Shown: positions 1 to 62,963 of the stretch, piece by piece | Layout of the letters: each line of letters opens with the position of its first letter | Numbering within the stretch: the first letter of the stretch is position 1 | NCBI GenBank assembly: GCA_035498015.1 | Contig: DATKAO010000134.1 | Location: forward strand, 1 to 62,963 | DNA: 62,963 nt | Direction of reading: 5' to 3' | DNA from: Myxococcota bacterium | GTDB taxonomy: Bacteria > Myxococcota_A > UBA9160 > SZUA-336 | Translations under genes and position numbers: made by a program | Notes under the pieces: generated by a model | Database searches by the model: none | What the model saw: the letters and a program-made list of their open reading frames with translations, nothing else | Told to the model about the DNA's origin: nothing

Positions 1-610
1 CCGATGCGCGCCAGGCGCGCGACGTTGCGGTAGTCGAGCCCGTGACCCACGCCGATCTCGAGGTGGAGCTTCGCGGCGAGCCGGATCGCGTCCTCGATGC
101 GCCGCACCTCGTTCTCGTGGTCGGGGCCGCGCTCGGCGTAGCGGCCGGTGTGGATCTCGACCGCGCGCGAGCCCACGCGGTGGGCGGCCTTGATCTGCTC
201 GAGGTCGGGGTCGACGAACAGGCAGCTGCGCACGCCGCCGTCGCCCAGCGCCCGCACGATCTCGCCGATCTCGCCGATCCGACTCTGCACGTCGAGCCCG
301 CCCTCGGTGGTGAGCTCCTCGCGGCGCTCGGGCACGAGCGTCACCGAGCTCGGGCGCACCTCGAGGGCGACCTTGAGCATCTCCTGGGTCGCGGCCATCT
401 CGAGGCAGAACTGGCCGTGCACGGTCTGGCGCAGCAGCCGCACGTCGCGGTCCTGGATGTGCCGCCGGTCCTCGCGCAGGTGCACCACGATGCCGTCGGC
501 GCCGCCGAGCTGCGCGAGCGCCGCGGCCGTGACTGGATCCGGCTCGAGCCCGCGCCGCGCCTGCCGCACGGTGGCCACGTGGTCGACGTTCACGACGAGG
601 CGGCGTTCGC

Positions 611-614
<4 letters not shown>
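1..614 (-). CDS. pdxJ: Pyridoxine 5'-phosphate synthase PdxJ (C-terminus cut by window edge)
   Basis: Seen: reading leftward from the ATG at 614, the product begins [20 protein letters not shown], followed by [16 protein letters not shown] and, near the window edge, [13 protein letters not shown]. These are hallmark PdxJ segments. About 204 of roughly 240 residues are present; the C-terminus lies outside the window. Known: PdxJ is a cytosolic TIM-barrel enzyme that condenses 1-deoxyxylulose 5-phosphate with 3-amino-1-hydroxyacetone 1-phosphate to make pyridoxine 5'-phosphate, the last step of the DXP-dependent vitamin B6 route. The start codon overlaps the glmM stop as ATGA, so translation is probably coupled to glmM. 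pdxJ after glmM is a common order in proteobacteria. Confidence 0.95.
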
Positions 615-1990
<1,376 letters not shown>

Positions 1991-2014
1991 GTTCTCCCTC
2001 AAACGCGCCGAGAA

Positions 2015-2680
2015 TCACTCGCCCGTGGAGTGGCCCGCCGCGGGCTCGACCTCCACGGTCACTCGGATCGGCCCCCCGTCCGGATCCTTGCGCCATACGT
2101 GCGGGTAGCCCAGGGCGACCGAGCTCTCCAGTACCGCCGTCTCGCGCAGCCGCGCGAGCTCGATGCGGTCGGTCACCACCTCGCGGATGTTCCGCACGGA
2201 GCTCTTGGCGCCCAGGATCGCGATCTCCTTGGGCTCCAGCGAGACGCGCACGAGCCGCAGCCCGGCCGGCAGCTCGCCCGCCAGGTCGGCGCGCACCGGC
2301 ACCGTCTTCGCGACCACGGGCTCGAGCGTGTAGACCACGGTCGACGGCGAGCGCGCGGCGATGCGCGCGCCGCGCGGCACCGTGAGCTCCTCGCGGTTCA
2401 CGGCCAGGCGCGCCTCGCCGGCCTTCGCGCCCTCGAGTGACACGGTGTAGTGCTGCAGCGTCTTCGAGGCCTGGCGCAGCGCGGCGCGGCTGCCCACCAG
2501 GCGCAGGTTGATCTCGTGCGCCGACTCCTCCACCACCACCAGGTTGTCGGGCACCTTCTCGACCGCGATCGGCACGTCGAGGCTCTGCTCCACGTCGGTG
2601 ACTCCCTGCGCGGCGGCCCACAACACGCACGCGATCAGGAGTGACACGATCTTGTAGAGCATGTTGTCGAAGATGCGCAT
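2015..2680 (-). CDS. cdaR: YbbR-domain membrane protein, CdaR-like regulator of the c-di-AMP cyclase
   Basis: Seen: 221 aa with a single N-terminal membrane anchor ([17 protein letters not shown], about residues 8-24), followed by an extracytoplasmic region whose repeated pattern of a valine-rich strand, V/L-R-G or L-V-G-S and a proline turn is typical of YbbR repeats (probably two). No catalytic motif is visible. Known: in Firmicutes CdaR binds and modulates CdaA. Inference: the same job here, since it sits between cdaA (4 bases upstream) and glmM (24 bases downstream). The C-terminus is short compared with Bacillus CdaR, which has four repeats. Confidence 0.82.
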
Positions 2681-2684
2681 GGCC

Positions 2685-3551
2685 CTAGCGCACCTCCGCG
2701 ACGCGCGACTCTTTGACCTCGCCCTCGCCGGTCTCCGCCTCGCCCTCGGGCTCGCCTTCGCGCGCGCCGCCGCCTGAGAGCTCGAGCAGCGCCTCGCGCA
2801 GGTGCGGGCCGTCGAGGTCCTCGCGGATCTCGCCGCCCGCCACGAGCGAGATCTTGCCGCTCTCCTCGGACACCACCACGACCAGCGCGTCGGTCTCCTC
2901 GGTGACTCCCACCGCCGCCCGGTGGCGCGTGCCGAGTGACTCGTGCAGGGTGGCGCGCATGGCCAGCGGCAGGATGCAGCCGGCGGTGGCGATGCGGTCG
3001 CGGCGCACCACCACGGCGCCGTCGTGCAGCGGAGAGTACGGCAGGAAGATGGCGATCAGGAGATCGCGCGTGAGCTCGGCGTCGAGCGGCGTGCCCTGCT
3101 CGACGAACTCGTCCAGGTGCACCTCGCGCTCGATCGCGACCAGCGCGCCCACGCGCCGCTGCGCGAGCGCCTGACACGCGCGCACGATCTCTTCGATCGT
3201 GTGCGCCTCCTGGGTGCGGGTCGAGCCGAACACGCCGCGCCCCACACGAGTCAGCGCGCGACGGATGTCGGACTGGAAGATCACGATCAAGACGAGCAAG
3301 CCCGACGACAGGAAGTTGTCGAGCAGGAAGCTCATGGTCGCGAGCTCGAGCAGGCTCGCGAGCCGCCAGGCCAAGACGAGGATCAGGAGCCCGAGGGCCA
3401 TCTGCGCCGCGCGCGTGCCCTTGATGCGCATGAGCAGCCAGTACACGACCCAGGCCACGACCAGGATGTCGATCGTGTCGCGCACCGGCTGGAAGTTCTC
3501 GGAGAAGGTCTGCCAGCGGTCGAGCAGCCAGGCGTAGACGACGGGAATCAC
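2685..3551 (-). CDS. cdaA: Membrane diadenylate cyclase CdaA
   Basis: Known role: makes the second messenger c-di-AMP from two ATP at the inner membrane. Seen: three N-terminal membrane helices (about residues 26-44, 50-68 and 80-95), then the DAC domain with the catalytic HDGA motif (residues 176-179) and the ATP-contacting GTRHR motif (207-211). After about residue 255 comes an acidic, Gly/Glu-rich tail (EGEPEGEAETGEGEVKES) not typical of CdaA. The GTG start overlaps the folP stop as GTGA, so coupling is likely. CdaA is best known from Gram-positives but also occurs in deltaproteobacterial lineages. No c-di-AMP phosphodiesterase of the GdpP type was seen in the window, although a DHH-like protein lies at 30178-32913. 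Confidence 0.94.
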   Translation of the reverse strand: MIPVVYAWLLDRWQTFSENFQPVRDTIDILVVAWVVYWLLMRIKGTRAAQMALGLLILVLAWRLASLLELATMSFLLDNFLSSGLLVLIVIFQSDIRRALTRVGRGVFGSTRTQEAHTIEEIVRACQALAQRRVGALVAIEREVHLDEFVEQGTPLDAELTRDLLIAIFLPYSPLHDGAVVVRRDRIATAGCILPLAMRATLHESLGTRHRAAVGVTEETDALVVVVSEESGKISLVAGGEIREDLDGPHLREALLELSGGGAREGEPEGEAETGEGEVKESRVAEVR

Positions 3552-4381
3552 GAGTCACCCGCCGTTCGGGCCCTGCGGATGGCCGCGGCCACGTCGACCG
3601 CCTGGCGCGCGGCGGCCACGTCGTGCATGCGCAGCCCGGCGGCGCCTTCGAGCACGCAGGCGGTCGCGGCCGCGAGCGTGCCCGGCAGGCGCTCGTCGGC
3701 TGGAACGCCCGTGAGCTCGGCCAGGAAGCTCTTGCGCGAGGGACCCACGAGCACCGGGTAGCCCAGCGCCACCAGCTCGGACAGGCGCGCGATGAGCTCC
3801 ACGCTGTGCCGCGGGTGTTTGCCGAAGCCGATGCCCGGGTCGAGCCAGATCTGCGCGCGGGGCACACCCGCGGCCTCGGCGAGCGCCGCATCGGCCAAGA
3901 GCTCCTGCGCGACCTCGCCGATCACGTCGGTGTAACTCGGCGTGCGCTGCATGGTTGCGGGCTCGCCGCGCATGTGGTTCAGCACGAGCGTCGCGCCGTG
4001 CGACGCGCACACATCGGCCAGCGCCCGATCGCGCAGCCCCGAGACCGCGTTCACCACGCGGGCCCCGCGGGTGAGGGCCGCGTCTGCGACCTCGGCCCGG
4101 CGGGTGTCGACCGAGATCGGCAGCGCGCAGCGCTTGGCCAGCCCCTGGATCACGGGCAGCACCCGCGCGCACTCTTCCGAGACCGGGACCGGCTCGGAGC
4201 CGGGTCGCGTCGACTCACCGCCCACATCGAGCCAATCGGCGCCCTCGGCCGCCAGCTCGAGCCCGCGCGCGATCGCGGCGTCGGACGAAGCCCACCGACC
4301 CCCGTCGTAGAACGAGTCCGGAGTCACGTTGACCACCCCGGCCACGATCACCCGCGGGCCTTGGTCCGGCGGGGCGGACAT
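3548..4381 (-). CDS. folP: Dihydropteroate synthase FolP
   Basis: Known role: condenses 6-hydroxymethyl-7,8-dihydropterin diphosphate with p-aminobenzoate to give dihydropteroate, the target of sulfonamides. Seen: VNVTPDSFYDGG, DVGGESTRPGS, ISVDTRRAEVA, LNHMRGEP, WLDPGIGFGKHPRHS, VGPSRKSFLAEL and RMHDVAA, covering all the pterin and pABA contact blocks of the TIM barrel. Start: the frame is open to 4543, but the family begins right at MSAPPDQGPR, so the ATG at 4381 (277 aa) is chosen; everything upstream is ftsH read in another frame. It begins 4 bases after the ftsH stop and overlaps the cdaA start. The ftsH-folP pairing is conserved in many bacteria. Confidence 0.95.
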   Translation of the reverse strand: MSAPPDQGPRVIVAGVVNVTPDSFYDGGRWASSDAAIARGLELAAEGADWLDVGGESTRPGSEPVPVSEECARVLPVIQGLAKRCALPISVDTRRAEVADAALTRGARVVNAVSGLRDRALADVCASHGATLVLNHMRGEPATMQRTPSYTDVIGEVAQELLADAALAEAAGVPRAQIWLDPGIGFGKHPRHSVELIARLSELVALGYPVLVGPSRKSFLAELTGVPADERLPGTLAAATACVLEGAAGLRMHDVAAARQAVDVAAAIRRARTAGDS

Positions 4382-4385
4382 GGGG

Positions 4386-6302
<1,917 letters not shown>

Positions 6303-6390
6303 CGCACCTCCGATGTGCCCGGGAACGTGGCCCGATCGACGGCCGGGCTTGGGGCGATTGGACTGCTAAACGCTCGGATTCTCTCGCAAT

Positions 6391-7761
6391 CTAACAAGTA
6401 AAGCGCGGGCTCGAAAGTCGCTCCGCCCGGATCTCGCAACTCACCTCGGCGGCAGGCGCGCCGTGCGCCGCCCAGAGGCCGGGTACCCAGACAATCTCGC
6501 CACACCTTTCGATGACGAGCGCACGTGCACGTTCCCTGCGTGCCCAGCGCGCGCCCGCGAATACCTCCGCCAGGCGGCGCTCCCGGCCCCGGACCCGAAC
6601 GAGATCGCCGTCACATGCGCTGCGCACGGTGCAGGCGTCGGCGGGGGCCACCGGGAAGCGGTCGAGCGCGGCGACGGCGGGCGAGCTCCGGGCATCGACC
6701 CAGGAAAGACGAAGGCCCCTCTCGGGAAATTCGAGCGAGTCGCCCGCCGCGAGCGCGCGCCGCACCGGCGGCGGGAAGTGGGGCCCCGAGGCCGGCCCCA
6801 GCCAGACGCGCGCGCGGTCGCGGTAGAGCGAGCGCGTGCCGGTGAGTGACAGCCGGGCGCCTGCTCGCGCGCCAGCCACGAACGCCTCGATGCGCACGAG
6901 CTGCGCACGCGTGATGCGCTCGCCCAGCTCGGCCCGTCCGGCCAGCTCCGCCAGCGCGCGCCGGCGCCGCGCCGGGTCGAGTGACAAAAGCGGCGCGCAC
7001 TCGAGCCACACCCCGCCTTCTCCCGGCTCGGCCGCGCGTGCGAGCCAGGCCTCGAGCTCGGGGCGAGCCGCGTCGTCGGCCTCGCGCGCCCGGGCCGCGA
7101 GCTCGGCCAGGTGCGCGACGGCGCCGGGCGCGAGCGACTCGAGCGCCGGCAGGACCTCGGCGCGCAGGCGATTGCGCGGCACGATCCACTCGGCGTTCGA
7201 CGAGTCCGTGCACCAGGCGAGCCCGCGCCGCGCGAGATACTCGCGCAGCTCCGCCCGGCGCAGTCCCAGCAGGGGCCGCAGCACGCGTCCGCCGTCGAGC
7301 GCGGGCCGGATCGCCGCCAGCCCCGCCAGGCCGGTGCCGCGCGCCGCGCGCAGCAGCACGGTCTCGGCCTGGTCGTCCATGTGGTGCGCGGTGGCGATGC
7401 TGGCGTAGCCGCCGGCGTCGCGCATGCGCTCGAGCGCCTCGTAGCGCAGCGCGCGCGCACGCGCCTCGGGCGAGCGGCCGTCGCGGCGGCGCGCGTCGAC
7501 CCGCTCGGCGTGGAACGGCACGCCCAGCCGGTGTGACAGCTCGGCCACGAAGTCGGCCTCGCGGTCGGCCTCGGCGCCGCGCAGCCCGTGGTGCACGTGG
7601 GCCACCCCTACGCGCTGGCCCAGCGAGACGAGCGCGTGCAGGAGCGCCACCGAGTCGGGACCGCCGGACACCGCCGCCAGCACGCGCGCCGTGCGCGTGA
7701 CTCCCTCGCCGCGCAGGAAGCGCGCCAGCTCGCGGTGCACCGGGTCGAGCCGTCCGGGCAT
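6391..7761 (-). CDS. tilS: tRNA(Ile)-lysidine synthase TilS
   Basis: Known role: modifies C34 of the CAU-anticodon tRNA-Ile to lysidine, changing its charging from Met to Ile and its reading from AUG to AUA. Seen: PP-loop SGGPDS (residues 32-37), VAHVHHGLRG, ATAHHMDDQAETVLLRAARG, RPLLGLRRAELREY and CTDSSNAEWIVPRNRLR, which make up the N-type ATP pyrophosphatase catalytic domain. The C-terminal half is the less conserved substrate-binding part, ending in a short TilS C-terminal module (ACDGDLVRVRGRERRLAEVF). ATG at 7761 has no ribosome-binding site but TACCCT 6 bases upstream, so it may be leaderless. First gene of the ftsH-folP-cdaA block; divergent from the kinase gene at 7888. Confidence 0.95.
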   Translation of the reverse strand: MPGRLDPVHRELARFLRGEGVTRTARVLAAVSGGPDSVALLHALVSLGQRVGVAHVHHGLRGAEADREADFVAELSHRLGVPFHAERVDARRRDGRSPEARARALRYEALERMRDAGGYASIATAHHMDDQAETVLLRAARGTGLAGLAAIRPALDGGRVLRPLLGLRRAELREYLARRGLAWCTDSSNAEWIVPRNRLRAEVLPALESLAPGAVAHLAELAARAREADDAARPELEAWLARAAEPGEGGVWLECAPLLSLDPARRRRALAELAGRAELGERITRAQLVRIEAFVAGARAGARLSLTGTRSLYRDRARVWLGPASGPHFPPPVRRALAAGDSLEFPERGLRLSWVDARSSPAVAALDRFPVAPADACTVRSACDGDLVRVRGRERRLAEVFAGARWARRERARALVIERCGEIVWVPGLWAAHGAPAAEVSCEIRAERLSSPRFTC

Positions 7762-7767
7762 GCGGCG

Positions 7768-7773
7768 AGGGTA
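7768..7773 (-). promoter_or_regulatory. Candidate -10 box (TACCCT) for a leaderless tilS transcript
   Basis: Six bases separate this TANNNT hexamer from the tilS ATG, which has no Shine-Dalgarno sequence. One of several such start-proximal boxes in the window. Confidence 0.35.
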
Positions 7774-7887
7774 CGCGGCCCGCGGCGCGCGCGCCCCTCA
7801 ACAGACACTTGCCGGCCGCCGAAAACCTACGAAGGCGCCGCGGCCTGCGTGTGCGCCGGGTTCGAGCTGCGTCGAGAGAGGTGCGGG

Positions 7888-9972
7888 TTGGAAGGCATCG
7901 CCAGGTTCGCGAGTGGGCTCGCCGCCATTCTGGCGCGCCTCGCCGACGACCACCCGCTCGCGATCGGCGCGCTGGTCGGGCTGGGTGGCGGTCTCCTGCT
8001 CGCCTGGATGGTGCGGCGCCGGCAGCAGCGCGAGGCGCCGACCGGGGGCGAGGCCGACGTGCAGAGACTCGTGTCGCGCGGCGAGATCGAGCGCGCGGCC
8101 GACCTTCTGGTGGAGCGCCACCAGGCGGCGCGCGCCCTGCCGCTCTACGAGAAGGCAGGCGCCAACGCCAAGCTCGCGCGCACCTATCTCGCGCTGAAGC
8201 AGCCGGCGCGCGCGGCCAAGGTCTACGGCGAGATGGGCCGGCACGCCGAGGCGGCGCATCACTACGAGGCGGCGGGCTCCTGGGCCGAAGCCGGCGAGTC
8301 ACTCCTCACGCTGGGCGACGAGCGCGCCGCGGCGGAGCTGCTCGAGCGCGGCGGCGAGCTCGAGCGCGCCGCGCGCATCCACCAGAGACTCGGCGATCCC
8401 GAGAGCGCGGCGCGGCTGTTCGGGCGCGCCGGCCTCGGGGTCGAGGCCGCCGACACTCTGCTCCAGGCGCGCGGCCGCAAGCCGCGCATCCTGGCGCGCG
8501 CTGCCGACCTGTACGAGTCCGCGGGTGACTTCGAGCGCGCCGCGGTCGCCTACGCCGAAGCCGGTGAGCCGCGCCGCGCCGCCGAGCTGTTCGAGAAGAT
8601 CAACCGTTTCTCGAAGGCGGCCGAGTGCTACGCGCGCTCGGGCGCGTTCGAGCGCGCTGCCGACTGCCACGAGAAGGCGGGCGAGATCACCCAGGCCCGC
8701 GCCGCCTGGGAGCGCGCGGGCGACCGCACCCGCGCCGCCGAGCTGGCGCTCGAAGAGGGCAAGAACCTGGAGGCCGGCGCCGCCTTCTACGAGGTCGGCT
8801 CGTACGAGCGCGCGATCGACATCCTGCAGCGCATTCCCCCGACCTCACCCGACGCGCGCGCGGCCTCGCGCCTGCTCGCGCGCATCTTCCTCGAGAAGGG
8901 CCTGATCGACCGCGCGCGCGAGCGGCTGCAAGCGCTGGCCGTGCAAGGTCCGCCCGAGAAGGACGACCTCGAGCTCCTGCTCACGCTGGCCACCGCGCTC
9001 GAGAGACTCGGCGACGGCTCGAGCGCGGTCGAGTCACTGGAGAAGATCGCGGCCGTCGACCCCGGCTACGCCGACGTCGAGGCGCGGCTCGAGCGGCTGC
9101 GCGAGCGCGCGAGCGGACCGGCCACCCTGCCCGCCGCCGCGCTCGAGTCCGCGCGCTACGAGCTGCGCGACGAGATCGGCCGCGGCGGCATGGGCATCGT
9201 GAAGCTGGCCTGGGACCGCGAGCTCGAACGGCCGGTCGCGATCAAGTTCCTGCCGCACGAGCTGGCGGCGAACCCCGAGGCGCTGAAGATGTTCCGCGGC
9301 GAGGCGCGGGCGGCCGCGGCCATGAACCACCCGAACATCGTGCACATCTACGACGTGGCGGTGATCGAGGGCCAGCCCTGCATCGTGATGGAGTACGTGC
9401 AGGGCCGCACCGTGCGCGAGGTCATGCGCGTGCGCGGCTCGAGCGAGAAGCAGCCGCTGCCGCCCCAGCGCGTGGCCGAGATCGGCCGCGAGATCTGCAA
9501 CGCGCTGGCCTACGCGCACCGCCAGAACGTGATCCACCGCGACGTGAAGCCGTCGAACATGCTGCTCGCCGCCGACGGCACCGTGAAGCTCATGGACTTC
9601 GGCATCAGCAAGGTCATGGAGACCGGCGACGAGGCCAAGAGCGAGGCCAAGGGCACGCCGCAGTACATGCCGCCGGAGCAGATCCTCGGGCGCGAGATCG
9701 ATGGCCGCACCGACCTGTATGCGCTCGGGATCTCGATGTTCGAGATCGCGACCGCGCAGCGCCCCTTCAGCGGCGAGGGCGTGGTCGACCAGCAGCTGCA
9801 CGCGGTGCTGCCCGACCCGCGCCGGCTGCGGCCGGAGATCCCCGAGTCACTCGTGCGCATCCTGCAGCGCGCCTGCGAGAAGAACCCCGACCAGCGCTAC
9901 GCCTCGGCGCACGAGATGGCGCAGGCGCTGGAGCGCTTCCTGGCCGAGCTCGAGTCAGTCCCCCAGAGCTGA
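7888..9972 (+). CDS. Membrane-anchored protein with TPR-like repeats and a C-terminal Ser/Thr protein kinase
   Basis: Seen: one membrane helix (about residues 23-42, LAIGALVGLGGGLLLAW) followed by an Arg-rich stretch, so the rest should be cytoplasmic. Residues about 65-410 are an Ala-rich array of 20-35-residue helical repeats (for example AAKVYGEMGRHAEAAHHYEA and AAECYARSGAFERAADCHEK) of TPR/SEL type. Residues about 424-690 are a complete Hanks-type kinase: GRGGMGIV glycine loop, VAIKF (Lys453), HRDVKPSN (Asp552), DFGIS (Asp570), GTPQYMPPEQI, and DLYALGISMFEI. All catalytic residues are present. Start: TTG at 7888 preceded by GAGAGG is preferred; the frame continues upstream only through sequence antisense to tilS. 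The order anchor-repeats-kinase is the reverse of the usual kinase-membrane-sensor arrangement. Substrate unknown. Its 3' end overlaps the convergent dehydratase gene by 18 bases. Confidence 0.88.
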   Translation: MEGIARFASGLAAILARLADDHPLAIGALVGLGGGLLLAWMVRRRQQREAPTGGEADVQRLVSRGEIERAADLLVERHQAARALPLYEKAGANAKLARTYLALKQPARAAKVYGEMGRHAEAAHHYEAAGSWAEAGESLLTLGDERAAAELLERGGELERAARIHQRLGDPESAARLFGRAGLGVEAADTLLQARGRKPRILARAADLYESAGDFERAAVAYAEAGEPRRAAELFEKINRFSKAAECYARSGAFERAADCHEKAGEITQARAAWERAGDRTRAAELALEEGKNLEAGAAFYEVGSYERAIDILQRIPPTSPDARAASRLLARIFLEKGLIDRARERLQALAVQGPPEKDDLELLLTLATALERLGDGSSAVESLEKIAAVDPGYADVEARLERLRERASGPATLPAAALESARYELRDEIGRGGMGIVKLAWDRELERPVAIKFLPHELAANPEALKMFRGEARAAAAMNHPNIVHIYDVAVIEGQPCIVMEYVQGRTVREVMRVRGSSEKQPLPPQRVAEIGREICNALAYAHRQNVIHRDVKPSNMLLAADGTVKLMDFGISKVMETGDEAKSEAKGTPQYMPPEQILGREIDGRTDLYALGISMFEIATAQRPFSGEGVVDQQLHAVLPDPRRLRPEIPESLVRILQRACEKNPDQRYASAHEMAQALERFLAELESVPQS

Positions 9973-10815
9973 GGCCGTTCCGACCACGACCGGCGTGCGC
10001 CGCGCGTCGTCCTTCTCGACCCAGACCTCGACCGAGCTGCGCCGCGCGCCGCCCTCCGGCTCCGTGCCCACGAGCTTGCCGCGCGCGCGCACGCGCTCGC
10101 CGCCCCACAGCACGTTCACGAGCTTCACGTCCATGCGCCCGCCGGCGAGCCAGCCCGTGCCGAAGGCGTTGGCCATGAGCTGAGACACCAGACACGTCGA
10201 CAGCATGCCCTGCACCACCACGTCCGGGAAGCCGAGCTTGCGCGCTTCGTCGCGGTCGGTGTGGTAGTTCTTCACCGGGCCGCTGAAGCGCCAGCAAGTC
10301 GCGAGGTCGACCTCGAGCTCGACCGGCTCGAGCTCCTTGCCGCCGCTAGCGCCCGGCTGCGGGCGCTCCTTCTTCGCGGCCGTGTCGCGGTCGACCACGT
10401 TCTCGGCGGCCGAGCGCTCGTCGGCGAGGAACGACTGGTGCGTGCGCGAGCGCACGAGCAGACGCCCGTCGGAGTCACAGTAGTCGACTTCGTTGACCAC
10501 GAAGTCGCGGTCGCGCTTGCGGTAGCGCTCGACCACGGTCGAGCGGGTCGCGAGCTCCTTGCCCGTGCGCAGCGGCGCGAACAGCTGCCACTCCTGGCGC
10601 GCGTGCAGGTTCCCGACCAGCCGCTTCAGATACCAGCGGTCGATGTGGCTGTAGACCTCGCTGTGGTAGAGCAGCGGCGGCGCGAGCCCGTCGCGGTACA
10701 GCGGATTGCGGTCGCGGAAGGTGTCGCAGTAGAACGCGACGATCTCGGGAGACACCGGGCGGCGCGCGCTGTGCACGAGATCGCCGACGCGAACGGGCTG
10801 GCCGCGGAGGTTCAC
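9955..10815 (-). CDS. Double-hotdog MaoC-like dehydratase
   Basis: Seen: 286 aa with two hotdog halves. The N-terminal half (about 1-140) carries DTFRDRNPLYRDG and LLYHSEVY, resembling FAS1-type/MaoC N-terminal domains. The C-terminal half (about 170-286) carries FSGPVKNYHTDRDEARKLGF followed by DVVVQGMLS, which matches the hydratase-2 motif (N-x-H-x-D, then A-x-x-x-G-F and V-x-G-M). Known: such proteins hydrate or dehydrate (3R)-hydroxyacyl-CoA in fatty acid, polyhydroxyalkanoate or secondary pathways. Start: GTG at 10815, where similarity begins; the frame upstream is antisense to the acyl-CoA ligase. Only 29 bases separate it from that divergent ligase, so both promoters must overlap. Substrate not determinable. 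Confidence 0.8.
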   Translation of the reverse strand: MNLRGQPVRVGDLVHSARRPVSPEIVAFYCDTFRDRNPLYRDGLAPPLLYHSEVYSHIDRWYLKRLVGNLHARQEWQLFAPLRTGKELATRSTVVERYRKRDRDFVVNEVDYCDSDGRLLVRSRTHQSFLADERSAAENVVDRDTAAKKERPQPGASGGKELEPVELEVDLATCWRFSGPVKNYHTDRDEARKLGFPDVVVQGMLSTCLVSQLMANAFGTGWLAGGRMDVKLVNVLWGGERVRARGKLVGTEPEGGARRSSVEVWVEKDDARRTPVVVGTASALGD

Positions 10816-10844
10816 GGGGCCGATTGTGTCACACTCGCCGCCCG

Positions 10845-12323
10845 ATGCGCCCCGATCCCGGACCCGAGGCCAACGTCGGCACCTGGCTCGCGCTGCACGC
10901 GGCCCAGCGCCCCGAGCACACGGCGATCGCGGTCGAGCGCACGGGTGAGCGGATCTCGTACCGCGAGCTCGCAGCGCGCGTCGAGCGCCACGCGGCGGCG
11001 CTCGCCGGGCTGGGTCTTCGCGCCGGCGACCGCATCGCACTCGCGCTGCCGAGCGAGCCTCTGTATCTCGAGCTCTACTTCGCCGCGGCGCGCCTGGGCG
11101 CGATCACGCTGCCATTGAACACGCGACTCACCGCGGCCGAGCTGGCCTTCCAGCTCGACGACTCCGAGCCGCGGCTTGCGGTGCGGGCCGCCGACTCGGC
11201 GCTGCCCGCGCGCGCCGGCACCCGGGCGCTGACACCGGACGAGCTGTCGGCGCACACCGCGAGTCACCAAGCTCCGGCTCCCGCGCCGGGCGGCGAGTCA
11301 GCGCAGGTGATCATGTACACCAGCGGCACCACCGGCACGCCCAAGGGAGCCGTGCTGCCGCACCGGAAGACCTATTGGAACACGCGCAACGCGGAGCTCT
11401 ACTTCGAGCTGGACTCGAGCTCCGTCGTGGTCTGCCCGATCCCCCTCTTCCACTCCTTCGGGCTGAAGATCCTGTCGGTGCCCGCGCTGTACTGCGGCGC
11501 GACGCTCGTGCTGGTGGACCGCTTCGACGCGCGCGAGCTGCAGGCGTGCGTCGCGCGCCACCGCGCCACCCTGCTCGGCGCCGTGCCGGTCATGTACACG
11601 CGCATGCTCGAGGCCGGGCTCGTGCCCGAGCAGCTCCAGTCACTGCGCTTCGCCTTCACGGCCGGCGCGCCCATCTCCCCCGAGACGCTCGAGCGCTACT
11701 TCGCGGCGGGCATCTGCCTGAAGCAGGGCTACGGACAGACCGAGACCTCGATCCTGTGCTGCCTCGATGCGGCCGACGCGCGCCGCAAGGCGGGCTCGGT
11801 CGGGCGGCCCGTGACCTTCGGCGAGGTGCGGATCGCCGACGAGTCGGGCCGCCCCGTGCGCTGCGGCGAGACCGGCGAGGTCCAGGTGCGCGGCCCGATC
11901 GTGATGCTGGGCTACTGGCGACGGCCCGAGGAGACCGCTGCGAGCCGCATCGGCGGCTGGCACCGGACGGGCGACCTGGGCGTGGTGGACGCCGAGGGCT
12001 TCGTGACTCTCGTGGGGCGCTCGAAGGAGCTCTACATCAGCGGCGGCGAGAACGTGTATCCCGCCGAGGTCGAGCGCGTGCTCGGGCAGCACCCGAACGT
12101 GTCGGAGGTCGCGGTGGTCGGCGTGCCCGACGAGCGCTGGGGCGAGTCGGGCCGCGCCTACGTGGTGCCGGCACGCGCGCCGTTCGACGCGCCCGAGCTG
12201 CTCGCGTGGGCCAGCCAGCGCCTCGCGCGCTACAAGCTCCCGCGCGAGGTCGTGGTCGTCGCCGAGCTGCCGAGGACCGCCTCGGGAAAGGTGCAGAAAC
12301 ATGTCCTGCTCCACAGTCACTAG
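10845..12323 (+). CDS. Acyl-CoA synthetase (AMP-forming), fatty-acid CoA ligase family
   Basis: Known role: ATP-dependent activation of a carboxylic acid to acyl-AMP, then acyl-CoA. Seen: P-loop MYTSGTTGTPKGAVLPH, FHSFG, GYGQTETS, GEVQVRGPIVMLGYW, hinge aspartate in WHRTGDLG, GRSKELYISGGENVYPAEVE, and catalytic lysine in PRTASGKVQKH at the C-terminus. 492 aa, normal for a medium/long-chain ligase. Start: ATG at 10845 chosen over a TTG at 10824, because the family starts near GTWLALHAAQRPEHTAI. Divergent from the dehydratase; the two may act on the same acyl-CoA. Its last 23 bases overlap the start of a cytochrome lipoprotein gene, an unusual coupling. Exact substrate unknown. Confidence 0.9.
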   Translation: MRPDPGPEANVGTWLALHAAQRPEHTAIAVERTGERISYRELAARVERHAAALAGLGLRAGDRIALALPSEPLYLELYFAAARLGAITLPLNTRLTAAELAFQLDDSEPRLAVRAADSALPARAGTRALTPDELSAHTASHQAPAPAPGGESAQVIMYTSGTTGTPKGAVLPHRKTYWNTRNAELYFELDSSSVVVCPIPLFHSFGLKILSVPALYCGATLVLVDRFDARELQACVARHRATLLGAVPVMYTRMLEAGLVPEQLQSLRFAFTAGAPISPETLERYFAAGICLKQGYGQTETSILCCLDAADARRKAGSVGRPVTFGEVRIADESGRPVRCGETGEVQVRGPIVMLGYWRRPEETAASRIGGWHRTGDLGVVDAEGFVTLVGRSKELYISGGENVYPAEVERVLGQHPNVSEVAVVGVPDERWGESGRAYVVPARAPFDAPELLAWASQRLARYKLPREVVVVAELPRTASGKVQKHVLLHSH

Positions 12324-13068
12324 GCTGCTGCTCGCCGCGGCCGCCGCGGGCTCACTCACCGGCTGCACGTTCCTCATGGCGGTGAAGGGCCCGCCGACCA
12401 CGCCGCCCGCGCTCGACCCCGACCTGGTGCAGCGCGGTGCCATGCTGTTCAACGACCCGAAGCTCTCGGGCGACGGCTCGCGCGCCTGCGCCACGTGTCA
12501 CCCGGGCGGAGGGTCCGACATGAAGGTGTATCTCGACGGGAGCCCGGTCGCGCCGGGCACACCCGGCGGCTGGCGCACGCTGTCCCTGCGCGGCGCCTGG
12601 CAGACCGCGCCCTATCTGTGGGACAACTCGGCCACCACGCTCGCCCAGGCGGTCGACCGCATGTTCGCGGTCGAGATGCGCGGGGGGAAGCTCGCGGGCC
12701 GCGAGCGCGAGGCGCTCGAGGCCTACGTGCTCTCGCTCGCGCCCTTCGACCGCGGCCGCCTGCAGCCCGACGGCACGCCGAACGAGCCGGTGTCGCTGGC
12801 CGCGCGGCGCGGCTTCGCGGTGGCGCAGGACGCGTGCCTGGGCTGTCACAAGCCGCCCGCCTACGCGCGCCTGCTGCGCTACGACGTGGGCACGGGCGGC
12901 GCGTTCGCCGTGCCCACGCTGCGCGGCGTATCGGCGGGCGGCCCCTATGGCCACGACGGCCGCTGGCCCGATCTGGCCACCTGCATCCGCGCCATCGCCG
13001 CCGCCAAGGAAATCACCCTGACCGACGACCAGCTCTCGCAGCTGCTGGAGTACCTGAAGCTGCTCTAG
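12301..13068 (+). CDS. Diheme c-type cytochrome lipoprotein (MauG/cytochrome c peroxidase-like)
   Basis: Seen: a lipoprotein signal with lipobox LTGC (Cys22), and two heme-binding CxxCH motifs: CATCH (residues 63-67) and CLGCH (about 179-183). Around them are GAMLFNDPKLSGDGSRACATCH, TLSLRGAWQTAPYLWD and VPTLRGVSAGGPYGHDGRW, typical of the MauG/CcpA diheme fold, although at 255 aa the protein is shorter than the usual 320-350. Expected location: a periplasmic face, lipid-anchored. Known relatives reduce peroxide or oxidise partner proteins. Start ATG at 12301 lies inside the 3' end of the acyl-CoA ligase, so the two are co-transcribed. Redox partner unknown. Confidence 0.82.
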   Translation: MSCSTVTRLLLAAAAAGSLTGCTFLMAVKGPPTTPPALDPDLVQRGAMLFNDPKLSGDGSRACATCHPGGGSDMKVYLDGSPVAPGTPGGWRTLSLRGAWQTAPYLWDNSATTLAQAVDRMFAVEMRGGKLAGREREALEAYVLSLAPFDRGRLQPDGTPNEPVSLAARRGFAVAQDACLGCHKPPAYARLLRYDVGTGGAFAVPTLRGVSAGGPYGHDGRWPDLATCIRAIAAAKEITLTDDQLSQLLEYLKLL

Positions 13069-13113
13069 CAGCGCGGGGCGTGCCCGACTATCGTGTGCCG
13101 CCCGTTTTCCCGT

Positions 13114-13190
13114 GGCGATGTAGCTCAGGTGGTTAGAGCAGGCGGCTCATATCCGCCGTGTCGGGGGTTCGAGTCCCTCCATCGCCACCA
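13114..13190 (+). tRNA. tRNA with CAU anticodon (elongator Met, or Ile2 read with lysidine)
   Basis: A complete 77-nt cloverleaf: acceptor GGCGATG/CATCGCC, D arm GCTC/GAGC, anticodon stem GGCGG/CCGCC with loop CTCATAT (anticodon CAT), T arm GGGGG-TTCGAGT-CCCTC (one G-T pair), discriminator A and encoded CCA. G1-C72 pairing and the lack of the GGG/CCC anticodon stem exclude initiator tRNA. Elongator Met and lysidine-modified tRNA-Ile2 share this anticodon. The AGGCGG...CTCAT context resembles Ile2, while the GTGTC variable loop is more Met-like, so the identity is left open. TilS, which would modify Ile2, is encoded 5.4 kb away. Confidence 0.96.
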
Positions 13191-13415
13191 CTCCAGCAGA
13201 TCCGGTCACTTGGCGCGCGCCTAGGTGACACACCGCGCGGCGCTGTCCATTGCCACCGTACCGCGGCACGTCCCCGGCAGGCGCGCCCGAACTACGACGG
13301 CACTTCGCCCGCGACCGTGGTCGCGTGATACATGACGCCCCTCGACCTCACGGTGCGCGCGTTCAGATCAGCGTCGAGTCAGTCGCCAGGATCTTCGCGC
13401 GCCGATCTCGGGGTG
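13191..13415. other. Intergenic stretch with no supported gene
   Basis: Between the CAU tRNA and the detached tRNA fragment I see no convincing reading frame, hairpin or promoter. Short frames here end in GGIEPPTGGFSG-like translations of tRNA sequence, a well-known annotation artefact. Confidence 0.6.
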
Positions 13416-13457
13416 TGGCGCAGGGCGGAATCGAACCGCCGACAGGCGGATTTTCAG
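13416..13457 (-). other. Detached 3' half of a tRNA-Phe-like gene; probable attachment-site scar
   Basis: On the minus strand the sequence reads: anticodon loop CTGAAAA (anticodon GAA), stem half TCCGC, variable loop CTGTC, a perfect T arm GGCGG-TTCGATT-CCGCC, acceptor half CTGCGCC and discriminator A. The tRNA 5' half is missing: immediately upstream of the anticodon loop (one base away) is the stop codon of the His-rich protein gene. The 3' end reads ACAC, not ACCA. Integrases of ICEs and phages commonly recombine within the anticodon loop and leave a duplicated tRNA 3' half, so this is read as an att remnant. No intact tRNA-Phe or integrase is in the window. Confidence 0.75.
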
Positions 13458-13458
13458 G

Positions 13459-13797
13459 CTAGACGCGCCCGTGGTCGTCGCAGTGCGTGCCGTGCGCGTG
13501 GTGCAGGTGGCCGGCGACCAGATAGTCGACGTGCTCGCCGTGCGGGACCACTTCGTGCCCGCAACCTCCTCCGTGCTTGTGACCCGCCGCGTGTCCGTTG
13601 CACACGTGGCCGGGCGTGCAGGAGTCCGGGTTGTTCGCGCTGATCGTGATGCGATGGTCGTCGATGTGGTCGCCGTGAACGTGGTGCAGATGCCCCTCGT
13701 GGAGGTAGTCCATGTGCCCCTCGTGCCTGAGGGCCGTGTGCCCACAGCCCGGTCCATGCATGTGCCCGCCGTGCTTCTCGTGTTCCGTGCACTCCAT
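13459..13797 (-). CDS. Small histidine-rich, internally duplicated putative metal-binding protein
   Basis: Seen: 112 aa, roughly one residue in four histidine, no signal peptide or membrane segment. Two related halves: one begins GPGCGHTALRHEGHMDYLHE and runs to HIDDH; the other begins GGGCGHEVVPHGEHVDYLVA and runs to HCDDHG. Each contains a C-G-H pair, an H-x-D-Y and a G-H-L-H-H block. A joining segment carries NNPDSCTPGHVC. Inference: binds several transition metal ions (Zn, Ni or Cu) as store or chaperone; no enzymatic motif. Similar short His-rich proteins are widespread but, to my knowledge, not characterised. Start: ATG at 13797 with a strong GGAGGAAGGAG. The stop lies one base from the tRNA fragment, so the gene may mark one end of an acquired segment. 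Confidence 0.85.
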   Translation of the reverse strand: MECTEHEKHGGHMHGPGCGHTALRHEGHMDYLHEGHLHHVHGDHIDDHRITISANNPDSCTPGHVCNGHAAGHKHGGGCGHEVVPHGEHVDYLVAGHLHHAHGTHCDDHGRV

Positions 13798-14186
13798 CGC
13801 TGAACTCCTTCCTCCGGTCGCGCGTTGCGCGCCCGATGTCCATCCCTCTTAGCGCCGGCCCGGCCGTGCTGCCATTAGATCGGTGGGAAAAGTGGCGCGC
13901 CGAACGAATGCGACAGCGACGAGGACAATGGGCGGGCCAGTCTCGCGGTTCCGCGGCCGGGCGCTCCCCGATCCCGCGTGCCAGTACGACCGCGACGTGC
14001 CGGTAGGTCGAGACCGTGCGTGGTCGGTCGAGGTGGATGACCAGGGCGCGCGCAGCCCAGTCCTGAGATGGGGCGGTTTGACGCTGGGCTGAGGCGGTCA
14101 GTCCCGAGCGTGCGCCGATCGCCCGCGACTGGACGCCGCTGCGCCGGTACGTGCTTTGCGTCTCCGTAGCTCGAGGAGGAGCTGCC
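13798..14186. other. 389-bp divergent intergenic region without a supported gene
   Basis: It lies between the His-rich gene (minus) and the PCMT-esterase fusion (plus), so it must hold both promoters. No frame in it looks protein-like. The only clear signals are the ribosome-binding sites at its ends: GGAGGAAGGAG on the minus strand near 13804-13815 and GAGGAGGAG on the plus strand near 14173-14181. Confidence 0.5.
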
Positions 14187-16184
14187 GTGGGAGCAACCGA
14201 CGAGCGCGAGCGCATGGTCGAGTTACAGCTGGCCGGGCGCGGCATCGAGAACGCACGGGTGCTCGCTGCGTTCCGCAGCGTGCCGCGCGAGGAGTTCCTG
14301 CCGCAGGAGCTGGCCGAGTTCGCCTACGAGGACACGCCGCTGCCGATCGCGGGCGGCCAGACGATCTCGCAGCCGTACATCGTCGCCGTCACGATCGACG
14401 CGCTGGGTCTGCGCGGTGGGGAGCGCGTGCTCGAGATCGGGACCGGCTCGGGCTATGCCGCGGCGGTGCTGAGCCGGGTCGCAGGCGAGGTGTTCACCGT
14501 CGAGCGGCTCGAGCCGCTCGCCGAGGTCGCGCGCGAGCGCCTGGCCAGGCTCGGGTACCGCAACGTCCACGTGCTCTGCGCGGACGGGACGCTCGGCTGG
14601 CCCGAGCACGCGCCCTACGACGCGATCGCCGTCGCGGCCGGCGGGCCCGACGTGCCAAAGGCGCTCTTGGACCAGCTCGCGCCGGGCGGGCGGCTGGTGA
14701 TGCCCGTGGGACCCGACGAGACGTTGCAGACACTCGTGCGCGTGACTCGCGAAGCCGGCGGCCGCCATCACACCGAGCCGCTTGGAGAGGTGCGCTTCGT
14801 GCCGCTGATCGGCAGTCAGGGCTGGCCCGAGAAGGAGCCGGCGCAGGTGGCGCGCGCGCCTCGCACGCGGCACGCCGACGCTGCGGTGCCCAAGCTGATC
14901 CACGAGGCCGCGGAGCCGATTGCCGACCTCCACACGGACTCGCTCGACGCGCTCGTGGAGCGCATCGGCGACGCGCGCCTGGTGCTGCTGGGCGAGGCGA
15001 CGCACGGCACGAGCGAGTTCTACCGCATGCGCGCACGCATCTCGCGCGAGCTGATCGAGCGGCGTGGCTTCGATTTCGTCGCGGTGGAGGCGGACTGGCC
15101 GGACGCGATGCGGATCCACCGCTACGTCAGCGACGCGCCGCGCTCTCCGGTCGAATTCACGCCGTTCTCGCGTTTCCCGACCTGGATGTGGCGCAACGAA
15201 GAGGTGAGTGAGTTCGTGTCCTGGCTGCGCGCCCGCAATCAGAAGCAGCCCGAGCACACGCGGCGCGCCGGATTCTACGGGCTCGACCTGTACAGCCTGT
15301 TCACGTCGATTGCGCACGTGCTCGAGTATCTCGACCGCGTGGACCCGGACGCCGCGCGCGTGGCGCGTGCGCGCTACGGCACGCTGACCCCGTGGCAGCG
15401 GGACCCGGCCGCCTATGGTCAGGCCGTCCTGAGCGGCCGCTACGGGAGCTCGGAGGCGGCGGTGGTCGACATGCTGCGCGAGCTCTTGCAGCGGCGGCTC
15501 GACTACGCGGCGCGCGACGGCGAGAGCTTCTTCGACGCTGCGCAGAACGCGCGCGTCGTCGCCGGCGCCGAGGCCTACTACCGCACCATGTACTACGGCT
15601 CCGCGGCGTCATGGAACCTGCGCGACACGCACATGTTCGAGACACTGCAGGCGCTGCTCGCCTTCCACGGACCCCGCTCGCGCGGCATCGTATGGGAGCA
15701 CAACTCGCACGTCGGGAACGCTCGCGCGACGGAGATGAGCGCGCGCGGCGAGCTCAACATCGGCGAGCTGTGCCGCGCGAAGTTCGGCGCCGGCGTGTAC
15801 GCGATCGGCTTCGGCACCGACCACGGCACGGTCGCGGCCGCCTCCAACTGGGATGCGCCCATGCAGCGCATGCGCGTTCGCCCGGCCCATCGGGATAGCT
15901 ACGAACGCCTCTGCCACGACTCGGGCGTGCCGGCTTTCGCGCTGCCCCTGCGCGAGCCGCGGCGGCGTGAGGTCCGCGACGAGCTCTTGTCGCCGCGTCT
16001 CGAGCGCGCCATCGGCGTGATCTACCGCCCGGAGACGGAGCTCGCGAGTCACTACTTCACCGCGATCCTGCCGGTCCAGTTCGACGAGTTTCTCTGGTTC
16101 GACCAGACGCGCGCGGTGGAGCCGCTGGGCGCCGAGCGCCGCCCGAGCCCGGAGCTCCCGGACACCTATCCGTTCGGGCTATAG
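14187..16184 (+). CDS. Fusion: protein-L-isoaspartate O-methyltransferase + erythromycin esterase-like hydrolase
   Basis: Seen: residues 1 to about 215 are a full PCMT domain (VPREEFLP, YEDTPLPIAGGQTISQPYIV, SAM loop VLEIGTGSGYAAAVLS, GGRLVMPVG). After a 25-residue linker, residues about 245-660 are an Ere-like domain with LLGEATHGTSEFYRMR (about 267-282), FVAVEADWPD, FYGLDLYS, WEHNSHVGNARATEM and YAIGFGTDHGTVAA; the E-x-x-H-G and H-x-S-H residues expected for catalysis are present. Known: PCMT methylates damaged aspartyl residues for repair; EreA opens macrolide lactones, but most homologues have unknown substrates. The fusion recurs in other bacteria. Start: GTG at 14187 after GAGGAGGAG. 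The stop overlaps the convergent gene by 6 bases (palindromic CTATAG). Confidence 0.88.
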   Translation: MGATDERERMVELQLAGRGIENARVLAAFRSVPREEFLPQELAEFAYEDTPLPIAGGQTISQPYIVAVTIDALGLRGGERVLEIGTGSGYAAAVLSRVAGEVFTVERLEPLAEVARERLARLGYRNVHVLCADGTLGWPEHAPYDAIAVAAGGPDVPKALLDQLAPGGRLVMPVGPDETLQTLVRVTREAGGRHHTEPLGEVRFVPLIGSQGWPEKEPAQVARAPRTRHADAAVPKLIHEAAEPIADLHTDSLDALVERIGDARLVLLGEATHGTSEFYRMRARISRELIERRGFDFVAVEADWPDAMRIHRYVSDAPRSPVEFTPFSRFPTWMWRNEEVSEFVSWLRARNQKQPEHTRRAGFYGLDLYSLFTSIAHVLEYLDRVDPDAARVARARYGTLTPWQRDPAAYGQAVLSGRYGSSEAAVVDMLRELLQRRLDYAARDGESFFDAAQNARVVAGAEAYYRTMYYGSAASWNLRDTHMFETLQALLAFHGPRSRGIVWEHNSHVGNARATEMSARGELNIGELCRAKFGAGVYAIGFGTDHGTVAAASNWDAPMQRMRVRPAHRDSYERLCHDSGVPAFALPLREPRRREVRDELLSPRLERAIGVIYRPETELASHYFTAILPVQFDEFLWFDQTRAVEPLGAERRPSPELPDTYPFGL

Positions 16185-17303
16185 CCGCAGGTAGCCCTCG
16201 GGGACGAGGCTCGTCGCGAGCATCACCTCGTTGATGTCGCGATGCTCCGACCAGGTCGTGTTGCTTCGGTGCTCCGGCTCGAGCCAGAAACTCTCGATCC
16301 CGGCCCCCAGCGGCGCATAGGGGGCACACGCCGCGAGGCGGGCGTCCATGCCAACGCTCGCCAGGCCGATCGCGAGACCCAGCTCGCGGAAGGCGAGCCG
16401 CTGCGACGCCGGCTGGCGCAGCTCGCCCAGTCGCGCGTAGTGCCGGAGGCCGTCTTGCGCGGCGGCCAGCAGGTCCTCGAGCAGCTGCGCGTGCTTCGAC
16501 GAGCCGCGCTCGACCAGCTCTGCGAGTCGATGCGCATCGGACAAGAGACCGCCGAGGCCGAGCGGATCGGCCGTCCGCAGCTCGGCGCCCGCGAGCATCG
16601 CGGAGAAGTCGGCCGCGGCGCGCGCCAGGCTCGGCCCGTCCGCCGCGCCCCCGAGCCGCGCCGCGCTCGCCTCGAGCTGCAGGCAGGTGATGAGTCCGTC
16701 CAGCGGGTCGTGCTGTCCCATCGACGGCACGAGCGCGCGCGACAGATCGCAGCTCATCTTCCAGACCATGCGCGGGCACCCCGCGCCGCGAGGCGTGTAG
16801 CTGAACCGGGCGTGAGCGACCTCGGCCAGCTCGCGCGCCCAGAGGTTGAAGCGCGGCTCACGCGTCGCGTTCGCGACCTGGTCGAGCGCGTACATCCATT
16901 TGGTCAGGTAGTGAAAGTACTGGCCGTCGCGCTCCCACTCGAGGTGCTCGTCGAGCGGCTCGCCGCGGCCGCGCTCGGGCAGCGGCTTGCCGATGCGCAG
17001 CCCGCCGCGCGTGGGATGCGCCTCGCCGTCGCGCTCGCCCAGACTGCTCAGCCACCCGGTGCGCGCGTCGTCGGGGCGGTGGCGTCCGAGCACGGCGTGC
17101 ACGCGCTCGACGAGCCGGAGCGCCAGATCCATGTAGCGCTGCTCGCGCGTGGCGCGGGCGAGCCCGAGGAAGTTGCAGACGGCGAACGCGTCGGTCCACA
17201 GGTAGCGGCGCTCGGGCCGCTCGGGCTCGAGGCCCGTGCGCTCTGCGAAGCTCCTCATGAGCGCGGCCGCGGTCTCGACGGCGCTGGCATCGCTCGCAGC
17301 CAT
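16179..17303 (-). CDS. Uncharacterised protein, probable helical-barrel (six-hairpin type) fold
   Basis: Not recognised as a named family. 374 aa, no signal peptide or membrane helix. Paired helices, each rich in aromatic residues (YLWTDAFAVCNFLGLAR, YMDLALRLVERVHAVLG, FHYLTKWMYALDQVA, FNLWARELAEVAHARF, LITCLQLEASAARL), suggest an alpha/alpha toroid as in six-hairpin glycosidases. Conserved-looking segments include RTGWLSSLGE, HPTRGGLRIGK, WKMSCDLSR and a C-terminal STTWSEHRDINEVMLATSLVPEGYLRL-like block with HRDINEVM. No catalytic assignment is justified. ATG at 17303 has no clear ribosome-binding site. Ends convergently with the PCMT-esterase fusion. Confidence 0.72.
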   Translation of the reverse strand: MAASDASAVETAAALMRSFAERTGLEPERPERRYLWTDAFAVCNFLGLARATREQRYMDLALRLVERVHAVLGRHRPDDARTGWLSSLGERDGEAHPTRGGLRIGKPLPERGRGEPLDEHLEWERDGQYFHYLTKWMYALDQVANATREPRFNLWARELAEVAHARFSYTPRGAGCPRMVWKMSCDLSRALVPSMGQHDPLDGLITCLQLEASAARLGGAADGPSLARAAADFSAMLAGAELRTADPLGLGGLLSDAHRLAELVERGSSKHAQLLEDLLAAAQDGLRHYARLGELRQPASQRLAFRELGLAIGLASVGMDARLAACAPYAPLGAGIESFWLEPEHRSNTTWSEHRDINEVMLATSLVPEGYLRL

Positions 17304-17387
17304 TGCCGTGGCTTAGCACAATCGCGGCACACAGGGGGCGCGCCCGAGTCACTGGTGCAGCGCCAGCAGGCCGGCGCGCCCCGCAGG

Positions 17388-17414
17388 TTGACCGCGCAGG
17401 TCTGCGAGTAGTAT
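17388..17414 (+). promoter_or_regulatory. Candidate promoter (TTGACC / TAGTAT) for the TonB-dependent receptor
   Basis: TTGACC at 17388-17393 and TAGTAT at 17409-17414 are separated by 15 bases, shorter than the preferred 16-18. The -10-like box ends 7 bases before the GTG start and no Shine-Dalgarno is present, so the transcript could be leaderless. Confidence 0.35.
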
Positions 17415-17421
17415 CAGCGCC

Positions 17422-19749
17422 GTGGTGAGCGGTTCCGCGCCCACATGGTTCTCTCGTGGGGCTCGCCTGGCGCTCTGGCTGCTCGCCGTCATGGCGCTCG
17501 CCGGGGGCGCACGCGCGGACGACACCGGCCCGGTCGGCACGACTCCCGTGCTGGGCAGCGGCGTGCCGCGCGACCAGGTGCCCGCGGCCGTGCAGGTGAT
17601 CGAGCGCGACGAGCTCGAAGCGCGCCCGACGCAGCCGCTGGGCGTCACCCTGGGCCAGCGCTTGCCGTCGAGCGCGCTCTCCGACACGCAGGGCAGCCCG
17701 TTCAACGCCACGTTCGAGCTGCGCGGCTACTCGGCCTCGCCCGTGCTCGGCAGCCCGCAGGGCATCGCGGTCTATCAGGACGGGCAACGCATGAACGATC
17801 CGTTCGGCGACGGCGTGAGCTGGTCCACCCTGCCCTCGTTCGCGATCGATCGCGCCGAAGTGACTCCGGGCGCGAACCCGGTGTTCGGCCTGAACGCGCA
17901 GGGCGGCGCGGTCGCGCTGCGCACCAAGAACGGGTTCAGCGCGCGCGGTGCCAGCTCGTCGGCGTTCGGCACCACCTTCGGCGGCTTCGGCGGCACCAGC
18001 GAGTACGGCTGGAACGACGGGTCGCACGCGCTGTACGGCGGGTTCAGCGCCCTGCACGACCACGGCTGGCGGCACGACTCACCCTCGGACGTGTACCAAG
18101 GCTTCGCGTCCGCCGACGCGCGCAACGACCGGCTGGCCGGGGGAGTCACGCTGACCCTGGCCAGCGCCGACTTCCTCGGGAACGGGCCGTCGCCGGTGGA
18201 GCTGCTCGACCAGAGCTACCGCGCCGTGTTCACCACACCCGACGAGACGGACCAGTGGCTGGTGGGACTGGCCGCGCACGGCGGCTACGCCTGGAATGAC
18301 TCGACCGCGCTCGAAGGCAACGCGTATTGGCGCCGCAGCCAGCTCGACACGACCAACGGCGACAGCGCCGACTTCGCGCCCTGCACCGGCATCGCCGGCC
18401 CGTCGAGCTCGACCTGCGCGAACGCGGGCGAGCCCGACGAGCAGGTCGTGGTGGACGAGCGCGGCGACCCGGTCGCGGTCAGCGCCGGCGTCGACGGCCT
18501 GCGCAACCGGACGAACACCCGCAGCCAGGCGTTCGGCGCCACGGGCCAGCTCTCCGACCACCGCGACCTGTGGGGCCTGGAGAACCGCTTCGCGGCGGGC
18601 GCATCGCTCGACCTCGGCACCACGCGCTTCTCGACGCGCGCCGAAGCCGGGACGCTCGACCCGTCGCGCGAGGTCGACTCACTGGGCTTCTCGCTGGGCA
18701 ACGAGGACCTGAACACCGACCTGCGCACACAGAACCGCTATCTCGGTGCCTACTTCACCGAGGTGCTCGCGCTCTCACCCGAGCTCTCGGCCACGCTCTC
18801 GGGCCGGCTCGACTCGGCCCACGTGGAGCTCCACGACCTGCGCGGCGACGAGCTCGACGGCACGCACGACTTCCTGCGCTTCAACCCGGCCGCCGGACTC
18901 ACCTGGCGCTTCGCAGCGGCACAGACCGCGTACCTCTCGTACGCGGAGGCGAACCGCGCGCCCACGCCCGCCGAGCTGGCGTGCGCCGACCCGGAGCGGG
19001 CCTGCCGCATCCCGAACGCCTTCACGGCGGACCCCGACCTACACCAGGTGGTGTCGCGCACGATCGAGCTCGGCGCGCGCGGCGACCTCCTGCCGGAGTG
19101 GGCCGAGAGTCACGACCTGGCCGTGCGCTGGTCGGCCGCGGCGTACTCGGCCTGGAACTCCGACGACATCCTGTTCGTCGCCTCGGGCCCGGTGCCGGGC
19201 TCGGGATACTTCTCGAACGCCGGCACCACGCGTCGGCTGGGCTTCGAGGCCGAGCTCGTGGGCCACGCCGCGCGCGCTTCCGCGTATCTCCGCTACGGCT
19301 ACGTGCAGGCGACCTTCCGCGATGCGCTCGCGATCGCGAGCCCGAACAACCCCGGCGCCGACGCCGACGGCGAGATCCACGTGAAGCCCGGCGACCGCAT
19401 GCCCAACGTGCCCGAGCACACCGTGAAGCTCGGCCTCGACGGCTCGCTCAGCGACGACTGGAGCGCAGGGGTCTCCGCCGTCTACGCGTCGAGCCGCACC
19501 TACCAGGGCGACGAGGCGAACCTGCTCGGCGGCGTGCCGGGCTGGTTCGTGGTCGACGCGGAGAGCACTTACCAGCTCACCCCGCACGTCGCGCTGCGGC
19601 TGCGGATCGTGAACCTGTTCGACGCGCGCTACTACACCGCCGGCGCGCTCGGCGACCCGAGCGAAGTCTTTCCCGACTTCAGTGACCCCCGCTTCCGCAC
19701 GCCAGGCCAGCCGCGCACCTTCGAGCTCGCGCTGTTCGCGCACTTCTAG
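17422..19749 (+). CDS. TonB-dependent outer-membrane receptor
   Basis: Known role: energised uptake of large nutrients (siderophores, cobalamin, glycans) across the outer membrane. Seen: signal peptide ending ARA (about residue 33); plug domain about 45-165 with FELRGYSASPVLGSPQGIAV, YQDGQRMNDPFGDGV and LNAQGGAVALRTKNGF; then a beta-barrel of alternating aromatic strands with a TonB-receptor C-terminal block (LRIVNLFDARYYTAG) and terminal Phe. 775 aa is typical. A loop with two Cys (CTGIAGPSSSTC, about 314-325) may form a disulfide. No TonB box is obvious. GTG start at 17422 with the signal peptide beginning there. Ligand unknown: the downstream thiC (93 bases on) is suggestive, but no TPP or cobalamin riboswitch is visible upstream. 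Confidence 0.88.
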   Translation: MVSGSAPTWFSRGARLALWLLAVMALAGGARADDTGPVGTTPVLGSGVPRDQVPAAVQVIERDELEARPTQPLGVTLGQRLPSSALSDTQGSPFNATFELRGYSASPVLGSPQGIAVYQDGQRMNDPFGDGVSWSTLPSFAIDRAEVTPGANPVFGLNAQGGAVALRTKNGFSARGASSSAFGTTFGGFGGTSEYGWNDGSHALYGGFSALHDHGWRHDSPSDVYQGFASADARNDRLAGGVTLTLASADFLGNGPSPVELLDQSYRAVFTTPDETDQWLVGLAAHGGYAWNDSTALEGNAYWRRSQLDTTNGDSADFAPCTGIAGPSSSTCANAGEPDEQVVVDERGDPVAVSAGVDGLRNRTNTRSQAFGATGQLSDHRDLWGLENRFAAGASLDLGTTRFSTRAEAGTLDPSREVDSLGFSLGNEDLNTDLRTQNRYLGAYFTEVLALSPELSATLSGRLDSAHVELHDLRGDELDGTHDFLRFNPAAGLTWRFAAAQTAYLSYAEANRAPTPAELACADPERACRIPNAFTADPDLHQVVSRTIELGARGDLLPEWAESHDLAVRWSAAAYSAWNSDDILFVASGPVPGSGYFSNAGTTRRLGFEAELVGHAARASAYLRYGYVQATFRDALAIASPNNPGADADGEIHVKPGDRMPNVPEHTVKLGLDGSLSDDWSAGVSAVYASSRTYQGDEANLLGGVPGWFVVDAESTYQLTPHVALRLRIVNLFDARYYTAGALGDPSEVFPDFSDPRFRTPGQPRTFELALFAHF

Positions 19750-19829
19750 CGCAGATGGCGCTCGAGCGGCGCGAAACGTCGTCGGGCGGGGCCATGATCG
19801 GAACACGAGCCGCCGGCTGCTTTCTAAAG

Positions 19830-21545
<1,716 letters not shown>

Positions 21546-21652
21546 CCGGCGAGAGCCCGGTGGACTGAGGCCATCCACCACAGCCATACCGTCCGGCGTG
21601 GCGGATCTCCGCAGCGGCGAGGCCTGGGGGCCGCCCCCATCGGGCACCCCAT

Positions 21653-22810
21653 TTGCTCAACGCGTCGCCGCTCATGCCGCCGGTGCTGATGCTCGCCTAC
21701 AAGCTCCTCGTCACCGACCGCGCCAAGTTCGCGGCGCTCGTCATCGGGCTCACGTTCTCGGTCTTCCTCATGGTCCAGATGACGTCGATCTTCTCCGGCG
21801 TCCTGCAGCGCGCGTCGGCCACCGTGATCAACATGGGCGCCCCGATCTGGGTCATGGACCCGGCCGTCATGACCGTGGCCAACAGCATCCCGCTGCCCGA
21901 CTATGTGCTGGACGCCGTGCGCAGCATGAACGGCGTGGAGTACGCCGTGCCGCTCTACTCCGGCGGCGCGCTGGCCCGGCTCTCGTCGGGAACCTACCAG
22001 GCCGTCAACGTGATCGGGCTCGACGACACGAGTCTTTTCGGACGGCCGAACCTCCTCGAGGGCAGGATCGAGGACCTGTACGGGGACGACGCGTACCTCG
22101 TCGTGCACGACTCGGAGTTCGCAAAGCTCGAGAGTCCGGCGATCGGCACGAGCTTCGAGATCAACGATCACCGCGCGGTCGTGGTGGGGATCGCCGAGGT
22201 GCCGATGAGCGCTCTCTTCGGCGTGCCCACGCTCTACACCACGTATCGCCGCGCCATCGAGGACATCCCGTCCGCACGCTTCACGCTCTCCTACGTGCTC
22301 GTGCAGCCGCGGAGCCCGGCTGACCTGGCGCGAATCCAGGATCAGGTCGCGAAGCTCGGATATCGCGCCGTCTCTGCCGACGGCTTCATGACTCAGATCA
22401 CTTCGTTCTACGTGTGGCAGACGGGCGTCGGGATGAACCTCCTGATCATGACGGTCATCAGCTTCATCGTCGGGATCTCGATCTCGGGTCAGACCTTCTA
22501 CACGTTCATCGTCGAGAACCTCGAGCGCTTCGGCGCGCTGAAGGCGATCGGATCCAGGTCGCGAGACCTGATCGCCGTGATCTTGTTCCAGGCACTCCTC
22601 ACCGGACTCACAGGCTATGGGCTGGGCGTCGGGCTCAGCACGCTCGTCATCACCCTCGCGAAGCTGCGCCTGCCCGACTACGCGTCCGTGATCACGGTTC
22701 GCAACCTCGGCATGGCGTTCGTCATGGTCCTCGTCATCGCGGGAGTGTCCGGCTACATCGGCGTGCGCAAAGTGATCCGTGTCGAGCCCTTCGACATCTT
22801 CCGCGGCTAG
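21653..22810 (+). CDS. ABC exporter permease of the MacB/DevC type
   Basis: Seen: an N-terminal membrane helix (FAALVIGLTFSVFLMVQM), a long extracytoplasmic domain (about 45-255: LLEGRIEDLYGDDAYLVVHD and RRAIEDIPSARFTLSYVLV) and three C-terminal helices (LLIMTVISFIVGISISGQTF, LIAVILFQALLTGLTGYGLG, MAFVMVLVIAGVSGYIGV): the FtsX/MacB topology. It ends in KVIRVEPFDIFRG, typical of DevC-like permeases. Start uncertain: TTG at 21653 or ATG at 21674; neither has a strong ribosome-binding site. First gene of a four-gene set (permease, ATPase, periplasmic adaptor, TolC) that overlap or abut, so a complete tripartite exporter. Known DevBCA relatives export glycolipids; substrate here unknown. Confidence 0.88.
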   Translation: MLNASPLMPPVLMLAYKLLVTDRAKFAALVIGLTFSVFLMVQMTSIFSGVLQRASATVINMGAPIWVMDPAVMTVANSIPLPDYVLDAVRSMNGVEYAVPLYSGGALARLSSGTYQAVNVIGLDDTSLFGRPNLLEGRIEDLYGDDAYLVVHDSEFAKLESPAIGTSFEINDHRAVVVGIAEVPMSALFGVPTLYTTYRRAIEDIPSARFTLSYVLVQPRSPADLARIQDQVAKLGYRAVSADGFMTQITSFYVWQTGVGMNLLIMTVISFIVGISISGQTFYTFIVENLERFGALKAIGSRSRDLIAVILFQALLTGLTGYGLGVGLSTLVITLAKLRLPDYASVITVRNLGMAFVMVLVIAGVSGYIGVRKVIRVEPFDIFRG

Positions 22811-22811
22811 C

Positions 22812-23504
22812 GTGGAGGCCACGGCGATCGAGGCGCGCTCCGTCACGAAGTGGTTCGGAGAGGGCGCGGCGAGGACGGTCGCGGTGCGCGACGTCAGCCT
22901 CAGCATCTCGTTCGGCGAAATGCTCTACATCGTCGGGCCGTCGGGCAGCGGCAAGACCACCCTGCTGAGCATCCTGTCCGGGATCCTGCGCCCGGACGCA
23001 GGCACGGTGTTCGTGAAGGGCCGGGACATCTGGCGCCTCGGCGACGACGAGCTCGCCGACTTCCGCCTGCACACCGTGGGGTTCGTGTTCCAGGACTACC
23101 ACCTGTTCCCGCGGCTCACGACGGCCGAGAACGTCGCCGTCCCGCTGATCCTCAAGCGCCGGTCGTGGGCCGACTCACTGTTCGCCGCGCGGCAGTGTCT
23201 CGAGATCGTCGGGCTGTCGGGCCGTGCGGAGCTCGCACCTGTGAAGCTCAGCGGGGGCGAGCAGCAACGCGTCGCGATCGCGCGCGCGATCGTCGGCGAG
23301 CCCGACATCCTGATTCTCGACGAGCCGACGGCTTCGCTCGACGGCGAGACCGGCCGCCGCATCGTCGAGTTCGTGCGCACGAAGGTGCTGACCTCCACGC
23401 GCTGCATCGTGATCGTGACTCACGACGTGCGGATCACGGAGTTCGCCGACCGGACCATCTCCATGGAAGACGGCCGCATCGTCGGCGAGCGGCATGGAGG
23501 CTAG
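22812..23504 (+). CDS. ABC exporter ATPase subunit (DevA/LolD-like)
   Basis: Seen: Walker A GPSGSGKTT, Q-loop VFQDYHLFPRLT, signature LSGGEQQRVAIARA, Walker B DILILDEPTASLD and H-loop IVTHDVR: a fully competent nucleotide-binding subunit of about 230 aa. Start: GTG at 22812, one base after the permease stop, is preferred; a GTG at 22779 inside the permease gene would add 11 residues. The stop lies between the ribosome-binding site and the ATG of the adaptor gene (GGAGGCTAGGATG), so translation of the two is coupled. It powers the permease at 21653. Confidence 0.92.
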   Translation: MEATAIEARSVTKWFGEGAARTVAVRDVSLSISFGEMLYIVGPSGSGKTTLLSILSGILRPDAGTVFVKGRDIWRLGDDELADFRLHTVGFVFQDYHLFPRLTTAENVAVPLILKRRSWADSLFAARQCLEIVGLSGRAELAPVKLSGGEQQRVAIARAIVGEPDILILDEPTASLDGETGRRIVEFVRTKVLTSTRCIVIVTHDVRITEFADRTISMEDGRIVGERHGG

Positions 23505-23505
23505 G

Positions 23506-24591
23506 ATGCGCCCGCGTCTCGTCTTCGCGATTGCGGTCGCAGGGATCGTCGCCGGGCTGGTCGCGGCGGCGATCTTCGCGGTCCGCCCGAGGACGGCCGC
23601 GCCGGCCTTCGAGCCCGTCGCGAATCCGTATGAGCGGGGCATCTACGCCAGCGGGATCGTCGAGAGCGAGCAGGCCAGCGGCGAGAACGTCAACGTGTTC
23701 CCGGAGGTCGCGGGCACCGTGACCGAGGTGCTCGTGCGCGAGGGCCAGCAGGTCGGCCGCGGGGCCGCCCTCGTCCGCATCGAGGACTCGGTGCAGCGCG
23801 CCACGGCCGAGCAGCTCGAGGCACAGGCGTCTGCTGCGCACGCCCTGCTCGAGGCGCTCCGAGCCCAGCCGCGAGCCGAGACACTCCACGTCGCAGTCAG
23901 TCAGGTGGCGGCCGCGCAGGCGGCCTTGCGCACGTCGAGCGACCAGCTCGCGAAGCAGCAGGCGTCTTACGCCGATGACTCGCGCTCGGTGAGCCAGCTC
24001 GCGCTCGACGACGCGACCAACGCGGTTCGGGTCGCCGAGGCGAACCTCAAAGTCTTCCAGCGCCAGCTCGAGCTCGTGAAGGCGGGAGCCTGGATCTACG
24101 ACATCCGCAACCAGGAAGCTCAGTACACGGCGCTCTCGAAGTCGGCGGCGTCGGCCCGCGCGCTGCTCGCCAAGTACGAGATTCGCGCGCCGACCGACGG
24201 CCTCGTGCTCGCGCTCGGCGTGTCGGTGGGCAGCTACGCGTCACCGCAGGGCACGCTCGACACCTACACGCAGGGAGCCCGGCCGATCGTGGTGATGGGC
24301 CAGGCGGGAGACCACCTGGCGGTGCGCGTCTTCGTCGACGAGATCCTGATCTCGAAGCTCGGCAGCATCGAGCAGCTCGACGCGACGATGTACGTTCGGG
24401 GCACCGACGTGCGGGTGCCGCTGCAGTTCGTCCGCGTGCAGCCCCTCGTGTCTCCCAAGGTGGAGCTCTCCAACGAGCGCACGGAACGCGTCGACCTGCG
24501 CGTGCTGCCCGTCATCTTCCGCTTCGCGCAGCCGGCGGGGCTCCGGCTCTTCCCCGGCCAGCTCGTGGACGTGTATGTCCGGGCGCGCTGA
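23506..24591 (+). CDS. Periplasmic adaptor (membrane-fusion) subunit of the ABC exporter
   Basis: Seen: an N-terminal anchor (VFAIAVAGIVAGLVAAAIFAV), then a split lipoyl domain (IVESEQASGENVNVFPEVAG and TVTEVLVREGQQVGRG; returning as IRAPTDGLVLALGVSVGSYA), a helical hairpin rich in Ala/Gln (about 85-205), a beta-barrel domain and a membrane-proximal end (GLRLFPGQLVDVYVRAR). 361 aa, HlyD/DevB-like. Start: a second ATG at 23506 sits 5 bases after GGAGG; the ATG at 23494 overlaps the ATPase gene and is less likely. The last 17 bases overlap the TolC-family gene. It would bridge the inner-membrane ABC pair and the outer-membrane factor. Confidence 0.9.
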   Translation: MRPRLVFAIAVAGIVAGLVAAAIFAVRPRTAAPAFEPVANPYERGIYASGIVESEQASGENVNVFPEVAGTVTEVLVREGQQVGRGAALVRIEDSVQRATAEQLEAQASAAHALLEALRAQPRAETLHVAVSQVAAAQAALRTSSDQLAKQQASYADDSRSVSQLALDDATNAVRVAEANLKVFQRQLELVKAGAWIYDIRNQEAQYTALSKSAASARALLAKYEIRAPTDGLVLALGVSVGSYASPQGTLDTYTQGARPIVVMGQAGDHLAVRVFVDEILISKLGSIEQLDATMYVRGTDVRVPLQFVRVQPLVSPKVELSNERTERVDLRVLPVIFRFAQPAGLRLFPGQLVDVYVRAR

Positions 24592-26035
24592 GACGCTTCG
24601 GCGCTGGCTCGCGGCGGCGCCGCTCGTCGCCGCGGTGGGCTGCGCGGTCGGCCCCGACTTCGAGCCGCCGGCCGCCCCGGCCGCGGCGACGTACACGCCG
24701 GAGCCCCAGCCGACCGAGACCGCGGTCGCCGGCGGCCGTGCGCAGCGCTTCGCGGCCGGGAACGCCCTGCCCGTGAAGTGGTGGGAGCTGTTCGAGTCGC
24801 CGCGGCTCGACGAGCGCGTCGAGCAGGCGCTCGCCGCAAACCCGACCCTCCAGTCCGCCCAGGCGACTTTGCGCCAGAGCGAGAACGAGCTGCGAGCGGG
24901 CTACTCCGTCTTCTTCCCGCGCGTCGACGTGGGAGCCTCGGCGGTGCGCGAGCGGACGTTCGTGCCAGCCCCCAGCGTGCCGCGCGAGACCCTGACGGTC
25001 TACTCGCTCGCCGCCAACGCTTCCTATGTCCTCGACGTGTTCGGGGGGGAGCGGCGCAAGGTGGAGAGCGAGCGGGCGCAGACGGACACCCGGCGCTACG
25101 AGACGGCCGCGACCTATGTGACTCTGGTCGCGACCGTCGCGAACACGACGATCGCCGAGGCCGCGTACCGCGAGCAGATCGACTTCACGCAGCGCCTGAT
25201 CGATGCGGAGCGGGACCAGGTCGCGATCACCCAGAGCCGGGCGCGCTCGGGACTCATTCCGCGCGCCACCTTGCTCGCGCTCGAGACACAGCTCGCCAGC
25301 ACCGAGTCACAGATCCCCCAGCTCGAGCAGCGCTGGTCAGAGGCGCGCGACCTCCTGGCCGTGCTGCTCGGGCGCGAGCCCGCGAGCTTCGAAGCTGCCC
25401 CGGTGCCGCTCGCCGAGCTCGTGATCCCGCAGGAGATCCCGGTGTCGCTGCCGTCCGATCTGGTCCGCCAGCGGCCCGACGTGCTCGCCGCCGAGGCGCG
25501 GCTCCACGGCGCCAGCGCCGACATCGGCGTCGCGACGGCGGCGATGTTCCCGCAGATCACCCTCTCGGGCAGCTACGGCACCGCCGGAACGGGTGCGCTG
25601 TTCAGCGGCCCGACGGCCGCCTGGTACGCGGCCGCGCAGCTGGTCTCCCCGGTCTTCCACGCCGGCGAGCTCTGGTTCCAGCGGCGCGCGGCGATCGAGG
25701 CCTACCAGGCGTCGCTCGCCAGCTATCGGGAGACCGTGCTCGGCGGGCTCGAGCAGGTCGCGGACTCCCTCCGCGCGCTCGAGCACGACGCCGCCCAGGT
25801 CGAGGCGCAGCGGCGCCAGGAGAGCGCCGCCCTCGACTCACTGCAGCTGGTCGGTGTGAACTACCGCGCGGGCCTCGCGGGCTACCTCGACGTGCTCGTC
25901 GCCAATTTTCAGGCGAACGAGGCGACCATCGCGCGAATCGAGGGGGAGGCGCGGCGGCTCCAGGACACCGTCACCCTGTTCGCGGCCCTGGGCGGTGGCT
26001 GGTGGGAGAACCCCGGAGCAGTCGCTCCGCCCTGA
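24575..26035 (+). CDS. TolC-family outer-membrane efflux lipoprotein (NodT type)
   Basis: Seen: lipoprotein signal with lipobox ending VGC (about Cys23), then VGPDFEPPAAPAA, KWWELFESPRLDERVEQALA and two related halves with the NodT-type landmarks SYVLDVFGGERRKVESE and LPSDLVRQRPDVLAAEARLH-like text (LVRQRPDVLAAEARL), each forming coiled-coil and strand segments of the TolC barrel. 486 aa, standard. Start ATG at 24575 within the adaptor gene. Completes the tripartite exporter; provides the outer-membrane channel. It ends 13 bases from a convergent oxidoreductase gene. Confidence 0.92.
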   Translation: MSGRAETLRRWLAAAPLVAAVGCAVGPDFEPPAAPAAATYTPEPQPTETAVAGGRAQRFAAGNALPVKWWELFESPRLDERVEQALAANPTLQSAQATLRQSENELRAGYSVFFPRVDVGASAVRERTFVPAPSVPRETLTVYSLAANASYVLDVFGGERRKVESERAQTDTRRYETAATYVTLVATVANTTIAEAAYREQIDFTQRLIDAERDQVAITQSRARSGLIPRATLLALETQLASTESQIPQLEQRWSEARDLLAVLLGREPASFEAAPVPLAELVIPQEIPVSLPSDLVRQRPDVLAAEARLHGASADIGVATAAMFPQITLSGSYGTAGTGALFSGPTAAWYAAAQLVSPVFHAGELWFQRRAAIEAYQASLASYRETVLGGLEQVADSLRALEHDAAQVEAQRRQESAALDSLQLVGVNYRAGLAGYLDVLVANFQANEATIARIEGEARRLQDTVTLFAALGGGWWENPGAVAPP

Positions 26036-26048
26036 GTCATCGGTGCGG

Positions 26049-27134
26049 CTAGGCGGCCTTCAGCGAGGCGAACTTCGGCATCACCTGTTCGATGAAGAGC
26101 TGCTGCGAAGCCGCCCAGGCCGCGTCCTGCTGCGAGTGGTCGAACGTCAGGATGAGCAGCGCGCCGAAGCCGCCGCAGGTCTGGTACATGTCGCCGAGCT
26201 TCTGCGCGACGGTGCGCGGCGAGCCGACCAGCCAGCTGTGCTCGCACAGATACTCGGGCGTGACGTCCGAGTCGGGCACGTCGGGCGAGTGTTTGAACAG
26301 CTGCGTGAAGCCGAAGGCGCCGAACAGCGGCAGGAGATACTCGCGGTAGGCGCGCGCGAGCATGCCGCCCAGCGCGTGGCGGCGGGCCTCCGCATCGGTC
26401 TCGGCCACGAACACCTCGCGCACGATGCGCCAGCCGCTGCGCGCGGGCTTGCGGCCCGACTTCTCGGCGCCCTTCTCGACCGACGCCCAGTGCGACGCGA
26501 GATACGACGGGTTGATGTTCAGGCTCATGGGCATGAAGCCGTGCTCGCCCGCGAGCAGGAGCGTGTCCGAGTTCGGCGAGAGACCCGCCACGCCGATCGG
26601 CGGATGCGGCTTCTGGAACGGCTTCAAGTGAAACTTGAGGTTCCCGAACATGGTGTCGGGCCGGTTCACGTTCCAGTACTGGCCCTTGTACTCGAAGGGC
26701 TCGTTCGCGGCCCAGAGCCGCAGGATGATGTCGAGCGCCTCGCGCGTCATCTTGCGGTTGTCGCCGCTCATGCCGTCGACGTCGAACAGCCGCCAGTCAC
26801 TCGGCAGGCCGCTCGACCCCACGCCGAACATGAAGCGGCCGCGCGCCATGTGATCGAGATACGCCACGCGGCAGGCGAGCTCCGCCGGGTGGTGGTACGG
26901 CAGCAGGTGCGCGCCGGGCGCGAGCTTCATGGTCTGCGTGCGCAGCAGCGCCTGCGCGATCAGCAGATCGGGCGCCGGGTTCGGCTCCCAGGGCGACGTG
27001 AAGTGCTCGCCGATCCAGGCCTCGGCGAAGCCGAGCCGATCGCACATGGCCAGGTGCTCGAGGTCCCACTGGTAGCCGTCGCGCAGCGACCGCTCCGGCG
27101 GGTGCGACGGCATCATGAAGATTCCTGCTTCCAA
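26049..27134 (-). CDS. LLM-class (bacterial luciferase-like) flavin-dependent oxidoreductase
   Basis: Seen: 361 aa TIM-barrel of the luciferase family: MCDRLGFAEAWIGEHFTSPWE, MKLAPGAHLLPYHHPAELAC, DHMARGRFMFGVGSSGLPSD, FEYKGQYWNVNRPDTMFG, PHPPIGVAGLSPNSD and a C-terminal SWLVGSPRTVAQKLGDMYQ. Known: FMN/FMNH2- or F420-dependent monooxygenases and dehydrogenases of many substrates; the GEHF and VGVGSSG blocks fit the FMN-dependent monooxygenase branch. Start: TTG at 27134 preceded by GGAGGAGG is convincing. Single gene; convergent with the exporter. Substrate unknown. Confidence 0.9.
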   Translation of the reverse strand: MEAGIFMMPSHPPERSLRDGYQWDLEHLAMCDRLGFAEAWIGEHFTSPWEPNPAPDLLIAQALLRTQTMKLAPGAHLLPYHHPAELACRVAYLDHMARGRFMFGVGSSGLPSDWRLFDVDGMSGDNRKMTREALDIILRLWAANEPFEYKGQYWNVNRPDTMFGNLKFHLKPFQKPHPPIGVAGLSPNSDTLLLAGEHGFMPMSLNINPSYLASHWASVEKGAEKSGRKPARSGWRIVREVFVAETDAEARRHALGGMLARAYREYLLPLFGAFGFTQLFKHSPDVPDSDVTPEYLCEHSWLVGSPRTVAQKLGDMYQTCGGFGALLILTFDHSQQDAAWAASQQLFIEQVMPKFASLKAA

Positions 27135-27184
27135 GACGACCTCCTCCCCGCCGCATCATGGCACGCTCGCAGGGGCGTCTGCCG

Positions 27185-27919
27185 TCAGCGCGCGGCGATG
27201 GCGAAGCGGCGGCGGTAAGCGCTCGGCGGAAAGAACGCGAGCCACTCGGTGAGCGCGGTGACCAGCACGAGCGACGACACGAGCCCGAGCAGCGACGGCG
27301 GAAGCTCGTAGTGGCCGAGAATCTGCGCGGCGAGGTGGAGCCCCGCGACGCCGGCGATCGCGCCCGTGCCCACGCCCCACAAGAGCATGCGATTCGCGAC
27401 CAGCGGATCGCCGAGCCCGAGCTGCGCGCGGCGGCGCATCAGCGCCGCGTAGCGCGAGGGCTCGAAGCTCGACCAGCCGTACGCGACCAGCATGCCGACG
27501 TTCGGCGCCCAGTGACCCAGCCACACGCCCAGGCCGTCGCTCTCACCGCGCACGTGAAGCGGCCAGGAGCCCGCGACGCCGAGCAAGAGCCAGAGCGCGA
27601 GCCCCGCGAGCCCGGCGCGCGAGGCCCGGCTCTCGGGCCGGAACACGCGCTGCGAGAAGAGCGCGATCGTGAAGGCGCCGATCGAGATCGCAGTCACGCC
27701 GGCGAACGAGCCGAGCCCGGCGTACGGTCCGAGCACGCGCAGCGACTCGGCGGCGATCAAGAGCGAGTAACCCAGGGCCCCCGCGAGCAGGAAGTTCAGG
27801 CCGATCGCGAACTCGGGCAGGCGGCGCGTGCGCGAGGCGAGCATCAAGAGGCGCACGCCGAGGAACAGACTCACCGCCACGAACAGCGGGAACGCCACAC
27901 TTCCGAGCAGCTCGCCCAC
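27185..27919 (-). CDS. Uncharacterised polytopic membrane protein (about seven helices)
   Basis: Not recognised beyond its topology. Around 244 aa almost entirely of membrane helices: VAFPLFVAVSLFLGVRLLML, FAIGLNFLLAGALGYSLLIA, FAGVTAISIGAFTIALF, LAGLALWLLLGVAGSWPL, a tryptophan-containing segment (WLGHWAPNVGMLVAYGWSS), LLWGVGTGAIAGVAGLHLA and LGLVSSLVLVTALTEWLAFF, with short Arg-rich loops. Seven helices with an N-out start would be compatible with a sensor or transporter, but no motif supports either. Start: the GTG at 27919 sits 6 bases after GGGGAGG; the ATG at 27925 directly abuts that sequence and is less likely. Confidence 0.75.
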   Translation of the reverse strand: MGELLGSVAFPLFVAVSLFLGVRLLMLASRTRRLPEFAIGLNFLLAGALGYSLLIAAESLRVLGPYAGLGSFAGVTAISIGAFTIALFSQRVFRPESRASRAGLAGLALWLLLGVAGSWPLHVRGESDGLGVWLGHWAPNVGMLVAYGWSSFEPSRYAALMRRRAQLGLGDPLVANRMLLWGVGTGAIAGVAGLHLAAQILGHYELPPSLLGLVSSLVLVTALTEWLAFFPPSAYRRRFAIAAR

Positions 27920-27985
27920 GTACATCCTCCCCGCGGCTTGGGATCGGCCGCCGGGAGGACGGGCTTGATCGCACGCGCCGATCGG

Positions 27986-28864
27986 TCAGCGCAGGATCGC
28001 GGGGATCTCCTCGCGCGCGCGCTCCGCCGCCTTCTGCAGCTCGCCGAACGCCGAGCGCGCCTCCTGCACGCCGCGCAGCGCGTCGAGCGGGTCGCGCAGA
28101 TCGTCCACATAGCCCAGCGCGTACGCGCCGCGCGCGTAGCCCATGAGCCGCAGCAGGTCGTCCGGGAGTCCGCGCGCGACGTCGTGTGGCACGGACAGGT
28201 ACTGGTTCTCCTCCTGGCGCAGCCACGAGCGCGCGTAGGTCAGGTTGACGCCCATGCGCGTGGCCTTGGAGCGGTTGCCGCCGCCGCCGTGGTAGAGCGC
28301 GCCGGAGTAGAACACCACCGAGCCCTGCTCCATCTCGGCGGGCTCGGTGTCCGACTCCTTGTACTCCAGCCGGTCGGCGTGCAAGTGACTCCCGGGGATC
28401 ACGCGCGTGGCGCCGTTCTCCTCGGTGAAGTCGGTCATGGCCCAGATCGTGTTGCACTGCACCTCGAAGCCCTTCGGCCAGGGGTAGAAGTCGAAGCCCC
28501 ACTGGTCGCGGTGCACGGTCTGCGCCGGCTCGCCGGGACCGATCGCGATCACCTGGGTGAGGTGGAGCTGGAAGCCGCTGCCGTCGCTGAGCAGGCCCTT
28601 CACCGCGCCCAGCACGAGCGGGTTCATGACCAGCTCGCGGCAGGCGGCGGAGCGCGCGATCAGCCCGCCGGTGCGCTTGGTGCGGAAGCCCGCGAACGGA
28701 TCGGTGCCGACGGCGGTCGCAGCGAGATACGGCGCGAGCTCCTGCTTCGCGCGCTCCATGAAGGCGCGCGGCACGAGGCGGTCGACCACCGCGACGCCGT
28801 CGCGCTGCAGCGCCTGAGTGACTTCTTCGGGGCTCGCGGTCGGGGGCAGGTGTTGGATCGTCAT
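27986..28864 (-). CDS. Phytanoyl-CoA dioxygenase (PhyH) family protein
   Basis: Known role: non-heme Fe(II)/2-oxoglutarate oxygenases that hydroxylate lipids, phosphonates or natural products. Seen: 292 aa double-stranded beta-helix; iron ligands in VHRDQWGFD (His and Asp of H-x-D) and in LYHGGGGNRSK (distal His), plus an Arg that could hold 2-oxoglutarate (TRMGVNLTYARSW); WAMTDFTEENGATRVIPGSH is the family's most recognisable block. Start: ATG at 28864 with AGGAGAAGCC, overlapping the tetR stop by 4 bases (ATGA), so the two genes are one operon controlled by that repressor. Substrate unknown. Confidence 0.9.
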   Translation of the reverse strand: MTIQHLPPTASPEEVTQALQRDGVAVVDRLVPRAFMERAKQELAPYLAATAVGTDPFAGFRTKRTGGLIARSAACRELVMNPLVLGAVKGLLSDGSGFQLHLTQVIAIGPGEPAQTVHRDQWGFDFYPWPKGFEVQCNTIWAMTDFTEENGATRVIPGSHLHADRLEYKESDTEPAEMEQGSVVFYSGALYHGGGGNRSKATRMGVNLTYARSWLRQEENQYLSVPHDVARGLPDDLLRLMGYARGAYALGYVDDLRDPLDALRGVQEARSAFGELQKAAERAREEIPAILR

Positions 28865-29496
28865 GGCTTCTCCTCGGCTCCGGGTTGGGGACGGCGCAGC
28901 AGGAGCTCGACCACGGGGGCGAGCCGGCGGCGCAGGTCGTCGGGATCGGCGTCGGGGCGGGTCAGGCCGTCGAGCTCGAAGCCGCGCACCACGGCGATCA
29001 GCGTGCGCGCGGAGTCGAACGGCTGCGGGGCGCCCAGTGACTCGAGCGCCTCCGCCAGGCCCGAGGCCAGCGCGCGCTCGTAGCCGTGAAACTCCGCGGC
29101 CAGCTCGGCGTCGCGCGCGGCGCGCAGCATGAGCTCGTGCTCGACCACGAGCGACCAGCGCCAGTCACGGGACAGATCGTGGCGCGCCACTTCGACCAGC
29201 ATCTCGACCAGCTCGGCGGCATCGCGCGGCTGCGCGCCGCGGGTCAGCGCGGTCAGCTCGCCGAGCACGCGCACCACGTAGCGGCGGAAGGCCTCGCGCA
29301 CCAGCTCGTCGCGCGAGGCGAAGTAGTAGGTCGTGGAGCCGAGCGGCACAGAAGCCTGCTCCGCCACGCTGCGGTGCGTGAGCTGCTCCGTGCCGCGCTC
29401 GGCGATCAGCGCCAGCGCCGCGTCGAGGATCAGCTCGCGGCGCGGCAATACAAGTGCGCGGGCGCGTGATCGGGCGGCCGGGGCTCGCTTCTGCAT
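28861..29496 (-). CDS. TetR/AcrR-family transcriptional repressor
   Basis: Seen: N-terminal helix-turn-helix (about residues 20-66: ILDAALALIAERGTEQLTHR, SVAEQASVPLGSTTYYFASR) with the typical Y-Y-F-x-S-R/K-D-E-L end of the recognition helix, then an all-helical ligand-binding domain of about 140 residues. 211 aa, usual length. First gene of an operon with the PhyH dioxygenase. A 20-bp palindrome touches its start codon, so autoregulation is very likely; the inducer is unknown but may be the dioxygenase substrate. ATG at 29496 has no Shine-Dalgarno; leaderless translation is plausible. Confidence 0.92.
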   Translation of the reverse strand: MQKRAPAARSRARALVLPRRELILDAALALIAERGTEQLTHRSVAEQASVPLGSTTYYFASRDELVREAFRRYVVRVLGELTALTRGAQPRDAAELVEMLVEVARHDLSRDWRWSLVVEHELMLRAARDAELAAEFHGYERALASGLAEALESLGAPQPFDSARTLIAVVRGFELDGLTRPDADPDDLRRRLAPVVELLLRRPQPGAEEKP

Positions 29497-29515
29497 CGTG
29501 TACGTTTGTACACGA
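29496..29515. promoter_or_regulatory. Probable TetR operator, perfect 8-bp inverted repeat
   Basis: TCGTGTAC and GTACACGA face each other across GTTT. The right edge of the operator on the minus strand is the A of the tetR start codon, and the palindrome covers a TACAAA hexamer 8 bases before the ATG that could be the -10. Repressor bound here would block initiation of tetR-phyH. Assigned from symmetry and position only. Confidence 0.75.
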
Positions 29516-29540
29516 ATCCTGGATCATCTGTCCAGTGGCT

Positions 29541-30185
29541 TCAGACGCTCTTCGCGTCGGGGCCCCAGACGTACTTGTGCAGCTGCAGGTTGAGCCGCAC
29601 GTGCAGGCCGTCCTCGAGCAGCCAGCGCACGAGGTCGCGGGGGTCGAGCCCGGGGTGGACCGGGGAGAAATGGACGGGCACGCGGTCCTCGAGCTTGTGC
29701 TCGCGCACGAGCGCGAGCGCGAACTCGTAATCGGCGCGGTCGCACAGCACGAACTTCAGCTCGTCGCCCGGGCGCAGGCGGTCCAGGTTCGCGAGGTCGT
29801 TGTGCTGGGACATCTGGCTGCCCGGCGTCTTCACGTCGACGATCGCGTGTGCGCGCGGGTCGAGCAGCGAGATGTCGTGGTGTCCGCCGGTCTCGACCAG
29901 CACCTGATGGCCCGCGTCGAGCAGGCGCCGCACCAGCTCCGGGGTCGCCTTCTGCGCCAGTGGCTCGCCGCCAGTGACTTCGACGAGCGGCGTGCCGAAC
30001 GCGGCCACGCGCGCCAGGATCTCGTCCAGGTCGAGTCTCTCGCCGCCGCCGAACGCGTGCGCTTCGTCGCAGTACACGCAGCGGATGTCGCAGCCGGCGG
30101 TGCGCACGAACACGCACGGCCAGCCCGCGAAGGTCGACTCACCTTGGATGGACTGGTAGATCTCCTTGATCCGCAGCTCAGCCAT
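29541..30185 (-). CDS. queE: 7-carboxy-7-deazaguanine synthase QueE
   Basis: Known role: radical-SAM enzyme that contracts 6-carboxytetrahydropterin to 7-carboxy-7-deazaguanine in queuosine synthesis. Seen: IKEIYQSIQGESTFAGWPCVF, the cluster motif CDIRCVYC (Cys 32, 36, 39; CX3CX2C), VEVTGGEPL for SAM binding, LVETGGHHDIS and DVKTPGS. 214 aa, normal. Start ATG at 30185 overlaps the end of the large upstream gene by 8 bases, implying co-transcription. No queC/D/F in the window. Confidence 0.94.
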   Translation of the reverse strand: MAELRIKEIYQSIQGESTFAGWPCVFVRTAGCDIRCVYCDEAHAFGGGERLDLDEILARVAAFGTPLVEVTGGEPLAQKATPELVRRLLDAGHQVLVETGGHHDISLLDPRAHAIVDVKTPGSQMSQHNDLANLDRLRPGDELKFVLCDRADYEFALALVREHKLEDRVPVHFSPVHPGLDPRDLVRWLLEDGLHVRLNLQLHKYVWGPDAKSV

Positions 30186-32913
30186 AGAGCATCGAGCGGT
30201 GCCGCACGATCCCGCCGATCAGCTCTTCCATGCGCTCGGGCCGGGAGTCGAGCTCCTGGACGCGCGCGCGGCCGACCCGGTCGCCGCCGACCTTGGGCCG
30301 CACGAACGCCAGCTCGCCGCCGACGGCGTCGATCAAGCTGGTCACGTTGAGCGGACGTTTCTCGTCGTTGCCCGCGAGCACCACCAGGTCGTCGCCCTCG
30401 CGGCTGGCGAGTGACAGGCGCGCGCCCGTGCGCAGGCGCAGCCGGCGGCCGACCTCGCCCGGGTCGAGGGGGCTCGGCACGCGCGCCACGGCGAGCTGAT
30501 ACTCGCCGAAGTGCACGATGCGCGGGTCGTGCTCCTCGACCCACTGGATCTCGGCGCCGTACACGTTCTGCGCCGAGGGCAGGTCGGTCGGCTTGCCCGC
30601 GAGCACGGACACGATCTCGGCGCGGTGCTCGCCGGGGTTCGCGGCCAGCTTCTGGATCAGCTGGACGACGCGATAGCCCCACTTCTCCATGTCGTTCTCG
30701 GACAGCCGGCGCGCCGACAGGTCGACCAGCTTGTCGGTGAAGCGGCTGCGCCGCTCGGTGACTTCGGTGACCACCGCGAGCGGGCTCGCCGCCTCGGAGA
30801 TCAGGATCGAGTCACGGCCCAACGCGGCGCGCAGCCGCTCGACGTCCTCGATCGCCCAGTCGTGGTGATCGAACCACTGCAGCCGGCCGCGGAACAGCTC
30901 GGCGGTGTCGAGCACCTCCTTCGGGCGCGGCTGCGCGGTGAAGCCGACGACCAAGAGGTCGACGTTGTCGGCGATGTCGGTCGCGGGGCCCTTGAAGAAG
31001 TCCATCAGGGCTTCCTGGGGGATGACCCGGAACGACACGATCGTGCGCCGGTCGCGCGCCAGCACGAGCGCGGCCAGGATGGCCTCGGTGTCGTCGCGCA
31101 CCACGATCGCCGCGCGAGCGCGCCGGGCGCGCGGCGGGGGTGACTCCACGGGCTGGGCGGGCGCGCGCTCGCGCTCCTCCTCGCCCTCGGCCAGCGTGGC
31201 CTCGACCTCGTGGTCGACGAGGTCCTCCTCGCGCGACTCGCCGGCCGGCCCTTCGTCGGCTTCGGCGTGGGCTTCGCCGGTCGCCGCGAGTGACTCGTCG
31301 GGACCGCCCGGCTCCCCGGAGGCCTCGCCGCCCGGCCCGCGCTCCTCGCCTTCGCGCCCGCCCCTGCGTCCGCGGCGGCGCCGGCCGCGGCGTCCGCGCC
31401 GCCGGCCGCCATCGAAGGGGCGCCCTTCGCGATCGCCCTCGCCGGCCGGTGCGTCGGCCAGCTCTTCCCGCGGCTCCTCGCCCGGCTCGCCCTCGCCTTC
31501 AGCCTCGCCCTCGGCTTCGGCCTCCTCCGGACGCTCCCACGCGCGGCCCTCGTCGGCCGGCTCGCGGTGCGAGAAGTCGGCGGAAGCGGCGGTCCGCTCC
31601 TCGCCCTCGGGCGCGAGCTCGTCGTCGGGAGTCTCGTCGGCCAGCGCTGCGGGCTCGTCGGTCCGCGGATCGCCGAAGCGGCCCTCCTCGGCGCCCTCCC
31701 GGCCGCGACCCCCGCGGCGGCGCCGGCGGCGGCGCCGGTTGCTGCGGCCGAAGCCCTCGGAGCTCCCGTCGTCGCCCGCTCGCGCCTCGCGCGGCTCGCG
31801 CTCGCGTTCGGCGCTGCGCGGCTCGCCGGCCCCCAGCGGACCCGCCAGCTCTTCGAGCAGCTGGCGCGCGGGCTCGGCGATCTCGCGCGCCGAGATGAAG
31901 AAGCGCGGCGTGCCGCTCGCGCCAGGCGTCCAGGTCGCGCGCTCCAGGTCGAGCAGGTGCCAGCCCGCGATCAGGCCCGGCACGTCGGAGATCTGGACCG
32001 AGTCGCGGATCGCGCCCACCACGGGCCGGCCGTCGATGTCGATCCCGACCCAGTCGATCAGCTCGCGTCCCTCGCGGTTCCACGGCAGCCAGCGCGCGGT
32101 GACTCCGGCGCGCGCTTCCTCGGCGGCGCGTTCGATCTCGTCGTCGCGCCGCGCGGCCTCGCCCTCGAGCAGGCGCGGATCCTGCGCGAGCGACACGAGC
32201 CACTCGTGCAGCTCGACGCCCCAGCGCGGGAAGTTCGCTTCGTCGACGCGCACGTCGCGCGGGTCGGGCAGCGCGATCGCGACCGCCACGCCGTCGCCGG
32301 CCGCGGATACCCGCGCCACGCGCTCGCCGCGCACGAACACGAGATACTCCTGACCCGCGGGCCGCACGCCGCCTGCCGAAGTGACTGCCGCCGCGCCCTC
32401 GATCACGCGCAGCACGCGCGCGAGCAGCGTCGCGCCGCCGCCGAACAAGGTCGGAGCCGGGCGCGCGGGGTGGTCGTCGATCTCGAAAGTCTCTCCGCCC
32501 GGGTCGGCCAGGCCGGGCAGCGACAGCAGGTGCACGACGAGGCCGAGCTCGCCCGCGCGCGCTGCGGCGCGGCGCGTGCGCTCGGAGAAGAACGGCGCGG
32601 CGATGAACACCTCGCGCAGGCCGCGGCCGTTGCCGGCGCGGGCGGCCGCAATGCGCGCCCAGCCCAGCAGCTCCAGGCCGTCGCGCCGGCTGGCGACCAG
32701 GGCGACCGGGCGATTGCCCTCCCAGCGTGCCGAGGCCAGCGCGATGCCCTCGGGCGCGCCTTCGACGCGCTCGAGCCCCGACACGTCGCGCAGGCCGGCT
32801 CCGCGCAGCTCGCGCAAGCGGTCCAGCAGCCGGCTGCCGCCGTTCTGGCCGCCGCCACCGCCACCACCGCCGCCGCCCGAGCCGCCTCGTCGTCCCCAGC
32901 CCCGTCTTCGCAC
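30178..32913 (-). CDS. Large protein with DHH-like C-terminal domain and long Arg/Glu-rich disordered linker; function unknown
   Basis: Seen, 911 aa: Arg/Gly-rich head with a run of ten glycines (residues about 13-22); an N-terminal globular region (about 28-350) I do not recognise; a low-complexity stretch (about 355-595) alternating acidic runs (PEEAEAEGEAEGEGEPGEEP) with blocks of consecutive arginines (SNRRRRRRRRGG, RRRGRRGRRRRGRRGG); and a C-terminal domain (about 598-911) with RDDTEAILAALVLA (DD 607-608), VDLLVVGF, FDHHDW (682-684) and a DHHA1-like tail (GGDRVGRARVQ). The pattern resembles DHH phosphoesterases (nanoRNases, c-di-AMP hydrolases), but the first motif is RDDTE rather than DxDA(I/V). 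Arg-rich linkers recall RNase E scaffolds. GTG start at 32913 after AGGAGA. Overlaps queE. Inference only: RNA- or nucleotide-processing. Confidence 0.78.
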   Translation of the reverse strand: MRRRGWGRRGGSGGGGGGGGGGQNGGSRLLDRLRELRGAGLRDVSGLERVEGAPEGIALASARWEGNRPVALVASRRDGLELLGWARIAAARAGNGRGLREVFIAAPFFSERTRRAAARAGELGLVVHLLSLPGLADPGGETFEIDDHPARPAPTLFGGGATLLARVLRVIEGAAAVTSAGGVRPAGQEYLVFVRGERVARVSAAGDGVAVAIALPDPRDVRVDEANFPRWGVELHEWLVSLAQDPRLLEGEAARRDDEIERAAEEARAGVTARWLPWNREGRELIDWVGIDIDGRPVVGAIRDSVQISDVPGLIAGWHLLDLERATWTPGASGTPRFFISAREIAEPARQLLEELAGPLGAGEPRSAEREREPREARAGDDGSSEGFGRSNRRRRRRRRGGRGREGAEEGRFGDPRTDEPAALADETPDDELAPEGEERTAASADFSHREPADEGRAWERPEEAEAEGEAEGEGEPGEEPREELADAPAGEGDREGRPFDGGRRRGRRGRRRRGRRGGREGEERGPGGEASGEPGGPDESLAATGEAHAEADEGPAGESREEDLVDHEVEATLAEGEEERERAPAQPVESPPPRARRARAAIVVRDDTEAILAALVLARDRRTIVSFRVIPQEALMDFFKGPATDIADNVDLLVVGFTAQPRPKEVLDTAELFRGRLQWFDHHDWAIEDVERLRAALGRDSILISEAASPLAVVTEVTERRSRFTDKLVDLSARRLSENDMEKWGYRVVQLIQKLAANPGEHRAEIVSVLAGKPTDLPSAQNVYGAEIQWVEEHDPRIVHFGEYQLAVARVPSPLDPGEVGRRLRLRTGARLSLASREGDDLVVLAGNDEKRPLNVTSLIDAVGGELAFVRPKVGGDRVGRARVQELDSRPERMEELIGGIVRHRSMLYG

Positions 32914-33021
32914 GAGTCTCTCTCCTGGAATCCCCTGTTGTGACCGAACGATATCCGCCGGAGACCGGGCCGCCAGGGCAGCTCCCGCCAGAGGTCGGGT
33001 CAGGCCAGGCCGAACGCCCGC

Positions 33022-34176
33022 TCAGACATGGGTATGGGGGTCGAAGAGGCGGTCGTGCTCGTCCATCGCGAAGCGGTCGGTCATGCCCGCGATGTAGTCG
33101 GCGATCGCGCGCTCTTCGGGCTCGCCGCGCGCGCGCTCGAGCACGTGGGGCGGCAGCTGGCGCGGGTCGGCGGCGTAGGCCCGCCACAGGTCGCCGAGAA
33201 TGCGCTCGGCCTTCGCGGCCATGCGCAGCACGCGGTGGTGCCGGTAGAAGCGCTCGAACAGGAAGCGCGCGAGCTCGCGCTTCTCGTGCGCGACGTCGGG
33301 TGAGAAGCCGAGCGCGCGCTCGGGCAGCGCGGCGGCCGCGGCAGCCGAGGCCGGGCGCGCCTGTTCGAGCCGGCGCGCGCTCGCCTCGATCAGGTCGGTG
33401 GCCATGAGGTCGATCAGCGCCACGGTCAGCTGCGCGCGCGCGCTGCGCGCGTCGCTCTTCCCTTCCCCGTGCGCCGCGGCGAGCGCCCGGCGCACCAGCG
33501 GCAGCTCGCCCAATGACTCCCAGTCCAAGATCTCGGCGCGCAGGCCGTCGTCGAGGTCGTGCGTGTGGTACGCGACCTCGTCACAACAGTTCGCGATCTG
33601 CGCCTCGAGACTCGGCCCCAGGCCCAGGTCGGGCAGCGGCACCGGGTGTGGATAGTGCGGGTAGGTCGAGCCGTGCTTCAGGATGCCTGCGCGCGTCTCG
33701 TGACACAGGTTGAGCCCCGGGTAGCGCTCGGAACGGTCCTCGAGCCAGTCGACGATGCGCAGGCTCTGACGGTTGTGCTCGAAGCCCCCGTGCGGCTTCA
33801 AGAGCCCGTTCAGGACGTGCTCGCCCGCGTGACCGAACGGCGGGTGACCCAGGTCGTGGGACAGCACGATCGCCTCGACCAGGTCCTCGTTCACGCCCAG
33901 CGCGCGCGCGACGGTGCGCGCGATCTGCGCGACCTCGAGCGTGTGAGTCAGCCGGTTGCGGAAGTGGTCGCCCTCGGAGTAGGGAAAGACTTGCGTCTTG
34001 TACTGCAGCCTGCGGAAGGCGCGCGCGTGCAGCACGCGGTCGCGGTCGCGCTGGAAGGCCGTGCGATAGGCGTGGGGCGCCTCCGGCTCGATGCGCCCGC
34101 GCGAGTCACGCGCCAGCAGGGCGTACGGCGCGAGTGACTCGGCTTCGCGCTTCTCGAGCTCCGCGCGGGTCCGCAC
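33022..34176 (-). CDS. dgt: Deoxyguanosinetriphosphate triphosphohydrolase-like HD protein (Dgt family)
   Basis: Known role: hydrolyses dGTP or other dNTPs to deoxynucleoside and triphosphate. Seen: AFQRDRDRVLHARAFRRLQY, KTQVFPYSEGDHFRNRLTHT (metal His of the HD domain), VLSHDLGHPPFGHAGE (HD pair), GGFEHNRQSLRI and CCDEVAYHTHDLDDGLRA. 384 aa, the shorter deoxyguanosinetriphosphate triphosphohydrolase-like branch. GTG start at 34176, one base from the stop of the small anchored protein upstream, so coupled to it. Followed by a 108-base gap before the 911-aa DHH-like gene. Confidence 0.93.
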   Translation of the reverse strand: MRTRAELEKREAESLAPYALLARDSRGRIEPEAPHAYRTAFQRDRDRVLHARAFRRLQYKTQVFPYSEGDHFRNRLTHTLEVAQIARTVARALGVNEDLVEAIVLSHDLGHPPFGHAGEHVLNGLLKPHGGFEHNRQSLRIVDWLEDRSERYPGLNLCHETRAGILKHGSTYPHYPHPVPLPDLGLGPSLEAQIANCCDEVAYHTHDLDDGLRAEILDWESLGELPLVRRALAAAHGEGKSDARSARAQLTVALIDLMATDLIEASARRLEQARPASAAAAAALPERALGFSPDVAHEKRELARFLFERFYRHHRVLRMAAKAERILGDLWRAYAADPRQLPPHVLERARGEPEERAIADYIAGMTDRFAMDEHDRLFDPHTHV

Positions 34177-34177
34177 G

Positions 34178-34489
34178 CTACCGCCCCCGACTCTTCTCCT
34201 CGACGAGCTTGTTCAGCCGCGCCCGATCGGAGTCACCCAGCACTTCGGGCGCGGCCTCGCCCGGGCGGGCGGCCGGCGGCGCGGAAGCGACGGGCGGCGT
34301 CTCGGTGGCGTTCACCGCGCGCTCCACGGCGCGCTCGCCCAACTGTCGCGCCGTGCCCTGGGCGGTGGCGATGAGCTCCCGGGCGCTGCGCACGCGCAGC
34401 GTGAGAGTCATCGAGTCGCGCGACCAATGCGCCTCGATCATCACGAAGGCGACCCCGACGAGGAGCAGGAGAAACAGCAGCCGGAACAC
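34178..34489 (-). CDS. Small membrane-anchored protein of unknown function
   Basis: 103 aa: an N-terminal hydrophobic helix (LLFLLLLVGVAFVMIEAHW), a short beta-like segment (SMTLTLRVRSARELIATA) and a Pro/Ala-rich then charged tail. No recognised family. It precedes dgt by one base and is probably co-translated. GTG start at 34489 has TAGACT 7 bases upstream and no ribosome-binding site. Confidence 0.65.
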   Translation of the reverse strand: MFRLLFLLLLVGVAFVMIEAHWSRDSMTLTLRVRSARELIATAQGTARQLGERAVERAVNATETPPVASAPPAARPGEAAPEVLGDSDRARLNKLVEEKSRGR

Positions 34490-34496
34490 GGACCGC

Positions 34497-34502
34497 AGTC
34501 TA
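34497..34502 (-). promoter_or_regulatory. Candidate -10 box (TAGACT) for the small protein-dgt operon
   Basis: Seven bases before the GTG at 34489; four of six positions fit TATAAT. No Shine-Dalgarno in between. Confidence 0.35.
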
Positions 34503-34510
34503 AGTCAGGG

Positions 34511-34858
34511 CTACCCGGGCGGCCAGCCGAACCTGCGCCCGCCCAGCAGGTGCAGGTGGATGTGGTCGACGCTCTGACCGGCGGCGCGGTTGGTGTTGAA
34601 GACCAGCCGGTAGCCATCGTCCGCGAAGCCCCGCTCGCGCGCGATCGCCCCGGCCAGCTCGATCAGCTCGCCCGCGAGCGCGCGCGTGGCCGGCCCGATC
34701 TCCAGCGCCGAGACGATGTGCTCGCGCGGGATCAACAGCACGTGGCTGGGCGCCTGCGGGTGGAGGTCTTCGAAGGCCACGATGCGCTCGTTCTCGCGCA
34801 CGATCTTCGCGGGGACCTGCTTCGCCACGATCCGGCAGAAGAGACAGTCATCGGGCAT
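34511..34858 (-). CDS. HIT-family hydrolase (HinT-like)
   Basis: Known role: histidine-triad nucleotide phosphoramidase/hydrolase, cytosolic. Seen: CLFCRIVAKQVPAKIVREN at the N-terminus, FEDLHPQAPSHVLLIPREHI, and the catalytic triad HIHLHLLGGR. About 115 aa, standard for HinT; ends in GWPPG, as is common in the family. Start: ATG at 34858 preceded by GGAGCGAGGTG; a GTG two codons earlier is possible. Divergent from the class V aminotransferase. Confidence 0.93.
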   Translation of the reverse strand: MPDDCLFCRIVAKQVPAKIVRENERIVAFEDLHPQAPSHVLLIPREHIVSALEIGPATRALAGELIELAGAIARERGFADDGYRLVFNTNRAAGQSVDHIHLHLLGGRRFGWPPG

Positions 34859-34883
34859 GGGCACCTCGCTCCGGGCGCGCCAG

Positions 34884-34889
34884 TATACT
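34884..34889 (+). promoter_or_regulatory. Candidate -10 box (TATACT) for the class V aminotransferase
   Basis: Five of six positions match TATAAT. It ends 7 bases before the ATG at 34897, which has no ribosome-binding site, suggesting a leaderless transcript. Confidence 0.5.
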
Positions 34890-34896
34890 GCGCGCG

Positions 34897-35994
34897 ATGA
34901 GCCCGCTGTCTCTGCCCGACCGCCTGTTGCTGGGCCCCGGTCCGAGCGCCGTCTCGGAAGAGGTGCGCGCGGCGCTCGCGCGCCCGCCGATCGGTCACCT
35001 GGATCCGGCGTTCCTGGCGCTGCTCGACGAGATACAAGTCATGCTGCGGCGCGTGTTCCGCGCCGAGTCGGCGTTCGCGTTCCCGCTCTCGGGCACCGGC
35101 AGCGCGGGCATGGAGGCGTGTCTGGTGAACCTGCTCGAGCCCGGCGAGAGCGCGCTCGTAGCAGTGAACGGCGTGTTCGGCGAGCGCATCTCGACCATCG
35201 CCGAGCGCGCGGGCGCGCGCGTGCTGCGCGTCGAGGCCGAGATGGGCCAGGCGGTGCCGGTCGAGAGACTGGTCGCCGAGATCCAGGCGCGCCGGCCCGC
35301 GCTGGTGGCGCTCGTGCACGCCGAGACCTCGACCGGCGTGGAGCAGCCGATCGCCGAGGTGGCGCGCGCCGCGCGCGCCGCGGGGGCGCTCGTGCTCATG
35401 GACTGCGTGACCTCGCTCTCGGGCATCGACGTGCGCTTCGACGACTGGCAGGTCGACGCGGCCTATTCGGGCACGCAGAAGTGTCTCGCGTGCCCGCCCG
35501 GTCTGTCGCCGATCGCGCTGGGTCCGCGCGCGCTCGCGCGGCTCGAGCGCCGCACGCGGCCGGTGCAGAGCTGGTATCTCGACTTCACGCTGATCGGCCG
35601 CTATCTCGGCGCGAGCCGCGTCTACCACCACACCGCGCCGATCTCGATGATCTACGGGCTCCACGCCGCGCTCGAGCGCGTGCTCGCGGAGGGCCTCGAG
35701 GCGCGCTTCGCGCGCCACCGCGCCGCATCGCTGCGCCTGATCGCCGGGCTCGAGGCGCGCGGCTTCCGCATGCTGGTCGCCCCGGAGCTGCGCCTGCCCA
35801 TGCTGAACGCGGTGATTCCGCCGGTGCCCGACGAGGCGGCGCTGCGGCGCCAGCTGCTCGAGAGACACGGCATCGAGGTGGGCGGCGGCCTGGGCAAGCT
35901 CGCCGGACGCATCTGGCGCATCGGCCTCATGGGTGAGAACGCGCGGCCCGAGGTCGTCGACCGGCTGCTCGCCGCGCTCGACGCGTCGCTCTAG
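34897..35994 (+). CDS. Class V aminotransferase (serine-pyruvate / alanine-glyoxylate type)
   Basis: Known role: PLP-dependent transamination, commonly serine or alanine to glyoxylate or pyruvate. Seen: LLGPGPSAVSEEVRAAL, FPLSGTGSAGMEACL, VNGVFGERI, HAETSTGVEQPI, LVLMDCVTSLSGIDV (PLP aspartate), SGTQKCLACPPGLSP (Schiff-base lysine) and YHHTAPISMIYGLHAAL. 365 aa, normal length. Its stop overlaps the stop of the convergent TPR protein gene by 4 bases. The substrate pair cannot be fixed from sequence. Confidence 0.92.
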   Translation: MSPLSLPDRLLLGPGPSAVSEEVRAALARPPIGHLDPAFLALLDEIQVMLRRVFRAESAFAFPLSGTGSAGMEACLVNLLEPGESALVAVNGVFGERISTIAERAGARVLRVEAEMGQAVPVERLVAEIQARRPALVALVHAETSTGVEQPIAEVARAARAAGALVLMDCVTSLSGIDVRFDDWQVDAAYSGTQKCLACPPGLSPIALGPRALARLERRTRPVQSWYLDFTLIGRYLGASRVYHHTAPISMIYGLHAALERVLAEGLEARFARHRAASLRLIAGLEARGFRMLVAPELRLPMLNAVIPPVPDEAALRRQLLERHGIEVGGGLGKLAGRIWRIGLMGENARPEVVDRLLAALDASL

Positions 35995-38057
35995 AGACTC
36001 TCGGCCGCCTTCTCGGCCTCGTCGGCGGCGGTGGTGTCGACGCGCGGCCCGGCCGAGATCCCGTCGAGGCCGACGTCCACGCGCGCCTCGACCGGCAACA
36101 GGTGCACGATGCCCAGCCAGCGCGCGACCGGCAGCACGAGCGTCGCGTGCGGACCGCTCGTCCCCATGACCAGCGACAGCTCCGCCTGGCGGTAGCCCGC
36201 GCGCGCGCCGACGCCCGCCGCGCCCTCGGCGTCGGTGCTGGCGAAGAGCTGGCCGTCGACGGGCAGCTTGCGGTCGATGCAGGGTGTGTCGGCCAGACAG
36301 AAGGCGCCGTCGCCGCCGAGCTCGCGGCCGGCGGTGATCTTGTCGTCTTCGCGCGAGAGCGCGACGTCGCCCCAGGTGCGCGTGCGCTTGCCGTCGACCA
36401 ACGCCGCGCCCACCTCGCCCAGGCCCGCGGCCGCGGTCGGCAGCCGCGGCGCCACGCGCAGGGTCGCGCCCGCGCGCACGCGGCCGTCCATGCGGCGCAC
36501 GGCCTCGAGCACCTCGCCCATCGTGTCGCCTCGCGGCTGGAGTGACTGCGCTTCGAGGCCATCCGCCAGCCGTGACAGAAGCTCGAGCGCGCGCGGCGAC
36601 GGCAGGTCGCGCGCGTTCTCGCCGACCGCGTGCTCACCGAGCACGAACGCCGCCGCGCCGGTCAGGCCGAGCTCCTGCGCGAGCTCCGGCGCCGCCTTCG
36701 CGAGCGCGTCGTCCGACACCACCACCCGCTGCGGCGCAATGCGCGTGTAGTGCGTGCGCGCGTGCGGCAGCACGAAGTAGCCGTCGCGGAACGGAGTCAC
36801 CGTGCGGCTCGCCCGCTCGTCGACGCGCAGCTTCTCGAGCCACTCGCGCGCTTCGTCCGCGCGCGCGCCCTGGGGCTCGAGCTCGAGATAGCGCGTCGCC
36901 GCCTCGCGCAGCGCCCCGCCGTCGGGCCGCCAGCCGCGCCAGATGCGCACCGGCGTGTCGAGCAGGAGGTTCACGGGATTCACCGTCTTGCGCAGGATCT
37001 TGTACGAGGTCTTGAGCCGGCGATAGCCGTCGTAAGTGAAGTCGACGTTGTCGGGCTCGAGGCCCAGGCCGTTGTCGGCCAGCGCGTCGCCACCCACGAA
37101 GCCCAGTGACCGGCGCTTGGTGTAGCTCGAGGCCTCCTCGTCGAGCGCGCGCTCCGGATTCAGCGCGCGGTCCTCGAGCAGATCGCGCGCGACGCCCGAG
37201 CCCGGGCCGTCGCTCTCGGCCATCTGGCGGAACTCGTCGAGCGCGCCGGCGCGGTCGCCGGACACGTAGCGCGCGGTGGCGCGCGCGATCTCGAGGTCGT
37301 CGCGCGAGGCGGCGTCGACGCCGCTCGCCGCGTCGACCGCGGCCTCGTCGTCGACCAGGAGCGCACCCGCCGCGCGCACGTCCCAGCTCCCGAAGGCGGC
37401 GCCGCCCAGACCGACGGCCTCGCGCGCCTCGTCGATGCGCTCGCGCGCGGCGATCGCGTCGAGCAGCCGGTCGGCGTGCTGTGACCCGGGGTCGAGCTCG
37501 AGCGCGCGATTCACCGCGACCCGCGCGCGACGCACCTGACCCGCGTTGAGCGCGCGCCCGCCGTCTTCGATCAGGCCCTTCACGAGCGCGTGGCGCTCGC
37601 GGCCCTCGAGCCGCTCGTAGAGCTCGCGCGTCGCCTGGTCGAGCTCGCCGCCCAGCGCGTCGGGGCCCAGCAGCAAGAGCGCCCGTTCTTCGCCCGGCGT
37701 GCGGTTCGACCAGGTCAGCACGCCGCGGCCCAGCTCGCCGGCGCTCTGCAGCATCTTGATCGGCGACGCGCCGACCGAGGCCCGGATGCCCAGGTCGACC
37801 AGCGCGGACGAGATCACCGCGAGCTTCCGGTTGCGGTCGGTCGCGAGCAGATCGCGCGCCTCGCGCGCGCGGTCCGCGCCGGCGTCGCCCTCGGGCGCGA
37901 GCAGGAGCTGCGCGGCCTGGTCGCCCCTGCCCTGCGAGTCACTCTGCGAGTCAGCGGCGAACGCGCGCCCGCCCAGCGCGAGACACAAGAGCGCCGCCGC
38001 GATCAGCGCGCGGATCAGCTGCTGCCCGAGGCGGATGGCGTGAGCTTCAGGGAACAC
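35991..38057 (-). CDS. Secreted TPR-containing protein of unknown function
   Basis: 688 aa. Seen: an N-terminal signal peptide (QLIRALIAAALLCLALGGRAFA, cut after about residue 34); helical repeats at about 155-300 (RRARVAVNRALELDPGSQHA is a typical TPR); a middle segment KILRKTVNPVNLLLDTPVRI; and a C-terminal beta-rich region with two Cys (GDGAFCLADTPCIDR). Not a recognised named family. It probably acts in the periplasm or outer membrane with the lipoprotein encoded just upstream (11-base overlap), also a TPR-like protein. GTG start at 38057 without an obvious ribosome-binding site, consistent with translational coupling. Confidence 0.75.
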   Translation of the reverse strand: MFPEAHAIRLGQQLIRALIAAALLCLALGGRAFAADSQSDSQGRGDQAAQLLLAPEGDAGADRAREARDLLATDRNRKLAVISSALVDLGIRASVGASPIKMLQSAGELGRGVLTWSNRTPGEERALLLLGPDALGGELDQATRELYERLEGRERHALVKGLIEDGGRALNAGQVRRARVAVNRALELDPGSQHADRLLDAIAARERIDEAREAVGLGGAAFGSWDVRAAGALLVDDEAAVDAASGVDAASRDDLEIARATARYVSGDRAGALDEFRQMAESDGPGSGVARDLLEDRALNPERALDEEASSYTKRRSLGFVGGDALADNGLGLEPDNVDFTYDGYRRLKTSYKILRKTVNPVNLLLDTPVRIWRGWRPDGGALREAATRYLELEPQGARADEAREWLEKLRVDERASRTVTPFRDGYFVLPHARTHYTRIAPQRVVVSDDALAKAAPELAQELGLTGAAAFVLGEHAVGENARDLPSPRALELLSRLADGLEAQSLQPRGDTMGEVLEAVRRMDGRVRAGATLRVAPRLPTAAAGLGEVGAALVDGKRTRTWGDVALSREDDKITAGRELGGDGAFCLADTPCIDRKLPVDGQLFASTDAEGAAGVGARAGYRQAELSLVMGTSGPHATLVLPVARWLGIVHLLPVEARVDVGLDGISAGPRVDTTAADEAEKAAESL

Positions 38058-39006
38058 GCGCGGTCGCTCCCTCGTGGTAGGCCAGGAGCGCCTCGATCCG
38101 GCTGCGGGCCTCGCGGCGCAGCGCGGGGCGGCGGTCCTCCGCGGCGAGCTCGTAGGCCGAGAACGCCTGGTCGACGAACGCCTCGTAGCGCGACGGATCG
38201 AGCGCCTTGTAGTGCGCGCGCGCGTGCAGCTCCTCGCGCCGCGCGCTGTCGGAGTACAGATCGCCCAGGCGCAGCAGGTGCTTGCCGAAGAGCTTCGACT
38301 CGCGGTTGCCTTCGAGCAGGTCCTGGCACGCCGAGATCGCGTCTTCGAGCCGGTCGCCGCGCGCGAACCAGTCCACGCGCATCACCTGCCACGACTCGAC
38401 CTCCTCGAGCGCGAGCGGCTCGAAGGGCGTGCCGTGCACGTCGTCGGCGAGCTTGCGCCAGAGCGCGATGCGCGCCTCGATGAACAGCCGCTCCTCCTCG
38501 GGGTTGGCGAACGGCTCGCTCGGCGGTGCCGAGGCGGAGGCGAAGCTGTCGATCACGCGCACGCGCTCGGCCGCGGCGTCGCCCAGCACCGAGCCGGAGC
38601 CGGCCACGCGCTGGTAGGCGGCGACCGCCTCGCCGTAGCGGCGCAGGCGTTCCAGCGCCTTGCCGCGCGCGAACTCGATCACGTAGTCGGCGTTCTCCCA
38701 ATCTTCGTTGGCGCGCGCGCGCTGGCCGGCCAGCCGGTCGAGCTTCCAGAGCGCGACTGCGTACACGCTGCGGCCGTCCTCGGTGGTCGCGCGGTCGTAG
38801 CGGTAGGTGTCGTCGCGCAGGTGGAGCTTCAGCTCGGCGACCACGCGCGTGAGCGAGTCATCGGCGGCGGGCTCGCGCGAGGCCAGGCCGGTCATGCGCG
38901 AGAGACTCGCGCAGCCGGTCGCGCAGACCAGCACGGGAGCGATCCACGCGATGTGTCTGATGCGCTGCACGCCGCGCGTTGTTGCATCGGCCGTGCCGCG
39001 CTTCAC
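38047..39006 (-). CDS. TPR-like outer-membrane lipoprotein of unknown function
   Basis: 319 aa. Seen: lipobox ATGC (about Cys32) after IRHIAWIAPVLVC; the mature part is helical with repeat-like pairs (EFARGKALERLRRYGEAVAA, FGKHLLRLGDLYSD). No catalytic motif. It overlaps the downstream secreted TPR gene by 11 bases, so the two products probably work together in the envelope. Start: GTG at 39006; a GTG at about 38970 would give a more standard signal length and is equally possible. Confidence 0.75.
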   Translation of the reverse strand: MKRGTADATTRGVQRIRHIAWIAPVLVCATGCASLSRMTGLASREPAADDSLTRVVAELKLHLRDDTYRYDRATTEDGRSVYAVALWKLDRLAGQRARANEDWENADYVIEFARGKALERLRRYGEAVAAYQRVAGSGSVLGDAAAERVRVIDSFASASAPPSEPFANPEEERLFIEARIALWRKLADDVHGTPFEPLALEEVESWQVMRVDWFARGDRLEDAISACQDLLEGNRESKLFGKHLLRLGDLYSDSARREELHARAHYKALDPSRYEAFVDQAFSAYELAAEDRRPALRREARSRIEALLAYHEGATARVP

Positions 39007-39148
39007 GCGCCGGCAAGTCCCGGCTCAACTCACGTCACTTGCGAGTGCGGCGGGATTCGGGTCACTCGGCGGGTGCGCATGCGACTTCGCGCGGCGAAGA
39101 GGCGCGCACGGCGTACTTGCGCCCGCGCTGCCGACCGTGTGATCGCCG

Positions 39149-39679
39149 TCACTGGGGTCTTCGAGCGGGCTCCGCGGGCTTTCGCCAGTCTTCGGGCACG
39201 CCGGCCAGCGAGGCCTCCACGTCCAGGTCGCGCAGCCGCTGGCGCGAAGCCTCGAGAGACTGCCGATCTCGCTTGAGCTGCGCGCGCAGTTTGAGCACTT
39301 CGGGATCGGTGATCTCGCCGCCGGCCGGCGAGTAGTTCCACTCCCCGGCCGAGGCGCTGCGCAGGTGCTCCTGGCCGGCCTCCACCTTGCCTTCGAGGTC
39401 GGAGACCTCCTGGCGGGCCTTGCGGAACTCCTCCTTCCAGCCGCGCATGTCGCGCCCGCCGTAGGTCTTGCCGGTCGGCTGCATGCCGACTGCCGGTGGG
39501 TGAAGCAGCCGGTCGAGCGTGAGTGACTTCGGCGGCGCGGCGTCGGGCGGCTGGTCGCCCGGGGGCGGGGCCGGCGAGGCGGCATTCTCGTCCGGAATGT
39601 CGCTGTCGGCCGCAAACGCGCTCGTCTGGGCACCCAGGGCGAGAACGGCGGCAAGCAGCGCAGGCAGGAGGAGGCGCAT
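39149..39679 (-). CDS. Small secreted coiled-coil protein of unknown function
   Basis: 176 aa. Seen: signal peptide (LLLPALLAAVLALGAQTSAFA) cut near residue 23, a Pro/Ala-rich spacer, then WKEEFRKARQEVSDLEGKVE and LKLRAQLKRDRQSLEASRQR, which form a charged coiled coil interrupted by a short insert (EWNYSPAGGEITDPEV). No family recognised. Start: ATG at 39679, because the signal peptide begins there; it has a consensus TATAAT 9 bases upstream and no ribosome-binding site. Divergent from the pilT-like gene. Confidence 0.72.
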   Translation of the reverse strand: MRLLLPALLAAVLALGAQTSAFAADSDIPDENAASPAPPPGDQPPDAAPPKSLTLDRLLHPPAVGMQPTGKTYGGRDMRGWKEEFRKARQEVSDLEGKVEAGQEHLRSASAGEWNYSPAGGEITDPEVLKLRAQLKRDRQSLEASRQRLRDLDVEASLAGVPEDWRKPAEPARRPQ

Positions 39680-39688
39680 TCGGGGTCG

Positions 39689-39694
39689 ATTATA
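39689..39694 (-). promoter_or_regulatory. Consensus -10 box TATAAT upstream of the coiled-coil protein gene
   Basis: A perfect TATAAT in a roughly 70% GC sequence, 9 bases before the ATG at 39679. A good -35 at 17 bases is not evident (TGGAGG). Confidence 0.5.
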
Positions 39695-39778
39695 GGGACG
39701 GGCGGGTCCCTCCTCCATCAAGCGCCGCCCGCGCGGCGCCGAAGTAAGGAGAACTCGCAGGAGACGCGGAACTCACCC

Positions 39779-40915
39779 ATGGATCGCGAGCGACTCCACC
39801 GACTGCTCCGACTCGGCTTCGAGAAGGGCGCGTCGGACATCCACTTCCAGGTCGGATACCTCCCGCTCTATCGCTTCAACGGCGAGCTGGTCGAGCTGAA
39901 GTACAAGGTGCTCGCGATGGCGGACACCGAGGCCATCGCTCGCCTTCTGATGGAGAACGAGAAGGAGAAGACACTCGACGGCGCATCCGAGGTCGACATG
40001 GCCTACGAGATCCCGGGCGAGGGTCGCTTCCGCGTCAACATCTCCCGCGAGCGGCGCGCGTACAACATCGTGCTGCGCGTGATTCCGCTCTCGATCAAGA
40101 GCTTCGAGGAGCTGAACCTGCCCTCGGTGCTGAAGACGATCTCGTCGGTGCAGCGCGGCCTGGTGCTCGTGACCGGCGCCACCGGCATGGGCAAGTCGAC
40201 GACGCTCGCGACCATGCTCCAGGAGATCAACCGCGCGAACAAGTGCAAGATCGTCACGATCGAGGACCCGGTCGAGTTCATCTTCACGCACGAGCGCTCG
40301 ATCATCACGCAGCGCGAGATCTCGACCGACACGCCGAGCTTCCCTGCCGCGCTGCGCGCCGCGCTGCGCCAGGACCCCGACGTGATCATGGTCGGCGAGA
40401 TGCGCGACGCCGAGACCGTCGACACGGGCCTGAAGGCCGCGGAGACCGGTCACGCGGTGTTCTCGTCGATCCACACCAACGACGTCGTGACCACGCTGCG
40501 GCGCATCGTGTCGTTCTTCCCGGTCGAAGAGCACCAGCAGGTGCGCGAGAGACTCGCCGACAACCTGCAATCGATCGTTTCGCTGCGGCTCTTGCCCAAC
40601 AAGAAGGGCACGGGCCGCGTGCCGGCGGTCGAGGTGCTGCGCACCACGCGTTCCATCCGCGAGTGCATCCGCGACATGAATCGCGCGGTCGAGATCCGCG
40701 ACCACATCGAGAAGGGTCACTCGGACATGCAGATGCAGACCTTCGATCAGCATCTGCTCGAGCTCTACCAGGCCAACAAGATCAAGCTCGAGACCGCGCG
40801 CGACGCGGCCAGCAACCCGAGAGACTTCGCGACCAAGCTCGCGCTCGAAGGCGACAGCTCGTACACGCAGGAAGGCCCGTCCGGCTCGGATGCCGGCGAC
40901 GAAGGCCGGTTCTAG
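39779..40915 (+). CDS. Type IV pilus retraction ATPase, PilT/PilU family
   Basis: Known role: hexameric ATPase that depolymerises type IV pili for twitching and DNA uptake. Seen: N-terminal PAS-like domain beginning KGASDIHFQVGYLPLYRFNG; Walker A GATGMGKST (residues about 133-141; Met replaces the usual Ser); Asp box VTIEDPVEFIF; Walker B DVIMVGEMRD; His box ETGHAVFSSIHTND; the retraction-type C-terminus (MQMQTFDQHLLELYQANKI). 378 aa. PilU-like features (GATG, SSIHTND) make PilU as likely as PilT. Followed after 6 bases by a sensor-kinase-like gene, so likely co-expressed. A GC-rich hairpin (GCGCCGC/GCGGCGC) lies just upstream near 39722-39739. No other pil gene in the window. Confidence 0.92.
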   Translation: MDRERLHRLLRLGFEKGASDIHFQVGYLPLYRFNGELVELKYKVLAMADTEAIARLLMENEKEKTLDGASEVDMAYEIPGEGRFRVNISRERRAYNIVLRVIPLSIKSFEELNLPSVLKTISSVQRGLVLVTGATGMGKSTTLATMLQEINRANKCKIVTIEDPVEFIFTHERSIITQREISTDTPSFPAALRAALRQDPDVIMVGEMRDAETVDTGLKAAETGHAVFSSIHTNDVVTTLRRIVSFFPVEEHQQVRERLADNLQSIVSLRLLPNKKGTGRVPAVEVLRTTRSIRECIRDMNRAVEIRDHIEKGHSDMQMQTFDQHLLELYQANKIKLETARDAASNPRDFATKLALEGDSSYTQEGPSGSDAGDEGRF

Positions 40916-40921
40916 GCCGCC

Positions 40922-42148
40922 ATGGAGATCCTGGCGCTCTATACGTCGCCCGACACGCTCGGGTCCGCACTCGCAGCCGGTGCCCGCCACCTGGCGGCCG
41001 CGCTGCAGGGCTTCGCGCTCGTGTACCAGTCGGGCCGATCCGCCGCGGAGCCCGACGGCTGGGCCGGCTTCACCTGCGCCAAGGACGCGCAGATCGCCGG
41101 CGCAGAGCTCGAGGAGTTCATTCGCGAGGCCGAGGCCTCGGAGCGCCCCGTGCGCATCGACCCGCCCGAAGGCAGCCCGCGCGTCTGGGCGCGCGGCGCC
41201 GGCGGCGTGTTCGGCTTCCCGATCCGCCACAACGGCCAGCCGCGCGGCGTCGCGCTGCTGGGCTGCCCCGGCCCCTGGCCGCGCGTGCAGAACTCCGGGA
41301 TCGAGTCGATCCTGCGCCAGATCGCGCTCGTGCTCGACCACCACGTGGTCTCGGGCAGCCGCGCGCCGGCCGAGCCCTCCGACGAGGTCCTGCGCCTGTC
41401 CGAGCAGTTACTCGCGCAGGACATCGAGCTGATCAAGCGCGAGGAGCGACTCACTCTGGTCGAGCGGCTGAAGGCCGACTTGATCGAGACCATGTCGTAC
41501 GAGCTGCGCGCGCCCCTGAACAGCATCATCGAGCGCGTGATCTCCGTGCTCGCCAACGAGCACGAGAAGCTGTCCTCGACCGGGCGCGACGCCCTGCGCG
41601 GCGTGCTCGACGACGGCAACGCGCTGATGCGCATGCTGCAGAACATCCTCGACCTGTGGCGCGTGAAGCAGGGCGAGGTCGCGGTCGAGGTCCAGGACGT
41701 GAACCTGGCCGAGGTGATCGAGGAAGGCATCTTCAACGTGCGTGACACGCTGCAGCCCGAGGTGGTGCTGGAGAAGCGCCTGCCCTCGAGCCTGCCGAAG
41801 ATCCGCACGGACCTCGCGAAGCTGAACCAGATCCTCTTCCACCTGCTCGACAACGCGGCCAAGTTCACGCGCCGCGGCCGCATCGAGCTCGAGCTCTCGG
41901 TCGAAGAAGGTCAGCTCTTCTGCAGCGTGACCGACACGGGCATCGGCATCGCGCCGGACGACCAGGAGCAGATCTTCGACGAGTTCTTCCGCGTCGACTC
42001 CTCCGTCGACAGCCGCCACCGCGGCGCCGGCCTGGGCCTGACCCTCGCCCGAGCCCTGATCGAGAAGCTCGGCGGAGCGCTGTCGGTGCAGAGTGAGATC
42101 GGCTCCGGCTCGCGCTTCAGCTTCACGGTGCCGGTGACCATCTCGTAA
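40922..42148 (+). CDS. GAF-type sensor histidine-kinase homologue lacking the phospho-acceptor His
   Basis: 408 aa, soluble. Seen: an N-terminal GAF-like domain (about 1-150: GVFGFPIRHNGQPRGVALLG), a coiled helix, then the dimerisation helix KADLIETMSYELRAPLNSII, in which the invariant His of the H-box (MSHELR) is Tyr193 (codon TAC at 41498-41500). The ATPase domain is intact: N-box LLDNAAKFTR, G1 VTDTGIGIAP, FDEFFRVD and G2 GAGLGLTLARALIEKLGG. Known: such degenerate kinases can act as allosteric partners or phosphatases. Six bases after the PilT-like ATPase. Inference: an ATP- or ligand-gated regulator of pilus retraction rather than a classical phospho-donor. No response regulator adjacent. 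Confidence 0.85.
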   Translation: MEILALYTSPDTLGSALAAGARHLAAALQGFALVYQSGRSAAEPDGWAGFTCAKDAQIAGAELEEFIREAEASERPVRIDPPEGSPRVWARGAGGVFGFPIRHNGQPRGVALLGCPGPWPRVQNSGIESILRQIALVLDHHVVSGSRAPAEPSDEVLRLSEQLLAQDIELIKREERLTLVERLKADLIETMSYELRAPLNSIIERVISVLANEHEKLSSTGRDALRGVLDDGNALMRMLQNILDLWRVKQGEVAVEVQDVNLAEVIEEGIFNVRDTLQPEVVLEKRLPSSLPKIRTDLAKLNQILFHLLDNAAKFTRRGRIELELSVEEGQLFCSVTDTGIGIAPDDQEQIFDEFFRVDSSVDSRHRGAGLGLTLARALIEKLGGALSVQSEIGSGSRFSFTVPVTIS

Positions 42149-42170
42149 GAGCCGGATCTTCTCGGCGCCT

Positions 42171-42516
42171 TGCGCTCCGAGCAATACCCGCCGGTCGCTG
42201 CTTCGCGAGTACGCTCCAGACGCTCCCTCTGGGTATTGCTCCGGACGCGCAGGCGAAACAGAGATCGCCTCTCCCAACAAAGTACAAAGTCGCGCCGGCG
42301 CTCTCGCCAGTGCGACCCACCGGGCCGCGTTCGCTGCGCCATCGGGCGCGGACCGCAGTGTCGACGGGGCAACCAACGCCGACGCGTTTCCTAATTTTGC
42401 GCAAGCGAAGGATCTGATCCGCGCGCGCGGCCGGGCAAAACCCGGAGGGAGCGTCTGGAGCGTACTCGCGAAGCAGCGACCGAGGGTTTTAGCCCGGAGC
42501 GCGGCGCGCAGAGATG
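42171..42516. repeat. Nested-hairpin intergenic repeat element, copy A
   Basis: Three hairpins in a row. Left: GAGCAATACCC (42179-42189) pairs with GGGTATTGCTC (42231-42241). Centre: CCGCG/CGCGG around a 17-nt loop (42330-42346). Right: CCGGGCAAAACCC (42431-42443) pairs with GGGTTTTAGCCCGG (42484-42497). The loops of the two outer hairpins are themselves a perfect 38-bp inverted repeat of each other (42192-42229 and 42445-42482). The element ends in GCGCAGAGATGCTCT, 4 bases before the rpoZ stop. It fills the whole gap between the kinase homologue and rpoZ; no coding potential. A related copy lies at 62404-62762. Confidence 0.9.
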
Positions 42517-42519
42517 CTC

Positions 42520-42723
42520 TTAGTGCTCAATGTCCTCGATGTCGGACAGCACGTATCCGGCGGCGACTTCGCGCAGGGCGTTCACCACCGACTTGTTCTC
42601 GCCGGCCTTCACCAGGCCCTTGGCACCGCGCATCAGCTGCTTCGTCCGGACGGACACCATCAGCACCAGGGCGAAGCGGTTGCCGACGCGCTCGGTGCAG
42701 TCTTCGATCGTGATGCGGGCCAT
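42520..42723 (-). CDS. rpoZ: DNA-directed RNA polymerase subunit omega
   Basis: Known role: small subunit that helps assemble beta' into RNA polymerase and, in many bacteria, forms part of the ppGpp site. Seen: MARITIEDCTERVGNRFALV and RTKQLMRGAK, then KSVVNALREVAAGYV, an acceptable match across the whole 67-aa protein. Start ATG at 42723 with GAGGAGGCAC. No gmk or spoT neighbour, as would be common elsewhere. Preceded by a strong terminator that insulates it from the small basic protein gene upstream. Confidence 0.95.
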   Translation of the reverse strand: MARITIEDCTERVGNRFALVLMVSVRTKQLMRGAKGLVKAGENKSVVNALREVAAGYVLSDIEDIEH

Positions 42724-42767
42724 GCGAGTGCCTCCTCGAGATCGGGCGGCAGGCTAGCAAAAGAAGA

Positions 42768-42797
42768 AGCCCCCGTCGCTCCGAAGCGACGGGGGCT
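42768..42797 (-). terminator. Rho-independent terminator of the 36-aa basic protein gene
   Basis: A perfect 13-bp stem, AGCCCCCGTCGCT against AGCGACGGGGGCT, with a 4-nt loop. On the minus strand it is followed by TCTTCTTTTG, a T-rich tract. It lies between the small gene (stop at 42828) and rpoZ. Confidence 0.9.
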
Positions 42798-42827
42798 CCC
42801 CATCTGGAAAATCAGGCTAGCGACGAC

Positions 42828-42938
42828 TCACATCTTGCGGCGTCGCGTGGCCTTGCGTCGGCGGGTGCCCTTCTTGCGGCCACCCTTCTTGCGCCGCGTC
42901 GCCTTTTTCTTGCTCGCGGCCTTCTTCCGAGCTGCCAT
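42828..42938 (-). CDS. 36-residue Lys/Arg-rich protein, histone H1-like
   Basis: ATG at 42938 with GGGGGTGAG before it. The product, starting MAARKKAASKKKATRRKKGG and ending RRRKM, is more than 60% Lys+Arg with repeated AxxKK and KATRRxK units, like the tails of bacterial histone H1-like and AlgP proteins. Expected to bind nucleic acid (DNA or rRNA). It has its own promoter candidate (43039-43068) and terminator, so it is a genuine, separately expressed gene. It might instead be a ribosome-associated peptide, given the neighbouring COX24-like protein. Confidence 0.75.
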   Translation of the reverse strand: MAARKKAASKKKATRRKKGGRKKGTRRRKATRRRKM

Positions 42939-43038
42939 GTCTCTCACCCCCAAATTGATGACTGACACTCACCACCGAAGCTCGAAGTATCCGAGAACGG
43001 AACCCGAAAACGGATGCTTCCCGACATCGGTTGCACAC

Positions 43039-43068
43039 ACAGTAAGCATTGCAGTGCAAAGGTGTCAA
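43039..43068 (-). promoter_or_regulatory. Candidate sigma-70 promoter for the 36-aa basic protein gene
   Basis: On the minus strand TTGACA (43068-43063, perfect -35) is followed after 18 bases by TACTGT (43044-43039). It lies in the most AT-rich patch of this region, about 100 bases upstream of the ATG at 42938. Confidence 0.55.
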
Positions 43069-43078
43069 CGGAAACTGC

Positions 43079-43112
43079 AAAAAAAACGCACCGATGTGCG
43101 ACATCGGTGCGT
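43079..43112 (-). terminator. Rho-independent terminator of the COX24-domain gene
   Basis: A perfect 12-bp stem, ACGCACCGATGT against ACATCGGTGCGT, with a 3-nt loop (43098-43100). On the minus strand it runs into a tract of eight T (43086-43079). It begins 27 bases after the stop at 43140. Confidence 0.93.
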
Positions 43113-43139
43113 GTCACGCCCAGTGCTGCGTGAAGTGTC

Positions 43140-43235
43140 TTAGCGCTTGTTCCGCTTGTGCCGGTTGCGCGCGCGCAGCTTCTTGTACTTGTGCTTGCGC
43201 ATCTTCTTGCGGCGCTTCTTGATCACACTGCCCAC
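43140..43235 (-). CDS. AURKAIP1/COX24-domain small basic protein (31 aa)
   Basis: Seen: starting MGSVIKKRRKKMRKHKYKKL and ending RHKRNKR, this matches the SVIKKRRKRMxKHKxxKLLRxxRHxRR consensus of the COX24/AURKAIP1 family, whose mitochondrial member is the small ribosomal subunit protein mS38. Bacterial versions are similarly short and are thought to associate with the ribosome. Start: GTG at 43235, with the family's MGSVIKK right there; GGAGG lies 10 bases upstream. The frame continues upstream without similarity. Followed by its own terminator. Confidence 0.85.
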   Translation of the reverse strand: MGSVIKKRRKKMRKHKYKKLRARNRHKRNKR

Positions 43236-43293
43236 GGAAACTACGGCCTCCACGCTCGAGTGGCGGCCGAAGTTATCCGTGTGCAGTGCTGTG

Positions 43294-43797
43294 TCAAGCG
43301 CCCTGAACGCGCGCGGCGACCCAGGCCGCACGTCCCAAGACGCGCGCCTGCATGCGGCCGAGGAAGCGGTTGACCGCATGATTGCGCGGCAGGAACCGGA
43401 TCGGAGGCCGGCGACGGATGCCGAGGTCGGCGAGCCGTCGCTGAACGGCCGCGTTCTCGGGATCGACCATCAGCCCGCGGCGCAGAAAGCGGATCGCGTC
43501 GGCCTTGAAGTCGAACGCGAGATAGATCCGCGCCAGGTTGAGATACAGATCCGGGTTGTAGAACTCCTGCCGCACGGCAGCACGCGCGAGCTCGACCGCG
43601 CCGAGGAATTGACCCCGCACGAGGGCCAGCGCGAGCGCGTACGACGAGCGGAAGCGCGCGTTCTGGGGATCGATCAGATAGGCACGCGAGAGATGCTCGA
43701 ACCCCTCGTGACCATGCCCCGCCTCGAGCAGCGCCAGACCGCGCCGGTGATGCTCTTCCGGGGTGAACTCTCCGCTGTTTTGCATGGAACCTGCCAT
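43294..43797 (-). CDS. TPR-repeat protein of unknown function
   Basis: 167 aa, cytosolic (no signal peptide). Seen: about three tetratricopeptide units (HRRGLALLEAGHGHEGFEHL, PDLYLNLARIYLAFDFKADA, then RFLRRGLMVDPENAAVQRRL) and a basic C-terminal tail (RRRPPIRFLPRNHAVNRFLG). A protein-protein adaptor is likely; partner unknown. ATG at 43797 with GGAAGGGAG. It follows the PAS histidine kinase gene after 91 bases and could belong to its regulon. Confidence 0.82.
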   Translation of the reverse strand: MAGSMQNSGEFTPEEHHRRGLALLEAGHGHEGFEHLSRAYLIDPQNARFRSSYALALALVRGQFLGAVELARAAVRQEFYNPDLYLNLARIYLAFDFKADAIRFLRRGLMVDPENAAVQRRLADLGIRRRPPIRFLPRNHAVNRFLGRMQARVLGRAAWVAARVQGA

Positions 43798-43888
43798 GGA
43801 CTCCCTTCCATCCCCTCGAGCGGCCTTATCGGCCGAACTCCGCCAGGGATGAGTGCGGGGTTGCCAGGGCGTCTTGCGCGGGAGTTGC

Positions 43889-45634
43889 CTACTCGCTGGC
43901 CGGCAGGCGGACGACGAACTCCACGCGTCCGGGCTCGCGAAGCTCGGCCCAGACGCGGCCGCCGTGCAGCTCGACCAGCGCGCGCACCACGTTCAGGCCC
44001 AGCCCTACCCCGCCGTACTTCCGGGAGTAGGAGCCGTCGCGCTGCACGAAGCGCGCGAAGATGCGCTCCAGGTCGCGCGGCTCGAGCTCGCGCGCAGGGT
44101 TGGACACGCGCAGCTCGACCGCGCCTTCGGCCACGCCGGTCGTGACCCCGATGCGCGCGCCGCGCCTGCTGAACTTCGCGGAGTTCTCGAGCAGGTTCAA
44201 AACGACCTGCTTGATGCGGTCGGGGTCGAGCCAGGCGTGCGGCAGGTCGGGGTCGAGCGCGCACTCGAGCTCGAGGCCGGCATCGTCGAGGCGCGGCTTC
44301 AGGATCTGCAGACACTCTTCGACCACCGCGCCCAGTGCCACGCGCTTGCGCTGCAACGTGACTCCGCCCGCCTCGAGGTTGGACAGGTCGAGCAAGCCGC
44401 GGATCAGCTCGGTCATGCGCGCGGCCTCGCGCTCGACCAGCGCGAGGAACTCGACGCGCTGCTCGGCGGCGAGGCGCGCGCCGCCCGCGAGCTCGGCCGC
44501 GACGTCGCCGCGCAAGAGCTTGGCGAAGCCCTTGATGCTGGTGAGCGGCGTGGTCAGCTCGTGACTCACGTTGGCGAGGAACTCGGACTTCATGCGGTCG
44601 GCGTCGGCGATGCGCTCGTTCTGGGCGCGCAGCTGCTCGTTGCGGCTGGCCAGCTCGCGCTCGAGCGCCAGCCGCCCGGTGATGTCGCGCGCGATGCACA
44701 CGATCGCCTCGCCGCTCGCGGCCACGCGCGCCGACAGCTCGAGCGTGGCCTCGCCGCGGCGCGTGTGCACGTCGAGCTGCACGCCGCGCATGGCACCGGC
44801 GTCGAGCAGCCGCGGCAGCAGCTCGCGCACCGTGTCCCAGGACTCGCGCGACAGGAAGTCCTGCATCGAGTAGCCCTGGAGCTCCGCGAGTGACATGCCC
44901 GCGAAGCGCAGCGCGGCTCGGTTCGCGTCGAGCACGTCCAGGTTACGGTCGAACACCAGGATGATGTCCTCGACCTCCTCGAGGAAGCGCCGCACCGCCC
45001 CCAGCGTGCGCACGTCGGGCAGCGGGCCCGAGCGCAGCGCCAGCTCCGACAGCCGGCGCTGCAGCGCCTCGCGCCCCTCGAGGTCTGCGGCCAGATGACT
45101 CACTTCGTGCAGCGCCCGCTCGTGGCGCTTGTCGCGCACGGGGATCCAGTCGAGCACCTCGTAGCGGCAGTGATCGCCGCCGCGCGCGGCGCACTCCATG
45201 TGCGCGACCGCGACCGGCTCGTCGCCCGAGCAGTGCGCGAGCAGCGCGCGCAGCGCGCCCAGCCGGAACTCGCATTCGCCTGCGTCCGGCGGGAAGCCCG
45301 GGACGTTGGCCCAGAAGATCTGCGTGTCCTCGCCGGCCGGGAGCACGGTCACGCTCGAGTGGCGATCGAGGAAGCGCGCCCACAGCGGCAGCTCGGCGAG
45401 GATCACGCTCGGGTCCTGGGCGAGCTCGGCCAGCGCGGCGATCCACTGCTCGCTCGCGCGCCACAGGCGTTCCCCGGCGGTGTAGGCGTTCTCGCGCCGA
45501 GCCAGGGCCTCGAGCCAATCGCTGCGCTGGACCCAGAGAGAGCGCTGCGCGCGCTCCTCGTCGGGCACGACCGGAGTCGCGAGCGCCTCATCGCCGCGCA
45601 GCGCATCGACGCTGCGCAGCGCGCGCTCGCTCAC
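43889..45634 (-). CDS. PAS-domain sensor histidine kinase
   Basis: 581 aa, no membrane helix. Seen: an N-terminal sensor region (about 1-190) containing AHMECAARGGDHCRYEVLDW, the C-x6-C pattern of 4VR-like sensor domains; a PAS domain (about 205-325: VFDRNLDVLDANRAALRFAG); a coiled segment; HisKA with FLANVSHELTTPLTSIKGF (His358 intact); and a complete HATPase (NLLENSAKFSRRGARIGV, YGGVGLGLNVVRALVELHGG). Start uncertain: GTG at 45634 is the first plausible codon after khpA; the frame stays open further up only through khpA sequence. No response regulator adjacent, so an orphan kinase. Signal unknown. Confidence 0.87.
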   Translation of the reverse strand: MSERALRSVDALRGDEALATPVVPDEERAQRSLWVQRSDWLEALARRENAYTAGERLWRASEQWIAALAELAQDPSVILAELPLWARFLDRHSSVTVLPAGEDTQIFWANVPGFPPDAGECEFRLGALRALLAHCSGDEPVAVAHMECAARGGDHCRYEVLDWIPVRDKRHERALHEVSHLAADLEGREALQRRLSELALRSGPLPDVRTLGAVRRFLEEVEDIILVFDRNLDVLDANRAALRFAGMSLAELQGYSMQDFLSRESWDTVRELLPRLLDAGAMRGVQLDVHTRRGEATLELSARVAASGEAIVCIARDITGRLALERELASRNEQLRAQNERIADADRMKSEFLANVSHELTTPLTSIKGFAKLLRGDVAAELAGGARLAAEQRVEFLALVEREAARMTELIRGLLDLSNLEAGGVTLQRKRVALGAVVEECLQILKPRLDDAGLELECALDPDLPHAWLDPDRIKQVVLNLLENSAKFSRRGARIGVTTGVAEGAVELRVSNPARELEPRDLERIFARFVQRDGSYSRKYGGVGLGLNVVRALVELHGGRVWAELREPGRVEFVVRLPASE

Positions 45635-45654
45635 CGTGGCGCGTTCTGCGTCAC

Positions 45655-45888
45655 TCAGTGCTCGATGATCTCGAGGATGTACCGCTTGTTCTCCTTGCCG
45701 CTGGCCGCTGCCAGGATCGTGCGGATTGCGGAGGCGTGCGCGCCGCCCTTGCCGATCACCTTGCCGAGGTCCTCTTTGGCGACGTTCAGCTCGATGACGT
45801 GGGCGTGGTTTCCCTTGATCTCGGTGATCTCGACGAGCTCGGGCTGGTCGACCAGCGCCTTCACGATCATCTCGACCAGTTCCTTCAT
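45655..45888 (-). CDS. khpA: KH-domain RNA-binding protein KhpA
   Basis: Seen: 77 aa with a single type II KH fold and the GKVIGKGGAHASAIRTIL motif (the GxxG loop is GKGG). The family begins MKELVEMIVKALVDQPE, which fixes the start at ATG 45888 with GCAGGAG in front. Known: KhpA, usually with KhpB/Jag, binds small RNAs and mRNAs and affects cell elongation. It is often near rpsP-rimM-trmD; here it stands between ribE and a histidine kinase. Confidence 0.92.
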   Translation of the reverse strand: MKELVEMIVKALVDQPELVEITEIKGNHAHVIELNVAKEDLGKVIGKGGAHASAIRTILAAASGKENKRYILEIIEH

Positions 45889-46000
45889 GGAGACTCCTGC
45901 AGGAGGGAGTTGGGAGCGAACGAGATACCGACCGGAAGGACGCGGAGAATTGAAGAATTGGCGGAATGAGTGTCTCACCCCGCCCCCGGGGGGTCAACAA

Positions 46001-46603
46001 TCACGGTTTCCGCAGCCGGGACAGGTATCGGAACACGTACTTGCCCAGCACGTCGAGCTCCAGGTTGACCGCTTGGCCCGGTGCGAGAGAGCCCAGCGTC
46101 GTGACCGCGCGCGTGTGGGGGATCAGCGCCACCCAGAAGCCGCGTTCGTCGGGCTCGACGGCAGTGAGCGAGACTCCTTCGACCGCGACCGAGCCCTTGG
46201 GCACGACTTGCTCGGCCAGCTCGGCCGCGCAGTCCACGCGAATCAGTCGGTCGTCGCCGTCGGGCCGGACCTCGCGCACCGTGCCCACGCCGTCGACGTG
46301 GCCCTGCACGATGTGGCCGTCGAGCCGGGCGTCGGCGCGCATCGCGCGCTCGAGGTTCAGCGCCTCGCCCGCCTTGCGCGCGCCCAGAGAGGTCATGCGC
46401 AGAGACTCGGGTACGATCTGGAACGCGAGCCGCTCGCCGCGCACGGCCACCACCGTGAGGCACGTGCCCGAGAGCGCGATGCTGTCGCCGAGCTTCACCT
46501 CGCACGCGACGTCGGCGCCGGCCTCGACCTCGAGCTCGACCCGGCCCGCGACGGTCTCCAGCCGCGTGATGCGCGCGACCCGCTCGACGATGCCGGTGAA
46601 CAC
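46001..46603 (-). CDS. ribE: Riboflavin synthase, alpha subunit
   Basis: Known role: dismutates two 6,7-dimethyl-8-ribityllumazine to riboflavin plus the pyrimidinedione. Seen: MFTGIVERVARI at the start and the two tandem lumazine-binding repeats, each with a GDSIALSGTCLTV- or GSVAVEGVSLTAV-type strand and a following H-x-x-x-T/G turn (LDGHIVQGHVDGVG). 200 aa, standard. GTG start at 46603, one base after the glpX stop. No ribD/ribBA/ribH nearby and no FMN riboswitch visible. Confidence 0.95.
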   Translation of the reverse strand: MFTGIVERVARITRLETVAGRVELEVEAGADVACEVKLGDSIALSGTCLTVVAVRGERLAFQIVPESLRMTSLGARKAGEALNLERAMRADARLDGHIVQGHVDGVGTVREVRPDGDDRLIRVDCAAELAEQVVPKGSVAVEGVSLTAVEPDERGFWVALIPHTRAVTTLGSLAPGQAVNLELDVLGKYVFRYLSRLRKP

Positions 46604-46604
46604 G

Positions 46605-47561
46605 CTAGCGCGGCTTGAAGCGGAAGTTGTGCTCGGCCTCGATCCAGCGCGTGGTCATCGAGTGACTGCGCATGACCACCGAGTGGGTCAGCGCGCCCTC
46701 CGCCCGGAAGCGCACGCCCTTCAGGAAGTCACCCTCGGTGACTCCCGTGCCGGCGAACAGCACGTCGCCGCGGGCGAGCTGCTCGAGCGTGAGCTTGGCG
46801 TTCACGTCCTTGATGCCCATGGCGCGGGCGCGGTCGGCCTCGCCCGGGTTGCGCGGGCGCAGGCGGCCCTGCAAGTCGCCCCCCTGGCAGCGCAGCGCGG
46901 CCGCCGCGATCACTCCCTCGGGCGCGCCGCCCGTGCCCATCAGCACGTCGACCTGGTGCTCGCGGCTGCAGGTCGCGATCGCGGCCGAGACGTCGCCGTC
47001 CTTGATCAGCCGGATGCGCGCGCCCGCCTTGCGCACCTCCTCGATCAGCTTCTCGTGCCGCGGCCGGTCCAGGATGACCACGGTCAGGTCCTGCACCGGC
47101 ACGCCCATGGCCTTCGAGATGCTCTTCAGGTTGTGAGTCGGGCTCTTGTCGATGTCGATCGCGCCGCGCGCCGAGGGCCCGACCGCGATCTTCTCCATGT
47201 AGGTGTCGGGCGCGTGCAGGAAGCCGCCCTCCTCCGCCGCGGCGATCACCGACAGCGAGTTCTGGCCGCCGGTCGCGCAGATCGTGGTGCCCTCGAGCGG
47301 GTCGAGCGCGATCTCGATCTTGGGGCCGCTGCCGGTGCCGACCTTCTCGCCGATGAACAACATGGGCGCCTCGTCGCGCTCGCCCTCGCCGATCACGATC
47401 GTGCCGTCCATCTCGATCTTGTTGAGCGCGGTGCGCATCGCGTCGACCGCCGCCTGGTCGGCGGCCGTCTCGTCGCCGCGCCCCATGAGATGAGCGCACG
47501 CCAGCGCCGCCGCTTCCGTGGCGCGCACGAGCTCGAGCGCGAGGTTTCGGTCCATCGCCAT
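46605..47561 (-). CDS. glpX: Class II fructose-1,6-bisphosphatase GlpX
   Basis: Known role: Mn-dependent removal of the C1 phosphate in gluconeogenesis. Seen: MDRNLALELVRATEAAALA, GEGERDEAPMLFIGE, the metal site DPLEGT, KSISKAMGVPVQDLTVVILD, LIKDGDVSAAIATC, DVLMGTGGAPEGVIAAAAL and MRSHSMTTRWIEAEHNF. 318 aa, standard. Start: ATG at 47561 with GGGAGAGAC; a second ATG two codons on is possible. Continues directly into ribE (1 base) and follows thrC by 14 bases. Confidence 0.96.
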   Translation of the reverse strand: MAMDRNLALELVRATEAAALACAHLMGRGDETAADQAAVDAMRTALNKIEMDGTIVIGEGERDEAPMLFIGEKVGTGSGPKIEIALDPLEGTTICATGGQNSLSVIAAAEEGGFLHAPDTYMEKIAVGPSARGAIDIDKSPTHNLKSISKAMGVPVQDLTVVILDRPRHEKLIEEVRKAGARIRLIKDGDVSAAIATCSREHQVDVLMGTGGAPEGVIAAAALRCQGGDLQGRLRPRNPGEADRARAMGIKDVNAKLTLEQLARGDVLFAGTGVTEGDFLKGVRFRAEGALTHSVVMRSHSMTTRWIEAEHNFRFKPR

Positions 47562-47575
47562 GTCTCTCCCTCTTC

Positions 47576-48931
47576 CTAAGTCCCGAAACGCAGCTCGATC
47601 TGCCGGAAGATCTCGCTGCGCACGTCCTCGTAGCGCGCGGCCAGGGGGATCGGCGGGTTCGCGTGCCGCGACTCGATCCCTTCCAGCTGACCCGCGTGGT
47701 AGCTGCGCTTGAAGTCGGTGAACTTGAGCCCGTGCGCGGTCGAGATCACGACCACGCGCTGGTCGCGCTTCACCTCGCCGCGCCGGATCAGCTTGTGCAG
47801 CGCGGCGAGCGCCACGCCGGTGTGCGGGCAGTTGAACAGGCCGGTGCGGTCGCCGGCGGCCGAGGCCTCGGCGAGCTCGTCCTCGGTGGCCTGCTCGACG
47901 ATGCCGTCGAACCGCTTCAAGGTCGCGATCGCGCGGTCGATCGAGACCGGGTTCCCGATCTGGATCGCCGACGCCAGCGTGGGCAGCGCCATCACCGGCT
48001 CGTACTTCTCGTAGCCGGTGAGATAGCTCTTGAACAGCGGGTTGGCGTTGGCCGCCTGCGCGCAGCAGATGCGCGGCAGCCGGTCGATGATGCCCAGCTC
48101 GAGCCACTCGAGCAGACCTTTGCCCAGCGCCGATACGTTGCCGAGGTTGCCGCCGGGAATCACGATCCAGTCCGGCACCTCCCAGTCGAATTGCTGCACG
48201 ATCTCCATGCCGACCGTCTTCTGGCCCTCGATGCGCAGGCTGTTCATCGAGTTGGCGAGATAGATCCCGTCGCGCTCGGCGATCTTCTGCACGATCGCCA
48301 TGCAGCCGTCGAAGTCGGTCTCGAGTGACAGCGTGATCGCGCCGTTCGCGACCGGCTGCAGGAGCTGCGCGAGCGAGACCTTGTCGCGCGGCAGGAGCAC
48401 CACGGCCGGGATGCCCGCGTAGGCGGCGTAGGCCGCGAGCGCCGCGGAAGTGTCTCCCGTCGAGGCGCAGGCCACGGCGCGGATCTTGTCCGGCGCGCGC
48501 TTGCGGATCTCGTTCACCACCGACACGAGCACGGTCATGCCGAGGTCCTTGAAGCTCCCGGTGTGCGAGTTGCCGCACTGCTTCACCCACAGGTCCTCGA
48601 TGCCCCACATCTGGCCCAGGCGCTTGGCCCAGAACAAGTTGGTGTGGCCCTCGAACATGGACACCACGTTGTCCTCGGCCACCACGGGACAGACCAGCTC
48701 GCGCTTGCCCCACACGCCCGAGCCGTACGGCCACTCGGTCGAGTGCGCGCGTGACTCGAAGATCTTCATCCACTTCTGCGGCGGCGTGCGCTTCAGCCGC
48801 TCCATGTCGTGCTGCACCGTGAGCAGTCCCTCGCAGTGCGGACAGCGGTAGATGACCTCGGTCAGCTCCCAGCGGCCCTCGCAGCCGCGGGCGCACTCGA
48901 ACCAGGCGTCGTACTTAGGGCTGGGCTTCAT
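47576..48931 (-). CDS. thrC: Threonine synthase (with N-terminal zinc ribbon)
   Basis: Known role: PLP-dependent conversion of O-phosphohomoserine to threonine. Seen: an N-terminal CxxxC...CPHC ribbon ([15 protein letters not shown]), the Schiff-base block [48 protein letters not shown] and a C-terminal [16 protein letters not shown]. 451 aa, the monomer class. ATG at 48931 lies 3 bases after the hom stop. hom-thrC form the homoserine-to-threonine branch; thrB (homoserine kinase) is not in the window. Confidence 0.95.
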
Positions 48932-48934
48932 GAC

Positions 48935-50242
48935 TCACAGCTCCCGCTCGATGCGGATCTTCTGCGCCGGCGCCACGACCTCGGGCAGCCGCGCCACGTC
49001 GGCGAGCGCGGCGTCGAGATCGGCCTGGCGCGCCTCGTGGACCGTGAGCACGATCGGCACGCCGCGCGACTCGTGGCGTTCCTCCTGGAGCACGCTCGCG
49101 ATGCTGATGCCGCGCGCGCCGAGCGCGCCGGTGATGCGCGACAGCACGCCGGGCTTGTCGAGCGCCGTGAAGCGCACGTAGAACTCGCCGCGCTCGTCGC
49201 CCGGCCGACACAGAACTGCGTCGCCGGGCTCGCCGGTGCCGAGCGGCGGCACCCGGCCCGCCACGCCCAGGCGGCGCGCGCGCGCCAGCTCCATCAGGTC
49301 GGACAGCACGGCGCTCGCTGTGGGCAAGGCGCCCGCGCCCGCGCCGTAGTAGAGCGTCGGGCCGGACAGCTCGCCGCGCACCTCGATCGCGTTCATCGAC
49401 CCGTCGACGCCCGCCAGCACGCTCTCGCGCGGGATCATCGTGGGCTGCACGCGCGCCTCGATGCACGCCCCCGAGCGCTTGGCCACGGCCAGGAGCTTGA
49501 TGCGCAGGCCGATGCGCCGCGCGTACTCGATGTCGGCCGGCACGATCCGGCGGATGCCGTCGATCGGGAAGGCGTCGGGGGCGACGCGCGCGCCGAACGC
49601 CAGCCCGGCCAGGATCGCGAGCTTGTGCGCCGAGTCGACGCCGTCCACGTCGAAGCTCGGGTCGGGCTCGGCGTAGCCGAGCTCCTGCGCGCGCTTGAGA
49701 CACACCTCGTACGGCTCGCCGTGGGCCTCCATCTGCGTCAGGATGAAGTTGCAGGTGCCGTTCACGATGCCGTGCAGCGCCTTCACGCGGTCGGCGCACA
49801 GACCCTCGCGCAGCGCACGCAGCACCGGGATGGTGCCGCCCACGCTGGCCTCGAAGGCGATCTCGGTGCGCTTCGAGGCGGCGAGCGCGTAGACCTCGGC
49901 GCCGTGCGTCGCGAGCAGCGCCTTGTTGGCGGTGACCACCGACTTGCCGGCGTCGAGCGCCGCGAGCACGACCTCGCGCGCCACGCGCGTACCGCCGATC
50001 AGCTCGACCACGAGGTCGATGTCGGGGTCGTTCACGATCTCGCGCCAGTCTTTGGTGAGTCGCACCCCCGCCAGCGGCACGCCGCGGTCGCGCTCCAGGT
50101 CGATGTCGGCGATGCGCGCCAGCTCGAGCCGGAAGCCCAGGCGCTCGGCGATCAGGTCGCCGTGACTCGCCAGCGCCCGCACGACGCCCGTGCCGATCGT
50201 GCCCAAGCCGACCAGGCCGATGCGCATGGCGCGCTCAGCCAT
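48935..50242 (-). CDS. hom: Homoserine dehydrogenase
   Basis: Known role: NAD(P)H reduction of aspartate semialdehyde to homoserine. Seen: Rossmann motif GLVGLGTIGTGVV, ELIGGTRVAREVVLAALDAG, VVTANKALLA, EASVGGTIPVLRALREGL, NGTCNFILTQME, GYAEPDPSFDVDGVDSAHKL (catalytic Asp/Lys), and a C-terminal ACT domain (about 355-430: FTALDKPGVLSRITGALG) for threonine feedback. 435 aa. Start ATG 50242 overlaps the alaC stop by 8 bases; an internal ATG at 50227 is possible. Not fused to aspartokinase. Confidence 0.96.
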   Translation of the reverse strand: MAERAMRIGLVGLGTIGTGVVRALASHGDLIAERLGFRLELARIADIDLERDRGVPLAGVRLTKDWREIVNDPDIDLVVELIGGTRVAREVVLAALDAGKSVVTANKALLATHGAEVYALAASKRTEIAFEASVGGTIPVLRALREGLCADRVKALHGIVNGTCNFILTQMEAHGEPYEVCLKRAQELGYAEPDPSFDVDGVDSAHKLAILAGLAFGARVAPDAFPIDGIRRIVPADIEYARRIGLRIKLLAVAKRSGACIEARVQPTMIPRESVLAGVDGSMNAIEVRGELSGPTLYYGAGAGALPTASAVLSDLMELARARRLGVAGRVPPLGTGEPGDAVLCRPGDERGEFYVRFTALDKPGVLSRITGALGARGISIASVLQEERHESRGVPIVLTVHEARQADLDAALADVARLPEVVAPAQKIRIEREL

Positions 50243-51410
50243 CGCGGAGCAGCTTGCGCATGCTGCGCACCGCCTGGCGGATGCGGTGCGTGTTCTCGAC
50301 CAGCGCGAAGCGCACGAAGCCCTCGCCCGCCGGCCCGAAGCCGACGCCGGGGGCGACCGCGACCTGTGACTTCTCGAGCAGGAGCTTCGAGAACTCGAGT
50401 GACCCGAGCTCCTTGAATCGCTCCGGGATCGGCGCCCACACGAACATGGTCCCGAGCGGCTTCTCGATCTTCCAGCTGGCCTGCTCCAGGCCCTCGCACA
50501 GCGCGTTGCGCCGCTGCCGGTAGTCCTCGACGATCTCGGCCACGAAGTCCTGCGGACCGTCGAGCGCGATGATGGTGGCGATCTGGATCGGCTGGAACGT
50601 CCCGTAGTCGAGATAGCTCTTCACGCGCCCCAGCATGCGCACGAGCTCGGCGTTGCCGGCCGCGAAGCCCACGCGCCAGCCCGCCATGGCGTGTGACTTC
50701 GAGAGCGAGGTGAACTCGATCGCGCAGTCCATGGCGCCGGGCACCTGCAGCACGCTGGGCGGCACGTAGCCGTCGTAGCAGATCTCCGCGTAGGCGAGGT
50801 CGTGCACCAGCACCAGGTCGTTGCGCCGGCAGAACTCGACCAGGCGCGTGAGATAGGCCAGGTCGACGGTCGCCGTGGTCGGGTTGTGCGGGAAGGAGGC
50901 GATCAACATCTTCGGCCGCGGCCAGCTGGCCTGCGTGGCCTCTTCCAGCCGCTCGAGCAGACCGTCGAGCGGCAGGAGCGGCACGCGCCGGATGTCGCCA
51001 CCCGCGATCAGCACGGAGAAGCTGTGGATCGGGTAGCACGGGTCAGGACACAGCACGGTGTCACCGCGCTGGATCGCCGCGATCACGAAGTGCGACAGGC
51101 CCTCCTTCGCGCCGATCGTCGACATGACCTGGGTCTCGGGGTCGAGCCGCAGCGCGTAGCGGCGCTCGTACCAGCGCGCCATGGCGCGGCGCAGGTTCGG
51201 CAGCCCGCGCGAGGACGAGTAGTGGTGGTTGCGCGGATCGCGTGCGGCTTCGACCAGCTTCTCGACCACGTGCGGCGGAGTCGGGTGGTTGGGATTGCCG
51301 AAGCCGAGGTCGATCACGTCCTCGCCGGCGCGCCGCGCGCGCGCCTTGAGATCGTTCACGATTGCGAGCACGTACGGCGGAAGTCTCTCGAGCTTCTCGA
51401 ACTTCATCAT
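50235..51410 (-). CDS. alaC: Alanine transaminase (AlaC-like, class I/II aminotransferase)
   Basis: Known role: PLP-dependent alanine/2-oxoglutarate transamination. Seen over 391 aa: KLERLPPYVLAIVNDLKARA, GNPNHPTPPHVVEKL, YSSSRGLPNLRRAMARWYER, CPDPCYPIHSFSVLIAGG, FPHNPTTATVD, VLVHDLAYAEICYDGY, the Schiff-base lysine in SLSKSHAMAGWRVGF, and RRNALCEGLEQ: very close to E. coli AlaC. Start: two adjacent ATGs at 51410; the first overlaps the lipA stop as ATGA. Upstream of hom-thrC, where a related enzyme could otherwise serve as a diaminopimelate aminotransferase; the AlaC signature is preferred. Confidence 0.9.
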   Translation of the reverse strand: MMKFEKLERLPPYVLAIVNDLKARARRAGEDVIDLGFGNPNHPTPPHVVEKLVEAARDPRNHHYSSSRGLPNLRRAMARWYERRYALRLDPETQVMSTIGAKEGLSHFVIAAIQRGDTVLCPDPCYPIHSFSVLIAGGDIRRVPLLPLDGLLERLEEATQASWPRPKMLIASFPHNPTTATVDLAYLTRLVEFCRRNDLVLVHDLAYAEICYDGYVPPSVLQVPGAMDCAIEFTSLSKSHAMAGWRVGFAAGNAELVRMLGRVKSYLDYGTFQPIQIATIIALDGPQDFVAEIVEDYRQRRNALCEGLEQASWKIEKPLGTMFVWAPIPERFKELGSLEFSKLLLEKSQVAVAPGVGFGPAGEGFVRFALVENTHRIRQAVRSMRKLLRDG

Positions 51411-52378
51411 GGCGCGCTGCCTCTGCGGGGGAACGGAGCCTGGGTAGGGTGCCCAGGCGACCACGGAGCCTGGGTAGGGTGCCCAGGCGACCATAAGTTC
51501 AGGGCGGTATCGGCGTGGAACGAGCTGCGCACGAGCGGACCGGACTCCACGTGGCGGAAGCCGGCCGCCCGGCCGGCGTCGGCGAGCTCGGCGAATTCGG
51601 CGGGCTCGAGGTAGCGGTCCACGGCCCGGTGCGCGAGCGTCGGCCGCAGATACTGGCCCAGCGTGAGACAGTCGACGCCGGCCGCGCGCAGGTCGCGAAA
51701 CTCGCTCAGCAGCTCGTCGCGGGTCTCGCCCATGCCCAACATGATGCCGGACTTGGTCAGGATGTCGGCGTGGCGTGCCTTCACGCGCGCCAGGAGCGCG
51801 AGCGAGCGGTCGTAGCGCGCGCCGATGCGCACCTCGCGGTAGAGCCGCGGGACGGTCTCGACGTTGTGGTTGTAGACCTCGGGCCGCGCGTCGGCGACCC
51901 GGTCGATGCACTCGGCGTCGCCCCGGAAATCGGGAGTCAGCACCTCGACCGAGGCGCCGGGCGCGGCCGTGCGCAACGCCGCGATCGTGGCCGCGAACTG
52001 ACTCGAGCCCTGGTCGGGCAGGTCGTCGCGATTCACGCTGGTGAGCACCACGTGGCGCAAGCCCAGCTCGGCGGCCGCGGCGGCGACCTGCTCCGGCTCG
52101 CGCGGGTCGACCGGCCGGCCCAGGCCCGTCGCCACGTGACAGAAGCGGCACGCGCGCGTGCACACGTCGCCCAGCAACATGAACGTCACCGTGCCCCGCC
52201 CGAAACACTCGGCCAGGTTCGGGCAGCGCGCCTCCTCGCACACCGAGTGGAGTCCGCGCCGGCGCAGCATGCGCTTCATGTCCCACACCGCCGGCGTGGG
52301 CCGGGCGGGGCTCTTGCAGTGCGGCGGCAGGCGCTGGAAAACGCCGGAGGTCCGCGCTCGTACAGCGGATTCGGACAT
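51407..52378 (-). CDS. lipA: Lipoyl synthase LipA with a duplicated C-terminal extension
   Basis: Known role: radical-SAM insertion of two sulfurs into octanoyl groups of lipoyl-dependent enzymes. Seen: auxiliary cluster motif CEEARCPNLAEC, SAM cluster CTRACRFC, LTSVNRDDLPDQG, VEVLTPDFRGD, HNVETVPRLY, KSGIMLGMGETRDEL and LTLGQYLRPT, ending the conserved part at SGPLVRSSFHAD. After that, WSPGHPTQAP occurs twice in tandem (from the 30-bp repeat at 51434-51493) before FPRRGSAP, a tail not seen in the family. Start: ATG at 52378, with TATCCT 9 bases upstream and no ribosome-binding site; the frame is open further up without similarity. lipB is not in the window. Confidence 0.93.
   Translation of the reverse strand: MSESAVRARTSGVFQRLPPHCKSPARPTPAVWDMKRMLRRRGLHSVCEEARCPNLAECFGRGTVTFMLLGDVCTRACRFCHVATGLGRPVDPREPEQVAAAAAELGLRHVVLTSVNRDDLPDQGSSQFAATIAALRTAAPGASVEVLTPDFRGDAECIDRVADARPEVYNHNVETVPRLYREVRIGARYDRSLALLARVKARHADILTKSGIMLGMGETRDELLSEFRDLRAAGVDCLTLGQYLRPTLAHRAVDRYLEPAEFAELADAGRAAGFRHVESGPLVRSSFHADTALNLWSPGHPTQAPWSPGHPTQAPFPRRGSAP
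51434..51493. repeat. Tandem 30-bp repeat (two perfect units), each containing a hairpin
   Basis: Units 51434-51463 and 51464-51493 are identical. Each holds GCCTGGG and CCCAGGC arms around a 7-nt loop. Period 30 keeps the lipA frame and writes WSPGHPTQAP twice into its C-terminus. It lies just before the lipA stop/alaC start overlap, so the hairpins could also affect alaC translation. Confidence 0.93.
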
Positions 52379-52387
52379 GGGGGAGCC

Positions 52388-52393
52388 AGGATA
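52388..52393 (-). promoter_or_regulatory. Candidate -10 box (TATCCT) for leaderless lipA
   Basis: Nine bases before the lipA ATG; four of six positions match TATAAT. It supports the 52378 start, because the codons further upstream would lie ahead of the transcript. Confidence 0.4.
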
Positions 52394-52502
52394 TGGGAGG
52401 CGGACAACCCCTGCCAGCAGGCTCAGTCGGTGGGCTGCAGGCACTCGCGTGCGGCCCCGAACCTCAGGGTGCCGACGCGCCCGGCGACCGGTTCCGTTGG
52501 AC

Positions 52503-52835
52503 TCAGTCGTCTAGGACGAAGAAGTTTCGGTCCCCGGCGAAGAAATACTTGCCCGAGGCGACCACGACGCGCTCGATTCCGTCATCCGACAAGTGGATTT
52601 CAAAGTCACTCTGCGAGCCGCACAACGGGCAAGACTCCCCGGCGCCATCGACCACTACCCTTCCGTGGCCCGCTTCACCGACGTCATTCCCTCCCCAGCG
52701 AAGAGCGTCCCCAACTTCATATTCGTGCTGCCAGGTGTCTCCGAACTTGAATTGAACGCGCAGACGGACCTTTCGATCGCAGTTGGGGCACGGGGCATCG
52801 ACCGAGACTACGTTGAATGCACTCAGGGCGCCCAC
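52503..52835 (-). CDS. Small zinc-ribbon-like protein of unknown function
   Basis: About 110 aa. Seen: two C-P-x-C pairs, DAPCPNCDRKVRLRVQFKFG and ESCPLCGSQSDFEIHLSDDG, the usual four-Cys zinc site split by a strand-rich insert with a YEVGDALRWGGN turn. No other motif. Start uncertain: GTG at 52835 directly follows AGAGAGGA; TTG at 52850 is possible. Codon use is less GC-biased than its neighbours (several AAA/AAG, TTT and ATT codons), so recent acquisition is possible. It sits between recG (40 bases upstream) and lipA. Confidence 0.6.
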   Translation of the reverse strand: MGALSAFNVVSVDAPCPNCDRKVRLRVQFKFGDTWQHEYEVGDALRWGGNDVGEAGHGRVVVDGAGESCPLCGSQSDFEIHLSDDGIERVVVASGKYFFAGDRNFFVLDD

Positions 52836-52875
52836 TCCTCTCTTCGCCAATGGCGGAGGCAGTCGACTTCGTCGC

Positions 52876-55217
52876 TCACGACGTGGCCAGCACGAGGCGG
52901 TTGCCCCAGCGGCGGGTGACGGCTTCGACGAGGCCAGGCTGGGTGGAGAGGTCGCGGTCGCGGCGGAGAAGCTGCTCGGCGGCGCGGCGCACCGGGTCCA
53001 GATACTCGCCGTGTCGCACCAGGTCGGCGAGGCGCAGCTCGGGCAGGTGACCCGCCTGGCGCGTGCCGAGCCACTCGCCAGCGCCGCGAATGCGCAGGTC
53101 GGCCTCGGCGATGTCGAAGCCCGAGTCACTGCGCTCCAGGATCGCCAGTCGCTCGACGCTCTCCGGCGTGGTCGGGTCGGCGATCAAGAGCGCGCGCCCC
53201 GGACGGCCGCCCCGCCCCACCCTGCCGCGCAGCTGATGGAGCTGCGCGAGGCCGAAGCGCTCGGCGTGCTGCACGATCAAGAGTGTCGCCGCCGGCACGT
53301 CGACGCCCACTTCGATCACGGTCGTCGCCACGAGCACGCGCACGCGGCCGGCGGCGAAGTCGGACATGGCCCGCGCGCGGTCGGCCCGCTCCATGCGGCC
53401 GTGCACGAGCGCGGCAGTGACTCCCGGCAGCGCCTTGCGCAGCCGCTCGAAGCCGCGCGTGGCGTCCTTCAGGTCGGCCTTCTCGGACTCCTCGACCAGC
53501 GGGTAGACCACGAAGATCTGCTCGCCGCGGCGCAGGGTCTCGTTCACCTCGCTCATCACCGCGCGGCCGGCGGTGGGCGCGACGATGCGCGTGGCGACCG
53601 GCGCGCGGCCGGGCGGCCGTTCGCGCAGCACCGAGTGATCGAGGTCGCCGAACACCGTGAGCGCGAGCGAGCGCGGGATGGGAGTGGCCGACATCGCGAG
53701 CAGGTGCGGGTTCTCGCCCTTGCGCGCCAGCGCGCGCCGCTGCGCCACGCCGAATCGGTGCTGCTCGTCGATCACCACCAGCCCGAGCCGCGGCAGCTCG
53801 ACCGACTCGGAGAACAGCGCGTGCGTGCCCACGACCAGGCTCACTTCGCCGCGCTCGAGCCAGCGCGCGAGCTCGGCGCGCTCGCGTGGCGGCGTCGCGC
53901 CCGTGAGCAGTGCGCCGCGCACGCCCAGCGGCGACGCCAGGCGCTGCAGGGTCTCGAAGTGCTGCTCCGCGAGCAGCTCGGTGGGCGCGGCCAGCACGGC
54001 CGAACGGCGCGAGGCGCGCGCCGCCGCCGCCGCCAGCACGGCGAGCACGGTCTTGCCCGTGCCCACGTCGCCCACGAGCAATCGGTTCATCGGCGCGCGG
54101 GCGGCCAGGTCGGCCCGGATCTCGCCCCAGACACGCAGCTGGTCGCGAGTCAGTGAGAACGGCAGCGCGGCGCGCGCTCGTGACTCCGCCTCGTCGGAGA
54201 GCACGAGCGGCTCGGTCGTCCGCCGGCGCAGGTCGCGCCGGCGAAGCTCGAGCCCGAGCTGCAGGAGGAACAGCTCCTCCGCGACCAGCCGCAGGTGATA
54301 CGGCGTGCTGCGCTCGCGCAGGCTGGCGGGGTCGAGCCCAACGCCGGGCAGGTGCACCTCGCGCAGCGCGGCGCCGATCTCGGGCAGGCCGAGCTCCGCG
54401 ACCGTGGCCTCGGGCAGCCAGCCGTCGACCAGGTCGGCGGCCGAGCGCAGCGCCGTCTCGACGATGCGGCGCGCGGTGCGCGGCGGCAGGCCTTCGACCG
54501 CCGAGTAGCTCGGCACGATGCGCGGCAGCTCGCCGGGCTCGGTGGCCTCGGCCAGCACCTCGACGTCGGGGTGGTGCAGCTCCTTGGCGAAGCGGTAGCG
54601 GCGCACCTCGCCCGCCACGAGCACGCGCGTGCCGGGCGCCAGCCGGTGCTCGAAGGTCGCGAGGCCCCGGAACCACTTGAGCTGCACGGCCCCCGTGCCG
54701 TCGGAGACCACCGCCTGGAAGAACCGCCGCCCGTTGCGCAGCGGCACGACGGCGCTGCGAGTCACCGTGCCGGCGAAGGCCGCCGCGCGGCCGACCTCGA
54801 GTCTCTCGATCGGCGTGATCTCGCGCCGATCCTCGTAGGCGCGCGGCAGGAAGAAGAGCAGGTCTTCGACGCTGGCGATCTCTTTGCGCGCGAGCGCCTG
54901 CGCGGTCTTCGGACCCACGCCCGGCACGCGACTCACATTCTCGGAGAGCCAGCGGTCGGGGAAGCCCGGCGCGAGCAGGCCCGCGAGCAGCTTCGCGATC
55001 TCCTCGAGCGTCTCCGGCGTCGCGCCCGACTCGAGCGCCGCCCCGGCGTCGCGCAGGCGCTTGGAGACTTCGGGCGGGACCCAGAGCTCGGCTGCGCGCT
55101 CGAGCGCCGCGCGCAACGTGCCCGCGAGATCGCGTACGCGCGCCGCGGCGTCGGGCGCGCGCCGCGCGAACTCGAGGGGTCCGCGAATGGCCGCGACCGC
55201 GTCGCGCCAGCGGGACA

Positions 55218-55218
<1 letters not shown>
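52876..55218 (-). CDS. recG: ATP-dependent DNA helicase RecG
   Basis: Known role: remodels stalled forks and Holliday junctions. Seen: a 90-residue helical N-terminal extension, then the wedge domain starting VPGVGPKTAQALARKEIAS, and SF2 motifs GDVGTGKT (I), AAPTELLAEQH (Ia), VVIDEQHRFG (II, DEQH), AMSATPIPRSLAL (III), VEESEKADLKDA and LVHGRMERADR (IV), TTVIEVGVDVPAATLLI (V), QLHQLRGRVGRGGRPG (VI). 780 aa, longer than the about 690 of E. coli because of the N-terminus. Start ATG 55218 shares one base with the carB stop (TGATG), coupling it to the pyrimidine operon. Confidence 0.96.
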
Positions 55219-58401
<3,183 letters not shown>

Positions 58402-58409
<8 letters not shown>

Positions 58410-59550
58410 GCTGGTCCTCGATCAGCTCGCGGAAGCGGTCGAACAGATACGCCAGGTCGTGCGGGCCGGGCGACGCCTCGGGGTGATACTGCACCGAGAA
58501 CACCGGCAGCGTGCGGTGGCGCAGGCCTTCGACCGTGCCGTCGTTCAGGTTCACGTGCGTGATCTCCACGTCGCCCGCGGCGCGCAGCGCGTCGGCGTCG
58601 ACGGCGAAGCCGTGGTTCTCCGACGCGATCATCACGCGCCCGGACTGCTCGTCGCGCGCGGGCTGGTTCGCGCCGTGGTGGCCGAAGCGCAGCTTCCGGG
58701 TCCGTCCGCCCAGCGCCAGGCCGAGGATCTGGTGTCCGAGACAGATGCCGAAGATCGGGGTCTTCGCGGCCACGAGCTCGCGCACGATCGGAATCGCGTA
58801 GCCGACTGCCGCCGGGTCGCCCGGACCGTTGCCCAGGAACACGCCCTCCGGCTTCAGGGCGAGTGTCTCGGCCGCCGACGTGTCGGCGGGCACCACGGTC
58901 ACGTCGAAGCCCGCATCGACCAGCTCGCGCAGGATGTTGCGCTTCACGCCGTAGTCGTAGGCGACGATCCGGTGCCGGCGCTTCGACACCGGCCGCGGCC
59001 GGCCGCGCCAGTCGTTGCCTTCGCTCCAGTCGTAGCGCCGGCCCTCGGTGACTCCATCGACCAGGTTGAGCCCCGCCATGGACGGGATCGCGGCCGCGCG
59101 CGCGCGCAGCTCTGCGGGCTCGTGCTCGCCGTGGGCGATCACGCCGTTCATCGCGCCCACGGTGCGCAGGTGGCGCACCAGCGCGCGCGTGTCGATGCCG
59201 CTGATGCCGGGCACCGCGTGGCGCTTCAGGTAGGCATCGAGTGTCTCGCGCGAGCGCCAGCTGGAGGGCCGCTCGTTGTAGCTGCGCACCACGAAGCCGC
59301 GCAGGAACAGCCCGCGCGACTCCTCGTCTTCGGGGTTGCAGCCCGTGTTCCCGATCTCGGGATAGGTCATGCACACGATCTGACCGGCGTAGGAAGGATC
59401 GGTGAGGATCTCCTGGTAGCCGGTCATGCCGGTGTGGAAGACGACCTCGCCCTCTCCGCTGCCCTTCCCTGCGGAAGGGTCGGCGCCGAAGGCCTGGCCC
59501 GGGTAGAGCGTGCCGTCGCCCAGCACCAGATAGGCGGAGCGCGCCTTCAC
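58402..59550 (-). CDS. carA: Carbamoyl-phosphate synthase small (glutaminase) subunit
   Basis: Known role: hydrolyses glutamine and channels ammonia to CarB. Seen: [51 protein letters not shown], and a class I amidotransferase domain with nucleophile Cys in [25 protein letters not shown] and the His/Glu in [16 protein letters not shown]. 382 aa. GTG start at 59550 overlaps the pyrC stop (GTGA); the upstream frame is antisense or alternate reading of pyrC. Confidence 0.97.
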
Positions 59551-60839
59551 CCGAGTGACTCCTCGCCGGCGGCGAACGCGAGCCGGCCGCCGACCCAGGT
59601 GCGCAGGGCGCGGCCCCGCAGCTCGCGGCCCAGGAAGGCCGAGTTCTTGGAGCGCGACGCGAGCTGCGTGGGCTCGACCTTCCAGGCGCGCTCGGGGTCG
59701 AGCAGCACCAGGTCCGCGGGTCCGCCCGGCTCGAGCGTGCCGCCCGGGATGCCGAGCACGCGCGCGGGCCGGGTCGAGAGCCGGTCGACCAGCTCGAGCG
59801 CGGTCATGCGCTCCTCGCGCACCAGCTCGAGCGCCACCGAGAGCGCGGTCTCGAAGCCCACCACGCCGAACGGCGCAGCGGTGAACTCGACGTCCTTCTC
59901 GTAGAGCGCGTGCGGCGCGTGGTCGGTCGCGACGCAGTCCAGCGTGCCGTCGGCCAGACCCTCGCGCAGCGCCTCGCGGTCGCGCGCGCTGCGCAGCGGC
60001 GGCGCCATCTTGTAGTTGGTGTCGAAGCCGCGCACCGTCTCGTCGGTGAGCGCCAGGTGGTGGGGAGTCACTTCGGCGGTGACTCGCACCCCGGCCGCCT
60101 TCGCTTCGCGGATCAGCTCGACCGAGCGCGCCGCGGACACGTGCGCCACGTGCAGGTGCGCGCCGGTGAGCCGCGCGAGCTCGAGGTCGCGCGCGACCAT
60201 GGCCGTCTCGGCCTCGGCGGGCGACCCGGGCAGGCCGCAGCAGGTCGCGTGCGCTCCCTCGTGCACGACGCCCGAGCCGCGCAGGTGCAGGTCCTCGCAG
60301 TGCGCGATCACCGGACGGCCGATGCCGCGCGCGTACTCGAGCACGCGCCGCATGACCGCCGCGTTCATGATCACCGCGCCGTCGTCCGAGAACGCGACCG
60401 CGCCCGCGGCCGCGAGGCCGGCCATCTCGGACATGATCTCGCCGCGCAGCCCCTGGGTGGCCGCGGCGATCACGCGCACGCGCACCGCCCCAGACTCGCG
60501 CGCGCGGCGCTGGATGTACTCGGTCACCGCGGGCGTGTCGTTCACCGGATCGGTGTTCGCCATGCAACACACCGTGGTGTAGCCGCCGGCGGCCGCCGCG
60601 CGGGTGCCGGTCTCGATGTCCTCCTTGTACTCCTGGCCTGGCTCGCGCAGGTGCGCGTGCAGGTCCACGAAGCCGGGCGCGAGCCACAGGCCCGCCGCCT
60701 CGATCACTTCATCGGGCACGCCCGACGAAGGACTGCCGACCGACTCGATGCGGCCGTCGGCCAGGTCGACGCTGCCCAGCTCGTCGCGACCCGTGGCAGG
60801 ATCGAGGATGCGCGCGCCCTGGATGCGGAGCCGGGTCAC
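59547..60839 (-). CDS. pyrC: Dihydroorotase
   Basis: Known role: zinc amidohydrolase closing carbamoyl aspartate to dihydroorotate. Seen: metal pair [90 protein letters not shown] and catalytic Asp in VATDHAPH. 430 aa, class I (PyrC of the long type, as in Bacillus). GTG start at 60839 overlaps the pyrB stop (GTGA). Both overlaps imply tight stoichiometry with pyrB and carA. Confidence 0.96.
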
Positions 60840-61747
60840 CCCTCACCTCCCGTCAGCAGGTAGAGCACGGCCATGCGCACCGCGACCCCGTTCGTGACCT
60901 GGTCGAGGATGCGCGACGGCTCGGCATCGGCCACGTCGCTCGCGATCTCGACGCCGCGGTTGATCGGGCCGGGATGCAGCACGATCGCCTCCGGCTTGGC
61001 CAGGGCGAGCGTGCGCTGCGTGAGTCCGAAGGTGCGGGAGTACTCGCGAATCGAGGGGAACAGCGCGCCGTCGAGCCGCTCCTGCTGGATGCGCAGCATG
61101 ACGATCACGTCCGCGCCCGCCAGCGCCTGTTCGAGCGAGAAGCACGGCTTCACGCCCAGCGCCTCGATGCCCGCGGGCATCATGGTCGGCGGCCCGGCGA
61201 CGCGCACCTCGGCGCCCAGCTTGGTGAAGCAGTGGATGTCGGAGCGCGCGACGCGGCTGTGCGAGATGTCGCCCACGATCGCGATCACGCGGTTCTCGAG
61301 CGAGCCCAGTGACTGCCGCAGCGTGAAGGCGTCGAGCAGCGCCTGGGTCGGGTGCTCGTGGCAGCCGTCGCCAGCGTTCACCACCGGCACGCGCACGCGC
61401 TCGGCCAGCATGTGCGGCACGCCCGCCACCGAGTCGCGCACCACCAGCACGTCGGCGCTCATGGCGGCCAGGTTGCGCGCCATGTCGGCCAGCGTCTCGG
61501 CCTTCGAGAGACTCGAGCCCGAGCGCGACACGTTGATCGCGTCGGCCGAAAGCCGCTTGGCCGCGATCTCGAACGACACGCGCGTGCGCGTCGACGCCTC
61601 GAGGAACACGTTGATCACGGTGCGGCCGCGCAGCGTAGGCACGCGCTTGATCTCGCGCTGCGAGATTTCGAGCATGGCCTCCGACGTGTCGAGCACCTGC
61701 TCGATCTCGGCGCGGCTCATCTCTTCGATGCCGAGCAGATGTCTCAT
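60836..61747 (-). CDS. pyrB: Aspartate carbamoyltransferase catalytic subunit
   Basis: Known role: carbamoyl phosphate plus aspartate to carbamoyl aspartate. Seen: carbamoyl-phosphate loop [31 protein letters not shown] (80s loop), [41 protein letters not shown] and [15 protein letters not shown]. 303 aa; no regulatory PyrI here. ATG at 61747 overlaps the pyrR stop (ATGA). Part of pyrR-B-C-carAB. Confidence 0.97.
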
Positions 61748-62298
61748 ACGACTGCGACCTCGAGCTCGCCGTCCGCGCGCGCGCGCAGCACCACCCGCTC
61801 CGCGCGCGAGGTCGGAATGTTCTTGCCCACGAAGTCCACCTTGATCGGCAGCTCGCGGTGCCCGCGGTCGACGAGCACGGCGACCTGGATCGCCGCCGGC
61901 CGGCCGAAGTCGAGCACCGCGTCCATGGCCGCGCGCACGGTGCGGCCGGTGAACATTACGTCGTCGACCAGCACCACCCGCTTCTTGTCGACGGAGAACG
62001 GCATGCGCGTCGGCCGCGGCATCGGGCGCACGCCGCGCGCCACGACGTCGTCACGGTAGAGCGTGATGTCGAGCGCCCCCGCCGGCACCGGCCGCCCCGC
62101 CAGCGCGCCGAGCTGCTCGCCGATCAGCGCCGCTACCGGCTCCCCGCCGCGCACGATCGCGACCAGGCAGAGATCCTCGGCACCGGGGTTCCGCTCCAGG
62201 ATCTCGTGGGCGATCCGTGTGGTGGCGCGCTGAATGCCCCCGGCATCGAGAACGACCCGTCCGCCGTTCGCCTCGAGATGCAAATCGGGTGAAGCCAT
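61744..62298 (-). CDS. pyrR: PyrR, pyrimidine-responsive RNA-binding regulator / uracil phosphoribosyltransferase
   Basis: Known role: senses UMP/PRPP and binds leader RNA to repress pyr expression; a weak UPRTase. Seen: N-terminal [54 protein letters not shown], and the PRPP loop [20 protein letters not shown]. 184 aa from ATG 62298; a GTG at 62316 lies inside the PyrR-binding hairpin and would add 6 residues (the AAAGGG before the ATG favours 62298). First gene of pyrR-pyrB-pyrC-carA-carB. Confidence 0.95.
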
Positions 62299-62310
62299 CG
62301 CGCGCCCTTT

Positions 62311-62330
62311 CTCCACCTCTCTGGATGGAG
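62311..62330 (-). promoter_or_regulatory. PyrR-binding RNA hairpin upstream of pyrR
   Basis: On the minus strand the leader reads CTCCATCCAGAGAGGTGGAG: stem CTCCA/TGGAG around TCCAGAGAGG, matching the PyrR loop consensus UCCNGNGAGG. Unlike Bacillus attenuators, no antiterminator/terminator pair is evident; the hairpin holds the purine-rich GAGAGG/GGAG and a possible GTG start and lies 12 bases before the ATG. Inference: PyrR with UMP would block ribosome entry, as described for mycobacterial pyrR leaders. Confidence 0.72.
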
Positions 62331-62403
62331 TTAAAAGAGTCGGCGCGCAGCTTATCGGGGGTCCGGGGTGCCGTCAATGCTCGGACTCGGACTCGAGCAT
62401 CGA

Positions 62404-62762
62404 GGCGCGCTGCGCTCCGCGCAGAAGCCCTCCGTCGCTGCTTCGGGAGTACCCTGCAGACGCTCCTCCGGGCTTCCGCGCCGGCCGCGCGCGCGAAAGA
62501 GATCAGCCCGCCGCCACACTAGAAGAGAGAACGCGTCGACGCTCCAGCCAGTGCAACCCTGCAGTCCGCGCCCGATGGCGTTGCGAACGCGGACTGGATG
62601 GTCGAAGGGGCGAGCTCTTCGACGCGACCTCGTATTTGTTTGTGAGACACCGAGGTCTCGTTCGCCGGCGCGGCCGGGGCAAAACCCAGAGGGAGCGTTG
62701 CGAGTCTTCGAGCACAGCGACCGACGGGTTTTAGCCCGGAGCGCCAGGCGCAGAGATGCTCT
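62404..62762. repeat. Nested-hairpin intergenic repeat element, copy B
   Basis: Same plan as the element at 42171-42516. Left hairpin: GAAGCCC (62424-62430) with GGGCTTC (62470-62476). Centre: CAGTCCGCG (62562-62570) with CGCGGACTG (62588-62596) around a 17-nt loop that matches the reverse complement of copy A's loop at 15 of 17 positions. Right: CCGGGGCAAAACCC (62674-62687) with GGGTTTTAGCCCGG (62726-62739). Outer loops match copy A and, inverted and imperfectly, each other. Ends in GGCGCAGAGATGCTCT, 5 bases before the lepB stop. No coding potential in this 451-base gap; the rest up to 62330 is pyrR leader. Confidence 0.88.
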
Positions 62763-62767
62763 GGATC

Positions 62768-62963
62768 TCAGTCCGCGGGCCCCGAGACGCGATGGAAGAT
62801 CCGGTGCCAGCGGATCTCTTCCACCTGGAAGGTGACGACTCTCCAGAGGGTGAAGATCAGGTCTCCGATGAAGCTGCGTTCGGCGTGGTCGTTCGAGGCC
62901 ACGACCCAGGACCAGTGGATCAGGAAGGCTTTGCCTTTGATCGCCTCGGGTGACACGAAATTG
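62768..62963 (-). CDS. lepB: Signal peptidase I, C-terminal end (cut by window edge)
   Basis: Only the last about 65 residues are present. Seen: FVSPEAIKGKAFLIHWSW, then DLIFTLWRVVTFQVEEIRWH, RIFHRV. The xxPxExIxGKAFxIxWSW block followed by an R-W-x-R-I-x end is the C-terminal signature (after box E) of type I signal peptidases, inner-membrane serine proteases that remove Sec signal peptides. Catalytic Ser/Lys lie outside the window. The stop is at 62768, followed directly by the repeat element and then the pyr operon, all on the same strand. Confidence 0.85.
   Translation of the reverse strand, partial: NFVSPEAIKGKAFLIHWSWVVASNDHAERSFIGDLIFTLWRVVTFQVEEIRWHRIFHRVSGPAD

Follow-up and report, generated by a model that had tools for sequence, protein, structure and literature searches.

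A dispersed inverted repeat with the layout of a bidirectional terminator fills the gap between convergent histidine-kinase and rpoZ genes

The gap between the kinase and rpoZ genes

The window, that is, the whole stretch of 62,963 nucleotides that was analysed, carries a histidine-kinase-like gene and rpoZ, the gene for the omega subunit of RNA polymerase, in convergent orientation. The 371 nt from the stop codon of the kinase gene to that of rpoZ are wholly occupied by one inverted-repeat element (Table 1). The original prediction had described a nested-hairpin element forming the 3′ UTR of rpoZ. This location was confirmed, but not its restriction to rpoZ, since the element adjoins the stop codons of both genes. 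It is built as an arm hairpin, an A-rich tract, a long central hairpin, a T-rich tract and an inverted arm hairpin, and its ends (TAAGAGC...GCTCTTA) supply terminal inverted repeats beside the arms. The arms are ~95 nt long and start GAGC..GCGCG; the left arm lies on the sense strand for kinase transcripts and the right arm on the sense strand for rpoZ transcripts. The element contains no coding transposase, as had been noted from the sequence.

The outer inverted repeat (42155–42239 with 42435–42519) extends over 85 nt with 84% complementarity. Within it, the 38-nt loop CGGTCGCTGCTTCGCGAGTACGCTCCAGACGCTCCCTC is found at 42192 on the plus strand and at 42445 on the minus strand, once each in the window and with zero mismatches. 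RNA folding of 42150–42530 gave z = −14 against dinucleotide shuffles. The sequence and the fold thus agree with the predicted arrangement of two outer hairpins, with exact inverted 38-nt loops, around a central hairpin. Both of the alternative folds that had been proposed were also recovered, the local three-hairpin fold at about −175 kcal/mol and the long-range fold at −240 kcal/mol, the latter being the more stable in isolation. Differing inner stems would favour the local hairpins, though the long-range fold is more stable given the whole strand.

Two short reading frames lie nearby on the minus strand: 43140–43379 encodes a small, very basic protein with a match to COX24_C (PF08213), and about 42835–42939 holds another short ORF rich in lysine and arginine.

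Table 1. Features of the convergent gene pair and its element, and the second copy in the window.
Feature	Position	Strand	Basis or remark
Histidine-kinase-like gene	40922..42148	+	Pfam HATPase_c 1.7e-27; TAA 42146-42148 adjoins element
Whole element	42149..42519	.	inverted repeat occupying the entire gap between convergent stops; copy of a dispersed family
Left arm hairpin, conserved loop and covarying stem	42163..42258	+	arm model (R1) 105.5 bits; folds alone at -49 kcal/mol
Left-arm 38-nt loop region	42192..42229	+	exact inverted copy of right-arm loop
A-rich tract before central stem	42276..42289	+	sequence; T-rich for a minus-strand transcript
Central hairpin, candidate bidirectional terminator stem	42290..42386	.	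fold, A/T tracts
T-rich tract TTTCCTAATTTT after central stem	42387..42398	+	sequence
Right arm hairpin	42417..42511	-	arm model (R1) 103.8 bits
Right-arm 38-nt loop region	42445..42482	-	sequence match to left-arm loop
rpoZ (RNA polymerase omega)	42520..42723	-	Pfam RNA_pol_Rpb6 2.8e-14; TAA 42520-42522 adjoins element
Second window copy	62390..62767	-	between tandem genes; two loops of different classes, not inverted copies

Dispersed copies, empty sites and stop codons

Copy numbers were obtained by searching the contigs of the draft genome, an assembly that is 95% complete. The element gave 34 blastn matches, and a covariance model of the arm detected 25 arm hairpins at 15 loci, as expected of a short non-coding element (about 370 bp) in many dispersed copies. 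A diverged arm class, D, is present at three further loci (C41, C55 and C98) and was found with the C41 copy as query. Four contigs (C100, C181, C18 and C41) start within a copy and, as repeats break assemblies, the true copy number may exceed the count. We put the family at about 15–18 copies, which are lineage-specific, dispersed insertions. No family match was detected by blastn or the covariance model in 10 relatives from the same family, one of them from the same genus. The exact loop patterns had no match in public genome contigs or viral contigs, and blastn of the element against plasmids and phages was likewise negative. No Rfam family scored above its gathering threshold for the element, the only hit in the window being a tRNA elsewhere, and relaxing the threshold added sub-threshold matches only.

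Relatives of the kinase come from uncultured 'Deltaproteobacteria' MAGs. In the same-genus genome, where the kinase orthologue is 84% identical, the kinase and rpoZ stops are 10 nt apart, compared with 371 nt here. The two genes are convergent neighbours at eight of the relatives' loci, and the element is missing from every other family member examined. A second convergent pair, at C211, has 4 nt between its stops in the same-genus genome and 372 nt here, and flank searches located syntenic element-free sites in that genome for C83, C93, C110, C131 and C134b as well. These empty sites in a close relative establish that the copies are insertions. The original prediction had seen no target duplication, and no clear one appeared at the empty sites. 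TA is present at both ends in the window copy alone and at one end in about six other copies; a TA target duplication would suit the window copy but not most of the others, and no consistent duplication emerged across the copies and empty sites compared.

Two further observations concern sequence at such sites. In a relative of another genus (G009), some 600 nt of unrelated sequence containing repeated hairpins occupy the kinase–rpoZ gap (895–1498 of L043), so the same gap apparently acquired another palindromic insert there. In copies C83, C131, C199 and C134b, tandem GAGCCG / GAGTCC units separate the stop codon from the end of the element (in C83, TGA GCC(GGAGCC)n), possibly through slippage or as a trace of the insertion process.

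Placement relative to genes was far from random. About 17 of the 25 arms start in the first 12 nt after a stop codon (a hand count from the arm listing that includes two small genes missed by the simple gene caller), a zone that makes up 4.6% of intergenic bases. The binomial probability is about 1e-17, for arms that are not independent of one another. Convergent genes flank at least seven copies, most of which adjoin a stop at either end; tandem genes flank C134b, C83 and C131. TAA stops are rare in this genome, at 2/115 other genes, but were used at 5/18 element-adjoining stops (Fisher p = 0.0005), mostly within TAAGAGC. This excess suggests that insertion supplies the stop codon. The placement itself could come from targeting or from the survival of harmless insertions. 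Another common sequence, TTCGCCTGCGGCTCACTGCGCGCG, was seen right after stops at L033 7061 (C181) and L026 10241 (C131) and is possibly a second 3′-end repeat family.

Covarying stems and conserved loops

The inner stems vary by arm (AAAA, AATA, AATT, GAAG, GTTA and others, beside CCC/GGG), and still each matches its own partner strand. None of 20000 permutations equalled the pairing of cognate arm strands, a test that is independent of the model alignment. That alignment has 97.2% of its cells paired, a share that falls to 30–54% when partners are slid, and changes on both sides were found in 12 pairs and 50 cells, compared with 6.2 and 11.8 in shuffles (0/500); this alignment was fitted to the same structure, and its covariation counts lean toward that structure. 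Central stems vary too, and their cognate pairing also beats permuted pairing, more weakly than in the arms (254/20000). The structural constraint that had been predicted is therefore borne out by compensatory stem changes across copies, and the family is neither a single sequence nor a random scatter: copies are many, their placement is non-random and compensatory change is strong.

The loops are the most conserved part of the arms and fall into a few classes. In the original prediction, their perfect match within the window copy was taken to imply selected loop–loop pairing or gene conversion. This part did not survive comparison of the copies, because loop classes combine freely (A/A and B/B, but also B/C) and differ in half of the two-armed copies. 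Gene conversion between arms was rejected on a second count: left and right arms within a copy are 76% identical, compared with 80% between arms of different copies. The exact match follows from both arms being copies of a single module, which is most strongly conserved in its loop. Separately, at about 2700–2960 of L108 (C98:20500-26500), a class-D arm is attached to another kind of palindromic body (GGCCGAGCGAAGGCCGCCC...GTGAGCCACCTGGCGAACGAAGTC), which suggests module exchange between repeat families.

A candidate terminator and its relation to known repeats

On both strands of most copies, the 20 nt that follow the central stem contain about 9 T, at a genomic T content of 14.5%. The tract is absent on one side in C131 and C55, and in C181 it was scored on one side only. 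A GC-rich stem with A-rich and T-rich flanks, set between convergent genes, is the layout of a bidirectional intrinsic terminator, and such an arrangement of A-rich and T-rich sequence around a stem has been described for this type of terminator (PMC1852404). The tracts of the window copy are interrupted, and a simple terminator scan of it gave a weak short stem on one strand only. Just upstream of rpoZ, at 42765–42800 on the minus strand, there is a canonical intrinsic terminator with a 16-bp GC stem, a TTCG loop and a T-rich tail, indicating that this genome uses intrinsic termination.

The explanation that we consider rather probable, judging from sequence, is a MITE- or REP-like mobile repeat that acts as a bidirectional terminator and gives each adjoining gene a structured 3′ UTR hairpin. 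The element would insert, or survive, right after stop codons, chiefly in the few-nucleotide gaps of convergent genes, presumably mobilised by some enzyme. A transcript of either gene would then pass its stop and read one arm in the sense direction as a 3′ UTR hairpin, and the central stem with its U-rich tract would be expected to bring about intrinsic termination before the opposite arm and gene were reached. With its palindromic plan, the element could serve both convergent genes, and it probably ends the transcription of both. The arm may in addition protect or stabilise the 3′ end of the transcript.

A purely selfish MITE or REP-like repeat, in which the hairpins are kept for a mobilising enzyme, the terminator features are incidental and the placement reflects survival of harmless insertions, is a serious competitor that we nevertheless regard as unlikely. 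A dispersed, lineage-specific inverted repeat of MITE size is what it predicts, some copies do sit in tandem gene pairs, and the TAAGAGC ends often supply a TAA stop, much as GTAG-REPs provide TAG with their termini (PMC3733652). However, it leaves unexplained why diverged copies have retained A/T tracts to either side of the centre, and the search for the machinery of such a repeat was negative. PF01797, the Y1 (RAYT) transposase, had 0 matches in the 95% complete assembly, where controls matched, and was accordingly rejected as the mobiliser. Nor was an autonomous transposon with the same ends found, as all end matches with up to 2 mismatches were known copies or chance matches inside genes, in a draft that may miss a parent; the lack of a consistent target duplication points the same way.

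Two other explanations turn on the conservation of the arms. If the arm were a regulatory 3′ UTR RNA, bound by a protein or acting as a sponge or sRNA precursor, it would link 15–18 genes into one post-transcriptional regulon. Loops that are conserved while stems covary would be expected of a structured nucleic acid that is recognised, and the arms always lie in sense to the adjacent gene. We nonetheless find this improbable, given several loop classes, no Rfam family above threshold, and stem mismatches (13 G-U and 9 A-C) so nearly equal in number that RNA-level selection is not told apart from selection at the DNA level. The compensatory changes might instead be a mutational by-product, because correction of quasipalindromes by template switching, a known process at strong inverted repeats, keeps stems perfect without selection. 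Such correction predicts that an unpaired loop is not conserved, whereas conservation is in fact highest there, and the process accounts for neither the placement nor the A/T tracts; we consider it very improbable.

A literature search for a named family of mobile bidirectional terminators returned only analogues, namely SPRITE, REP/BIME/REPIN, MITEs and paired uptake sequences. The pneumococcal SPRITE, a single 18-bp duplex with a U-rich tract that is enriched between convergent genes (PMC3049150), resembles the element as a dispersed, terminator-like repeat with strong convergent-gene enrichment. It differs in that the present element has a two-sided centre between two inverted ~95-nt hairpins whose loops are conserved and whose stems covary, in an unrelated GC-rich genome. 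REP units are 20–40 bp long, carry GTAG or CGTC tags and are in many cases linked to RAYT Y1 transposases (PMC3733652). REP, BIME and REPIN sequences are also palindromic and intergenic, occur as inverted pairs 3′ of genes and between convergent genes, and can supply a stop from their termini (PMC3733652). In contrast, the units here are ~95 nt in a genome without Y1_Tnp, and the arms show neither a GTAG nor a CGTC tag at the base of a 20–40 bp palindrome; the element lacks those defining features of RAYT-linked REPs that were tested. Bacterial MITEs such as QMITE of Coxiella share its non-coding character, 100–400 bp length, terminal inverted repeats, stable stem-loop and TA at some ends (PMC5896051). 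Against this stand the failure to find a parental transposase or common ends, the strong stop-codon placement, the covarying stems and the restriction of TA on both ends to the window copy. Two features of a MITE in the strict sense, a parent element and a consistent duplication of the target, were not found. Paired DNA-uptake sequences that act as terminators in Neisseria and Pasteurellaceae are likewise inverted repeats in tail-to-tail gaps, A-rich on one side and T-rich on the other, but consist of 10-bp words, compared with a 371-bp element (PMC1852404). The element is thus an interspersed palindromic repeat with terminator layout; similar elements are known, and this family and its build are new.

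A bolder idea, doubtful but worth stating, is that the arm is a folded module recognised by its loop and shape, rather than by its stem sequence, and that an undescribed single-strand or RNA-based mobilising system delivers two-way terminators to stop codons.

Few mobile repeats that also serve as transcription terminators have been documented. Here one genome combines insertion, extreme placement at convergent stops and conservation at the level of structure, with compensatory changes. The family hints at a mobilising enzyme, and its copies, with their natural range of stems and loops, allow a test of whether mobile elements have been recruited by bacteria as insulators between facing genes.
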